DNA from: Lasiodiplodia sp. COLG20
Taxonomy: Eukaryota; Ascomycota; Dothideomycetes; Botryosphaeriales; Botryosphaeriaceae
Direction of reading: 5' to 3'
NCBI GenBank assembly: GCA_009801085.1
Contig: VNWV01000002.1
Coordinates: 3,906,001 to 3,970,000 of the forward strand
DNA: 64,000 nt
Of this stretch, positions 1-64,000 are shown in pieces (the first letter of the stretch is position 1; each line of letters starts with the position of its first letter). The translations under genes and the position numbers were made by a program. The notes below the pieces were generated by a model. The model did not search any database and was not told where the DNA came from. It saw nothing but the letters and a program-made list of their open reading frames with translations.

Positions 1-1
1 C

Positions 2-589
2 GACGCCCTCGCCCTCTCCACCCGCATCCCCAACATCCTGACGGCCGACGTCCTCTCCGGCACCGAGGCAGACTCGGCCTCCGGCTTCCGCATCCTGGGC
101 GGCGACCCCATCAGCTTCTACGCCAAATCACTGGCGTTTTCCGAGGCCAGCAGTAGTGGCAGCGGTACGCTGATGACGAACAAGAGCATCGACGCGCTGC
201 TGGACTACATCGATACGGCCGAGAAGGACACGCTGACCTGGTTCGTCATCTTCGACCTGGCCGGCGGCAAGGTCAACGCCGTGCCGGCCGACGACGCCGC
301 GTACAGCCTGCGCGACACGCTGTACTTCCTGCAGGCCTACGTCGTTGACAAGCCCCGTGTCGACGAGACGACGCGGAACTTTCTGAACGGACTGGTCGAC
401 AACATCGAGGCGAATGTTCCGGGTGTGCGTGGCGCGTATCCCGGCTTTGTTGATCCGGGGCTGGGTGAGGAGACGGGCGCGGAGCAGTACTGGGGGGCGA
501 ATCTGCCGAAGTTGAGGACGATCAAGGCTAGTGTGGATCCGGCTGATGTGTTCAGCAACCCTCAGTCGGTGAGGCCTGCGGCGGAGTAA
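2..589 (+). CDS. FAD-linked oxidoreductase (BBE type), 3' end
   Basis: Partial at the window's left edge. The reading frame is open from base 2 to the stop at 589, giving the C-terminal ~195 residues. The last ~45 residues carry the berberine/berberine-like signature: a YWGANLPKLRTIKASVDP stretch, then a DVFSNPQS-type ending. Enzymes of this family (PF01565 plus PF08031) bind FAD covalently and oxidise alcohols, sugars or alkaloid-like substrates; many fungal members are secreted or belong to secondary-metabolite clusters. The FAD-binding half lies outside the window, so substrate and signal peptide cannot be judged. The family call is firm; the exact function is unknown. Confidence 0.88.
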   Translation, partial: DALALSTRIPNILTADVLSGTEADSASGFRILGGDPISFYAKSLAFSEASSSGSGTLMTNKSIDALLDYIDTAEKDTLTWFVIFDLAGGKVNAVPADDAAYSLRDTLYFLQAYVVDKPRVDETTRNFLNGLVDNIEANVPGVRGAYPGFVDPGLGEETGAEQYWGANLPKLRTIKASVDPADVFSNPQSVRPAAE

Positions 590-1220
590 GTGTAGTTGTA
601 CATTCTGTCAGGGTGTCAAAGAAAGAACTAGTCTCTGTCCTCTTTGACTATAAATATTTGTAGCATCAGTCAGTCCAAACCAAAATATGCATCATCTCTT
701 CGCTTATACACATTCGTATGAAGACTTCGTCTCTGATAAGACGTATCTGGAGAGAAGCTTTCCAAATCATACCCACTTGAGCCACCAGTGGAAATGCTAA
801 TATCTTTGGGACTTGGGACTCACCTGCTATGTCTCCGACACGGAGATACAAACGAATTGATTCATAGAGTCGCATGAATGAAGACCTGGTCGAGCGACGT
901 GGTGCAGCTTATCGATAAGAGCAACGGAGATGTCATCGCCTCCAAAGCCGAGCGTCACCACCCCACCTTTCTGCTGAGCACCTCCGTGACCTGTACGATA
1001 ATAATGGTCCCGGCGCGGCGGCGCACCCGTTGGGCCGTCGACCCCTCCAGCAATTAGTAAAATGCTGCGATAACCTCTCTGGATAAATTCCCCTCTCTTA
1101 GAGTGTCCCACATTTCTCTCATCCGTCATTCCTTCAGCTTCACAGCTTTCTCTACTTCATCTCAGTCTATTTTTCCTACAATCCGCTTTTCTCCAAATAC
1201 CTCCACAGCTTCAGACGACA
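590..1220. other. Intergenic, no gene seen
   Basis: 3' flank of the FAD oxidase and promoter region of the amidase. Only short unsupported reading frames are present, and no repeat or RNA gene was recognised. Confidence 0.5.
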
Positions 1221-2973
1221 ATGGGCTCCAAGAACTGGCAAGAAATCGCAACCGCGAAGCGCGAGGCGATCCTGGCCTCCATCCCGAAGGAATACATCAT
1301 CCCCGACCTGCCCACTCCGGAGCAGCAGCGCGACGTGACGGGCACATTCGTGCACAAGTACCTCAGCCCTCAGGAAATCGCCATTACGGAGACAGATGCT
1401 CCAGGAATCGTCGCCAAGACGACGACGGGAGAATGGACCGCGGTCGAGGTCACCAAAGCCTTCATCCACCGCGCATGCATCGCACACCAATTGGTTCGTG
1501 AACATTCTCCCTCTTTCCCCCTCTCTCCCGATAACCACCAATTCTCCACTACGACAATATGGCTGATAGTAAACCACCACCCAGACAAACTGCCTCCACG
1601 AAACCGCCTTCCCCGCCGCCCTCGCCTCGGCCGCCGCCCTGGACGCGCACTTCTTGCAAACCCGCACCCCCCTCGGCCCCCTCCACGGCCTCCCCATCTC
1701 CCTCAAAGACCAATTCCACGTCCGCGGCCTCGAAACCTCTATGGGCTACGTAGGCTGGCTCAACACCTTCGAAGGTCACGCCCCCCCACACCCCAACTAT
1801 CCCATCGCCACCGAATCCGCCCTCGTCACCATCCTCCGCTCGCAGGGCGCCGTCATCTACGTCAAGACCGCCGTCCCGCACACCCTCATGTGCGGCGAGA
1901 CCGTCAACAACATCATCGGCTACACCCTGTCGCCCACCAACCGCCTCCTGTCGTCTGGCGGCTCCTCGGGCGGCGAGGGCGCGCTGATCGCGCTGAAGGG
2001 CTCGCCCTTAGGTCTGGGCACCGACATCGGCGGCTCCATTCGCATCCCCGCGGCGTTCAACGGGATATACGGCTTGCGCCCTAGCACCGGCCGCCTGCCG
2101 TACGAAGGCATGGCGAACAGCATGGTGGGCCAGAACAGCGTGCTCAGCGTCGTGGGCCCGCTGGCCGGCAGCGTCGGCGCGCTGCGGCTGCTCGTCAAGT
2201 CTGTACTCGGCGCGGCGCAGCCGTGGCGCGTCGACCCGGCCGTCGTCGAGCTGCCGTGGCGGGCGGAGAAAGAGGACACGAACAGCAACAAGAAACTGAC
2301 CTTCGCCGTCCTCCGCGACGACGGCGTCGTCCGCGTCACGCCGCCCGTCGCGCGCGCCCTGTCCGTCGCCGTCGACAAGCTCCGCGCGGCCGGCCACACG
2401 GTCGTCGAGTGGACGCCTCCAGCGACGGCCTCGCACGCGGACCTGCTCGACTGCTGCACGCGCACCTGGACCTACGACGGCGGCCGCGACACCATCGGCG
2501 CCTTCGCGCTCTCGGGCGAGCCGCAGTCCGACCACGTGCAGATGCCGTGGCCGGCGCCGCTGGCCGAGGCGACGGCGACTGAGATCGCCGCCAACAACGT
2601 GCGCCAGCGCCGCCTGCAGAAGGCGTATCTGGATCACTGGAACGGGACCGATGTAGATGTTATTATCAGTCCCGTCGCGCCGTTCCCGGCTGCGCGGCCG
2701 AAAATGTACAAGTACTACGGGTACTCGATGTGGGTGAATTTGCTGGATTACACGAGCGTCGTCGTGCCCGTGACGAGGGCGAGTAAGGATGTCGATCTGC
2801 CTGTGGGATCCGACTTTGTGCCTAGGAGCGAGTTGGAGAGGGAGACGCAGGACTCGTATGATCCGGCCATTTACGACGGCGCGCCTGTGGCGTTGCAGTT
2901 CGTTGGCAGGAGGCTGGAGGAGGAGAAGATGCTGAAGGTGGCCGAGGTGGTGGATGCGGTGCTGAAGGGTTGA
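1221..2973 (+). CDS. Amidase (amidase-signature family), 553 aa
   Basis: Two exons, 1221-1493 and 1585-2973; the 91-nt intron joins HQL to TNCLHE, restoring the family's usual N-terminal motif. The Ser-cisSer-Lys triad is visible: Lys about 132 in PISLKDQ, cis-Ser in SSGGSSGGE, and the nucleophile Ser in GTDIGGSIRIP. Length matches fungal acetamidase-like general amidases, cytosolic enzymes that hydrolyse carboxamides to acid and ammonia. The start ATG follows a CAGACGACA context and gives the expected length. Substrate cannot be read from sequence. A half-copy of the hairpin repeat lies ~110 bp past the stop. Confidence 0.93.
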
Positions 2974-3975
2974 AGATGAAAGTGGAGTAAAGTGGCCTGT
3001 GGCTTTCAACGATCTTAGAGACGAGGATAGGTTTCCGTGGCAAGTTTAACAGTAGCCATGTTTTAATGTCCGAAATGTGTAATGAATGTTAGCTTCAACT
3101 ACCCATGACATGAGCAAAAAACAAATCCACGCTAGCCATCAACTGCAAGAGGGGACTGCAAGTGAATCACAGCATCGAACAGATGTCAAGCACGCATTCA
3201 AATCGAAAGGACAATAAGGAAATGGCGCGGGAGTGGTATATAGCATTTATCAACAAGAAGATAATATGTCGGCTACCTCTTCTCTCATCCCTTTTGAGAG
3301 AAGTAAACGCTATCAGCCGGGTATGATATCGACAGTCAGGTGAGGAAATGCGTTACAAGACGAGGGAAAAAAAAAGAATTTTCGAGCAGCATTTTCGCAA
3401 ATAAATGCGTGCCAATGTTGTCGGGGGGGTTGGTCTTTTGCAGGGGGGTGGTCATAATACATGAGAAAAATAAAGCTTTCAAAGTAGTAGCAGCGCTTTT
3501 TCACCGGATTGATCAGTCATCTGTTTTTTCCCCTTTCCTGTACCAAACATCCTTACAGAATTAGATAGCCGGCTTGAGCCAAGACGCGCGTAGAGGAGAA
3601 AAGAAGAATTCGTTCCAATAAGAGCAGAACTTTTCATGTCTCGAAGCGAACAAGTGGGGTTTGAAGCGGAAGGAAGGGTGCTGACCTGCTCTCGGTGAGA
3701 AAATAATAAGCGACTGTGCCGCTTCTTCCGATCCAAGAGCAAAAGGAGCGGGTAAGCGGGCAAGTCGGCATCCTCGGGGGAGGTGCCTTTGATTCCCGCT
3801 TTCTTCCGCCACCCGTCAGCACACTTTTAACCCAACCCCAAGCCAGTCTTCCCAATCGGCCGTAGAAGAACAGTGAAATGATATCGTATCTAAGCGTCAA
3901 CTTTCAGCGTCGTTCCATGACTGTGGTATCTCACTCCACGATTCGTTCGTTCTCTTGCAATGAGTTGCCATACAG
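2974..3975. other. Convergent intergenic region
   Basis: 3' flanks of the amidase and of the zinc-finger-like gene on the other strand. It holds a half-copy of the dispersed hairpin element (about 3085-3162). The rest is A/T-rich sequence with no gene that I can support. Confidence 0.5.
3085..3162 (-). repeat. Half copy of hairpin/TIR element
   Basis: GTTAGCTTCAACTACCCATG is followed by a GAGCAAAAAACAAATCCACGC block, a CTAGCCATC stretch and an AAGAGGGGAC end. Read on the minus strand this matches, in order, the outer inverted repeat, spacer and inner arm of the full copy near 25.9 kb. Only one half is recognisable. Confidence 0.7.
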
Positions 3976-6413
3976 TCATCCCCAGCCTGGTGCTCCCGTC
4001 ATGAATGCATCAGGCGGGCCGACATTGCCCGGATGTGCTTGCAGCTCAATACCTTCCATCAGAGCACCATTGGGACCCACGGTTCCAACGACCGCCCCAG
4101 TCGTCTCTGGTAGAATTCGCGGGCCTTTACCAGCTTGAGGCAGTCCAGTCATGCCCTGCAATCCAGGGAAATGCGTCGATGGATGAGTGGGAGCACCCAT
4201 TCCTGGCCAAGCCTGCGCATGCTGTGGTGGAGGAGGTTGCTGAGTATGCGGGGTAGGAGGTTGTGAGTGTTGGTGTTGCGGCGGTTGACCAGGAAGCGAA
4301 GGCGTTCCAAGCGGCTGTTGTGATAATTGTTGCTGAGTGAGCTGCTGCGGAGGAAGAGTTTGGTGAAGGGGCGAGGGGTGCTGCGGGTGCTGCGGGTGCT
4401 GTGGATGCTGTGGATGTGGTGCGTGTTGCTGAGGGTGTTGTGGCGGATGGTGTTGAGAGAGCTGCGGGTGGTGTCCGTGTTGCTGACGCTGGGCATGGCT
4501 CTGCTGTTGTTGCTGAAGACTGGGCGGCTGCTGTTGCTGTGGTGCGTTTTCTGGCGAAATGACCGTCTCCGCGTCGGCGTCGGCGTCGGCATCGTCCTCG
4601 TCTCCGTCTGGGTCAATGACGTCTGTTGCATCGGAATCCACAACGCCGTCCCGTGAGTTTTGCGATGCAGGGAATCCGTTGGTTGTGAGGGGAGGCGCTA
4701 CGAGAGTTGTTGGTGTGCCCATAGCTCCTGCGCTCGTTCCATTGATTCCCACGTGGTGTAACGATGTGCTGATCATGTTTCCCCCGCAACTAATAGGCGT
4801 AGTGTTGCCGGTAGCTGTGCTCATGCTGGTGGTGCTCACTGGTGTTGACGCCGGAACAGAGCCTGTGCTCAAACTCCGTTGGTTGGCCAAACCCAGCATA
4901 GTCTTCTTATTCTCCTTGACCACAGTCGTCCATTTTTCCATCAATTTCTCGTAGTCCCATGTCCGGGGGTCCAGGCCCTGACTCTGCTTTCCAGCCAATT
5001 CCTTGAACGTTTCGCTAGACAACGGCAGAGAGCTTCCAGGACTCTGCGCCGCACCCGCCCCGTATGCCGACGTCGTGGAGGAAGCCATGCCCATGTTTAT
5101 CCACCGATTATTCTTCAGCGTCTCAATCTCCCTCCTTGCACTGGCCAGGCTGTTCTCAGCTTCCCTCCTCGACTCGTCCGCACGGGTGTAGCTCCGCAGA
5201 ATCTCCAATGTCCATGTCTCCTGCCGCTGCTTGTCCGACAATGACTTCCAGTGATTGTATGCTTCCTGCAGGTGTTGGAACAAGCGCTGTGGGTCGGGAT
5301 CGAAGCCGCCGAGCGGAGGAGTGGGGAGCGGAGATGCTGCACTGGCCGAAGGAGTGGTAGCGAGCGGGTTGGTGGCGCCAAAAAGCTGCGAATGCCTTTG
5401 CCGCTGCACCAGCCGGTCTCGAATGTTTTTATTAAGAGCGTCGAATTGCTTCTGCCCCGGCGGGCTTATGGACCACGACTCGCTGTTCGGGAAGGGCGAA
5501 GGCGAAAATAGGGTTGCGGGAGCAGGAAGGATGTGGAGACATAACGAGGGAAAGCTCAGGGTATAAGGGTCGAAGTCGAACAGGTTGACGCCTGCGGAGC
5601 GAGCGCTGGAACAAAAGTTAGCAGGCAGAGGCAACGTCGCGCACACGATCCCAATTAGGCAGTCCAGAATGGGTAAAAGTGGGCCACGCACCTTGCATCC
5701 CTCACGCTCGCCAGAACCTCCTTCAATGCCAGCTCGGCGGCCTTTCCATGGTCCAGCTCGTCGGAAATTATCTGGCGGTTTTCCAGCCCTCGCTTCTGCA
5801 ATTCGTGGCGCGTCTTGCCCGTCTCGCTGCTGACGCTCGCGCGCGGGGGCAGGTTGTTGATGACGCCGGTCGAGGTCCACGACGGCTGGTTGAACTGGAA
5901 GCGCAGCTTTTGGCCAGACGCGGGCATGTTCAGCGTGGGGCTCTGCGTGATAACCGGAGAAGCCGTGTCGGCCGACACAGCACTCACAGACGGATTGTGC
6001 TGGTGGCCCTGCTGGGGAGCTTGCTGCTGCTGCTGCTGCTGCTGCTGCGACTGTGCGGGCAGCTGCTGCGGGGCGGAGGGCGGTGGCGGAGGCGGCTGCT
6101 GCTGCTGCTGCGAGGAGACGGGCGTCGAGCCGCCGCTCGAGTCCCCCTTTTTGGCGAGCGAATTGCGAGCCTGGCGGCGAGTGATGCCGCCGCGCATCCT
6201 GCGGATCTCGTCGACATTGTGGATGCCGTCGGGGGCTTTGGGGTTCTTCGGCTTGATGTAGAGGTCGAGATGGCGGCCGAGCGAGGACGAGGTGAAGGCC
6301 TGGTGGCAGAAGGGGCAGTTCTTGTCCTTGGGGGCAGGCACCTTGGCCCCGTTTCCCTGCTGGTCGGGCGGCAGCTGCTGCTCCTGCGAGCGGGCTTGGT
6401 TGTCGTCGGCCAT
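3976..6413 (-). CDS. Gln/His-rich protein with N-terminal zinc-finger-like motif
   Basis: Two exons, 6413-5692 and 5605-3976 (86-nt intron), 783 aa. The start is the first ATG, giving MADDNQ. Residues ~30-75 contain a CPFCHQAF...GRHLDLY block, a C2H2/C2HC-like finger, followed by a basic arginine-rich segment. The rest is low complexity: poly-Gln runs, a run of Asp/Ala around 600, then long His-Gln-Pro repeats. This looks like a conserved ascomycete protein of unknown function. The finger and the Gln-rich tail suggest a nuclear regulatory role, but that is inference. I do not recognise a named gene. Confidence 0.75.
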
Positions 6414-8026
6414 GGGTGTCGGGTGCAAGGATGGGGTGGAGAGGCGTGGTCGCGGGTCTTGCCTCGGACAGGCCGCAACTGGCGGGGCGCTCGAGGCTGG
6501 GTGCGGTGTGCGAGAGCCTGGGTCAGTGGCCCGTCATGGCGGTGCAGTGTGGGCTAAAGCATCTTGTGGTCTGGAGCATTATTTTATCTCGGGGCCCTCT
6601 CCTGAAGGAAGTCTGTGCTGGGCCGTCAGTTCGCATTCGGCGCAGGGATCTGCCCGCCATGTCCACGCGCAGCTCAGCGCGCCGTCCCCGACAACATGAT
6701 CACCCTCAGTGCCCGAGTGCCAATCCACGACGCTGCAGACCAGACGAGCGCGCGCACCTCTGCACCCGCCGCCGGCCAATCGCGCTTGTTTACGTTTTGC
6801 CGGTCCTGGCACTCTGTTGTACAGGCACGACAGACCCTCGCCGACCACGTCAGCAAGCCCCAAAGCTCTCTCCACGCCCCTATCCACTCCCTCCACGCCC
6901 ACCCGCCTTCCCCGACAGCCTCCTTGCCTCCGCGTGCGGCAAGTCGGAGCCACCTGTTGGTCACCAGCTGCTTCCCGCTCCGGCCCGCCCCTGACTGTGC
7001 CGCGCCCGCGCCATAACTCAATCGTGCAAAGATCACTGAACCCCGTCCGTGTTTCTCTTGTTCTTTTGCTTGTATAGCGACCTGACCGCCCATGCCTCGT
7101 TTACCCAAGCCATTGGCTCGAGGCGAGCTGATGCTGAGGCCTAGTCCCCGCAGCCAACCCTAGCGCCGCCCCAAAGCGGTTTGGCCACCGCTCCCAATCA
7201 TTTTTCAAACCGCGCAGATCCTCCCACTTGAGCGCCTCCGCGCGAAAGCCGCATTGTTCGTACCTTGCCTGTCCTTGTCATCTGCTTAGCTTCGCGTTGC
7301 AACCTTGCGACGGGTGAAGGGAGCTTCGGCCAGGGATTACGACCGCTCACAATGCTAAATTCTCCTCGTGATCACCTGCTAGTCTTACCAGTGATCGTCG
7401 TATAACTTTCGACAGCAGATGTCCAATCAAGGCACTTTCCCCTCGTGTTCCACTAGAACGATCCACTCTGTCTGCACCCGAAGGTTTGATACTGAAGAAT
7501 GATAAAGAAGGCGCCCAGCACGATCCGCAGAACACCCACAGGAAGCGCGGAATAAATCGCTGGCAGTCAGCCAACTCGACCAGCAAACGGAGCAACAAAC
7601 AGCAAACAGGAATACGTGTGAAACCCACCCATCAGTCCATCAAAAACCAGTAAGTAGGGCTTGGAATATGTTTTTGATATGCGGCCATGCAAGACGAAAC
7701 CTTCTTGTTACCCGCTACAGGCCGAACCCCTCAGGCCAGCCAGGCCTCCAGCAAAACCGATTGGTCTCGAGACGACACCACGTCCCGCCTGACCGCGGCA
7801 CATGGAGCAACACTATTTTCTGGGAAGTGGATAGATATGATCTCCAAAGCCCTACGAGAATTAAGTTCAAGCAGATCTTACTGTTAATGGAAACTATCCC
7901 GTTATCTGGATTTCTCCACCAAGTCTAGGAATCCTCACGCAAGGTGGCAAGCATCAGCCTTCATTTTTTTCTTTCTTGCCTCTCTCACGTCTCAAGCACC
8001 CTCCAGCCACTCCCAATTCTCTCTCG
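6414..8026. other. Intergenic, no gene seen
   Basis: 1.6 kb between the start of the zinc-finger-like gene and the 3' end of the ABC-F gene. It presumably contains the zinc-finger gene's promoter and 5' UTR. Reading frames here are short and lack codon structure or recognisable motifs. Confidence 0.5.
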
Positions 8027-9403
8027 TCAAACCACCCCCAACTTGGAAACCGCCTTCTCAGCAATCCTCTCATACTCCTCCATCCCGCCCTCCAACCTCC
8101 TCAACCGTCCCTTAGCCAGCCTATACACCCTCCCAACCTTCCCCACCGCCCCATCCTCGCTGTGCTCACTCTCACTCTCATCCCCTCCTTCTTCCTCTTC
8201 CATAGCATCATCCCTAAACTCCCTATCCACCCTCACCCCCTCGACGACGCCCCTCACGAAGAACCGATCGTGGCTGACGACGACGATCGCGCCCTCGAAC
8301 GCGCGCAGCGCGCCGACCAGGGCGAGGATGGTGTCGGCGTCGACGTGCGTCGTGACCTCGTCGAGCACGAGCAGGTGCGGCGGGGCGGGCCACAGCAGGC
8401 GGGCCAGCGCCAGGCGCACCTTCTGGCCGCCCGACAGCGCCGCGACGGGCACGTCCGACACGACGGCGCCCTGCAGGCCGAGGCCGGCGAGGAGGCCCCG
8501 CGCCTCTTGCTCGGTGATGGGCTTGGCGTCTGAAACTACGGCTGGGGCGGAGGCGGGAAAGGTGGTGGTGGTGGAAGAAGAGGGTTCGTTGAAGAAGGCG
8601 AGGAGGTGGGCGAGGGCGCTGGTGGACGAGGCGCCGGGCATGGCGTCGAGGAGCTCGACGGCCTCCTGGGAGAAGCGGCCGATGCGGGCGCGGGGGTGGC
8701 GGGTGATGGTGCCCTTGGTGGGGACGAGGGCCGTCTGCTGGCCGGTCATCAGCTCGAGCAGCGTCGTCTTGCCGGAGCCGTTCAGGCCCGCCAGCCCGAT
8801 GCGTTCGCCCGGGTGGATGGTCAGGTCGACCTCCTTCAAGACGTCTTCTTTCGTCCCAGGGTACCGGAACGACACCTTCTCGACGCTGACCAGGGCGCCG
8901 GGGAACTTCAGGTCGGGCGGGCAGGCCGGCACGACGATGCGCGGCAGGTCGTCGAACCGGGGCACCTCGATCTCGGCGCGGTTGGTCGTGTAGTAGCCGG
9001 CCAGATCCCTATTCAACTTGAACCGCGTGCCCTTGGCCGAGACCTGCAAGCCAGTGCGCTCCTCCATCTTCCTCTGGCGGCCGGCCACCTGCTTCAGCTT
9101 CTTGTCGTCGCCGGCCCGCCGCGCCTTGACCTTGCTCTCCTCCAAGCTCTTCTCCAACCTCTCGTTCCTTCGCTCCTGCGCGTCCCGCATCCGCCGCATC
9201 CACCGCGCGTGCTTCCGCCGCTCGCGCTCGTACGTCGACACGTTGCCGCGGAACCTCTCCAGCTGGGCCTCGCGCAGCACGAGCAGCTCCTCCGCCACCG
9301 CGTCCGCGAACGCGCGGTCGTGCGTCACCACCACGACCGTCGTGTCCGCCAGCGCCTCGACGACGTGCCGCTGCAGCCACACGATGGCCGGCAGGTCGAG
9401 GTA

Positions 9404-9434
<31 letters not shown>

Positions 9435-10606
9435 CAGGGCCGGCACAGCGCGCGCGCCAGCGTCGCCCGCGTGCGCCACCCGCCCGACAGCCGCGCGAGC
9501 GGCTTGCCCACGCTGTCCGTAGAGAAGCCCAATCCGAGCAGCACGCCCCGCGCCTCGGCTTCCAGCGCGCCTGCGTCTTGCACGGCTAGCTCCGCTTGTG
9601 CGTCCGTCAGGAGGTCTGCGGCGCGCTGCGCCTCGGTGGCGAGGTCGTCGTCGGTGGGTGTCTGGAGGAGCATGGCGCGGGCCTCTTTGACGGCGGCTTC
9701 GAGCTCGATTTGCTTTGCGCGCGCGTTCTTGCCCCGCGCGCCGGAGCGCCGGATGGCGTGGTGACGCGCGACGGCGTGCTCGTGCCAGAGGCGGCGGTAG
9801 TCGAGGAGGCGGTAGGCGCGGGCGGGGGCGAGGGGGTCGGAGGTGTTGTTAAGGGCTGAGGTGAGTAGGGCGACTGTGTTTTGGAGGGTGATGAGGTGCG
9901 TGTTGCCGTTGAGGACGTGCTCGAGGACGGTTTCCTGCTCTCCTTCTGGTCGTTCGGTCAGGGAGAGATTGGCGAACTCTTCGGGTAGGTCCGGGTCTGC
10001 GTCGATGTCGCCGTGATCGGTGATGCCTTGATGCTGCTGGAGCTCGGTCTGGCCGAGAAGAAGGATGCGTTGGTTTAATGCGATGCTGGTCATTTGACCT
10101 GTAGCCATGGCCCGAAGGATAGCTGATGTGTCTTGTCAGTGACACAACTTCGAGGGAGGGTAAATGATGATTGAGCGTTAGGATGGAAAACTTCAGGGGA
10201 ACAGTAAGTGAAACTGACTTGATTTTCCAGTGCCGTTGCGCCCAGCAAGGACGTAATGTCGTCCTTCCTCGAGGTGTATTTCTGCATTGCGGAGGACTTC
10301 TTTCTTTCCGATTGAGATACTGAGATCCTTTACCAAGACCTATTGAAAAGGTCAATGTTAGTCAGCGATAACGATCTTTTCAGATTGAGGCTCTGCTTGC
10401 TGGCATTGGACCAAGAGCTCATGATACCCAGAGCTCCCCTGTGGCTATGTTTGAGTAATCAAAGAAAGACTCACCTCTTTTGAATTGGGTGCGTCAACAG
10501 CGTCAAGCGCGTATCTGCTCTGTTGCGACGTGACGTATAGCTGCCCCTCGCCAACAGCCACAGCGCCCTGCTTGCTGCCCACCTTCTCCTTTGCCTTCCT
10601 TACCAT
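8027..10606 (-). CDS. ABC-F ATPase, two nucleotide-binding domains, 782 aa
   Basis: Three exons, 10606-10475, 10339-10219 and 10122-8027; introns of 135 and 96 nt. The second junction falls inside the first Walker A and rebuilds GRNGTGKST (about 77-85). The first domain has an LSGGWR signature and a canonical [11 protein letters not shown]alker B. A charged Arg/Lys-rich linker follows, then a second Walker A (GLNGSGKTT) and an LSGGQ signature. No membrane segments are present, as expected for ABC-F proteins, which act on ribosomes in translation or quality control. The second Walker B is [12 protein letters not shown], keeping the Glu but losing Pro and Asn. It is not obviously GCN20, ARB1 or NEW1. 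Confidence 0.9.
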
Positions 10607-11762
10607 TGTCCAATCTGTTCGTTTCGTCGTTGTCTTTCGTTATTCGACTTCTCAGGGATTGTAGAGACTTAGGCCTCAAAGGTGGGGGCAAGACTGGATT
10701 GATATAGCTTCGAGCAGCTGGCGCGAGAAATGTGAGCTATAAAACGAGTTGATTGCGGAAAGCACCGCGCACCCCGCGCTTGGATCACGGTACCACAAAG
10801 CAAATCTTCTGGGTATTAGTTTGTGTTAGACTCATCAATGTAACTGCAGAACTGCGAATGAGGTTCCTCGTAGCCTGAATATAATGCGATAGTGCCTTAG
10901 GCTTGGGGCCAGGTTCAATAGGTGCGGTGACGGTGATATCGCCGACGAACTCGCGGTGTCCGTATGTGGAATGTCGCCGAGGAAATTGCGACAAACGCGG
11001 GAAAGGAAGGGGAGGAGCGGCGCGAGTGACGCAGAAGAGCGGGGTGGGTGAGTCACGCCAAGGGAACAGTCGATGGATTGGCGCCGGGTACGTAGTTAAG
11101 GCACGATATAACAGGGCGGTCATTCATCATGTGGGTTTCATTTACTGCATGTTCTATCTACAGGAGAAACCACTTGCCAATTAGTCCACCACTGAAACTG
11201 GAACCTGGTTCCAAACTCAGGTTCATCTAGAAATCCTCGCACACGAAGGCGAGGTCGTCTTAAGTGGCAGCCGCCATCAGTCGGGCTGCAGGTCTTGGAA
11301 TGCATAAGCAGCTTCAACGCCTTGAGAAGCCGTTGTTCTCCGCATGATCTACCGTCGTCGAGTTCGTCTTGAGAAGCAACAAAGGAAACCTGTACACCGA
11401 TTTTGAATTTGAAAAAGAAAAGAAAAAAGAAGCACTTCAATGCAGGATGACCAATTGCTTCGAAGATAGAATGCTTCGGAGAGCTTCGGCCATACCCAGC
11501 ATAGGCAGAGCATTGTCCTGTGGATGGCGATGAGATCTTCACCGCAGATGCTCCAAGAGCCTTAGAACAATGAAATAGCTGCGACTTCGCATTCGTTATG
11601 CGCAGCTCTCTGGAAAGTCAGGTCACTTCCGGTATCGAAATGGATGGCGAAGAAATGCCCACAGTATCGAAAGCTGAACAGTACTGTAGTACTTGGTGGA
11701 TTGTAGAACAAGCAACCGCTAAGCTTTGCGTCGGCGCTATGGGCGCTTGTTCGAGTCGTTCT
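10607..11762. other. Intergenic, no gene seen
   Basis: Upstream region of the ABC-F gene and 3' flank of the dynamin gene. No frame here shows motif or splice support. Confidence 0.5.
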
Positions 11763-14498
11763 TCAAGCTTCGGTCATATCGTCATCATCCTCATCGTGGA
11801 CAATGGCGCGCGATGGACCAGCGACGGCAGATCCGGAGCCGGTCGTGCCGTTAGCGGAAGACATAGTGGTCGGAGTGCCACCCTGGTACTTCTGGTCCAA
11901 CTCTTGCAGACAGTCAAGCGCTGCAACCAGCTTCTCCCTATCGGCCTTCAATCCTCGTCGGCGCATCTCGCGAGCGGGGTCCTCTGCAAGCAAACGCGCA
12001 CAGGTGTCCTGGTTGTTCTCGCAGAAAATTCCAAGCGCGTTGATTAGCTCGTCTTTCAAGCCCTCCTTCATCTTCTCAAACAATTCTGCCTGGATTCCCA
12101 TCACAACGCTGTCAATGTAGCGCATGGAAGCAATGTTGTAATATCCGCGAATTTTCGACATTGCCTCGACCTCCCTGGAGAAGGGGTCCGGGCCAAGCAC
12201 TGAAATACGGAAGCTCAAGTCATTCGCCTTGCGTTGGCGCTCTGTCTTCGAAGTCGTCTTGCCGGTGGTGGCGTCCAGCGCATCGAAGTACATAGTGGTG
12301 CGTGCCTGGATCCTTGCGTTCTGGAAAATTTCCAGCTCCTGCTTCTCGTTGTACTCAAGAGCGGCCGCGTTTTCCGTGATCGGCTTGTACAGCTCGAGCC
12401 TCAAGGCTCGAGGGGCAGCACGGTCCCGCTGCTCAATGAATGCAGCGTCAAGGAAGTTTTCCGATAGCCGGGACGTCTCCCTCGACAGCTCCGTCGTCCT
12501 CCATTTCGCCAGCGTGTCGTCCAAAGCCTGGTAGAGCGTATTCCGGAGCGCCAAGTGCAGACCCTCTAAGAACTCCTTCGTTGGGTGCTTCCAGCTTTCC
12601 AAGGTCTTCAATCGAAGGTAATTGAGGGCCTTGGGGTCAATTTCCCCCGGGATGTCCGAGGACGACTTCTCGTTCAAGGTCTGCTGGATTTCCTCCAGAT
12701 CAAACCTTTTGGTGTATTGGTTGCCAGGTCCTCCACGACGCGAAGGAGTGCTGTCGGAAGGCAACTTCCTTTTCTTGGTTGGTGTAGGTTGGACACTGGG
12801 GGCCCGCTCGTTGTCTGAGTCGTCGATGGAAATCACGTCTCTGGGCCTCGAGAAGGAAGAGGATGCTTGGCTTGTGCTTTGGCTCTGGTTCTGCATCACT
12901 ACTGAGTTCGACCTGGCTTTGGCATGCTGAACATCACGAGGTGTCTTGACGAGCATAGTGGGTCGCTGTGCAGTTATTCCATCTCGGAACTCATTGCGGA
13001 GGGATTTCCACACTAAGCGGAACTCGTTTTCAGGATAATCTCCTTCCATCTGCTTTGAGATTTTGTCGGTGAACTTGTTGATCGTGTCTGAGACGATGCG
13101 TAGAGCGTCTGTAGTCGGCGGCTCTGGGAGATGCGCAAGCTCTGCATCGATCTTTGACAGCTGCTCCTGGACACGCTCGTGGATACTCGGTAGGCTTTTC
13201 AAAATCTGAATCGCGAGCATCTGAGACAGCTTATCTTGGAGCTTTGGGGTCCCAAAGCGGTCGCTGAATTGCAGGAAACGGTCAGCCCACGGCTTCGTCT
13301 TCGAAAACCATTCGGATTCTTGAACACGGGCAGCCGCGTGGTCCATGCCTCTATCAAGGTCGGCCTGGGATGGATTTCGCACCACGTGGTATCCATGGCC
13401 AAGCTGGAACGACTCTCCTCGTAGGATATCCTCCCAACGATCGACTGGGTCTCCACGAGGTAGACGATCTGGCTTCGTGAGGATTCCGAGACACCTGTCG
13501 ATAGCTCCGTATTTGCGAAGAAGCCCTGCGGAACTGGAATTCTGGATGTCATTCTCCATAGAGCAGGCCAAGAGAACGAGAGCGTTGTCTTTCGAGACGT
13601 AGCGCTTGACCAACTGTTTAACGAGCTTGATGAGCGAGAGATCGTCCAAATTCTCCGTCTGGCTGATGACGCCAGGCAAGTCGTAGAACGAGAGGTTGGG
13701 AAGTCCCGGCGCAGATATCTCTAGACACACCAAGTTGGGAGAGAATTCAACTTGGTATTGACCGCCACCGATATCTGTGGATGGTTGCAATGGGACGAAA
13801 GTCATGGGGTCGGATCCTGGATTCAACGTCGCCAATTGTGCTTGGTAAATGACGTTTTGCAGTTCCTTCTTGATGTAGACGGTCTTAAAATGCATGGTCT
13901 CTGGCGTTTCTAACTCCTCCCATGGAAAGAAAGCTGGCGGTTTGCCAGTGGGCAAGTAAGAGGCGCGGGCATCATAGAAGAACTCTCGTCGGAGCGAGAC
14001 ATCGCAGCGCCAACGGGCGTTTGTTTCCTTGTTCTCCGTCAGGGTGATCTGCATGGGGCAGCGGGTGCATGTTCCGCTGCTGCGAGGAACTTGGATGCCT
14101 GAGATGGCGTTGATGACGGAGCTCTTTCCGGTGCTCTGATCGCCGATGACGACTATCTTGGGGGTGTTGCCGGCGACCTTGGTGATGCCGAGCTGCTCGA
14201 TCTTGTTGATTGCCTGAACAAGCTCTTTTACGCCACGTCCAAGGTTTTCGATGGCAATGTTGTCGGGGAGTGCCGTAGCTTTGTCTGTTAGCGAAGTATT
14301 TATCGTCAAGATCTCAGACTTACTGGAGCGGCTCTGGTGGTCGGCTTGCGACAACGCTTGTGAGGATGCTTCCATCTTGACGGTGCGCGACATCGTCTCC
14401 ACCACAGACTCGTCTCTGTCCCTGGCAGACTGACCGCTGGAAGGTAGATGGACCAGATTTGTGACTGATGGCTGGCGTGAGCTCCGCGTGCCTACCAT
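11763..14498 (-). CDS. Dynamin-family large GTPase, 911 aa
   Basis: A single exon. G1 is GDQSTGKSS (residues ~119-127), followed by the SGTCTRCP switch I region, DLPG (G3) and TKPD (G4). The GTPase, middle and C-terminal effector regions are in the usual order. The family remodels membranes or, in Mx-type members, restricts viruses; this one resembles the Mx-like fungal paralogues more than Vps1/Dnm1. A disordered insert in the stalk region has VISIDDSDNE, which fits a SUMO-interacting motif, followed by a basic KKRKLP that could be a nuclear signal. It is divergent from the hydrolase-ubiquitin gene, ~1.5 kb away. Family sure; role unknown. Confidence 0.93.
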   Translation of the reverse strand: MVGTRSSRQPSVTNLVHLPSSGQSARDRDESVVETMSRTVKMEASSQALSQADHQSRSSKSEILTINTSLTDKATALPDNIAIENLGRGVKELVQAINKIEQLGITKVAGNTPKIVVIGDQSTGKSSVINAISGIQVPRSSGTCTRCPMQITLTENKETNARWRCDVSLRREFFYDARASYLPTGKPPAFFPWEELETPETMHFKTVYIKKELQNVIYQAQLATLNPGSDPMTFVPLQPSTDIGGGQYQVEFSPNLVCLEISAPGLPNLSFYDLPGVISQTENLDDLSLIKLVKQLVKRYVSKDNALVLLACSMENDIQNSSSAGLLRKYGAIDRCLGILTKPDRLPRGDPVDRWEDILRGESFQLGHGYHVVRNPSQADLDRGMDHAAARVQESEWFSKTKPWADRFLQFSDRFGTPKLQDKLSQMLAIQILKSLPSIHERVQEQLSKIDAELAHLPEPPTTDALRIVSDTINKFTDKISKQMEGDYPENEFRLVWKSLRNEFRDGITAQRPTMLVKTPRDVQHAKARSNSVVMQNQSQSTSQASSSFSRPRDVISIDDSDNERAPSVQPTPTKKRKLPSDSTPSRRGGPGNQYTKRFDLEEIQQTLNEKSSSDIPGEIDPKALNYLRLKTLESWKHPTKEFLEGLHLALRNTLYQALDDTLAKWRTTELSRETSRLSENFLDAAFIEQRDRAAPRALRLELYKPITENAAALEYNEKQELEIFQNARIQARTTMYFDALDATTGKTTSKTERQRKANDLSFRISVLGPDPFSREVEAMSKIRGYYNIASMRYIDSVVMGIQAELFEKMKEGLKDELINALGIFCENNQDTCARLLAEDPAREMRRRGLKADREKLVAALDCLQELDQKYQGGTPTTMSSANGTTGSGSAVAGPSRAIVHDEDDDDMTEA

Positions 14499-15992
14499 TG
14501 TGCTTCCTGGAAGCGCACACAGCCTTGAGGAGGTGATGGAATGGGTGGCGAAGCTGATATGGTCAGCAAAATCAGTAAGATGGGGGAAAAGTAGTCAAGG
14601 TGAAGAAGAGTGGAGGGAAAGAGGTTGTGATTTGTCGCTGAGCTTGCGAGGCTGCGATTGCTTACCTTGTGGGTGAGCAAATTGAATCTGCGATTTGCGC
14701 CGAAGTGAGGTGTTCTTCCTGTTGACGGTGGTGGCTGTTCAACTCGAGCGCATTCACTATTGCGCAGTTGAACGATACCAGGATCAGGATGGTCGATATC
14801 AAGAGCTGGCTATCAAGCGCCCATGAGGACGCGCGAAGCGATGGTGGTGACGAAGCGAGGAGAGGAACGTCGGAAAGCAAGAGCTGGGTTTATATGCAGG
14901 GTCTAAAGAGCGGAGTGATGGCGCGCGCGTGTTGTGTTGGGCGAACGGGTCTGGCGATGGGAAGACGGACGTCCGTGAAAACACACAAAACAGACTGCGC
15001 ACAGCCGCGCCGGCTCCCGCTGCGGCGCACTTGCGCTGGGCTGCGAACCGTGTGAAAGCTGCGAGGAGTACAGAATTCACTACACTGGTCTAGTACCGGA
15101 TTTTCTAAACCCAAGAGCCAGTTGGCGGGGAATTATGCAGGAGCATCAGAGAGAAGCATTGCACAGGGCTACGGGGGTGCGTAGTGTAGCAACGCAGTCT
15201 GTATCCGCGCATGAGCCGACGCTAGGCAAGACGCGTCTCGTCAGGCGCAGGGATCTGAAGACGCGTTGCCGATCGCGACGACGCGCCGCCGTCAAGCTTC
15301 CTGGCGCACTTGTGGGTTCGGCGGGGTCAGCCACAGCTTTCCGTGCCTTTTTGCGGAGAGGCTCAGCGCTCCAGGCCGACTGCGCGTGCTGTCGAAGTCG
15401 CGATAACAACGCCGCCTCAACCACGAACCAGTCGTGCGAAGGACGCGACAACCACAACAACTCACACCCTCTTATCTGTCTATTCGTACGTGGATTTCTT
15501 GTTGCATATGTAAGTGCTATGCTAGAAGGATGAGATACGACTATTGATATTCTTTCAGTAAGATCAAGCAAGTAGGAGCCTTATCTGCACGTGACATGTT
15601 CAGCCTGGTGGAGGGCGGTCGTATGCCTGCTGACTTCAGCCTGCTGAGCTGGCAGGACGATCCGTTACCGTCTCTCTTCACGCCATCGGATCCATCTAAA
15701 CTACCAGCACTATTCAGTCTGCAAAGCTCTTTGCTGGCAGACCCCTCCGCGCAGAGTATCTCCTACAGTCTCTTCATGTCCCGCGGCACAAATTCCCGTG
15801 CCAGCTTCAGTCACTGCTCGGAGCAGGGGTATCTACGCAACCGATTCATCTGATCCCCCAGCAGGCTTGGTATGGTGCCAGACCGAGCTTTGCAGCTATT
15901 GACGAGGATCGACAATCTTTCCCTTCACGGGTTCACAGCAGATTCTTTACCACAGCTCCGTACACTTCCAAGCGAGATTTCGCAAATGCGAG
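14499..15992. other. Divergent intergenic region
   Basis: Shared upstream region of the dynamin gene and the hydrolase-ubiquitin gene. Two plus-strand frames (15596-15853 and 15872-16054) are open but have no recognisable protein or splice link. It could hold 5' UTR exons. Confidence 0.45.
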
Positions 15993-18930
15993 ATGACCCA
16001 GGAAACAAAGCGGCTGACTTACCGTGTGAGTGGGTTGCCACCGCGAGTAGATGAAGCCGGCGTTAAGGATATCTTGAGAGAATTATTGGATAAAAGCAAG
16101 GACAATGAAGAGGATTGCATTCGCATCCAAGTGCTTTCCCTCGCGCGGAGTCTGAGTGTGGCCACAGAAACTCCCACGAAGCAGGCAACTGTCACTATAG
16201 ACCCTTCCCAAAGACTCTTGCAGGGCAAGCTGCTCTTTTCACCTACGTATAGAGGAGCCGAATACTCGGTCACGATCGATCGAGACTTCCTAGGCTTCAC
16301 AGTACTCAATGACGTACATGACGACGAGCTCCTCCTCAAGTCTGTATAGTAGCCCTCAGAGTTGGTCCACTTCGCTAACAGGCCATAGTTGTGTTGCAAT
16401 AAGTGGCCTTGCAAGCCACCCATTTGGGTCATGGCAACGACGTCAAGACAGACACGGAAAATCCTCCATGTGGCTGAGAGACGAGCTCCCGAAGGATTTG
16501 CAGCGAACTAGAGTGATCACATACGGCTATGATACTCAACTGGACACAGCTTCTTTCCAAAACATCCAAGATTTGGCCACGGCATTCAAGAACAAACTAC
16601 GCGCCTTTGGCTTCGAGTCGGCCTCGGCAAAGCCGATAGTTTTCCTCGCTCACAGCCTTGGAGGCATTATTCTCAAACAAGCCTTCATTCAGGCAATGAA
16701 TTCGAGAATCCCTACTTTACTGGAAAACACAAAAGCATGTCTGTGTTTCGGTGTGCCAAATCGTGGCATGACAATCGATCAGTTAGCTACGTTGGTCTAT
16801 GGCTACCCGACAAAAAACTTAGTCCATGATCTCTCTGTTGAATCGAAGGAATTGGAAGAGATCGACCGTAAATTCAAAGAGCTTCAGGAAGCCCAGAGCT
16901 TGGACATCATATCGTTCTACGAGACGAAAATGACGAAGACCGTGGAGGTATGTCTGCCATGCAATATTTTCTAAATGTTCTCTGTTGATGAACCATCCTT
17001 AGCAATCGAACGACGGCAAATGGAGTAGATGTGGCCGTGAAGTAATCATGGTCGAGCGCGAATCAGCAATCATGTCATGCTCCCGGGACGTGCATCCTAT
17101 CAACAAAGACCACTCGGCGATGGTAAAGTTCGAACCAAAGGACGACGACTATACCATCGTGAGAGGCCATCTTTATGAGATCTTGATGGAACTTGTTGAA
17201 TATGAAGCTCAAAAGACTGTCCCAGTCGCTAAAGCACCCTCGAAACCTCTTGTCTATTCACTATGCAAGAAAACTAATGCCATCACCTTTTTGGGTTACC
17301 AAAAGAACACGTTCGATTGGGACAAGTTTCGCTCAATTGACAATTTGCAAATCAGCTTCCGGCGAACTGTAAGAGTTCACGAAAACGGCACGACCACCGA
17401 CCAACCTCCTGACCTGGGTGCATTTCCGATCTATGACACCAAAAAGTACCCAGAGCATTTCAGATCTCACAACGGGTACTTCATACCCATATACCGTAAG
17501 TCGTGACAAGCATCAGTTGTATACAAGGCCTTGGACTTACCTTTTATAGAGAGGGAAGCTTTCTGGATACAATTTTCGTCTGAATCGCCCTATGCCATCA
17601 AAATCTATTTGGGAGGGATCAATGCGATTTCGGGGGAGCCAAGAGAAGAGACAGATGTTACTCGTATTCGCCGCCTGATATTAGGAGCTCGAAAGATGCC
17701 ACTCCAAGACTATGTTGTCACACCAGAGCAAAAGGCTATCTACGGGATCGCACATCAAGACGGCAATGTTCGACAATTCGTCGCAATGCCCATGGGATCT
17801 GGCTATTCCGTCGAAATTCAAGTGACCAAAGAGGAGATCTTTGGGGGACTGCAGATCGAAGTCACACCTACTTATCCGCCGGTCGACGCATTGCCCGGCC
17901 CTTGGCCCATTGTTGTCAGGACCTATTCGAATTCTTATATCGTCCAGGTTCGACCAACCAGCACTATCGACGAAGTAAAGTCCCTCCTGCAAGATATGAC
18001 AGAGATTCCCGTTGACCAACAGCGGTTGATCTTCTCTGGAAAACAGCTTGAAAACGGGAGGACTTTGTCCGACTATAACATACAAATCGTGAGTCAAATC
18101 CTCTCATCTACGAAAGAAGAAGACGTTTTTTGAGTTTGATTCTAAGATATGACTAGAAGTCCTGCATCCATCTTGTTCTGAGGCTCCGAGGTGGGGGCCC
18201 GGTGGAGTATGATGAATTCATGAGTGTTGCTGTGAGCGGGTGCATCGGACAAGTCATTCATCTCGATGATTCCGGCCCTCAAACATGGGATAGCTCAAGG
18301 ACTACATGTGTAGATATTCAACTCCTCGACTGTGAGGTGTTCAAGAGGGTTACAGGCCTTGATCCTCCGGAACAACCCATTAGCGCCGTGGAGTACCGAG
18401 AACGCGGGTATCCATACCATGAGCGTTCTAACAAGGAAACTAGTGAGCTCAACACAATGTTTGCTGATGTCAGGCCTGTCAACCGGATTGACAAAGAACG
18501 ATTGCGGACGCGGATTCCCGAAGATGCGATCAAGCAACTGGAGATGGCGGTGGCAGTTTCAAAGATCCAGGGCAACAGCCAGGAAACGAGAGGATTCCGA
18601 CATCGAAGGACGTTAGAGGGAGAGGTTGAAAAAGCTCTGCAAAATCCGAACTTGAAGAGGGAACTACGCGGTATAGAAGGGCCAAGGATCGAGAGATTTC
18701 CTCTGACGCTCCCAGAGAGGAGAAGAACATGGGGCCCAGAAGATGAAAGCTCGGAAGATGGAAGTTCGGAGGATGGGAGGACGGAAGATGAAAGGGTGGA
18801 AAATCAGAATACTAGGGATAAAGACGAAGGACGGGAAAGTACCCTGTATCGTTGGTTACGGGAAGTCTTCCGTAGAATACCACGGGTTGTTGTTGTGAAG
18901 AGGAGCGGAAAGCTCAAGAGGGCGAACTAA
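15993..18930 (+). CDS. SesB-like alpha/beta hydrolase with internal ubiquitin domain, ~904 aa
   Basis: Five exons, best read as 15993-16313, 16360-16947, 17003-17495, 17550-18088 and 18157-18930. The first intron is ambiguous: 46 nt (16314-16359) or 64 nt (16338-16401); both keep frame. Residues ~1-105 are the domain that precedes SesB hydrolases in fungi. Then comes an alpha/beta hydrolase with [21 protein letters not shown] and nucleophile motif AHSLGG (Ser ~206). A middle region of ~280 aa is unassigned. Residues ~587-660 are a ubiquitin fold with [20 protein letters not shown] and LRLRGG; intron 4 lies within it. A C-terminal ~240 aa continues past the GG, ending acidic then basic. Known SesB domains are the N-terminal effectors of fungal NLRs. 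No NACHT domain is present here. Confidence 0.85.
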
Positions 18931-19412
18931 ATAGGAATGCGAGTTGTGCTAGTGTTGTTCCCGAAGCAGTGACCTACAGACCCCACTCGTGGCCGTCTCC
19001 GCACTTGAACCGCTGGGGGCATACCCTGTGTTGAGGTGGAGCATCAGCTGTCGGTCATATCGATAAGTGGCTGAGGATCAGCAAGCAGCTGCTGAGCGGC
19101 GGCTCACACGTCATTCGCCGGCTCTGCAGGGCTGCGGTCATATTTAGAGCATTCAGCGCAGGCACGAGGTGCGAGCACGGCCCCGTGATGCGCAGCGGCG
19201 TCAGACTGGGCGTCGAGGGGTCGGTGGGTCGGGAGCGGCTGGGCGGTGAATCGTTCCTGGGCTGCGCGTACCACTCCTTGCCGATGCCACGCTGCCCCAA
19301 CCCTCCACCATAAAGCTGTCCTCAATTGCGCCACGGCCAGTTTGCTGCACGCCCGATACCCACTGCGCCGAGATTTGAGAGACAAGCCCCATCCCTGCCC
19401 CGCACTTTCGCT
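18931..19412. other. Intergenic, no gene seen
   Basis: Terminator region of the hydrolase-ubiquitin gene and promoter of the GDP-mannose pyrophosphorylase gene. Confidence 0.5.
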
Positions 19413-20900
19413 ATGAGTCTCCAGGTCCCTTTCCGCGGCAAGGCGCCCGGCCAGCCGCCCTCAACCAAGGCCGTCATTCTGGTATGCTTTTTCGCTCCGC
19501 TCCGAAGCAATTGTTGCTGACAGCTGGCAGGTCGGCGGTCCCTCCAGAGGAACGCGCTTCCGGCCGCTATCGCTTGACGTTCCTAAGGTATTCCCAAAAC
19601 GTCGGCCACGCCTGCCAGACCGCCTGTAAAGCTGACTAGCGCAGCCGCTTTTCGACGTCGCCGGACACCCCATTATAGAGCACTGCTTCCGCGCCATCAC
19701 AAAGGTCCCCGAGATCAAGGAGGTCTTCATTGTCGGCTACTACGACGAGTCGGTTTTCCGCGACTTCATCAAGGAAGCCGCCAACAATTTCCCCCACATC
19801 AAGCTCCAGTACCTGCGGGAATACCAGGCCCTGGGCACCGCCGGCGGCCTGTACCACTTCCGCGATGCCATCCTCAAGGGCCACCCGGAGCGCTTCTTCG
19901 TCATCAATGCCGACGTCTGCTGCTCCTTCCCGCTGAACGAGATGCTCAAGCTTTCCGAGGAGAAGGACGCCGAGGCCGTTATCCTGGGCACCAGGGTTAG
20001 CAACGAGGCTGCCACCAACTTCGGTTGCATCGTCTCGGATGCCCACACCAAGCGTGTTCTGCACTACGTCGAGAAGCCCGAGTCGCACATCTCCAACCTG
20101 ATCAACTGCGGTGTCTACCTTTTCTCCACTGAAGCCATCTTCCCCTCGATCCGCTCCGCCATCAAGCGCCGCACCGAACGCCCCCGTCTCCTCTCCTACC
20201 CCTCCTCCGAGAACCTCGAATCCTCATTCATACAGGCTGAAGACGAAGACGAGGGTGAGACTCAGGTCATCAGACTGGAGCAAGACATTCTGTCGGATCT
20301 GGCCGACACCAGGTCCTTCTTCGTGCTGGAGACCAAGGACTTCTGGCGCCAGATCAAGACCGCTGGCTCCGCTGTCCCTGCCAACGCTCTCTACCTCCAG
20401 AAGGCATGGCAGTCCGGCTCGGAAGAGCTCTCGCAGCCCTCGGCCAACATCATTCCTCCCGTCTACATCCACCCCACCGCTCAAGTCGACCCCACTGCTA
20501 AGCTTGGTCCCAATGTCTCCATTGGTGCCCGCGCGCACATCGGAGCCGGTGTCCGTATCAAGGAGTCGATTGTCCTGGAGGATGTGTCCATCAAGCACGA
20601 CGCATGTGTGCTCTACACCATTGTCGGCTGGAGTAGCAAGATTGGTGCATGGGCTCGCGTTGAGGGCACTCCTCTGCCCCACACCACGCACAACACGAGC
20701 ATCGTCAAGAACGGTGTTAAGGTCCAGAGCATTACCATTCTCAGCAAGGAGTGCGCCGTTGGAGATGAAGTTCGGGTGCAGAACTGCGTCTGCCTGCCGA
20801 ACAAGGAGCTCAAGAAGGTATGGGACCAACTGCATCGCCATTTGCTCGCAATAATACTGACTATTTCCTCTAGGATGTCGCGAACGAGGTTATCATGTAG
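19413..20900 (+). CDS. GMPPA: Mannose-1-phosphate guanylyltransferase alpha (GMPPA), 441 aa
   Basis: Four exons, 19413-19481, 19531-19587, 19645-20817 and 20874-20900; introns 49, 57 and 56 nt. The first two exons rebuild the nucleotidyltransferase motif VILVGGPSRGTRFRPLS, and the last adds only DVANEVIM. The N-terminal half is the nucleotidyl-transferase fold. From ~310 on are hexapeptide repeats forming a left-handed beta helix. Length and the GGP-x-x-GTRFRPLS form fit the alpha subunit, which in animals regulates the catalytic GMPPB; together they supply GDP-mannose for cell-wall mannan, N-glycans and GPI anchors. Expected in the cytosol. Assignment to alpha rather than beta is likely but not certain. 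Confidence 0.92.
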
Positions 20901-21366
20901 AGAGCTAAAGGGCATAACATCACGGCCGGACATGTCAAAGAAAAAACAGTGCACAATTACGATATCATAGCAGACGAGCAAGAACATGGCTACGGTCATG
21001 GGGCTATTATAAAGCTCAAATTAATATTTCGGGGACTCACATGGTGCAATTGGACCTTTCCTTGGTCGAATTGCGCTTGTAGAGTCAGTTATTTGCAGCT
21101 GTGATCCAAATGGCGGTGGTGTGTTTGACAGGTTGTACGGGGATTAAAAAAAGACATGACGATTCGCGATAAGCCTCAAGGGATCTTCACAACGCTGCCG
21201 ATCAATTCCAGGCCCTTCCCGCTCCGGACTTCCCATCCTTTACGGTACCCCACCACACTACCGGCCGTCTACCCCGCCACAATCCGCTCCCGCACGCTCT
21301 CCTCCCCCCCTTCCTGCATCACCACTCAATCATTCTCCTCCCCACCCTCTCTATCCCGTCATCACC
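20901..21366. other. Intergenic, no gene seen
   Basis: 3' flank of GMPPA and a pyrimidine-rich promoter/5' UTR for the following oxygenase. Confidence 0.5.
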
Positions 21367-22515
21367 ATGACTACAAACACATCAGCAACCCTCCCAATCA
21401 TCGACATCTCCCCCTTCCTCCTTCCCTCCACCACCAACAAAGACGCCCGCACCGCAACCGCCCACGCCCTCGCCCGCGCCTGCCACGACACCGGCTTCTT
21501 CTACCTCACCGGCCACGGCATCCCGGACAGCACCCTCCAATCCATCCTCACCCTCGCCCAGCGCTTCTTCCTCGAAGCCTCGGACGACGAGAAGAACGCC
21601 ATCCGGCGGCGCGACGCCGGCGTAGTCGAGACCGTCGCCCAGCAACAGGCCGTCGTCGGCGGTACCGGCGGGGGCGAAGAGAAAGAAGCAGCGGCGGCCG
21701 CAGCGTTCGTCGGCGGCGACGGCGCGCGCGGGTACCAGCGGATCGGGGAGAACGTGACCAAGGGGCAGCGGGACTGGCACGAGGCGGTCGACTTTTACGC
21801 GGAGTGGGAGGGGGGAAGCGGTGGGCCGCCGTACGAGCTGCTGCAGGGGCCGAACTTGTGGCCGCGGCACCCGCCGGGGTTGAGAGAGGAGTACGAAAGG
21901 TACGTCGGGCTGGTTGAGGGCGTGGGGACGGCGGTGGTGCGGGCGATGGGGGAGGCGTTGGGGTTCGAGGGGGATGAGGCGGATGTGTTTGTGCGGGCGA
22001 CGAGGAAGAGTTTTTGGGTGATGCGGTTGATTGGGTATCCAGGGTTGCGGGAGGGCGAGGGGAGGGAGGACGGGTTTAGTTGTGGGGAGCATACTGGTAG
22101 GTGGTTGCCTTTCTTTTCACAAAGATGTGTGGAGTTGGAGACGGTGGGAGCTGACTGGATGCTAGATTATGGCTGTGTGACGCTTCTCCTGGCAGACAGC
22201 ACGCCTAATGCGTTGCAAGTCCAGCGGAAAGACGGGTCGTGGATATCCGCTGATCCGATTCCTGGCGCTTTCGTGGTGAACATCGGGGACATGATCGAAC
22301 GCTGGACCAACGGCTTGTGGAAATCGACAAATCATCGAGTAATACATCGCGGCACCAACTACCGCGTGAGCGTGCCATTCTTCTTCGAACCTGACTTCAA
22401 CGCTCAGATAAAACCATTAGCGAAGTGTATTGCAGAGACGGGCGGGAAAGAGAAATATGATGAAGTGGTATATGGAGAGCATTTGCTGGCAAAAGTGAAA
22501 GGGAACTTCTACTAG
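21367..22515 (+). CDS. 2-oxoglutarate/Fe(II) oxygenase, 359 aa
   Basis: Two exons, 21367-22096 and 22166-22515. The N-terminal DIOX_N domain starts with LPIIDISPF and contains GFFYLTGHGIP. The splice junction creates the metal-binding HTD motif (GEHTDYGCVTLL), followed by the distal His in HRVIHR and the 2-oxoglutarate-binding Arg in YRVSVPFFF. These cytosolic enzymes (isopenicillin N synthase/flavonol synthase superfamily) oxidise small molecules; the substrate is not predictable. The 69-nt intron is a multiple of three with no stop, so unspliced RNA stays open but separates the HTD residues. An Ala/Glu/Val-rich insert (~95-120) is unusual. Confidence 0.9.
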   Translation: MTTNTSATLPIIDISPFLLPSTTNKDARTATAHALARACHDTGFFYLTGHGIPDSTLQSILTLAQRFFLEASDDEKNAIRRRDAGVVETVAQQQAVVGGTGGGEEKEAAAAAAFVGGDGARGYQRIGENVTKGQRDWHEAVDFYAEWEGGSGGPPYELLQGPNLWPRHPPGLREEYERYVGLVEGVGTAVVRAMGEALGFEGDEADVFVRATRKSFWVMRLIGYPGLREGEGREDGFSCGEHTGRWLPFFSQRCVELETVGADWMLDYGCVTLLLADSTPNALQVQRKDGSWISADPIPGAFVVNIGDMIERWTNGLWKSTNHRVIHRGTNYRVSVPFFFEPDFNAQIKPLAKCIAETGGKEKYDEVVYGEHLLAKVKGNFY

Positions 22516-22871
22516 AGATAGGTTAGCAACATGAGAGAAACATCAGAGTGACGCATAAGGTAGAAGGCATGACACATTCCCTCCCGTTCGCATTTCTATC
22601 CAGACGTAACAAGTCCCCGCATGAGCCCACCCTAAAAGCCTGTCCGAAGGGTGCAAACCGATCTCCAAATATAACGCCTAGTTTGAATTTTCCCCCTACG
22701 TAATTTACTGGAATGTATCATGCTCCCATCCAACCACCATGCTTGAAGGGGAATATCGGAACGATGAAAACAAAGAAAATGGGGTACAGGATGCCGGAAT
22801 TTGAGAGCCTCAAAATGGCGTATACCCGGCTCTGAGTGTATCCTCGCAGCTTCTTGGCGAGTCGAAATTTT
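22516..22871. other. Convergent 3' intergenic region
   Basis: 3' ends of the oxygenase and of the CDK1 gene face each other. Nothing else is seen. Confidence 0.5.
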
Positions 22872-24027
22872 CTAGTGATAGCCGTTCTTCGCGGCAGGAA
22901 GGTACGAGCCGTTGCTCTCGGTGAAGTATGGGTGCAGGCAAGCCTGCTTCGCCGAGATACGTCCAGCGGGGTCGTAGACGAGAAGTGCGTCAAGAAGGTC
23001 AAGCCCGTTGTCATCGAGACCGGGGACGATGGTTGCGATATCGGTACGGTTCCACTTGGGGAAAGAAGCCTTGAAGTCAGGGAAGGACGTGACGCCAGGC
23101 CACTCGGCTTCGGTGGGGGTGCCGAGAATCCTACATGCGTGGTCAGTAGCCGCAACAAGGAAAGCATAGGCCGGCACGCTAGACGTACCGGAAGATCTTG
23201 AAGATCTCATCGATCTCAGAGTCACCGGGGAAGAGGGGCTTCCGCGTGCACATCTCTGCGAAGATGCAGCCAACCGACCACATGTCCACGCCGGTGGAGT
23301 ACTGGCGGCCACCGAGGAGAATCTCCGGAGCACGGTACCACAGTGTAACGACCTGCAAAAATGTGTTAGTGAGTCTCATCTAGGCCACCCCTTGCTGCGT
23401 GCTCACCTCGTGAGTGTAGGTCCGCAAGGGCACACCAAATGCCCTAGCAAGACCAAAATCCGCCAATTTCAGGTTGCCTTCCTGGTTGATCAATAGGTTC
23501 TGCGGCTTGAGGTCACGGTGGAGAACACGGTGGGCGTGGCAGTAGCGGATGCCGCCGACCAATTGGTACATGAACTTCTTGATAATGTCGGGACCCATGC
23601 CGGGGTGCGTCATGTTCGAGTCGGGCAGCTGCTTGCCACGTCCGCCCTGGCTCACGGGGAGAGCCTCCATGTATTTCTTGAGGTCGAGGTCGAGGTACTC
23701 GAAAACGAGGTAGAGCTTGTGGCCGTCGGCGTGGACAATGTTCAGAAGGCGGACAATGTTCGGGTCGTTCATCTCCTTGAGCAGAGAAATCTCGCGGATG
23801 GCGGTACTCGGGACGCCCTCGTCTTCGGCCTCAAGACGGATCTTTTTCAGAGCGACGATGCGCTGGTCCTTGGTGGTAAGGTCGCGAGCCTTGTACACAA
23901 CACCGTACGTGCCTATGGGTGAAGAATGTTAGTCAAGCTGTGCCGGGTGCGGCCTCGGAGGCAACACAGGGGAGAAAAGGCGAAGCTTACCCTCGCCAAT
24001 CTTCTCCATCTTCTGGTAGTTCTCCAT
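22872..24027 (-). CDS. cdc2: Cyclin-dependent kinase 1 (Cdc2/CDC28 type), 321 aa
   Basis: Four exons, 24027-23991, 23912-23407, 23352-23189 and 23130-22872; introns 78, 54 and 58 nt. The glycine loop GEGTYGVVY spans the first junction. PSTAIRE (residues 47-53) is intact, as are [17 protein letters not shown] and the T-loop Thr in RTYTHEVVT. The C-terminal GTP-x-E-x-x-WPGV region matches Cdc2. It binds cyclins and drives the G1/S and G2/M transitions in nucleus and cytoplasm; Tyr in the glycine loop is the Wee1 target. A short insert in the alphaD region ([12 protein letters not shown]) is normal for filamentous fungi. It shares a 446-bp divergent region with the AlkB gene. Confidence 0.97.
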
Positions 24028-24473
24028 TGTGATTGTGGTGGGGGGAGAGCTGGTCCCGTGGATTGTTTTCGAGGAGTTTCGCTGTGCGAGCGGGCGAGAG
24101 GATAATGGGCGGAGGGGCTGGCGGGGTGGGCGGACGCAGCGGGCGAGGACGGAGGTGCGGGGTTGGTCCAGGCAATGGCCGCGAGAACGGGTCGCTGCTG
24201 GGAGGCGCTCCTGCTGTTGGGTTAGTAGGAAGAGATTGACAACGCTGTGCGGTATGCGGAGCAGCAGCAGAGCGGGCTTAAGAGACGGTTATCCGACTGT
24301 TTACCTCTGTCGGCTGGTCCACGCTAAAAGTAAGCAAAAGCTTGGCGTCGCCCCGTAGGTACGCGCCTGTCGCGCAGTCACACGCCGCAAGCCTCCTTCA
24401 CCTCCGACCAGCGCATCGCCCAGGGGCACACCAACGCCGGGCCCAGATCCCGGCTGCCGCTCCCCTTCGCCCA
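24028..24473. promoter_or_regulatory. Divergent promoter region, cdc2 / AlkB homologue
   Basis: 446 bp between the two start codons. No specific element was recognised. Co-regulation of a cell-cycle kinase and a nucleic-acid demethylase is possible but inferred from position only. Confidence 0.5.
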
Positions 24474-25554
24474 ATGATGTCACTCGACGCCCATGAGCGC
24501 CCGCCGGAGCACATCCGCCATGTTTACAAAAAGTACCAAAAGCTGCGCGGCAACGCTCTCAACGACGACCCCCAGCTGCTCGATCCGAGAGATAGCAATG
24601 CCGTCGATCGGCTGCATGTCGTGCGCTTCGTAGACCCCACAGATCTGCGCTCAGCGTTCCAAGATTTTGCCGCCACTGAAAGCAGCGACTCCCTCGCACT
24701 CCCCGATACTCCCGTGCCTGTTTACGAGCATCGCCACATGCCAGGTGGGCCAAGCACTTTTGATACGTTGTCGTCGCATTTGCCTAATCTTGCTAGGTCT
24801 GCATATCATACCCTCCCTGTTGCCTGACTCCACCCAAAAGTTGCTCCTTTCCCGCCTTGTCCACAGAGACCTCTCAAATCCAGCTCACCAGACAAACGTG
24901 CATTTGCACTACCATGTTCCTTATCCGCCAGAGTCCTCGTCATTCTTTGGGTATGCCCCTTCATCAGAGCCGCATTTTCAACCAAAGGACCCTCAGGTCC
25001 ACAAGCCTCTTTCGATCACCCAGTTCCTAGATAGGAAACTTCGATGGGTAACTCTAGGGGGGCAGTACGACTGGACGCGTAAGGAGTACCCTTCAACAAT
25101 GCCGCCCCCATTCCCTTCAGATGTCGGCGGACTGTTGAAAGGTGTCTTTCCCGACATGACGGCGCAGGCTGCTATTGTCAATTTCTACTCTCCAGGAGAC
25201 ACGCTTAGCATGCATCGTGACGTTAGCGAGGAATGCGATCGCGGACTTGTGAGTATCAGTATAGGCTGCGATGGTATTTTCGTTATTGGACGGAATGGAA
25301 GCCCCGCAGAAGAATCGACGCCTTCAGAAGTTCTTGCTGTAAGACTTCGATCTGGCGATGCAGTCTACATGTCTGGAGAATCTCGATTCGCGTGGCATGG
25401 AGTTCCGCAGATCATTCCGGAAACCTGCCCTGAATGGCTCCAGGACTGGCCAGCTTCTTCGCAGAATCCAGATGCTGATGAGGTTTATCAGCAGTGGAAA
25501 GGCTGGATGCGTACGAAGAGGGTGAACCTGAACGTTCGGCAGATGTGGGAGTAA
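24474..25554 (+). CDS. AlkB-family 2-oxoglutarate dioxygenase, 342 aa
   Basis: Two exons, 24474-24744 and 24797-25554 (52-nt intron). The catalytic core holds AIVNFYSPGDTLSMHRD (HxD metal ligands), a SISIGCDGIFVIG strand, the distal WHGVP His and the RVNLNVRQ motif with the AlkB Arg pair. Family members remove N-alkyl groups from DNA or RNA; length and the GLLKGVFPDM region resemble the ALKBH1-like group found in most ascomycetes. A second in-frame ATG follows the first at once. Family is sure; DNA versus tRNA substrate is not. Confidence 0.93.
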
Positions 25555-25661
25555 ATTCGGACACTGTCCGATATTGATTTCACCAGAAGGATCCTACTAT
25601 TTTCTATCATGATCCCTCCCGATAGCTGAACAACAACTGCCTGAAATACGAATCGCGCCAC

Positions 25662-25905
25662 TACAGGGGTTATTGCCGCCGACGGCTAGCGTGAATCTAT
25701 TTTTTACTCATGCCATGGGTAGTTGAAGCTATACGGATGTTAATATGGAATCAATAATACATTCAGGTCCGGATGAGAGCTTCAACTGCCCATATATGTT
25801 CTTTTATTTTTATTTTTGTTAAAAAAAGATCTCAGGCATACTTACGCTACGTTCCAGGGCCCTGCTATTCTTCGCGCTAGCCATCGGATGCAGTAACCCT
25901 CTACA
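25662..25905. repeat. MITE-like element, copy A (nested inverted repeats)
   Basis: The left outer arm (CAGGGGTTATTGCCGCCGAC then GGCTAGCGTGAA) pairs with the right outer arm (TTCGCGCTAGCCATCGG then ATGCAGTAACCCTC). Inside, GGGTAGTTGAAGCTATACGG pairs with TCCGGATGAGAGCTTCAACT. No coding capacity. The outer ends abut TA. Confidence 0.75.
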
Positions 25906-26080
25906 GTCCCCTCTCACAGCCGATGGCTAGCGCGGATTTGTTTTTTGCTCATGTCATGGGTAATTCGACATTCTCGTCCGGACGATAGCTTCAGCTACCC
26001 AAATTTGTTGTTTTTCTAAGACAGAGTTGGGGAGCCCAGCTATTCTTCGCGCTTGCCATCGGCTGCGAGAGGGGGCTGTA
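25902..26080. repeat. MITE-like element, copy B (nested inverted repeats)
   Basis: It starts CAGTCCCCTCTCACAGCCGA and ends with the near-exact reverse complement, GCTGCGAGAGGGGGCTG, flanked on both sides by TA. The inner segment keeps one clear arm, TCGTCCGGACGATAGCTTCA. It directly follows copy A and nearly shares its end. Confidence 0.78.
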
Positions 26081-26770
26081 CATACATATTACTTTTCATC
26101 AAGACTGATCACTAAAGTATCATGGACACTTGATCCGAGACGTCCGTACCACGCGTCATTATTATTCATACTCCCCTCATCAGGTTCCAGCTGCATCCGG
26201 CCCACGCCGCCCTCAAGTAGCCGAGACCCAAACCACCGGGAAACGCATCGCGTCTCGTATCCAGCTAGCAAGAGCAATTAATAACCGATACTGTAGAGCA
26301 GGTCTCACTTTGGAGGCTGACTGGCGCATTCTGCGGCAATTCACGTTCGGCGCATGCTTCCAGTTTGATTTATTTTCACACCGACTTTACCTATGGGAAT
26401 CGAGGCGCACTCACCGCCACAGGTGATTACCACGGCTTATTGCAGCTGGAAATGCTGCAGGTCGGGTGAGCAGAGCGAGCCATTCCATTGGTTCTTGGAG
26501 AGCCGAAAGATTATCGGCGGGGCTGGGCATACAACCTGCGTTGTGCAACACTCTGCCCCCGGGACTTAGTTCTATGCCGACGGTCAGCATATTACCCGGG
26601 CCATAGACGTTGATTTCCTTCGGTAGACAGGTTCATTTGGTCCCCCTTCGCATTTTATCTACACATCTACGACAGCTCAACGATCACGAGACTTGGCGCA
26701 CTAACCTAGTCCACGCCCCTCATTGCCCCAACGTCCCTCTTCACAGAACCAGCACATACTGCGGAGCAAG

Positions 26771-27990
26771 ATGTCACACTCTGCCGTGCAACCCAAAAGG
26801 AAGCCGCAGCGGTTGAAACTCATTACCTCATACGGCCCTGTTTACCGCGAGATCAAGTCAACCGAAGCCCGTGACGCTCGGCCCGGAGAAATCCCAGTCA
26901 TAGACGTCTCTGCGATCTTTGGAGATGATCTTGATTTGAAGAAGAAGCTAGCACGGGAAATTGCTTCGGTGGCCGAAGATACGGGATTCTTCCACATCAA
27001 GAACCATGGGATTCCTGAGTCGGCCATCAAAGCTGCTCTCTCGTCCAGCACATCTTTCTTTCAGCAGCCGGAAGAGCTAAAACGGCAGGTTCATGCATCG
27101 CAATCCAGATTCCTAAACGGATGGAGTGACTCCGGAGGCGCTCACTCTTCCGACGAGGAAACTCCGGCAGAGACGTGTGAATACTTCTCGCACAAGTACG
27201 ATCCTCATTACGACCCTACGGTCAGAGACCTCGACGCCATTCCATATGACTTCAGGCGTTGCTTCAAGGGTGAGGAGTGGTACTGGGAGAGGACTTCACA
27301 CATACCCGGATTCAAGGAGAATCTCATCGAGTACTGGCAAGCAGGATTGGCGTTGGCAAGGCGCTTGACCGGCATCTTCGCGCTAGCGTTAGATCTACCA
27401 GAGGACTATTTCGGGGAGAAGACGCTATACCCGGATGCAGCCATCACACTGAACTATTGCCGCACTTCCCAGGCCTCAGACTCCCCGGGTCGGAGTGATT
27501 CCCAGCGTTCAACATCAGAACCTTCATCAGCTGCCGAGACGCTTCAGAGGACCGGGCCGGACACGCTGAGCATTGGAACCCACACAGACCTTCAGCTGTT
27601 CACAATCCTCTGGCAGGACTACCAAGGTGGGCTCCAAGTGCTGACAAGCCACGGAGAATGGATCAATGTGACCCCGGTGGAAGGGGCTTTAGGTGTCAAC
27701 ATTGCCGATTTTCTCATGCGGATCACGAATGATCGTTGGAAGAGTACGGTCCACCGCATCAAGCATGACAACTCTGCGGACAGATACTCGATGTCCTTCT
27801 TCTTTGGTAAGTAAGGCCTAGCTACGGCACCTTGTCAGAGATTTGACCATGAATTGCAGGCTTCAATCTCAACGAGACTTGCGGCGTGCTGCCAAGCTGT
27901 GTGGACGAGCAGAATCCCGCAAAGTATGATCCGATATCGTGCGAAGAAATGGTGCGGCAGCGCTTCCAAGTGGCCGCGGACCGTGGTTAG
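26771..27990 (+). CDS. 2-oxoglutarate/Fe(II) oxygenase (IPNS-like), 388 aa
   Basis: Exons 26771-27806 and 27860-27990 (53-nt intron). The N-terminus has IPVIDVSAIFG and TGFFHIKNHGIP. The core has GTHTDLQLFTILW (HxD), the distal VHRI His and DRYSMSFFF with the 2-oxoglutarate Arg. An insert of Ser/Thr-rich low complexity (about residues 237-262) sits just before the HxD. The start chosen is the ATG giving MSHSAVQ; an in-frame ATG at 26723 would add 16 residues. A small-molecule oxidase of unknown substrate. It is the third Fe(II)/2-oxoglutarate enzyme within 7 kb but not a close paralogue of the first. Confidence 0.88.
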
Positions 27991-28747
27991 TATCTAGATG
28001 GAGCTCATGAGACAAAGATTAAAGGAAAGAATTTGGCCCAGAACCGCTGTTTCTCTTTACTTTTCGGTGTTGTTATTCTGGAGTTCTCCAAGACTCGGTC
28101 CTCTGCCGAAGTCTTCTGCCGGCACTTCTCATTCTTCTAGCAGTAGAACGACGTTCTTGAAGTGGATTGGAGGATCAGGCGTTGTTGCCTAGCTAATGTT
28201 TGATAATGAGGTCTCGCCCTTCTGAATTACATGATATGCCTTCACAGTTAATCAGTCAACCAAACTCCCAGACGTTATCATGCATGAGAGAGGGGTTGTA
28301 TACCTGTTCGGTCGTACGATTTCCTTGATTATAAATACACACTGACTCGATTGCAGGATTGCATGAGCTCATCTGGCATCTCGTGGGTGGATTTGGTTGG
28401 TGAGAAGAGTAGGCGGGCCATTTTAGCCCGAGGCATCGTGACCACGCGCGCTTTCCCCGCGCGAAGCACGACGCGTCCGACGTCATTGACGCGATCATTA
28501 ATAATCAACAACAGCACCATCATCCTTCGCCGTGCTTTAATCTTACCCGCATATGGATGAATGACTCAGGCCAGCTTGTTGCTACACAGGTCGAAGATAG
28601 TGTGGCTGCAAGTATTTAAGAGGACACCAATCTCATCTCACAAACCCCGCACCAGTACTCGACGAGCTTCATTCGAAAGCCCCGCTTAGGTCACTTCATT
28701 CCTCACCACACGCTCACCACACGTTCAACCTCGAGCAGAGAGCAACA
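27991..28747. other. Intergenic, no gene seen
   Basis: 3' flank of the oxygenase and the promoter of the epoxide hydrolase gene. A TATTTAAG box lies about 130 bp before the ATG. Confidence 0.5.
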
Positions 28748-30207
28748 ATGGCTTCCTACGACACCATTCCCAAGGGCGCAAAGCTCCAGCCCACCAAGTA
28801 CAATGTCTCGATTCCGGAGGAGAAGCTGCAGCAGATGAAGCAGCTCATCAATCTTTCTCCCATCGGCCCTGAGACCTACGAGAACTTGCAGGAAAGTCGC
28901 GACTTGCTTGACTTTGGCATCTCGCGCAAATGGCTCGCAAACACGAAGGCTGAGTGGGAGAAGTACGATTGGTGAGTCTGATCTCTACTTCCTCCGCCTC
29001 TCTTCAAGTGTCCAAAGAGCATCTCAATTGACATTTACTTCGCCAGGCGCGCCGCCGAAGCCTACATCAACTCCTTCCCCCACTTCACTCTCCCCGTGAA
29101 GGACGACGACGGCCGCACCTACACTATCCACTTCGTCGCCCTCTTCTCCACCAACCCCTCCGCCATCCCCATCGCCTTCTTCCACGGCTGGCCCGGCAGC
29201 TTCCTCGAATTCCTGCCCATGCTCGAGCTCCTCAAGAAGAAGTATCCCAGCCCGGACAAGCTCCCGTACCACATCATTGTGCCCTCGCTCCCCGGCTACG
29301 CCTTCTCGGACCGCCCGCCCAAGGAGCACGAATGGACCGGTCCCGACTCTGCTCGCCTGATGCACAAGCTGCTGGAAGCGCTCGGATTCGGCGAGACGGG
29401 CTACGCGGTGCAGGGAGGCGACGTGGGAAGCTATATCGCCCGTTCCATGGCGGCTAAATACGACGCGTGCAAGGCTATCCACCGTGAGTTGATTTCCCCA
29501 TTCTGTGCCAGCATTTCAATCTCCCAAAACACTAACGAAAATCGCACAAAAGTCAACTTCTGCCCCGTCCTCGCCAAGCCCGACGACGTGCCCGAGTCCG
29601 CCATCAACGACGAAGAACGCAAGGCCCTCGCCCGCGGCGAAGCCTTCCGCAACGGCGGCATGGGCTACGTGGGCATGCACGCCACGCGGCCCTCGACCAT
29701 CGGCCTCGTGCTCTCCGCCAGCCCCATCGCGCTGCTAGCCTGGTAAGTCAACCCCCCTACCTCGAAAACCGGCATCATCATTGAATATTCCTTTTTTTCC
29801 ACCAACTACTAACCTTCTCCCTCTCACACTCAAGGATCGGCGAAAAATTCCTCACCTGGCCCGACGCGCCCCCCAGCACCGCCACCATCCTCGAGTCCGT
29901 CTCGCTCTACTGGCTGACCGACACATTCCCGACGTCCATCCATACCTACCGCCACCACAATCCCCCCCGCGGACCGAAGATCAACTTCCACACCGCCGCC
30001 GAGAACCGCATCCGCAACAAGCCCTTCGGCTACTCCTGGTTTCCCCGCGAGATCGTCCCCACGCCGCGCGCCTGGGTCGCCACCACCGGCGATCTCGTCT
30101 GGCACCGCCAGCACGCGAGCGGCGGGCACTTTGCTGCTCTGGAGAGGCCCGAGGCGCTGTGGGGTGATGTGGAGGAGTTCGTTGCGCAGGTGTGGGAGAA
30201 GAAGTGA
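28748..30207 (+). CDS. Epoxide hydrolase (EHN family), 407 aa
   Basis: Four exons, 28748-28971, 29047-29483, 29553-29742 and 29835-30207; introns 75, 69 and 92 nt. The N-terminal EHN region is followed by an alpha/beta hydrolase core with HGWPGSFLEF (oxyanion loop), the nucleophile Asp in QGGDVGSYIAR and the catalytic His in GGHFAALERP. Length matches microsomal-type fungal epoxide hydrolases. It adds water to epoxides to give diols, in detoxification or secondary metabolism. No clear membrane anchor, so probably soluble. The start lies in a good context (GCAACAATGG). Confidence 0.94.
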
Positions 30208-30556
30208 GAGCTGGGACGGGAGAGATATGGAATGTTATGAGTGAACGATCAGTCATGATGCAATGAAATCCGTTTGAAGAAATACTCGTTGTGATGTGCC
30301 TTGGGATTTTTTGAACTTCTATCCACATTGCTCTACTGTGAGGACGCAAGTGATGCTCCACCTATCCATCCCTTTTTGAAATCATGCCGCATGTAACGTT
30401 TCGTGAAATCCACCAGACTCTCTAGATCCCTTTTTTTGTGCGTCTCGCGCAGTCTTTTGATGTCTTTTTGCCGTCGTAATCATTTATTTGTGAGCTAAAA
30501 AAAATCACGAAGTCGTTAGCAATCTGTACTTCGGACGGTAAACAAATGGAAAAGAG
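30208..30556. other. Convergent 3' intergenic region
   Basis: 3' flanks of the epoxide hydrolase and lysyl-tRNA synthetase genes. T-rich runs, nothing else. Confidence 0.5.
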
Positions 30557-32432
30557 CTATTGCTCACCAATACCTTCCTCGGGCATGGGCTCGATTCCGA
30601 CGACCTCGGCGGCCTTGGGCTGCTGCTGAGCGCTCTTGTCCTCCTTCATCATGGGGAAAGTGAGGACCTCCTTGATCGAGTAGTTGTCCGTCAAGAACAT
30701 GACCATGCGGTCGATACCCATACCCCAGCCACCGGTGGGGGGCAGACCGTACTCGAGGGCGTTGCAGAAGGTCTCGTCGATGAGCTGGGCCTCGTCGTCG
30801 CCCTGGGCCTTCTGGTTGGCCTGCTCCTCGAAGCGCATGCGCTGGTCGAAGGGGTCGTTCAACTCGGTGTAGGCGTTGACGATCTCCTTCTTGCAGACGA
30901 AGGCCTCGAAGCGCTCGCACAGACCCTTCTGGGAGCGGTGGTACTTGGCCAGCGGGCTCATCATCTGCGGGTGGCCCATGATGAAGGTGGGGTTGATGCA
31001 CTGCTCCTCGATGAACTCGCCGACGAGCGTGTCGAGCATGCGCGCGTTGGTCAGCGGCGGCGTGCAGTCGATGCCCGCCTTCTTGATCATGCGCTTGAGG
31101 AACTCGTTCGTCTCCTGCGTGTGCAGCTCGTCGCCCGGCGGGAACTTCTCGCCCAGCTTGGCCTCCAGCTCCGGAATCATCTCGATCCGGCGCCACGGCT
31201 TCTCCCAGTTGACCTCGTACTCCTCGCCGTGCTGCGTGTGGAACTTGGTCTTGTAGCCGCCCGTCACGTGCTTGACCAGCGACGACACCAGCTCCTCCGT
31301 CAGGTCCATGATGTCATACATGTCGGCAAAGGCCTGGTAGAACTCGCAAGTCGTGAACTCGGGGTTGTGGGTGAGGTCAATGTCCTCGTTACGGAACTGG
31401 CGGCCGATCTCGTACACGCGCTCCATACCGCCGACGATCAGCTCCTTGAGGTACAGCTCCGGTGCAATTCTCATGAACATGTCGAGCTTGAGGTCGTTGT
31501 GGTAGGTCTTGAAGGGCTTGGCCGTGGCACCACCAGCAATCATGTTCATCATGGGCGTCTCGACCTCGATGAAGTCCCTCTCGTCGAAGAACCTGCGGAT
31601 GAAGGTGATCATGCGCGACCTGGTGATGAAGGTCTGGCGGGTCGAGTCGTTCATGATCAGGTCGAGGTACCTCTTCCTGTGGCGCTGCTCCTTGTCCTTG
31701 AAGCCGTAGTGCTCACCGGGCAGCTGGTGCAGGCAGGGGGTGAGGAGAATGACCTCCTTGGCGAAGATGGACAGCTCACCGTGGTCGCGGTTCTTGGGGT
31801 TGGTCCTGCCGGGGAAACCGACGATACCGACAATGTCTCCTCTCCGGATGTTCTCGTGCTGCTTCTGGAACGACACGTCGCCGGTCGCCTCCTGCGCCTG
31901 GCACATGATCTGCACGCGCTGGCCCTCGGCGCGCACGTCGTAGAAGATCAGATTAGCGCCGGCGGCGCGCTTGGTGTAGATGCGGGCGCCGATGCGGACT
32001 TCGACATCCTTGAGCTGCTCGCCCGTCTTGAGCGACTCATACTTCTTGAGGAACTCGCGCAGGTCGTCGGTGACGTTGAACTTGTGCGGGTACGGGTTGG
32101 GGTCGTGGGTCTCGCGGAGCTTGTTGACGGCGCGGCTACGGATCTCGAAGTACTGGTTCGGCGTCAACTCCTCCTCGCTCTCCTGCTTCTCCTTCTTGGC
32201 CTTGGGCGGAGCGGCGGCAGCCTTCTCGGCCTTCTTGGCCTCCTTCTCGCGCTGCTTCTGGCGGCGCTTGACTGTTGCGGCATCTTATCAGCATTGGGTC
32301 GTGCGACTGCGTAGTTGCGGGGATCTAACGCTCAGTCTTGGAGACGCGCTCGCCGGTGACCTCGTCGAGGAGGAGGTTCTGCTGGGGCTCGCCGTCGGCG
32401 ACCGGCACGGTAACGTTCTTAGCGTCCGCCAT
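30557..32432 (-). CDS. KRS1: Cytosolic lysyl-tRNA synthetase, 605 aa
   Basis: Exons 32432-32330 and 32271-30557; the 58-nt intron joins SKTE to [14 protein letters not shown]. Order: a Lys-rich N-terminal helix that binds tRNA, an OB-fold anticodon domain (~residues 120-230), then the class II catalytic core. [13 protein letters not shown] (motif 2) and [12 protein letters not shown] (motif 3) are intact. It charges tRNA-Lys in the cytosol. No mitochondrial targeting signal is visible. Confidence 0.96.
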
Positions 32433-32817
32433 GGCTGCTGTTGGAGGTATGGTGGTGGAGCAATTGGGCGGAGGAGTTGTTTTTGACCGTTAGGCGGCGG
32501 GGCGTTTGCCCAAATTCCAGTCATCGCGCCCACCGACGCCGCACAATTTTTCCGACGGTTTTTGCCCCGCCATGTGCCACATCCACCAGCCACGTTCGTC
32601 GGGTAGCTCATCGGTCAACCTTCCGGCTTCGTCACACGTATTGCCAAAGACTCATACATGGGGTTGCAGCTTTAATGGGGAGTTGAAGCATCGTCCAGAC
32701 GCACAGGTGCCCAGGGTATGAGATCAAGCCATCCGGACGAACTGCTTCAACTCCCCATAGCTGCGTCATTTTGGAGTTGGCTGTCCCTGTGGCCTGGACG
32801 AATGTGGAAAACTACAT
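32433..32817. other. Intergenic with one hairpin repeat
   Basis: Promoter of the LysRS gene and 3' flank of MAK5, containing the hairpin element at 32675-32758. Confidence 0.55.
32675..32758. repeat. Inner-hairpin element, 84 bp
   Basis: The left arm GGGGAGTTGAAGCATCGTCC pairs with the right arm GGACGAACTGCTTCAACTCC around a ~30-nt loop. Outer arms of the larger element are absent. Confidence 0.75.
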
Positions 32818-35226
32818 CTACAGACCAAGGCCTTCTACGTGGCCTAGGAATTCCCCTCTGCCTGACTCCTTCTCCCGGATCAGCGCATTAACGTCCACAC
32901 CGCCCGCTGTCAGATACCTGGGGCTGACGCCGACGTTGACCCTCTGACTCAACAGTGCTTTGAGCTCCGCCCTCATGGCATGAACCTCATCTTTGGAGAG
33001 GTCCTTCGCTTCACGCTCCTTCTTCTTGCGACCGCTACCTCTGCCACCCCTACCCATTGGCTTCTCCAGCTCCTCGGAGTCATACTCGACGCCCAAGTCC
33101 TCCGCAGCCTGGCGCAAGAGATCGTTCTCGGAAGAATTGGATTTTGCTTTGGCGACATCGGTATCTGCGATCTTCTTTGCCAGTGTCGCTCTAGGCTTTA
33201 ATCTAGAGACGATACGTCGGTCAAGGTCGACACTGCGCATGTAGTAAGAGCTCTTCGAGGCGTTGCTGTTCGCATGCACCTTGGCCACCAGTCTCCGAAC
33301 GCCGACGACTTCGTCGGGAGAGCAGATCAGAATGGAAGAACCCGAGCTTTCTCCACGGGCAGTACGACCAGAACGATGGACATACATGTCTGCCGTTCTG
33401 GGAAGGTGGTAGTGAATGACCAGCTCCACACCCTTGATATCGAGACCACGTGCGGCAACATCTGTTGCGATGAGAATGGAGTCCGGCTGTGTAGAAAAGC
33501 GCTCTACATTGCGCAGACGCTGCTTCTGCGCCATATGGGAGTGAAGTGCCAGAGCAGGAAGATTCAGATTGGTGAGGAACGGATGAAGGCGACGGACAGC
33601 AGATACGCTGTTTGTAAAAACAAGGGTGCGAGTCTTAGGGTGAAACATCAGGAGGGCGTAAAGATAGAGATCCTGGGAGAGCATTAGTATCTTGGTTAGA
33701 TTAATAATAGTCTGTTTCCTTACCTTTTCTGTTGCTCCGCATTCCACAAGACCCTCTTTCAAGCCCTCGGCCATTTGAGAGACAGGGTTGACATCAACGA
33801 ACTTTGGTTTTTCTTCCCTGAAGTTGAGCTTTTTCAATAGATACTCCATCGACTCCTTGTTCGAAAGAAGATCTCCGTGCCACTTTGCCTTGCCTGTGAG
33901 CTTTTGTTGCAGACCCTTATTGAAGGTCGCAGAGAAGACGAGGGTCTGTCGTTGCACTGGAGCGTCATCCTTCTCGTCTTTTTCCTTCTCCTCTTCTTCT
34001 GCCTCATCTTCATCCTCCGCTTGATCCTCGCGCTCAAGAACGTTCATGATCTCTTCCACCTCCTTGAAATGACCCTCACTGAGAAGTCGATCTGCTTCAT
34101 CCACCACAAGAAACCTGAGCTTCTTGAAGCGCTTCAGAATACCGTGACCGAGACTGATAATCTCCCACAGACGACCCGGTGTTCCGACAACCACATCTGC
34201 TGTCTCAAGTTGACGTTGCTGTTTTTGTATCGATAGACCACCGGTGATGGTTGCGATGGACGGACTGTCGAAAGTTCCGCCGGTGTAAAGGTCCGTAAGA
34301 TGCTTTGAAATTTGGTGTGCCAGTTCACGAGTCGGGCTAAGAATCAAGGCCAACGGTGCCTTCTCGCCCTTCTTGGATGCCTTCTTCGTTCGTTGCACTT
34401 CCAAGAAAGTTTCCAAAATGGGGATACCGAATGCGAGCGTCTTTCCTGATCCCGTTGACGCCTTTCCAACTAAATCATGGCCTGCAAGGATTTCAGGTAT
34501 CGTCGCGGCTTGGATGCGTGTGGGAGAACCGAATTTGAGCTTCGAAATCGCAACCATGATTTCGTCGGACAGGTTGAGACGATTCCATGCCGAAGTATCA
34601 ATACCATCATCCATGTCCTCTCCTAATAGGCCAGCGAAGGGGACTGTGCCGATCGGAGCTGCGCCATTAGTTTTCTTCTTGTCCTCTTGCGTGCTCTTCT
34701 TGCTCTTCTCTTTCTTTTCATTTTTGTCATTCTTCTCCTTCTTCTCCTTCTTCTTCTTCTCAGCGTTCTTCATGGGTCCATTAGATTGTGTGGGTGCCTC
34801 TTCCTTTGCAGGCTCTGGCTGTGCCTCATTGTCATCATCTTCGCCGAAGCCTTCCCACTCCGAAGCCTCCTCTTCGTCTTCCTCCACAGATGAAGAGTCT
34901 TCCTTTCCTCCGTCCTTCTGCTTTGCCTTCTTCTTTATGCTCTTGGTCGCCTGGAACGACACGACATCGCCTTCGCGCACCACATCGACATCGTCGATCT
35001 CCTCCAGTCCGAAAAAGCCTTCAAAATCGCCCAAACGATCCGGCATGTCGACCTCTTTCCACTGCAAGTTCTCCAAGCGCACCTTCTCGCCCGGCTTTGT
35101 CGTCTTCGTCTTCTTCGCGGTAGTCTTCGCGGCATCGGTGTTGGCGTCGTCGGTTCGCTGGCGCTTGCGCGCCTTCATAGCGGCGACCTTGGGAGGCAAT
35201 TGCCTCTTCTTCTCTTCCGGTGCCAT
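32818..35226 (-). CDS. MAK5: DEAD-box RNA helicase MAK5, 785 aa
   Basis: Exons 35226-33724 and 33672-32818. The 51-nt intron is a multiple of three and has no stop; it is placed by GTAAGG...CCCAG and because removal joins ATEK to DLYLYALL as the family requires. Motifs: GKASTGSGKT, PTRELAHQI, VVDEADRLL, FSATF, RGLDIKG and HRSGRTAR. A Lys/Glu-rich N-terminal third and the KWKEVDMPD-type leader are typical of MAK5/DDX24, a nucleolar helicase for 60S ribosome assembly. It is divergent from TRM7 across 257 bp. Confidence 0.94.
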   Translation of the reverse strand: MAPEEKKRQLPPKVAAMKARKRQRTDDANTDAAKTTAKKTKTTKPGEKVRLENLQWKEVDMPDRLGDFEGFFGLEEIDDVDVVREGDVVSFQATKSIKKKAKQKDGGKEDSSSVEEDEEEASEWEGFGEDDDNEAQPEPAKEEAPTQSNGPMKNAEKKKKEKKEKNDKNEKKEKSKKSTQEDKKKTNGAAPIGTVPFAGLLGEDMDDGIDTSAWNRLNLSDEIMVAISKLKFGSPTRIQAATIPEILAGHDLVGKASTGSGKTLAFGIPILETFLEVQRTKKASKKGEKAPLALILSPTRELAHQISKHLTDLYTGGTFDSPSIATITGGLSIQKQQRQLETADVVVGTPGRLWEIISLGHGILKRFKKLRFLVVDEADRLLSEGHFKEVEEIMNVLEREDQAEDEDEAEEEEKEKDEKDDAPVQRQTLVFSATFNKGLQQKLTGKAKWHGDLLSNKESMEYLLKKLNFREEKPKFVDVNPVSQMAEGLKEGLVECGATEKVRKQTIINLTKILMLSQDLYLYALLMFHPKTRTLVFTNSVSAVRRLHPFLTNLNLPALALHSHMAQKQRLRNVERFSTQPDSILIATDVAARGLDIKGVELVIHYHLPRTADMYVHRSGRTARGESSGSSILICSPDEVVGVRRLVAKVHANSNASKSSYYMRSVDLDRRIVSRLKPRATLAKKIADTDVAKAKSNSSENDLLRQAAEDLGVEYDSEELEKPMGRGGRGSGRKKKEREAKDLSKDEVHAMRAELKALLSQRVNVGVSPRYLTAGGVDVNALIREKESGRGEFLGHVEGLGL

Positions 35227-35483
35227 GGTTTCGCGATGGGCCGGCGTCGTGCGTGAATGGTGATGTGCGGTGTCGCGGAGGTTGCAGAGTCGGCGCGCGA
35301 CTGGGGAACTTTTTTTTCTTCGCCGCAAACCTCCGCGCTCACCTCCGCAAAACACGAAAAAAGCTACAACTACCCCGCCGCCGCCAACCACACACCACGA
35401 GCCTCGCACGGCCCCGTCTCTACTTCCGACGACCACCGTCTGACCGTGGGAATACTTGAACAGAAGGAAAACACCGTTAGAAC
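35227..35483. promoter_or_regulatory. Divergent promoter region, MAK5 / TRM7
   Basis: 257 bp between start codons of two RNA-biogenesis genes; a shared promoter is likely from position. No named element seen. Confidence 0.55.
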
Positions 35484-36614
35484 ATGGGAAAGTCGTCAAA
35501 GGACAAACGCGATGCCTACTACAGGCTCGCGAAAGAGCAAGGATGGCGCGCACGCTCCGCGTTCAAGTTGCTGCAATTGGACGAGGAATTCAACCTCTTT
35601 GAGGGCGTGACGCGGGTGGTTGACCTCTGCGCCGCCCCCGGCAGCTGGAGCCAAGTGCTCTCACGAATCCTCATCAAAGGCGAGCGCTTCGGCCGCGCAG
35701 GTTGGGAAGACAAGCAGCTGCAAGACACGAACACACAAGAAGCGCCGGCAGAAAAGACGGCCCAGAAGCAGCAGACCGAACCCAGGAAAGACGTCAAGAT
35801 CGTATCCATCGACCTACAACCAATGGCGCCGCTCGACGGCATCACCACCCTCCGCGCCGACATCACGCACCCGTCCACCGTGCCCCTCCTCCTCCGCGCC
35901 CTCGACCCCGAAGCCTACGACCCGACCGCCAGCACTTCCACCTCCTCCCCCGTCGACCTCGTCATCTCCGACGGCGCGCCCGACGTGACGGGCCTGCACG
36001 ACCTGGACATCTACGTGCAGTCGCAGCTGCTGTGGGCGGCGCTGAACCTAGCGCTGTGCGTGCTGAAGCCGGGGGGCAAGTTCGTCGCCAAGATCTTCCG
36101 CGGCAAGGACGTCGACCTGCTCTACGCCCAGCTCAAGACCGTCTTCGCCCGCGTGCGCGTCGCCAAGCCGCGCAGCAGCCGCGCCAGCAGCATCGAGGCC
36201 TTCGTCGTCTGCGAGGGCTTTCGCCCGCCCGAGGGCTTCAAGGCGTCGCTGGACAACCCGCTCGGCGCTGCGACTATGCTCTCAGAGCAAGCGGCGCAGA
36301 AGCACGAGGAGAGGGGCCAGACGAGGACCGTGAGGGACGACGGCGTCGTGGAGCTGGACCTGGGCGTGGAGGAGGAGGGCGAAGAGTACGATGATGGAGA
36401 GGGTATCCGCTGGATACCGCCTTTCCTGGCTTGTGGTGATCTGTCAGCGTACGATGCGGACGCGACATACCATCTGCCTAAGGATAGGGTCACGCTTGAT
36501 CCTGTCCAACCGCCGACAGCACCTCCTTACAAGCGTGCTTTAGAAATGCGTAAGAGGATGGGCGGAGCGTATGGCAAGACTAAAATGCTGGAGAAGAAGA
36601 CTGGCGGCGAATGA
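35484..36614 (+). CDS. TRM7: tRNA ribose 2'-O-methyltransferase TRM7 (FtsJ family), 376 aa
   Basis: A single exon. RSAFKLLQLDEEF carries the catalytic Lys, VVDLCAAPGSWSQVL is the AdoMet loop, VISDGAPDVTG holds the catalytic Asp, and GGKFVAKIF and SSIEAFVVC supply the remaining Lys and Glu of the K-D-K-E tetrad. TRM7 methylates positions 32 and 34 of the anticodon loop of several tRNAs in the cytoplasm. An insert of ~40 polar residues after the AdoMet loop is common in filamentous fungi. The last ~36 residues are duplicated, in diverged form, at 38946-39053. Confidence 0.95.
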   Translation: MGKSSKDKRDAYYRLAKEQGWRARSAFKLLQLDEEFNLFEGVTRVVDLCAAPGSWSQVLSRILIKGERFGRAGWEDKQLQDTNTQEAPAEKTAQKQQTEPRKDVKIVSIDLQPMAPLDGITTLRADITHPSTVPLLLRALDPEAYDPTASTSTSSPVDLVISDGAPDVTGLHDLDIYVQSQLLWAALNLALCVLKPGGKFVAKIFRGKDVDLLYAQLKTVFARVRVAKPRSSRASSIEAFVVCEGFRPPEGFKASLDNPLGAATMLSEQAAQKHEERGQTRTVRDDGVVELDLGVEEEGEEYDDGEGIRWIPPFLACGDLSAYDADATYHLPKDRVTLDPVQPPTAPPYKRALEMRKRMGGAYGKTKMLEKKTGGE

Positions 36615-37133
36615 AGCGTGTGAGGCTTGTTTGTTGAAGTAAAGCCACAGGAACTCCTGCAAGCACGTACCAGAGCTAAAGCAGCGAATGCTAACAGGGC
36701 ATTTACGAGCGAATGAAGAGGCCCGAGCGGAAAGGCAACTTGGGCCAGCCAGCATCAAGCTGGCGAGATTTGCTCGGGATACGGAGAGATTGATGGCTGG
36801 CATAAAAATCTCAGGAGTGTACGCGCACCAAATTGGCGTCTTTTCTGACGTAACTTGCATCGACCATGGCAAGGGTTCACAGACGCTCGAAGGTAGTCAG
36901 TCAATTTTCTTGGTCACTGCTTTGTCTGATGCAAGAAATAGTGTCATATGGCATAATCCTGTAGAATATGCCGTCGTCAGTAGTGTTTGAATCACAGCGA
37001 GCTTCAGTGAAAATACAACGCCCTTCTTTTTTTTTTTTTTTCTAAAGCAATGCCGTGTCGAGTTGTCGCAATTAAGTATACATGAAGTAGTAGATTGTAT
37101 GTTATCTCTCGTCGCCCCCACTTCTGCACTAGT
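36615..37133. other. Intergenic, no gene seen
   Basis: Lies between TRM7 and the Cys-motif gene on the other strand. A run of about 15 T ends near 37041. Confidence 0.5.
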
Positions 37134-38409
37134 TCAGCGCTTGCCATTGTTCAGCTTCCAGAAGCCAAACTCATCATCTGGAGTCGCACCCGGCAGCCTC
37201 GCTTCTTCGCGCATCGGAAGCAAAATCACACTGTCTACAAACTCGGCTTTGCCCTCTGGCTCAGCCGAGATGACGCACAAGTATCCCCCACTTTCGCACT
37301 TTGCGCATGCAAATTTTCGCTTGGTCTCCTCGCTGTGCCAATTCGTCTTTACGGAAGACATCACAAAACTCCTCATGCACTCCCAGCTAGCTTTGTTTCC
37401 TCGCCTCGCCCACGTTCTGACCTTATTTCCCTTCTGGCTCACGTAAGTCCTGAGGTTGGATTTTGTTTTCGCTTCGATCTTGCTCGCTAAGCTCGTCGGA
37501 ACGTCGCAGCCAGGTAGGAGGCCGTAGTATTGGAGTCGCTCTACGTTGACTTACTCCTTGCCATTGATGTACTTCTTGTAGTGTGGTGGTCGCTCGCCGC
37601 TCGCTGTCGCAGAACGAGCTCTGAGAGGGGTTGGCTTCGCAGGCTGACGAGTGGTTTGGATGTCTTGCGTCGTCTGGGCACTGTTAGTAAGGCACTTCGC
37701 GTAGTGAACTCCGGACACTTACCTGCACCCGTCGCCACTTCGCAGGTCGCTCGAAGCTGTCATCTTGGGACTGCTTCAGCCCATCCGAGTCGCCCGTATC
37801 GTCGCGGAGTTTTCCCGAGCGGAGTCGCTTGCTTGTCTTTCGGAAGTCAGTCAATGGTTTCGAAACAGGGCTTTGACAACTCACGGTTGAGTCAATGGAC
37901 TCTTGCATTCTGGAGAGACCATCCCGGCCATGCTCATCGCCCGCGAGATTGAGTTGTCCGATAGAGAACGTGCTGTCGCCAGGACCTTCGTTGAGGAAGT
38001 TGTCGAAGTTGTCGTCGTCGAAGTCGCTGCTCTCTTGGAGGTCCACAATCTGATATGCTGTTAGTCCAGGAGTCTGACGCCATTGGAAGGAGTGTCACTG
38101 ACTGCAGCAGCTGTTGAAGTCGCAGAATTTTGCCCTAAGGCATTGGATATCGCACCGACAGGCACTTGGTCGCGCTCTAGCCGCTTCTGGAGCTCGTCCA
38201 GCTCGCGCTGTCTCGCGTCAAGAGCAGCCTCTCTGGTATCAAGGACAGCCTCTCTGTTACGCAGTCGCTCGCGCTCTGCCTCAGGTTGTTAGCAACGCCC
38301 AGTCATGAGGTTGATTTGTGAACTGGGCAGTCATACCCTGACGAAGTGCAAGTCGCTCACCGGGATCGAGTTGTAGATCGCCGTGGTTCTGAGGGGGTCG
38401 CCGAGGCAT
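37134..38409 (-). CDS. Seven-exon coiled-coil / Cys-motif protein, 314 aa
   Basis: Exons: 38409-38337, 38275-38103, 38049-37885, 37836-37723, 37673-37555, 37486-37443 and 37390-37134. All six introns (48-68 nt) have GT...AG ends and keep one frame. The N-terminal ~75 residues form an Arg/Glu/Leu coiled coil (NREAVLDTREAALDARQREL). The middle is acidic then basic. The C-terminus has FACAKCESGGYLC (CxxCx6C), then VILLPMREEAR and a GFWKL ending. This resembles short, lineage-expanded fungal proteins ending in a Cys cluster; no function is known to me. The many small exons make coding likely, as they would hardly survive by chance. Confidence 0.68.
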
Positions 38410-38945
38410 GTTTTCGAGTGTCGAGGGCTGAGATTTTCGCGAGCGGGGAGTATGTCGTGGAGTTGGAGTGAAGTCACGGTGGCGAGGCGTATTTAAGCAA
38501 CTGCCCCGATGAAGAAGGAAGGCACCCACCACATAGCGAGCGGCACTAACACAGCCCCGCCATTAGGCTGCGGAGCACCTTCCCCCTGCTGCCAGATCTC
38601 AAGAAGTCGCCCGCAAATACAGGATTCTCATTATGGGCCGCTATATTAATAACTCGTACTTGTGTATTCATCTCACGCAAGTACTGGGACCACCCCCCAG
38701 CCAGTGTTAGTATCTGGTTGAATTGATTTTTTATCTCTTCATTCTACAAGGAACTGGTCTGATTTCTCTCAGTACATTGCTATAACTTCCTGTCCGAGGA
38801 AGTGCTTGATCGCGAAGCTGGACCATTGACGCTCAATCAGCTGCCATGAGTCAGGCTGTCAGCCATTCGATATTCCTATACAACACGTCGATCATCTTGT
38901 CAGGTCACAATGACATGCCGTCAGCAACAAAAGCCTGTCTGTGCG
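38410..38945. other. Intergenic, no gene seen
   Basis: Upstream flank of the Cys-motif gene, up to the duplicated TRM7 tail. Nothing recognised. Confidence 0.5.
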
Positions 38946-39080
38946 CAGCCGCCGACAGTACCGACGTATAAGGGTGCTTTCGAGATACAGAAGAGAATAG
39001 GCGGAGCGTATGGCAAGGCCAAAATGCTGGAGAGGAAATACGGCGGCGATATTCACACTCCAGAGTATCTTGCAAAATAG
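38946..39080 (+). pseudogene. Diverged duplicate of the TRM7 3' end
   Basis: An open frame of 44 codons plus a stop whose first ~36 residues match the TRM7 C-terminus: QPPTVPTYKGAFEIQKRIGG here versus QPPTAPPYKRALEMRKRMGG in TRM7, then AYGKAKMLE versus AYGKTKMLE. The nucleotide match is strongest from GGCGGAGCGTATGGCAAG. The tail then continues with unrelated codons. No methyltransferase core is present, so it cannot be a working copy. Confidence 0.75.
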
Positions 39081-39256
39081 AGCGGAGAGTATTACTAGTT
39101 GGGCGCCCACCCAAGCGCTGCTCCAAAGCTACGAAGCTGCGTGAACGCAGGCAGCAGCAGCGTTTTTGGACTTCGATACGGCGCGACGAGAGTTCGAGCA
39201 GCAACAGCAACGACAACGCAACGCGCAGACTGCTCCCATTCGATATCTTGAAGAGA

Positions 39257-39793
39257 TCACTCATAGTGGTTCTTAGCCCTCGCAGCATCGCTACGCGCAT
39301 CGTCAAGGGCTTTCTGGAAGTCGATTTCATTTATCGCAGCGTTGTTCTGGGCTTCCTCGAGGTCCTCGATGGCGGTTTCCAATTCGCCTCGCAGACAATC
39401 CTCGGTCTCTCCGGCTGTGATCAAGGCTTGCTCAAGCTTCGCTCTCGCAGCGCTTCTCAGCGCCACGAGGTTGTCATCTCGCTCAGCTATCGTAGCTGAC
39501 TTGGCTTCGATGTCAGCCTTCAGCTCACGGTTGCGTTGCCTCTAGTCGTTAAGGCTCGCTTGGTCGTTCTCATACATCCGCTGAAGAAGCGCAGCCATCT
39601 TCTCACCAGCCTCGCGACGGATCGTCTCATGTTTCAGCTCATTTTGGATATCCTTCCGATCACCGGCGAGGCGCTCGCGCGCTTCAATCTCCGCCGTGAG
39701 TAGGAGATCTTGTCGCCGATCAAGTGAGGTCCTGTCATCGCCCAGCTGCTTCTGTTGCTGTTCATGAGATTGTAGATCTTGGGTGAGAGCCAA
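39257..39793 (-). pseudogene. Coiled-coil protein remnant with in-frame TAG
   Basis: One continuous minus-strand frame of ~179 codons rich in Glu, Lys, Arg and Ala with heptad spacing, interrupted by a single TAG at 39544-39542. The residue after the stop begins RQRNRELKADIEAKS. No start codon is evident at the 5' side and the frame stays open further upstream. The coding pattern on both sides of the stop argues for decay of a real gene. No domain is recognised. Confidence 0.5.
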
Positions 39794-39807
39794 CGGAGGC
39801 TCGCCCG

Positions 39808-40128
39808 CGGTCTCCTCTCGCAGCTGGACAGCTGTCTGATGCGATCGCGCAACATGAAGTGAGAGAGCTGAAGCACAAGAACGGCAAAGCGACAGTCAAG
39901 ATGAAGTACCTGGACGGCGAGTTGGCGTGGGTTCAGAAGCCAGTATTGACGGTGTGTGATGAGCTGAAGAAGGCGAACAAGTAGTACGATGACGATATGG
40001 CTGAGATGCATGAGATGCTGGTAGTGCTTGGGGATAAGTACAAGGTGACCAGGGAAATATATTACGAGCGAACGGATCAGCTTTGCGAGTTGAGCAAGCA
40101 CTTTCAGCAGGATGATGCGACTGAGTAG
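39808..40128 (+). pseudogene. Second coiled-coil remnant with in-frame TAG
   Basis: A plus-strand frame of ~106 codons, charged and helical (AQHEVRELKHKNGKATVKMK, then MAEMHEMLVVLGDKYK). It is broken by one TAG at 39982-39984 between KKANK and YDDDM and ends at a TAG at 40126-40128. It is back to back with the minus-strand remnant. The true 5' end is unclear. Confidence 0.45.
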
Positions 40129-40130
40129 CA

Positions 40131-40437
40131 GTGATTCTGGGTCTTGCGATTCGTAGATAGCTACCTTTGCTGGCGAAAATGGGCTGACGAAAACAATTTG
40201 TACAATATGCTCTAAGACTACACAACCATACACTTCCAGATGGAATACAGGGACCCGTGCATGTAGAAAGCAACAAGAGGCGGATCTTCTGCTGAACACG
40301 TGTTACTCAGTGGAGGTTGTTTTGGTCACGTTGTTGCCTTGCCCCGCAAATTAATCGTTACACAATGGTACTTTCGGACGACACCACTCCCGCAAATCCA
40401 AACATCTTTTTTCTGGCTTGAATTTATTACTGCAAAA
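40131..40437. other. Intergenic, no gene seen
   Basis: Promoter region of the F-box/LRR-like gene. Confidence 0.45.
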
Positions 40438-41748
40438 ATGGCTCGTTTGACCGACCTTTGCGAAGACATCATCAGGATCATTGTTGAGTTGCTGGCCGGG
40501 CCAGTAGATCCGATCACGGACGCGCTTTCAGGCATGCCCGTGGTGGCCGGTTCCAATTTCTCGAAGGCGTCTCTTTGTGCTGCCGCACGCGCACACCCCA
40601 TCTTTAGCTGGATGGCCAGTCCAATCATCTTCCGAACCATCGAGATTTATCTCGGAAAAAACCGACCTTCAACTTTGCCAACCAAATATGCAATCCGAGA
40701 ACGAGGATTGCGGAAGCTCTGTCAGGTTTTAGCAGCCGGGACAGACCGATCTCGCCAGCTGCAAACATACATAAAAGTCGTCGACGCCAGCTGGGTGCGC
40801 TGCGACCTGGAGGCACATGTGAAGCAACTGCTGGACATGGCCCCAAACTTGCAGGACTTGACGCTCCGCAATCCGTATGGCCTCTTGCCTTACCTGGATT
40901 TCAGTCAAATGTCACGGCTTCAGCGTGCAAATCTGTGCGTGCGTGTAACCTACGATCACGTGGCCAATCTAGCGGTTCTGCCGAATCTGGAATTCCTCAC
41001 ATTTGAATTTGATATAATCGGCCTCCTCGCTAGCCCGCCAACATACCGTCAGAGTCCAAAGCGAACACCGTTGGCATGCCTGGACACTGGCAGCGAATAT
41101 AAGTGCAGAGCGGGGCTACGATGGACACTTGAACAATTTCATGGGACCAAGAAACTCTGCACCACACTAGATGGTAAGAAGTCTCTACCCGCCATTATAT
41201 CGGACGACTTGAATGAACATATTTCATTGCGTAGGAACTACTTTACCCCATTTGACAAGCGAAACCTTGCTGCCAGCCAAAGCATTCCTTGAAAAATTAG
41301 AGATAAGACGCTGGTATTTTGGGGACAGGGGCCTTCTGAATCTTTCAAGCTTCTATAACCTCACGAAACTCACCGTCTGCGCAGAATGCTTCTTCCGTCA
41401 AGGTGTTGAGAAGAATGACATATCTCGCTACTTGCCGAAAAGCCTGGAGTATCTTGAAAGTAAGTACACTAGAAATTAGGATTCCATCCATCCACTAATT
41501 TTTGTTTTATAAAAAAAAAAAAAGTAAACTTCCATTTCGAGAGTCGCATGAATGCGCTCAACAACGCCGACCCGAGACAGGAATCTGATGCCATTGACGC
41601 ACTTTGGCTCTTGCAGATAGCTCGGAACAAAATAGAAAGATGTTCGTCGTTGAAACACGTATGCGTACGGGAAAATCACGACACTGAACCTCGGTCAGCC
41701 GAACCCTGGTGGCCACCGGAAGAAATCGGGATTTGTGAGGCATTTTAG
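40438..41748 (+). CDS. F-box/LRR-like protein, 394 aa
   Basis: Exons 40438-41173, 41235-41459 and 41525-41748; introns 61 and 65 nt, the second ending after a run of 13 A. The N-terminus (LTDLCEDIIRIIVELLAGP) has the spacing of an F-box-like helix. Leu-rich strand/helix units follow (PNLQDLTLRNPYGLLPYL, PNLEFLTFEFD, NLSSFYNLTKLTV). Such proteins can be substrate adaptors of SCF ubiquitin ligases. The F-box is weak, so the role is tentative. The start ATG gives MARLTD; the frame is open further upstream. Confidence 0.7.
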
Positions 41749-42325
41749 CTTGCTGGAATCGAGTTACAAGTGTTTAGGTACACCTAGTTGGACAGTGTGG
41801 GTGCGGCGTTTCTATCACAATTATCTTGGGTCGTAGGGATCATCCTGTACCTTCGGCCCTTCCGGTCGATTCAAGCTTGGCTGTCAAAACAGCTGGGGTT
41901 GTGAATAAGGATGTAATTCCATGGCTCCATTTACAGTAGACCAGCTAAGAGCTCAACACAATACCTTCGATCATCTCAAGTCTTGGTCGAATGCAATGCA
42001 GGCTACCCAGCGGTTGATACCCTGACACAATTGTGACCAAAGTTTTAAGTTACTTGTTCTATAGCACCGCTTACTATAGACTGGGAGCCCTATCGAACTG
42101 TTCCTCCAGTGATTGGGTCTACAAGAACAACTCAAAGTAAGTGCTACCAAACCACCCTTGCCGATTTCTACACAAGACGGCATTCAGCCACTTGGCAATC
42201 AGGACCCCACTAATGTGTCGCAAAAACCACAACGAATCAACTCAACACGAAGACGAGGCTAACAGAACCCAACCATCTTCTGACCTCCCTGCCCTGTCTC
42301 CCCTTTACCCGACACCAAACGATAT
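41749..42325. other. Convergent intergenic region
   Basis: 3' flanks of the F-box/LRR-like gene and of the GT90 gene. No gene seen. Confidence 0.5.
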
Positions 42326-43881
42326 TCATGTATGCCGCCCTTCCGGAAAGCGGAAAGGAAAGTTCGGGTCCGGATGCGCGAAGATCTCCCAATCCACGCC
42401 TCGCTGCTTCTTCCGCACGCTGCCGTCCGGTGCCGCGACGTCCACGTACGCCTCCGGCGAGAAGGCCTGCACCTCCGCCCAGGCGCGGATCAACCCGCGC
42501 CAATAGCACGCTTCGGCAGCAGGGGTCAGGTAGCGGTCGCGGAACGTGGCGACGGAGTTGTTGGCGATGCGAGCGGTAGTGGCAGCGTTGGAGAGGTAGT
42601 ACTGCATCTTTTCGTGGAGGTCGGAGAAGTCGTTGCGGACGCTGATGAAGTTCTGTTTCGTGGCAGTGTGTCAGCGCCTGGATATTCGGCAAGAATGGGT
42701 GCTGTCATACCTGATCTGGGCCGTCGGCTACAAGTAAGTCGTAGTAATGGGCTTGGAACTCGAGGGGCTGGTGGACGACGATGATGGAGTTGCAGTTCTG
42801 CAAATAGCGGAGCCTGCCGCTCCAGGTGTTGCCCTCGGTGTGGACCGGGAACTTGTACTTGCAGAAGTCGACCATGTGCATGCGGGTTTCCGAGGTCATT
42901 GTCTGAACATCGGCCCACTCGTAGCCTTGGGCAGCGTTCATGAGAGCCGTCCGTACTTTGTTGTTCATGGCGCCACGCCACACAGCGCGCGGATCCTTGT
43001 CTTCAAAGGGCATCTCGACGAACTTAAGCTTTTCGCGGAACGAAATGTAAGACCCAAGATCGGCTTCGGGGAACTATGAGGGAAGAATGTTAATTTTCTT
43101 TGAGATGAGCGAGAAGATGGTGCAGCTTACAGCCCAGCCATCAAAGTCAGGCACGACCCAGGTATTTTGATTTGTTTCCGGTCTGTTCCACGACCACACA
43201 ATGCGGTCCTCTGGTACTGCCTCGGTTGGCGTATCCTCGAGATCAAGAATGAACTCGACATTCGGAATAGTTGTGGGGTCGTCAACGGCAGTGATAGCCC
43301 TGTAGAGGTTCGAGAGACCGGCCAGACCCCGGGCACGATTACAGGCACCTTCCTTCTCATCGATGACGTACATCTACGGCACTTCTTGGTTAGGGCGTTC
43401 GCAGCCACCGGTAAAGGAACTAAGTGCAACTGACCTGTCCATTGTAGATCAGAACGTGCATCTGAGCATGAGGCCAGGGCTTCGAGTCCCAGTGTATCTT
43501 GACCTGCTCGCGATGGATGGAAGCACGACCAAAATGGACACGAGCGCGCTCTATCTCTGTATAGAGTTTAGGAAAGGCAGTCTGGCCCGGGAAAGTGTTA
43601 GCCAAATGATATTTTGGAGAGTGACAGAGAGTCAGAGTTACATCACACTGCTTGTCTGAGAGACCAAGGTTTCTGGAATCCCTAGAGTGGTAGAATTGCC
43701 ATTTTCCATCTCCATCTGCGAGAGCATCTGGAAGACTAAGGCTTGGACGAGCCTCCAGGGGTGTTGATTTATAGCGAAAGCTACTGATCAGAACGAGGAC
43801 GGCTACGACAACAGCACCGCCTATGTATACTTTCAATGATTTCCGTGTACGCATCCATGCAGGCGTGCTTGGAGCAGACAT
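42326..43881 (-). CDS. GT90 (CAP10-type) glycosyltransferase, 439 aa
   Basis: Five exons: 43881-43642, 43581-43435, 43373-43131, 43073-42711 and 42652-42326; introns 57-61 nt. The first intron (60 nt) leaves the frame open if retained. Residues ~15-36 are a single hydrophobic segment after a short basic tail, giving a type II Golgi membrane topology. The lumenal domain has SWNRPET, FREKLKFVEMPFEDKDPRAVWRG-type residues, a WSGRLRYLQNCNSIIVV block and HYYDLLV, the CAP10/KDELC family pattern. Relatives transfer xylose or glucose to capsule, cell-wall glycans or proteins. The donor sugar is not predictable. Confidence 0.9.
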
Positions 43882-46189
43882 AGGAGAGGCTAAGGGGCCA
43901 GACTGGGCCAGATGGTGCGAGTATCTGGGTGCCGTTCGACGAAGCGAAAAGGCGCAAAGATGCCAGAGGAAAGAAGCCGACGAGAAATTTGACGGAAAAG
44001 AACGATAAGTCTGCGCTTATGGCCTAATGAAAGGTGACAGGGCTTAGCTGAAAGTAGAGGCTGAGACCGTCAGGTAAGATTAAGCCTGGCCAAACGCCGC
44101 TTGTTTAATCAGTATTGTGCCCCGTTATTCCCAGAACATTCGTAGAATTGCATGTGACTCTATTAGCTCGCAAACTGATTGATGCAGAGGACGCCTCCTG
44201 CTGTATGCCTGCTTACTCTGAAAAATTCCGCGGCATTCCAAGGTCTGCGTTCCAACGGGTCGCACCACAGTAGTCGCAATGCATGCTTATCTATTGCAAT
44301 TTTACGCACGCTAAGTCGACATGATCTTCATCCTCTGTGGCAGATGTTGCGCTGGAGACTAAACCACCAAGTATCAAGTCACTGTCTTCTAGGGAAATAG
44401 CTACATGATCTTCATCCTCGACCCCAGCCCCTGTTAGTTCACAAACGATCGGCCGCAGCAACTCCTTAATCAATGGCTGTCGCACACGAGCGGGAGAGAG
44501 ACTCCAATCACCATCCGACTCAAACGGAAAGCCCCATACCCAGTGCCGGATAGCTGCATGTTCCACAAGACAGGGTTAACCGATCTGAACGGAAACATCT
44601 CATGCAAGCGCCGGGACAGGTCTCAGGCATCGATAAATCGAGCGCTTGCTGCCTAATGATAAGCATCAGCGGTGGCGAGTATAACCATACCTCCAGCTCT
44701 GTTGGTTCTTGCATAAGCCGCGTTCAACTTGTGGTTGGGGTCCTGTTCCACAACGGATGCACGGATGTCACGGGAGAGGCAGAAACACGCCCGGGAATTC
44801 GCGATAGGGGAAAGAAACAAAGAAAGAGACAGTGAGTACCCACACGATCATTTTACTGCCGGATATCTTGGTAGGATGCTCTAATGTTCTTGGTTACTTT
44901 GTTGTTTTTGAATGTTTCATAGTCACGGGAGCCCAATAAGCATGGAATCTGCTTCCGACCAATGAACGACGCCGGCTATAGATGTCTAAAGGGGGCAAGT
45001 ACAAAACGTAAACAGATGAAGGAATGCAACATTCATCAGCCAACGATCGGGCTTGGGCCCCGTCATTCGCTACTACAGATGATGGCAGACCAACATTGGC
45101 TCGATTTTTTCAGTTCTATACTCTTTGCCGCTGTTACCAACACTCTTTCCGTCTCTTTCAGTCCCGGCAATCAGTTCACTTTAAATATTTGTATTTGGCT
45201 ATCAAAAGACCATGTAAGTCCTCAAGTACAATCTCGACCAGGCATCAGTGCAACACACAATGGTGGCTGGGGAAGATGCGGTGACTGACGCGCGGCAGGC
45301 TGAGGAAAAGCCCAAGTTCCACGACGGAAATTTCCGCAACGCATCTTCATAGTCTCCAGTCATGTCGGTGAGCTGATGCGTTCATGTTACCGCTGTTGGC
45401 CTAAGTCTCCGCGTCGTGCTCCACCGTTATCCTCTATTGCAGGACCAGCTTCTCCAGCACCAAATTCTATGTGCCAGAGTGAAAGAATAATCAGTCTGCC
45501 TTGCACAGGAGTAGTATTAATAATGATATCTCGAGTACACCATTAACCCTAAGGGGTGATGGAGATAAGAAGATTAGGGACAGGAGCCTGCAGAAGAGGC
45601 CGGTAAGATAAATGTCCGCTTACGTTGCGCTGTGCAACTGAGTGGCGAGGATGAATAGAGTTTTCCGTGCATTCCGTCGCCGCGCAATGTTGGGATGGTT
45701 GGATGCACAGGACAGGGTGCTGGTAGGACGGACCGGAGGAACACACAGAAGGCCGATATGGTCGGCGATGACGAGAAGTGTCAGAGAAGGGAACTGGATA
45801 GAATAAGAAAGCTTAGATAAAGAGAGAGCAGCTGAGAGATGGTAGCCAGAGAGTGACTTGAGAGAGCCGGCAAACTGGGGAAAGGCCAGGTGGAGGACAC
45901 TCAAAGAGCAGTTTCAAGGTTAAAGCTAATGCAAGTCATATAGATCCTTGTAAGAGTCAGTTGTAAAGAAATAATAGTCGATCAAGTCTTTACTTTTTCT
46001 TGCACCACTTCGCATTCGCACAGACAGGCTATGTTCCGAGAATACTTGTCGCCATGCAAAGCTTACCAAAAGAAGAAAATCCTTACAGCCTTGCACAGTG
46101 CCTAAGAAAAGGACGCGTTGATTCCCCATCAGATTGCTCGTCCGTCACTTCCACTCTTCAAGTTTGCCATCCGCTACTCAACAACCAAG
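43882..46189. other. 2.3-kb intergenic region, possible small ORF
   Basis: No gene that I can support firmly. A minus-strand frame at 44291-44566 (91 codons) has a protein-like, acidic composition with a doubled EDEDHV motif, but no start context or homologue that I recognise. The 3' part is the promoter of the lectin-like gene. Confidence 0.4.
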
Positions 46190-47645
46190 ATGCCTGGAGA
46201 CCAATCGGAGACTTACAGCACACTGGAGATCGATGAAACATCGACCCTTCCCGTGGCTACCCCAAAGATTACTTCACCAGATTTAGCTAATGCGGGCGGA
46301 AAGGAAGTCGCGAAAGAGAATCCTTCCGAGCGGGCTCAAAAAAACACCATCTGCGGCATTCGGAGAAGAACCTTCTGGATCTTGGTCATAATCGCCTCCC
46401 TCGCCCTTGTCGGTGTCGCCGTTGGGGTTGGCGTCGGCGTCACGCAGCATACGGAGTCGGAGTCGGACCAACAGAGTCCCCAGCAAGTCCTCAATCAACG
46501 TGGTGTAGCTTCGACTTCACAGCTTGCTGCTGCGAACTACACGGATGCACATGGTGTGGATCACTCGCAAGTTTTCTACCAGGATAGTTCCTTGGAAATA
46601 TGGATGTCGGATTGGAACAGTGGTTCTGGGAACTGGAATCCCTTCCCTGTCTCGAACAACGATAGCAAGAACACCATTTCTCCAAAGAATGGAACACCTA
46701 TTACTGCTAACAATTGGATGTTAAATTCTTCAGCGGTAAGTCTCGAGACTCGGCGGTGAGCGTCATGATTACGGAGATGCTATTTCGACACAATATCAAC
46801 AGCGCACGGACTTACACTGACGGTTTGTACCCAGACCAAACGGACGTCCGATTTGCGTTGTCAATTTCATGATGATTCCAGCTCCATCCGTGCACTCTGG
46901 TCCCAGAACAGTATCGTCAATTATATACCTCAATGCGACCACGACACCTGTGATGATTCAGATATCCTGGTCTACGAAACGAAGAATGGCATACTGACCA
47001 CGGCGTCTCCGAAAGGAAGAGCTGGTGGAGGCCTTGATCTGACGGACACCACCATCATTTCCGGCGCAGTTCGAAACGATGCGGGGACAGCTGTGGCTAC
47101 CGTGCCAATCCCAGTCTTTAACCCAAAGAAGTACCCGATCCCGATGCTTGCGCTCTACTTTCTGAGTGGAAATACACTAGTTGAAATGTACCATGCAAAT
47201 CAGCAGGCGTGGTATACCACTGACTTGGGATGTGAGTCTTACCCCGTAACAGCTGCCATCGGAAAATCACAGCTCTGACTTACAATTTTATCTGGTTGGC
47301 TTAGCCCAAATACCTGTAGAAAAGGGAACCTAGCTGGTAGCCATGTCGTAGCTCATTGACGGACAAGTCAGGATTCAGGTCCTGATGACTGGATCGAAGG
47401 GCGGCGTTAGTGTGGCATATTGGAACTCAGAAACAGGATGGAATTACAAGAAATCAGTTGGAGTAATGGACGGCGTTATTCCATTTTCGCCCATAGCCAG
47501 CACGCAATTGGGACGTGTATATGCTTTCAAAGAAGGACGGCAGATAGTGGAGTGGAAGTTGGTGCAAGGAAAGGAGCCGCCAGAGTTTGAGCTTGTTGGT
47601 CCGATCGGCGGAGTACCTTCAGCGTCTGAAACTTCTCTTCATTGA
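46190..47645 (+). CDS. Single-pass membrane protein with lectin-like ectodomain, ~406 aa
   Basis: Exons 46190-46735, 46835-47231 and 47368-47645; introns 99 and 136 nt. The second intron is the less certain. The cytoplasmic N-terminus (~60 aa) is acidic; residues ~62-85 are a strong membrane helix (FWILVIIASLALVGVAVGVG). The ectodomain has repeated short blades with aromatic/Gly patterns (VFYQDSSLEIWMSDW, SIRALWSQ, GVSVAYWN, VYAFKEG) like the fucose-specific-lectin beta-propeller family of ascomycetes. A role in binding surface glycans is inference. An upstream in-frame ATG at 46118 exists, but CAACCAAGATGCC is the better context. Confidence 0.7.
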
Positions 47646-48109
47646 GTCATATTTCTGTTAGATATCCTACTTTGTATGCATTCGCTGCTATCCTAATTTC
47701 CAGTCTACTATTTCTCTACGTTTCTCCTTGTGATTTCTTATCTTTATAAGCTTTTGAATTTAAATCATAACAGTCAAATTTTCGGTAGCGTATAATCACT
47801 CTTATGATCTTCTCCACCTGTGTCACCATGCTATGTGGGGATTTTGTGGTGTCTGGAACTAGTAGGCTTGAACGTGACTGAAGGATATACTTTTACCTTG
47901 GCCCCGATGTCCAAATTGCGTCCGAGAATGTCACCACGAAAGATTGCCATAAACAAGACAGGACGGATTCCGGATCCACACATCAATGTATCTTCTGCCT
48001 CCATCCTAGCCCAGTACTCCTATCAAACCCCGGTTAACGAGATCCTCCACTGGATTAAATTGCTAGGTGTGTAGTTGACTCTCTAATAGAAATATAACGA
48101 CACTCACAC

Positions 48110-48192
48110 GGGTAGTTGAAGCTAACGTCCGGATGTATTTGTTATAATTTTAAATTACACATCTACGTCCAGACGTTAGCTTCAGCTGCTCG
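48110..48192. repeat. Inner-hairpin element, 83 bp
   Basis: GGTAGTTGAAGCTAACGTCC at the left pairs with ACGTCCAGACGTTAGCTTCA at the right around an A/T-rich loop. Confidence 0.75.
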
Positions 48193-48264
48193 AAAATGAA
48201 AATATTAAATTTCGTATTAAATTTTAGATGATATAGAATTCAAAAGTTCAAATAGACACATTCC

Positions 48265-48348
48265 GTGGGTGGCTGAAGCTATCGTCCGGACATGTTTGTC
48301 CAATTTTTAAATCTATACCCACGCCCAGACGTCCGCTCCAGCTCCCCG
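48265..48348. repeat. Inner-hairpin element, 84 bp
   Basis: GTGGCTGAAGCTATCGTCCG at the left pairs with CAGACGTCCGCTCCAGCTCC at the right, same orientation and spacing as the copy 73 bp upstream. The right arm has more mismatches. Confidence 0.7.
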
Positions 48349-48385
48349 AAACCGTTTAATATCTCCCGTAGGCAACAGGAAACCC

Positions 48386-50539
48386 TCAAGTCTTCCTCAG
48401 ATACAACGCAACCCATCCCAGCAGTCGATACGCAAACACAATGGCGATCAGGATGCCGACCCATTCGCCTTTCTTATCCGTCGCATAACCATACGACCTA
48501 AGCACCGCGGTGCCAGCAATCTTGCACTGATCCTCCAGCTCGCTCGCATACATGCACCTGCAGTCTTGACCGCAGCTGTACGTCCTATGCTCAAACTCAT
48601 TCACCATCATCCCCTGAAACACATAGCTCTGGTAGTCAGAATAATGTGCCCAGTACCTCCAAAAGACGTTCAAGTCCTTCGGCGCGACCATGAAGCCGCC
48701 GACGCTCATCCACAAGCCGTTAGCAAAGGCCGTCGCGGCGAGCGCGATGACGAAGACGGGTGCGAGCGCGGAGATGAGGATGACGAGGGATTCGGCAGCG
48801 AGCAGGTCGAGGAAGAGCCACATGACCCAGTTCCAGAAGCCGGTGGCGGTGGGCTGGAAGTTGGAGAGCCAGTAGGAGATGACGGAGAAGACGATGGTGA
48901 TGATGAAGAGGAAGGGCACGCCGGTGATGAAGTTGGCTACCATGAAGGCGGTGGGTCCGTAGAGGCCATTGGCACGCTCCTTGACGAAGAGAGAGCGGTC
49001 CTCGAGGAAGGAGGGGATGTAGGCGACGGCCATGAAGGACATGAAGGCTCCACCAAAGAACTGTGATGGGAATCGTCAGGTAAAGGCATAGTGTGGACAA
49101 GGAAAAGAACTTACGATGGCGTTGGTGAAAGCTTGGATGTTCTTCTGTTCTGTATTAAGCCTGAGCCATACAGTACCCATAAGAATGGCGAGGCCCATGT
49201 ACATGGCAATGCGGATGCCGTAAGCAATGACGTCTCGGTAACTTTTGATGAGGGACCGGTGGGTAAGGGTCAGGGGTATCCGCAACGGGTTGGCAGAGCC
49301 TGTCTGCTCAGAGAAGCTTGCGTCGCCTGATCTGGTAGCGTCATTGACCTCATTCTCGACGTCCACCTTAATCTCCTTGGCCTGGTCTGAGCCGCTCCAT
49401 TTGCCTTGTAGGTCTCTCAGCTGTTGGTCTGCTTTGCCGCTATCCCGGGCAAAGTCTGTATTCACTAGATCAATGATGAACTCGGCAGGGTTTGTGTACA
49501 TGGGAATGGGGTATCCCAAGGCTCCGAAGTAGTGGCTCATGGTAGTGATTGGGCCGTTGTAGATAGTCTTTCCTTGTGAGAGCAGCAACAACTTGTCGAA
49601 CAGGTCAAACGTCGACGTCGAAGGCTGGTGGATAGACGCAATAACGATCAACTAGTGACAATCGTTAGCTTGTGCTTGTCGTGACAAGAGGTTTACTCAC
49701 GTTGTTCTCGCGTGCAATTTCGCGGACGAACGAGATGACTTCATAGCTTGCTGCGCTATCCAGTCCACTGGTAGGTTCATCCAAGAACAGAATCTTGGGA
49801 CTCGTGATGAGCTGGGATGCTACGCTCACACGCCGTTTCTGTCCGCCGCTGATGCCCTTGCGGATTGGTGTACCAATCAGAGTCTTTGCTTGATTTCGAA
49901 GACCGAAGGAACCCATCAGAGCTTGAATTCGGGCAAGGCGTTCAGTTTTGGTCACAGAACTGTGCATGCATTAGTGAAAAGGGAGTAACAATCCCACAGT
50001 GAGATAATAAATACCTCGGCAGAGAGAGCTTGGCTGCGAAGTTCAATGTCTCCTCAACAGTCAAAGCTCCCAAAAGAGCATCTTCCTGCTCGACGAATGA
50101 CGAGAGCTTGCGAAACTTCTGTAGTGGCACGTTTCGGCCGTTGACGTATAGTGACTTATCCACGCGGGCACCCGAGGTCGCATCGCGGTGAGCCAATACA
50201 TTTAGCAGTGTCGTCTTTCCAGAACCACTGTTATTTGTCAGTTCAAAGGATGAAATTTCCAGATTAAGGAGTGGAGTAGTACCTGGGGCCCATGAGAGCA
50301 AGGAGCTCACCAGCTTTGACGATGCCAGAGGCAGATGACAGGATCTGCTTAGGTGATTTTGTTTGGCGGTCTTTGACAGTGACAGTGACGTTGTCCCAGC
50401 TGTAGCTGACGACTGTATTGTTTGCCAATCCAGCATAGCCGGCATCTGAGCCCTTCTCTACATCGGTAACGGCTTGAGTGGGATCCATTGTTATGGATTC
50501 GGAGTTTTTGGTTTGGGTATTGCAGGATGCGTCAGACAT
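48386..50539 (-). CDS. Half-size ABC transporter, ABCG (WBC) type, 646 aa
   Basis: Five exons: 50539-50283, 50227-50015, 49959-49701, 49651-49115 and 49060-48386; introns 49-55 nt. The first junction rebuilds Walker A (GPSGSGKTTL). ISGGQKRRVS is the signature and ILFLDEPTSGLD the Walker B. After the ATPase a ~100-residue linker leads to six membrane helices (LAILMGTVWL, MVANFITGVPFLFIITIVF and others). The reverse ATPase-then-membrane order defines ABCG. A Cys-rich extracellular loop (YSCGQDCRCMYA) lies before the last helix. Probably exports lipids or small toxic compounds at the plasma membrane as a dimer. ATGs at 50488 or further upstream are alternative starts. Confidence 0.92.
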
Positions 50540-52399
50540 GATGAGGCTTGAGACGGATGTTGCAGATTTTGCAGCGGTCACTGGGAGGAGGGTGGGGTGC
50601 AGATTTGAACAGCTGCTGCAGAAGGCTAGCTCCAGACTAGCCAACCTTAGCGGATGGGGCGGATTTGATGTTGACGGATGGGGGCCAAGGTTCGCGGAGC
50701 TCGCAGGCTAAAGCTGGGAAGTGAACGGCGACCTACCGTCGCACAGCCAGTGACGTGGTGGTAGTACTGATAATGTACGCCGATGCTATAGATCTGCCAT
50801 CAAGTAGCGCATCGACGACACGGGGCATTTGAGGAAGATGCTGTGAACGCAAAGGTCGCGCCGGTCATTGTGGCTGCGGAACTGCCCGTCCATCTCACTC
50901 AGTCTGATTCGGCTAAAATTTGAAGAGGTGGTGTCGAACGGCTGAATCTATTGCTGATATCATCGCCATGCATGATAGACGTGCAGGTGAGGCTCTGACA
51001 GGCACCCGGGCGCAGGCACGAGGCGATCAAACGCAGGAGAGACCCTGCACGTGGGCTGGCGGGTCCCATCCGCGAGATCCGCGACGCAGGAGCAACGGGC
51101 TTGTGAGACACGGCGGTGCCCGGGGAATCGTAGACAGACGGCACGAGATTGTGGTCGCCGGGAGAAGGTTGGTGAGGTTCAGGGTCCAGGGTAGGATTTG
51201 GCGCGGCTGCTGGCGCTTGCAGTTTTTGGCGACGTCGCCCCCGAAGGCGCCTCCATCTTCGTGCATCGTCCATCATCGATCCTGCGCTTGCGCCGGCTCC
51301 ACGTCAAAATTCACTAGCGCACGGCGGCTATCTTAGCTTTCTCTGGTCGCCGACTTCCAGAAGCTTTTGGCCGTCTTGTCGCCGACCTCCGCTTGATTAC
51401 TTAGCCGACGCTACGCTGACCTCTACTCCACTCGTGAAAGCTGAATGTAAGAGAAATATTGGACACGACATGGCGGTGCGTGCCGATCATCTCAGCAGTC
51501 GTAATCATGCCTTCCATTTCAGGAAAGCCTGCCTTTCACACGTGTAACCAATAACTACATGCTCCCGTCGATCCCCGATGCACGCTTTCCTCAACATCCT
51601 CGCGTAGCAGCCAAGGTGGAGAAGCGAGCGATCCTTCGCGCCTATTCTGCTCCTCCCCGCCGAATTGGTGTAACGAATCCGCAGTCTGGCCTCGACGCCA
51701 CATCTGCCACGGCACGCCAACCGGTGTGAAAACGGGATTTTCTCGTCAAACGGCTCGTAACCAGAGAGAAAGGCGCAACGTTTCAGCCGCAGCTGAAATG
51801 ACCCTCCTGGGCTGGGCCGCCATGCGCCGTAAGGCTTTGCATATTCGACTACCTTCCTCGGGCCATTCAGACGCTGGAGTCTCTCGATTCCCATGGTCTT
51901 TTAATATCATGCTATCCGGACCAACTTTCCTGGCCTCCCACCATTGGGCCTGCCATGGTTTGACTTGATCATGAATACTAAGCATTGTGGCTTGGACTAC
52001 CTGCCCCACCTTCGCCTCAATGCGCGGACCTGTTGGTCAGGACTCTCCATCTCCTCTCTGGTCGAACCGCCGAGCGCGCTTGCGCAACGGCTGCCTTGTT
52101 ATGCTTACGCATCTCCGCTGGTTCGTGCGGACGAAGTTCATGCTATTTACCCATATTGCTGAACTTCCAGGGAAATATGTTGAGCTGCTTGGAAGATTTT
52201 GAATTCCCTTCTCGGCTCTTCTTTTCGCCCCCAACTCCTGAATCAGTCAGGCCGATCCATTTTGGAGGCACTTGGAATCAAATCCGATCAAACCGCTCCA
52301 CTATTCATTGGTCTTTTAAATCCGTCTATCTCCAATTTAATCAGATCGTCTCCGCACCTTTCAGATAGAGGACATTTAATTGCTTCTTAGACCTCCAAG
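50540..52399. other. 1.9-kb intergenic region, no gene seen
   Basis: Divergent upstream region of the ABCG gene and the Moco-sulfurase-like gene. Short frames only. No repeat was recognised. Confidence 0.45.
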
Positions 52400-54340
52400 A
52401 TGAACACCTCGGCTTGCAGTGGATTAGATGCGTACAATAGCAAAATAGAGGGCTTTCGAGATATAGAATATCCCTCATTAAAAGGTATGTCACAAGGTCT
52501 CCACTTCGGAATGTAGACAACCGGATACGTTCATCGAGTATACCTGTCGGAGTTAATGCCTCAGCTGTTGCAGCTGATCAAAGACTTCAAGATTACCTCT
52601 CTCCCCTCAGTAATAGATTAACCGCTGATAGTTCCCAGGAGTGACCTACCTCGATTATGGTGGATCAGCGGTCGGGCAACCTTAAGCAAAGACCCAAGCG
52701 CCTCAAATCATACTCACAACACCTAGATTCCTGCCAAATCCCTCCTTGAGGATGCAGCCGCAGACCTTTCGACCAACCTCTACGGCAATCCACATTCAGC
52801 CTGCGCCCCGTCCGCATTAGCCGGGCGTCGCGTCGACGAGATACGAGAGCAAGTGCTAAGATTCTTCAACGCTGACCCCAAGTACTTCGACTTGGTGTTC
52901 GTCGCCAACGCAACCGCCGCCCTGAAGCTCGTCACGGACTGCTTCAAAGATCACTGTGATGCCACGCAGCGCCTGCCGAGATGCCAGCGCCGAAAATTCT
53001 GGTACGGCTACCATCGAGACGCCCACAACTCCCTTGTAGGAATCCGCGAACTAGCAGACGGCGGCCAACACTGCTTCAGCTCTGACCAAGAAGTCGAAGC
53101 CTGGATCCATGGTAGCAACAAAACATCCAAAAGGCAAACGGGAAAGCAACTCCGCCTCTTCGCCTACCCAGGCCAATCCAACATGACCGGCCGGCGCCTC
53201 CCTCTCTCCTGGCCCTCCGACATGCGCGCCTCCCCACACACCTCTGACGTCTACACCCTCCTCGACGCCGCCGCCCTCGCCACCACCTCGCCCCTAGACT
53301 TCAGCGACCTGGCCTCCGCCCCCGACTTCACCTGCCTCAGCTTCTACAAGATCTTCGGCTCCCCAGATCTCGGCGCGCTCATCATCCGCACCGCCGCCGG
53401 CCCCTCCTCCTCCACAATCCCCACCACTATCCTCTCCTCCCGCCGCTACTTCGGCGGCGGCACCGTCGACATAGTCACGACCAGCAACACCGCCCCCTTC
53501 CACGCCAAAAAGGGTCCGGCCTCGCCTCCGCACGCCCACCTCGAAGACGGCACCCTCCCCTTCCACAGCATCATCGCCCTCTCCTCCGCCCTTGCCACGC
53601 ACGCCCGCCTCTACACCTCGATGCGCTGCATCAGCGCCCACACCTCCGCCCTGACCGCGCACCTGCACGCCTCCCTCTCTGCGCTCCACCATGCCTCCTC
53701 CCCCTCCTCCCCGCTCCTCACCATCTACAACGACCACTCCGCCTTCGCCAACCCCCGTCTCCAGGGCCCAATGATCGCCTTCAACGTCCTCCGCCGCGAC
53801 GGCCGCACGCTCGTCCCGCCTGCCGTCGTCGAGCGCGCTGCGGACGCGTGCCGCATCTACGTGCGCAGCGGCAGCCTGTGCAATCCGGGCGGCGCCGCGC
53901 GGTATCTGGGCTGGGAGGCGGCGGAGCTGCGGGCGTTGTACGAGCGGGACGGCTTGCGGTGTAGCGACGGGAATGTGGGCGTGATTGCAGGGCGGGCGAC
54001 GGGGGTGGTGAGGGCGAGTTTGGGCGCGGCGAGTACGAGGGCGGATGTGGATGCTTTGGTCGGGTTTTTGAGGGAGCGGTTTGGCGGTGGTGGTGGTGGG
54101 AGGGAGACGGGGGTAGAGGAGGATGGCGGTGGGGAGGAGAGGACCGAGGAGGAGGATGCGGTGGGGGTGGCTGGGAAGGAGAGGGTGGAGGATTCGGGAT
54201 CGACGGAAGACTCGTCTGCGGAGGAGGGTGAATTGGGAGGAAAGAAGAAGAAGACTGAAGGGTGCAGATGGATGATGATGCGTCTGCTTTCGTCCTGTCA
54301 CCGTGGCATCAGGAAGTCACCGGGTCTCCAACAGCAGTAG
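52400..54340 (+). CDS. Molybdenum-cofactor-sulfurase-like PLP enzyme, 576 aa
   Basis: Exons 52400-52484, 52639-52670 and 52727-54340; introns 154 and 56 nt. The two small exons rebuild EYPSLKGVTYLDYGGSAI, the N-terminal signature of class V aminotransferases/Moco sulfurases. NLYGNPHS, FFNADPKYFDLVFVANATAA and the PLP lysine in FTCLSFYKIFGSPD follow, and near 500 is SGSLCNPGGAARYLGW with the persulfide-type Cys. The last ~85 residues are Glu/Gly/Lys-rich and look disordered. The C-terminal MOSC domain of true Moco sulfurases is absent. It may be a cysteine-desulfurase paralogue; the substrate is unknown. Confidence 0.88.
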
Positions 54341-54649
54341 CATACTCCAGTTATATGTACATATTTGAGTTTCGTTCTCATCATGCGATCCATGTGCAGT
54401 GAAGCGCATATTCCAATTCTGTCGGCTATGGTCACTGAACGTACGGCTTCTGTTGGCTCGAAGGTCACCATTATTAAGTGTAAGTTTAAAGTGAATCGCA
54501 AGTTCATGATCATTTGTAGCTCGAATTAGAATCTAGATCGCTATTCGCATTACTACAGCAAGCGATAGCAAAACATTCCAGATCGCCGTTTACCTTGCTA
54601 AGCCATCGTGAAAACACCAGATCGCAGGCAAGCACTCGCAAGTTCTCCT
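54341..54649. other. Convergent intergenic region
   Basis: 3' flanks of the sulfurase-like gene and of the Cys/His pseudogene; nothing else seen. Confidence 0.45.
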
Positions 54650-55522
54650 TTATCGCCCACCACCAAATCGCCGCTTCGAGTTGTCGCCCCGACCATAGAC
54701 TGATTCGTCGTCACGCAGACGTTTGCCTGTAGGAGAACTCATCAGCCACTGAACTTGGTTCGCCTGCCATGGATAGCTGCCTTACCTCCTACTCTCTGCT
54801 CGCGCTCAGCCAGGTGAGTCGTCCTGTCACGCTTCCTTCGCTGGTAGCCTCGCTTCCATGCCTTACTTCCCAGCCTGTAGACATGGTCTGGAAGGTCGCA
54901 GAAGTGCCAGAAGGGGCACGTCGAGTGCTCCTTCGCGCAGAACCTGTCGGCACCACCAGTGCCCATGTGGCACACATTTGGTGGAGCGCCCTCGCTCCAG
55001 TCCTGTCGCGGTCGCTCGCTTGGAAGTAGATCTGGGAGGGAAGGGGGCTGCGGGATGATCGCCAGGTGGTTTAGCTTGACAAGCAGGCGGGGGTCGCTCG
55101 CACAGATGTGCGGAAAGTGCTCGCTTGCGAAGTGAGCGCTACCCGGGTCGCAGTTGGTCGCATGTTTGAATCCAGGAGGAGGGAGGTTCAACTTCTCCTC
55201 CAGCTCGCGAACTCGCTCAGCTTGGGCAGCGAGGTCGCCCTTGAGCCTCTCGTTGGCCTGAGAGTAGTCAAAAGCTCGCTTGAGCAGATCGCTTTCCGAC
55301 TTGTCGCGCTCTATTGGTGGGTTAGTAACTTCACAAAACGGTAAGTCAAGAGAAATAAAACTGACCTGCTTCATAGGCTTCGAGAAGCTGTACCGCTCTC
55401 TAGAGCTTATCGCGGGGCTGTATGTCGCCAGCACGCCCGCTCGAAGTCGTCAGAGATCGCAAGGAAGTCGCAGAATCTTCTGCTGGAAGGCCATCGCCAC
55501 GCTTGTCATGATGAGCCGACAT
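54650..55522 (-). pseudogene. Coiled-coil / Cys-His protein with in-frame TAG, 252 codons
   Basis: Exons 55522-55366, 55310-54786 and 54726-54650; introns 55 and 59 nt with good consensus keep one frame (MSAHHDK start, GDNSKRRFGGGR end). A TAG at 55402-55400 interrupts it between RDKL and RAVQLLEAYEAERDKS; both sides read as one coiled coil. Further on is a cluster CHMGTGGADRFC then EHSTCPFWHFC (CX10CX6CX5C with His), zinc-binding in appearance. Composition and style resemble the Cys-motif gene at 37-38 kb, without evident homology. Either a recently killed gene or one with an undetected splice that skips the TAG. Confidence 0.55.
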
Positions 55523-56487
55523 GGTGGAGGAATCGCACTGTCCGCGGACTGTCAGCTCAAAAGCTATCACCAAGAGTGGATCCTACGTGGCGCGCAGATG
55601 CTGGCTGTGCTTGGGCGGATGGCTCGGCATTCGTGTACTTACAAGCGCAGGTGGAGGAGTCACGTCGCTTTGATGGATGAGATCAAGCTGACAACTTGTT
55701 AGCTTGAGCTCAAGAGTCGGTGTCGGAAACTCTGGATATGTTGGACAGCATGAACCTACCTTGAATCTTCGTCTTTTAGTCGCAGCCAGACGGCTTGAAA
55801 ATTTTGAGGTGACGGAGGAGAGTGAAGTTGTCGCAGAATATCTGAGTTTATAAACAGGGCAGGCAGGCGGGCTCGGCAAAAAAGTCGTTGCCGGCGTTGA
55901 CCCGGCCGCTGCCCAAAACAGCAGGAAGGACAGACGTCCCCCAGCGATAAGCTGATTAAGCAGCCGTATGGAGAGCCAGGCAGAAGATTCAAGTCGCGCT
56001 GTAGACATTGCAAGTAGCACTGCTCGTTCTCATGCCCTAGGTATCCAACGCCCTGACCGCACCAAACAATTGCTGTCTTCCCTCTTCGACAACACTTCCC
56101 GCAGCTTCGTCTCTACATCCCCCATTCCGGTCCAAATTGCGCCAGAAATGAGTCATATTACTCTTTCATCATGATACTGGCGCTAAAGTTCCATTATTTG
56201 CCTCATGCACCATAAACATCTAAGTTTTCTTGCAAGCGATGCCAATACAACACCAGCCACCGACCCGCATTATCACAACCTAACTCAAGATAATCGAAGC
56301 GGGGATCTGGAGCAGGGCTTGGAGCTAATAATAACACAAGAACATTCAGACGGTAGCTTCTATTGCCTAAGTGAGTGCGGCAAGCCGTACACACCTATTA
56401 TCACGTACGAAACCAGCAGGCTCTGATTCAACAATACATGCCCATTAATCGCTCATAAATGAAATCGTTATCCCCTACTTGGAATCT
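55523..56487. other. Probable spliced 5' leader, then intergenic sequence
   Basis: On the minus strand there are intron-like stretches: GTAGGTTCATG... (from about 55763) to a CTAACAAG acceptor, and GTAAGTACACG... (from about 55641) to a GAGCTGACAG acceptor. They suggest a spliced 5' UTR for the Cys-His gene. No coding role is supported beyond 56 kb. Confidence 0.35.
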
Positions 56488-56800
56488 CTAATAGTTAGCA
56501 AGGAGACCTTTGTCGTCGGGGTAGCGTTCTTTGTAGTAGGCAATCCTGGCATAGAAGTCTTGCTCAGAAATCAGGCGGGCCTGGCGATCACGTTGATACG
56601 ACTTAATGAGCTGGTCGATATCCCTGCTAGGTAGGACTTCTTCAAGTTCCTCGTCTGTGAGCTGACGTTTGGTACGGCCACCCTCAAAGATCATCCTATG
56701 CATGTTAGCACTTGTCTGGATCTGTCTAAGGGCATGTGACATACACAGGACGCTTCTCTTTGTTCAACTTAAGTCCCTTGGTGCGAGTCGACAAGCACAT
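56488..56800 (-). CDS. Small hypothetical protein, 87 aa
   Basis: Exons 56800-56745 and 56695-56488 (49-nt intron) give a charged, helical protein: a Lys-rich start, GGRTKRQLTDEELEEVLPS, then RDIDQLIKSYQRDRQARL and an Asp/Tyr-rich end. No family recognised. Alternatively these are 3' exons of the 2EXR/F-box-like gene just upstream: an AA|GTCCGA donor would join the frame, but the stronger GTAAGT donor beside it would not. Confidence 0.4.
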
Positions 56801-56873
56801 ATCAATGGGCCTGATCAGGAATGCGTTAGGAGACTCGGCGCGCTCTTCGTCCGTGCGATCGCAGACTTTTACG

Positions 56874-57992
56874 TCAGTAGTTTGGAAGTTTCAAGGGGAA
56901 ATCGGACTTACAAGTCTTGATCATGTGCTTCCAAGGACTGTCAGCCAGCTGTACGGCTTGACAGGCATTTTTTGCCGTGTTTCCATAGTTCCAGTATATC
57001 AAAACTCTCTTCAGAGTATCATCAACGGCTTTGACTTGAAGAGCGGAGCCCAGGATGCAGATGTCGCCAACAAAAGCCGACCTTTCCAGTGCTACAACAA
57101 ATGACTGGATACTGCCTATCTTGTCGTGATGGTTGAGAAGATGACCCTCGTGTATGTCAAACGTTATGAGCTTGATATGCTGCAAAAAGTTGAAGACATG
57201 GGGGAATTGATACAACTTGAGAAAGCTGGTGCAGAAGTGCACGTCAAACTGATTCCAGAAGAAGTTGAGGAACTCCTTGCGCAGCATGGGCACCGCGCGC
57301 AATGCGCAATTGCGGAAACCCAACAGAATCTTGGCTCTGCCCTTACGAGCAGTTTCCTTCTTATCCTTCTCGCTCTCTGATTGTAGGTATCGCGGGGAGC
57401 ACAATAAGCAGATGATAAGCTCTAGCAACGGTTTGCTAACTTTGAGATTATCTTTGGCATGACCTTCAGTGAGATTATCGAGGTACTTTCCAGGGTGATT
57501 GATGAACGTCTGCGGTGGCATAAACGCTTCCATGATTTCCTCATAGATAGCATTGCGAAGCTCTCCCGGAAGTTCAACAATGGCTTTGAAGAACAGGCGG
57601 GTGTCCCTGTCGATCGGACTGATGTAGTGCTCAGGTTCGGTCTGCGTCTCAGGAAGAAAACGAGCCAAGGCGACGGTCGCAGTGGAGTCCGTCGACGAAG
57701 CTCCGGTTGTTGTGGAAGTGTGGACCGGGATGACCGCGGCAGAGAACGGGCCGCGCTGAAAAGTATTAGCATTTGGGGCGCAATAGCAATGGCCCGTCTA
57801 ACTTACAGACAAGCGCGTCTTAGCCGCAAGTGACTTGGAGCCCGGGACAGCCTCAAGGTCGCCTGCTGTCTTGAGGCGCTTCATGTTGGGCTCGGCGCTG
57901 CCGTCGCTGTTGCCATCGCCGTTCATGTCGCTCCGCTTGTGTTTGATGAAGTGAGGCGGGAAGGCCTCGCGATCATCGGTGGCTCCCGTCAT
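56874..57992 (-). CDS. 2EXR/F-box-like protein, 355 aa
   Basis: Exons 57992-57807 and 57755-56874 (51-nt intron). The first ~95 residues are polar and disordered, with a KRHKR-like basic patch. ELPGELRNAIYEEIM (~130) is the leader motif of the fungal 2EXR/F-box-like superfamily, followed by helical and strand segments. Such genes are numerous in ascomycetes and mostly uncharacterised. It may extend into downstream exons (56.5-56.8 kb). Confidence 0.68.
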
Positions 57993-58397
57993 GACCGGAG
58001 TTTGGTAGAAGTGAGGTTGGGGGAAGAGAGGTGTTGTTGATGTCAGGCGGACGGGTTGGGCGGTTTTTACATCTGCAGTCCGTGCGCTAACACATATCAA
58101 GCCCGTTCTCCCGCTGCAGGGTGGAAGGAAGTGGGTCGAGAACTGAAGTAAAAGGCCACAGTGATTGGGTGGACGCCGAGTCTACTCGAAGGTGAATGAC
58201 ACCTGTCAGCCAAATTATGCGCAAGAGATGATTTCCTATTAGAGCGTAGTTTCACTCTTATATATATACCTAGATAGTAACCTGCTTAATTGGATGAAGG
58301 CATAGTACGGCTTTTATAACTCCATTGTATGCTTGCAAGAAGAACAATACGGTCACCTTTCACTCGTATACTATTTCAGCCAGCCATCTACTATTTC

Positions 58398-58630
58398 CAC
58401 AGCCCCCTCTCGCAGCCGATGACGAGCGCGAAGCATATTAGGGTTCTACAACTTTGTCTTCAAAAAAACATATGTGGGTAGTTGAAGTTATCGTCCGGAC
58501 GAGAATATCAAATTTTTAATTCTATATATACGCTCGGATAATAGCTTTAACTACCCATAATATGTTAATTCTTTTTTAAAGCAGAGCTGGGACATAATTA
58601 CGCTAGCTATCGACAGCGAGAGGGAACCGT
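58398..58630. repeat. MITE-like element, full copy with nested hairpin
   Basis: The outer arm CAGCCCCCTCTCGCAGCCGA at the left pairs with a decayed CTAGCTATCGACAGCGAGAG at the right. The inner arms GGGTAGTTGAAGTTATCGTC (from 58477) and GGATAATAGCTTTAACTACC (to 58556) are clear. Length ~233 bp, no coding capacity. Confidence 0.78.
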
Positions 58631-58797
58631 AAGTTTCGTACACCCTATTTAGATCCGTGTTATCGGCCCCAGCTTAGGTCCTATACACTACTTGAAAAGA
58701 CGAATTATATCAGCGGGATTCTGCTCTATACGTATAGAGAGTCGACTTTAGTTCTTTTTCAATACTTAGAAGTCTTACAAGAGAACTAGGGCAGACT

Positions 58798-58891
58798 ATC
58801 ATTACAGAATTAAGCACTCAGCTATCCGACTAACTTGTGCATATAGGGTTATAATCCCTCTACCCTTTCCTCCATCCCTCTCCTCGCAGCT
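58798..58891 (+). repeat. 95-bp dispersed repeat, copy 1 (A/T-shifted)
   Basis: Shares ATCATTACAGAATTAAGCAC and about 75 following bases with copy 2 at 62.2 kb. It differs at seven positions, always carrying A or T where copy 2 has G or C, plus one 1-base indel. Confidence 0.8.
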
Positions 58892-59684
58892 TCGGTGCTT
58901 TCTGCGCTCTAGAAAATACAGGCTACTTAAGACGCTCTTCCCTACTGAGGCGAGCAACACGGAGCGGGTTTGTCAAGGCTTTCATCCGTGCGAAGTGCGC
59001 CGGAATTTATAAGCGCATTATAAACAAATTAGAGCCACATGGAGATAGGAGTTTATAAGGAATTCTTGCGTGCCGATAATCGGGTAACAGACGCATTATC
59101 GCTCTAAGGCAGTAGTATGTACATCGGGACTATGTTTCGGGATCTCTCGTACTCTTATTCAGGATAGGCGCGACAGCGGGTCGAGCGCCCGAGCATTTTC
59201 CTCGGCCGAACTAGTAATGTTGTGAAAGCTTGTTTTTTTCTAGAAGATGGCGAATATCGTGGCAGAGCAAAGCCACCAATGAAATAGAATGAACTCACTG
59301 CTGGAGAGATTAGTAGTGGAGACGGGATTACGACGTTTCTATTTTTCATCTGCCGTCTGCTCCTGCCGCTGGATACCTGGGCTCATGATCGCACGTTCTA
59401 TGTGGTGTAAGCGTCTCTCTTCCAAGGGCGCCGTTTAGATGTCCGTATCCCGAAGAAGACTCGACCATGCGATTCGATGGTAGGCAGGAATTGAATCTCA
59501 CCGAACAGTGGCCTGAACAGAAACGGCGTCTTGGCTTTCGCATATTGTAGGAAGTCATCGGTCCATCTTCAGGCACGGACTGTCATGCGAAGGAGAGAAT
59601 ATAAATCCAGGCTCACCTCCCTGAAGGCGGCATCATTCCTTCCTTACTATCACAGTCCGGCCTCATTGTTGCCTCTAGTCCACT

Positions 59685-61505
59685 ATGGCTAGCCTTATGA
59701 CACTCTTTAAGGCCGCGGCCTTTACTGTCGTTCTCTCTGGCGCAGTTGGTGCGAAAAGCTCCTCAGATTCGCTCCCGGTTGTTGACCTTGGATACGAGCT
59801 TTACCGAGCGTCCGATTTCAATGTAAGCCTTGAACTATACTGTCTCAAGCAGCGACCATCCTAAAGGCAGTCATGTAGGAAACCGGTGGCTACTACAGCT
59901 TCTCCAACATCCGCTATGCCGCTCCCCCGGTCGGCGATCTCAGGTGGCAGCTTCCACAGCCGCCGGCTGTCAACCGCTCCGCCATCCAGGACAACGTAGG
60001 CAACCGCGTGTGCCCGCAGACGACTCCGCCATGGCTGAACGAGATCTCCTGGCTGGCTGGCTACCTGCGCAACGGCACAGTCCCGAATAACACCACGAGC
60101 AGCAGCGCCGCCGCGGCGCCGCGGGATCCCAGCCAGAACGAAGACTGCCTCTTCCTCGACGTCATGGTTCCGCAGAAGATCTTCGAGAAGACGGGAGACT
60201 CTCCTGGAGCTCCTGTTCTCGTCTGGATCTATGGTAACTCTCGCAAGTCATGCACAGCCAGAAGTCCGTTGAACTGACACACGTACTCCAGGCGGCGGCT
60301 ACGGCGTGGGCTCGAAAACGAACGGCTACGACGCGCGCAGCCTGCTCAGCCGCAGCCAGGCCAACAACAGCTCCGGCGTCATCTTCGTCGCGATGAACTA
60401 CCGCCTCGGCGCGCTCGGCTTCCTCAGCGGGCCCTCGTTCCAGGCCGAGGGCGGCGTGCCAAACCTGGGGTTCCGCGACCAGCGCCTGGCGCTCGACTGG
60501 ATCCAGCAGCACATCCACCGCTTCGGCGGCGACAAGGACCGGGTGACGGTGATGGGCGAGTCCGCGGGGGCCGGCTCCATCACGCACCACCTGACGGCCT
60601 TTGGCGGCGCCGCGCGCGCGCCCTTCGCGCAGGCCGTCCTGCAGTCGCCCGGCTGGGTGCCGTACCCGTCGCGCGTCGACCAGGAGGCCTTTTTCCGCGA
60701 CTTCCTGCGCCGCGCGAACAACGCCAGCAGCCTGGCCGCCGCCCGCGCGCTGTCGACCGAGCAGCTCATGGCCGCCAACGCCGCGCAGATGGCCGCGCAG
60801 CCGTACGGCAGCTTCGGCGCCTCGCCCTGCCTCGACGGCGACTTCGTCACGCAGGACCCCAAGCCGCTGCTCGCGCAGGGAAAATACGACAAGCGCGTCC
60901 GCATCCTCGCCGCGCACAACGCCGACGAGGGCTTGCTGTTCACGCCGCCCGTCGCCGACGACGCGGGATACCGCCGCTTCGTGCAGGACAACTTCCCCGC
61001 GGCGCGGCGCGCACAGCTGCTCGACTACCTCGCCGAGACGCTGTATCCGCCCGTGTTCGACGGCTCGCTGCCATACACGGATCATGTGGGGCGGGTGGCG
61101 CTGACCATGGCCGAGGCCACGTTCGTGTGCAATACGCGCGCCGTTACGGGCAGGAGCGGTGCGAGCGAGTCGGATACGTTTGCATACTTTTGGGATGTGT
61201 TTCCCGGCCTGCATTCGCAGGATGTGCAGTATACCTTTTATAACCCGGATACGACGTGGGTGGATGCTCCGCTCTTGACTATGTGGGGGACGAATGAGAC
61301 TGTGGCTTTCGCTATGCAGGATTGGTTCACGAGCTTCGCCATCACCGGCAAGCCCGAGAGCGGCTTGGATGGGCTGGAGGGCGCGTTTCCGCATTATGGG
61401 GAGGAGGCGACGATGGTGTCGCTGAGTTGGGAGGGCGTGGGGAGGTTGAGCGATCCGGGGGCGAATGAGAGGTGCGAGTGGTGGCAGCTGGCGCTGGTGG
61501 GTTGA
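59685..61505 (+). CDS. Secreted type-B carboxylesterase, 568 aa
   Basis: Exons 59685-59822, 59879-60233 and 60292-61505; introns 56 and 58 nt. Residues 1-~23 are a hydrophobic signal peptide ending before KSSS. NIRYAAPPVGDLRW, NEDCLFLDV and the oxyanion loop GGGYGVGSK precede the nucleophile GESAG (Ser ~255). A charge-relay acid in DEGLLF and several N-glycosylation sites (NRS, NGT, NNT) are seen. It hydrolyses esters outside the cell; substrate unknown. The strongly G/C-rich third exon contrasts with the A/T-rich repeats on both flanks. Confidence 0.94.
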
Positions 61506-62344
61506 GGTTGTGAGGCTCAGCACTCGCAGAAATTCAGTACCACTATGTACCAAAAAAAAAAAAAAAAAAAAGAAAGCGAGGAAGGTCGAGGGGGGTGTAG
61601 ATAATATACACCTTGTGCACTGACCACCTGGCTGTTTGGAGAGCGTTGCAGATTCATTCTAGATGCTCATTACGTGTGCCTTTGATGGCTTTTTTTTTAT
61701 CCGGACACATGTTCCAGCTCCCTATATGCTTGAATGTTGGTCTGGGAATGAGTAATATCCCTTAATCGCTGGTATGAACCGTAGCTCATCAAAGAATAAA
61801 CTAAGATGTTTACTAAGATCGGGGATTTTCTTACAGACGTTAGGGACTAGCTGGAACGACTTAAAGTATATAAGGACTTATATAAGATTAAAACGCTAAT
61901 ACGGTTTAGTAGCGCTCTTATTAGGGTGTTTGAGAAGTATCTAGCTTTTTTCAGTCCTGTTAAAGAATTTCTTAAAGTATTAAATTAAACATATTAAAGA
62001 TTCTTTTAGCTTTTCGAGACACTATAATAATAAGTAATAGTTATAGAGCTTGCTACGGCTAAGTGCGAAAACGTAGTAGTAAAAGCTAGCGTCGCCAAGG
62101 GCGTAAACTCGTATAAGTTGTTAGCAATCCTACCTTTTGATCTATCAAGCCTTGAACCGTGACACGTGCCAGTGGACGTGCCGGTGGATCGCGCCGGCCG
62201 AGGAGATAAGAGAACCAGAGTAGAATATCATTACAGAATTAAGCACTCAGCCGTCCGACTGACTTGTGCATATGGGGTCATAATCCCTCTACCCTTCCCC
62301 CCATCCCTCTCCCTCGCAGCTGTAAAGCATAGACATAAAAGTCT
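61506..62344. other. A/T-rich degraded intergenic region
   Basis: Begins with a ~21-base A run (61551-61571). It holds a weak hairpin-element trace (~61701-61731), then 61800-62110, a TA-rich stretch with a broken plus-strand frame, then copy 2 of the 95-bp repeat. Confidence 0.55.
62227..62321 (+). repeat. 95-bp dispersed repeat, copy 2 (less mutated)
   Basis: Same orientation as copy 1, 3.4 kb away across the carboxylesterase gene. It retains the G/C bases at every differing site. Confidence 0.8.
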
Positions 62345-63210
62345 CTAGATAAACATCATCCCACGCAGATCCGTAATCTCCGTTCGCATACGCTCGAGAT
62401 CTGTGCGCAAACTAGCAGCATCTTTCCGCATGCCCTGGATATTACCCTGCAACGTCGAAGCGTACACCGCCAAATCCCTATGGGCCAACCTCTCGAGCTC
62501 CTCCATCGAATAACCCTTCGGTTCGGTTGCCACCAATTGGTCACTCAACCCCTCGAGCGGGAACATCGCTGAGGGCCCCTGCAGCTTAGATGTGATGCTC
62601 CAATCTACTTGCCCGAGATCGAGGCCACCGCTGAGGAGAGGCATCTGCACAGGGCCGCCAGCGTCAGCGGTTGGGGTAGCGCTGTTGCTGCCGCCGTTGT
62701 TGACCCATCCCGCCGGCGTGGAAGACAACGGGGGGTGCTTCTTTTGCACTTGCGGTGTCTTGCTTGGCGTGAACCCTAAACCGTAACTAAACACGTTGCT
62801 ATCAGAATCGTTAGAACTATCGGATGATGAGCCTGGCGCACGGTTTTGCGGTATGTGCGAATCATGAGAACGACACTTGTGCGCAGACCTTTTATGTCTT
62901 TTGCTGCTGCGGCGTGACATTGTACTAAGATCCCCATAGAATGGCATAGCGACAGGCTCCATGGCGCTTGGTTGGACTTCTGTATCCCCGCACAATATTG
63001 AAGGTATGAACTGAGGCTGCGAAGGGGCCGCATTATGGGCGTTTATGGTTGTACTGCCTTGGCCTGTGTCGAAATTCTCTGGTGAAGAAGAGCCGGAGTC
63101 GCTTACGTCTGGCGACTGTGAACTGTGTCCTGTAAGGTGGTCAGCATGGAAAACGGAGAGGGATGTTGACCCTACAAAGCAAGGTACGTACGCCTTTTGT
63201 GGTCGGCCAT
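62345..63210 (-). CDS. Ser-rich protein with C-terminal coiled coil, 267 aa
   Basis: Exons 63210-63192 and 63129-62345. A 19-nt first exon (ATG, MADHKRR) and a 62-nt GTACGT...TTACAG intron put the ATG in frame; the longer open frame upstream has no ATG. Residues ~7-80 are Ser/Pro/Gln-rich; ~90-120 are basic (SRRSSKRHKRSAHKCR). The last ~55 residues form a coiled coil (LERLAHRDLAVYASTLQGNI, then DLERMRTEITDLRG). A DNA- or protein-binding role is possible; no family is recognised. Confidence 0.6.
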
Positions 63211-63761
63211 ATTTAAATGGAAAGAAGCTGTAGTAGAGATATGGAGCATTGGTGAATTCGGAGTTGACTGCAGGAATTGCGAAATCTTTATCTTTATAAT
63301 CGCGAGATTTTAATTGGTTGAATGATTGGAGTTTGGAAGCGATCCTCTCACGAACCAATCTACACTCGCGTATTTTTCACGAAGGGATGTGAATCCATTA
63401 CCAGTTGATAATTTATTTCATTGCTCCGGTACTCGGAGGCAATAAGCGAGAGAATGTCGCAGACCATCCAATGAAACCGAACGCCATCTTAAAATAGTAA
63501 CGGATAATCCAGATATTGTATACATTTCAGCTACCCATGATCGCCATATAGCTCTCCTTGTTGGCATCTCGTGATGAGACGTACATGTTGTGACCCAACA
63601 ACGAAGTTAGGTTTGTTGGGCTTGGTCCGCTCGCATGCGATCTCGCCGAGCACGTCTCCTGGATCTATACCTTCTCCGTGCCTTCTCCGTAGCAGTAGGT
63701 CGAGGCGGGGGCGTCGTCCGTATCTGTATGCGCGAAATAAGCTTCCAAATCAACCGTCGAT
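63211..63761. other. Intergenic, no gene seen
   Basis: Between the Ser-rich gene's start and the 3' end of the partial acidic gene. A trace of a hairpin arm (TTTCAGCTACCCATGATCGC) lies near 63525. Confidence 0.4.
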
Positions 63762-64000
63762 TTAGTCGCCCGGACTTCTGGCGCTCCAGTTATCACGAAT
63801 GCGATATTGCTAGATTTATTTCTGAGAAAAGAAAATAGTGCTCGACCCACTTACCCAGTTTTCAATCTTCTTGTTTGTCCAGCGCGCATCCACCTCCTCT
63901 TCCTCATCATATTCCTCGTACCCATCATCCTCCTCTTCTTCTTCACCCACCTCGCCATCCTCATACTCATCATCCTCGAACCCCTCATCCTCATACCCTT
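63762..64000 (-). CDS. Acidic protein, 3' end only (partial)
   Basis: The frame runs from the window edge to 63855, then a 45-nt intron (63854-63810), then 63809-63762. The visible ~65 residues are a long Glu/Asp/Tyr-rich run ending in ARWTNKKIENW, joined to QYRIRDNWSARSPGD and a stop. The splice is inferred from GTAAGT...TCTAG. No function can be given. Confidence 0.5.

What the first reader, a model, noticed from the sequence alone, without database searches (positions are those of the whole stretch)
15993..18930. Hydrolase-ubiquitin fusion: ubiquitin domain inside a SesB-type protein
Seen: one spliced frame runs from an AHSLGG alpha/beta hydrolase into a ubiquitin fold with [16 protein letters not shown] and LRLRGG, then on for ~240 residues. 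Known: SesB hydrolases are N-terminal effectors of fungal NLRs, and ubiquitin precursors are cut after the GG by deubiquitinases. Inference: the protein could be cut after LRLRGG, releasing a hydrolase with a C-terminal ubiquitin able to act in conjugation, or the domain could be a fixed docking module. The Lys at ubiquitin position 48 is kept, while position 63 is Ile and position 6 is Arg. There is no NACHT domain, so the trigger and effector logic differs from known NLRs.
Basis: partly seen in the sequence, partly recalled or inferred. Interest (0 to 1): 0.86.

Follow-up and report, generated by a model that had tools for sequence, protein, structure and literature searches.

The report
Ubiquitin lodged inside NACHT-less death effector
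A fungal gene is predicted to make a lipase-like hydrolase of the kind that heads fungal immune receptors, but joined to a bacterial-type protein core with a ubiquitin lodged inside it, and the ubiquitin's kept cutting site would likely let a ubiquitin-cutting protease switch the protein.

Summary
Confirmed: five GT-AG exons (15993-18930, +) give a 903-aa predicted protein: N-terminal domain plus SesB-like hydrolase (aa 1-372), then ubiquitin (aa 585-659, Pfam E 1.4e-20, tail RLRGG intact). New here: the stretches before and after the ubiquitin are two parts (A, B) of one conserved core. In bacteria A and B are contiguous (76 of 77 ORFs, linker 21-66 aa); in fungi ubiquitin often sits in that linker (9 of 16 rows of the fungal clade). 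No Pfam, NCBIfam or PDB match over cut-off names the core. The ubiquitin intron (after codon 63, phase 0) matches the genome's own ubiquitin-L40 gene. The hydrolase half is NLR-type: 117 of 120 listed homologs carry a NACHT-type P-loop domain; here A-ubiquitin-B stands instead. None of 31 A-bearing relatives has the hydrolase. The tail R72-G76 is kept far better than the ubiquitin body across nine inserts. Committed reading (inferred): a deubiquitinase-recognised, probably cleaved, joint that would split the core and free or activate the hydrolase. Uncut docking is the main rival. Transcript, cleavage and function are untested; the fungus is unnamed.

The parts
15993..16337 (+). N-terminal domain (aa 1-115), found before the hydrolase in the NLR paralogs too
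   Evidence: BLASTP of the window protein hits an upstream ORF in L032, L033 and L034 (38-42% identity); the best homologs align from residue 1
16338..17212 (+). SesB-like alpha/beta hydrolase (aa 116-372), Ser205 and His339 kept; introns 16340-16388 and 16948-17002
   Evidence: 275 homologs, 117 of the 120 listed with PF24883; conservation; Pfam below cut-off
17249..17872 (+). Core part A (aa 385-574), interrupted by intron 17496-17549
   Evidence: 31 proteins E<=0.001; bacterial loci
17903..18195 (+). Ubiquitin insert (aa 585-659), interrupted by intron 18089-18156 after ubiquitin codon 63
   Evidence: Pfam PF00240 E 1.4e-20; intron compared; alignment; PDB ubiquitin match
18181..18195 (+). 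Ubiquitin tail RLRGG (R72-G76), followed by Gly-Pro
   Evidence: sequence; conservation
18217..18513 (+). Core part B (aa 667-765)
   Evidence: BLASTP to 30 of 31 A-bearing proteins at E<0.01; own-genome search
18589..18639 (+). C-terminal motif [17 protein letters not shown], like F-R-containing, Glu-rich motifs near the end of the paralog and P0124; no RING here
   Evidence: read by eye; Pfam finds no RING in the window protein
18640..18930 (+). Charged C-terminal tail ending in a basic stretch, and stop codon
   Evidence: sequence

Best explanation
The predicted 903-aa protein joins an NLR-type SesB-like hydrolase to a bacterial-type two-part core (A and B) whose linker holds a ubiquitin with an intact RLRGG tail, and that ubiquitin is likely a deubiquitinase-recognised, cleavable joint that would split the core and free or activate the hydrolase. 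Shown: the architecture of the conceptual protein, the relation of A and B to bacterial proteins, the NLR kinship of the hydrolase half, and the kept tail. Inferred: that the hydrolase is the output (cell-death or membrane-lipid attack, as SesB-like domains are thought to act), that A-ubiquitin-B replaces NACHT plus repeats as the regulating half, and that cleavage after Gly76 by a deubiquitinase-like protease is the trigger. After such a cut hydrolase-A-ubiquitin would end in a free GG, B and the basic tail would come off, and the predicted A-B core would be disrupted. Whether the protease would be the cell's own or an invader's is open.
For: Hydrolase half: alignment to the 120 listed homologs (of 275) ends at median residue 363, and none of the 120 matches the A-ubiquitin-B half at E<=0.001; 117 of 120 carry PF24883; the three best-matching own-genome paralogs are followed on the same strand by NPHP3_N/NACHT-type domains. 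Core: A and B contiguous in 76 of 77 bacterial ORFs, predicted together at pLDDT 89.9, pTM 0.88, with the A-B linker the only stretch of three or more residues under pLDDT 50. Insert: same intron after codon 63 as own ubiquitin-L40 and the paralog. Tail: mean 8.2 of 9 kept versus 5.61 of 9 for the body; R72, G75, G76 in 9 of 9; window insert 41 of 71 in the body but 5 of 5 in the tail. In the modelled relative P0122 the ubiquitin is confident and residues 278-287, the tail and what follows, are under pLDDT 50, so probably exposed. Precedent for cleavage-switched fungal death effectors: gasdermin HET-Q1 (passages of PMC12881547).
Against: No cleavage, transcript or activity was tested. The tail could be kept as a glycine-rich linker: all ten inserts read run on as GGG (by eye), and P0121 (RVVGG), P0148 (RFCGG) and P0147 (EEQCGGG) lack part of the motif most deubiquitinases read (that preference is recalled). 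The window ubiquitin lost L8 and one residue of the first hairpin; the I44 patch as a whole is poorly kept (mean 5.0 of 9). Body segment 36-43 is kept as well as the tail (4 of 67 body windows reach it). The nine inserts are related, so counts are not independent. No second hydrolase-A-ubiquitin-B protein was found.
Confidence: 0.45

Rival explanations
1. The ubiquitin is a fixed, uncut docking module: it sits in the A-B linker and brings ubiquitin-binding proteins (a proteasome receptor, Cdc48 cofactor or E3) to the hydrolase, with the tail serving only as a flexible linker to B.
For: The insert lies in the linker of a core predicted as one compact protein; GGG follows in 10 of 10 inserts (by eye); two of nine aligned tails lost L73/R74 yet keep GG; some relatives carry RING domains, which fits a standing link to the ubiquitin system.
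Against: A docking module should keep the I44 patch, but the tail and residues R42, Q49 and R72 are kept better; native-like ubiquitin followed by a non-proline residue is normally cut in cells (recalled).
Confidence: 0.33
2. Decoy variant: the degenerate core and ubiquitin are bait for an invader's protease or effector, and tampering with them releases the hydrolase.
For: The window core lost 12 of 48 residues near-invariant in bacteria, W128-L129-D130 among them, while the paralog lost 4; the window row has the longest end branch of the 16-row fungal clade, 1.44.
Against: Fast change can also be decay, and P0123 (37 of 48 kept) and the incomplete P0150 (28 of 48) are hardly better or worse kept; no invader protein is known here; a search for mycovirus, OTU and deubiquitin gave two papers, neither on a fungal virus by its title.
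Confidence: 0.1
3. Two genes, or a mis-joined gene model: hydrolase and A-ubiquitin-B are transcribed apart.
For: The paralog A-ubiquitin-B gene stands alone; a Met (aa 364, in ILMELV) lies before A in exon 3.
Against: Exon 3 (17003-17495) encodes the hydrolase end with its His and the start of A in one frame with no stop, and the model has no intron at the junction.
Confidence: 0.06
4. A decaying relic of a chance fusion without function.
For: Core residues lost; no ortholog of the fusion seen.
Against: 903 codons open over five exons with GT-AG splice sites, Ser205/His339 kept, tail kept 5 of 5.
Confidence: 0.06

Closest known systems
Fungal SesB-like NLRs (SesB-like / NACHT or NB-ARC / repeats; PMC4986451, PMC9815663, PMC12258605, passages seen)
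   Same: N-terminal domain and SesB-like hydrolase; exon break near residue 115 in all three own-genome paralogs read and near residue 302 in two of three (L033, L034; L032 reads through)
   Different: No NACHT/NPHP3_N and no repeats; A-ubiquitin-B stands in their place
Fungal A-ubiquitin-B proteins without hydrolase (own paralog G000:C12:2451407-2452766; Lachnellula P0122, Bisporella P0121)
   Same: A, ubiquitin, B order; same ubiquitin intron in the paralog; GGG after the insert
   Different: They start at or shortly before A; none has the hydrolase
Uncharacterised bacterial A+B proteins (mostly about 330-390 aa, e.g. L045, L036)
   Same: A and B core
   Different: Linker of 21-66 aa, too short for a ubiquitin; 36 of 48 near-invariant residues kept in the window
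Ubiquitin-ribosomal protein fusions (own ubiquitin-L40, L009; the L40 label is recalled from its sequence)
   Same: Ubiquitin with RLRGG followed by another polypeptide; intron after codon 63, phase 0
   Different: There ubiquitin is N-terminal and the follower is L40; here it is internal
Coprinopsis P0151 (MLKL_N-like, A, B)
   Same: A death-effector-like N-terminus joined to the A-B core
   Different: MLKL_N-like (E 1.6e-5, 24.9 bits, below the 27 cut-off) instead of the hydrolase; Pfam finds neither ubiquitin nor RING at E up to 1, though a source names it RING-type

Membership tests
Fungal NLR | NLR-type N-terminal effector domain | tested here: met
   275 homologs of aa 1-372, 117 of 120 listed with PF24883
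Fungal NLR | NACHT or NB-ARC nucleotide-binding domain | tested here: not met
   no such match in the 903 aa at E up to 1
Fungal NLR | C-terminal ANK/TPR/WD40 repeats | tested here: not met
   no repeat family matched at E up to 1
SesB-like hydrolase | nucleophile Ser in its motif and catalytic His kept | tested here: met
   Ser205 kept in 39 of 40, His339 in 40 of 40 of the 40 best of 120 homologs
SesB-like hydrolase | esterase or lipase activity | not testable with these tools
   needs enzyme assay
Ubiquitin family | Pfam PF00240 over its cut-off | tested here: met
   73.3 bits against 25.4
Ubiquitin family | RLRGG tail | tested here: met
   5 of 5
Ubiquitin family | complete L8-I44-H68-V70 patch | tested here: not met
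   I44, H68, V70 kept, L8 replaced by Tyr
Ubiquitin precursor fusion | ubiquitin at the N-terminus of the fusion | tested here: not met
   584 residues precede it
Ubiquitin precursor fusion | cut after Gly76 in cells | not testable with these tools
   needs immunoblot or in vitro assay
A-B core family | A followed by B | tested here: met
A-B core family | residues near-invariant (62 or more of 64) in bacterial rows | tested here: inconclusive
   36 of 48 kept; W128, L129, D130, G159, G204, G208 among those lost
A-B core family | known fold | tested here: inconclusive

The most novel reading that the evidence does not exclude
A receptor-like fungal death protein without any NACHT: a bacterial-derived core split by a captured ubiquitin acts as a protease-sensing fuse, so that a deubiquitinase (its own or an invader's) that cuts after RLRGG breaks the core, unleashes the hydrolase and leaves it carrying a free ubiquitin C-terminus that could itself be conjugated. 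The A-B core would be a general, so far unnamed, regulatory module paired with different death effectors (SesB-like here, MLKL-like in Coprinopsis).
Probability: 0.2. Interest if true: 0.93.

Novelty: new variant of a known kind. Interest (0 to 1): 0.74.

Why it matters
If right, fungi built an immune-type effector whose regulating half is not a nucleotide-binding switch but a bacterial-type core with ubiquitin in its seam. That would allow a direct test of how ubiquitin enzymes can trip a cell-death protein, and it gives a first handle on a widespread, unnamed bacterial protein family. The tail/body contrast and the shared intron also point to a traceable capture of a working ubiquitin gene into another gene.

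Tried and rejected

Rows dropped before counts: of 80 bacterial loci 77 gave an ORF by my motif rule; 60 gave a usable neighbourhood; P0142 was left out of the tree, 46 of 47 rows used, 14 of the 77 bacterial ORFs chosen by me; P0147 and the first ubiquitin copies of P0121, P0124 and P0150 were left out of the nine-insert alignment; 40 of 120 homologs were used for hydrolase conservation.

Full report
Gene model. The window is a 64-kb piece of a 43.5-Mb genome in 88 contigs (contig C12). The finding holds: exons 15993-16339, 16389-16947, 17003-17495, 17550-18088 and 18157-18930 with GT-AG introns encode 903 residues. For the ubiquitin intron with donor 18089 two acceptors keep the frame (intron length 68 or 71); the one at 18156 aligns exactly with ubiquitin, the other would drop a residue. 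No transcript was available.

Hydrolase half. aa 1-372 match 275 proteins, of which 120 were listed; 117 of these 120 carry PF24883 (NPHP3_N, a NACHT-type P-loop domain), the exceptions being P0176, P0197 and P0204. Alignments to the 120 end at a median of residue 363 (345-474), and none of the 120 matches the rest of the protein at E<=0.001. In the own genome the hydrolase gave 89 matching stretches, a lower bound. Its three best-matching paralogs (L032, L033, L034) show the same N-terminal domain and an exon break near residue 115; L033 and L034 also break near residue 302, while L032 reads through there. All three are followed on the same strand by an NPHP3_N match over cut-off, with NACHT over its cut-off in two; their exons were not joined. 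So the first half of the gene is the effector half of an NLR. Ser205 and His339 are kept; Glu294, kept in 40 of 40, is a candidate third member (role recalled from hydrolases in general). SesB-like domains are described as predicted lipases and, indirectly, cell-death effectors in papers of which I saw passages (PMC4986451; PMC9815663).

What surrounds the ubiquitin. aa 385-584 found 31 proteins among 311 candidates. 30 of 31 also match the stretch after the ubiquitin at E<0.01, the exception being P0142; none has the hydrolase (best E 2.8). I call the two stretches A and B. A profile of A found 170 loci in a bacterial and archaeal collection, 80 kept, over many phyla. In 76 of 77 extracted bacterial ORFs B follows A after 21-66 residues. 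Pfam, NCBIfam and PADLOC name nothing over cut-off for the core in the members tried. The bacterial core from L045 is predicted at pLDDT 89.9 and pTM 0.88; the only stretch of three or more residues under pLDDT 50 is the A-B linker, residues 186-200. So A and B are most likely one compact unit, and the ubiquitin sits in its loop; coordinates were not inspected. In the relative P0122 the model shows a confident ubiquitin between A and B and a low-confidence tail (pLDDT 76.2, pTM 0.63).

Origin of the insert. A tree of 46 A+B rows, rooted at the midpoint for drawing only, puts the window, its paralog and the named ascomycete rows in a group of 16 (98/96), with Coprinopsis P0151 next to it (17 rows, 97/92). 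15 of the 31 relatives, all unnamed, fall with the bacterial rows, among them ubiquitin-bearing P0148; 15 fall on the fungal side and P0142 was not placed. One origin of the insert is not ruled out and not shown (one change in 68% of bootstrap trees). The window's place inside the group is weakly supported (94/48). Pfam finds ubiquitin at E<=0.01 in 8 of 40 proteins scanned, all among the 31 relatives, 7 of them on the fungal side; window and paralog add two. The intron after ubiquitin codon 63, phase 0, is shared by window, paralog and the genome's own ubiquitin-L40 gene; own polyubiquitin and ubiquitin-S27a exons break elsewhere (these gene labels are recalled from sequence). Capture from an L40-type ubiquitin gene with its intron is the simplest inference. 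Some relatives carry RING domains: zf-C3HC4_3 at or over its cut-off in P0125 and P0148, weaker in others.

Constraint on the insert. Nine inserts were aligned. The body is kept in 5.61 of 9 on average, the tail R72-G76 in 8.2 of 9; R72, G75 and G76 in 9 of 9; seven of nine have RLRGG complete; P0147, left out, ends EEQCGGG. Only 4 of 67 five-residue windows of the body, all within residues 36-43, reach the tail's value; 299 of 100,000 random five-residue body sets do. The I44 patch scores 5.0 of 9. Residues kept in all nine: T7, P37, D39, Q41, R42, G47, Q49, Y59, R72, G75, G76. That R42, Q49 and R72 lie on the side read by E1 and deubiquitinases is recalled, not tested. These sequences are related, so the contrast is suggestive only.

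The window's own core is less well kept than most: 36 of 48 residues near-invariant in 64 bacterial rows, with W128, L129 and D130 lost. The paralog keeps 44, P0121 41, P0122 42, P0124 42, P0125 43, P0123 37; P0127 (cut at its N-terminus) 30 and P0150 (lacking a stretch) 28. Its end branch, 1.44, is the longest of the 16-row group. Whatever the core does in bacteria is thus perhaps lost here, and a regulating or bait role is more likely than catalysis; this is inference.

Mechanism. Put together: NLR effector, no NACHT, regulating half made of a core with a seam that carries a probably exposed, conserved protease-type site. I commit to a cleavage switch (0.45), with uncut docking next (0.33). 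A second pairing of the core with a death-type domain, the MLKL_N-like start of Coprinopsis P0151 (E 1.6e-5, below Pfam's cut-off), supports the thought that the core regulates effectors, but it is one weak case. Proteolytic switching has precedent in fungal gasdermins (HET-Q1; passages of PMC12881547).

Literature. Searches listed no paper that describes a hydrolase-ubiquitin protein, or this core, in title or abstract start; only open-licence papers are held, and only part of the matching papers was listed.

Noticed in passing
G000:C12:2451407-2452766 (L010:2623-4279): A second gene in the same genome with A, ubiquitin and B but no hydrolase; tail LILRLRGGGGGE and the same ubiquitin intron.
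   Followed up: yes
P0151 (Coprinopsis marcescibilis), residues 5-103: MLKL_N-like N-terminus before the A-B core (E 1.6e-5, 24.9 bits against a cut-off of 27); a source names the protein RING-type, but Pfam showed no RING at E up to 1.
   Followed up: partly
P0148, residues 374-443: A ubiquitin insert plus RING in a row that falls on the bacterial side of the tree: perhaps a second, independent insertion of ubiquitin at the same place.
   Followed up: partly
L041:5575-5919, L071:1489-1839 and other bacterial loci: A protein of mostly about 116 aa recurs beside the bacterial A+B gene in 17 of 60 loci over several phyla, directly upstream in the 16 printed; the four scanned are HTH (XRE-like) proteins.
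   Followed up: partly
KX853510.1:3216-4300 and LR756511.1:437839-438699: Relatives of the bacterial core in two phage-collection records of 197 kb and 595 kb.
   Followed up: no
L076:177-2270: Bacterial A+B core fused to TPR repeats (698 aa).
   Followed up: no
window:11763-14594 (-): Long single open frame that reads like a dynamin-type GTPase (IVVIGDQSTGKSSVINAI; recalled motif).
   Followed up: no
window:19416-20970 (+): Next gene downstream reads like a mannose-1-phosphate guanylyltransferase (recalled).
   Followed up: no
window:16001-18000: GC of 0.477 against 0.553 and 0.556 in the neighbouring 2-kb bins.
   Followed up: no
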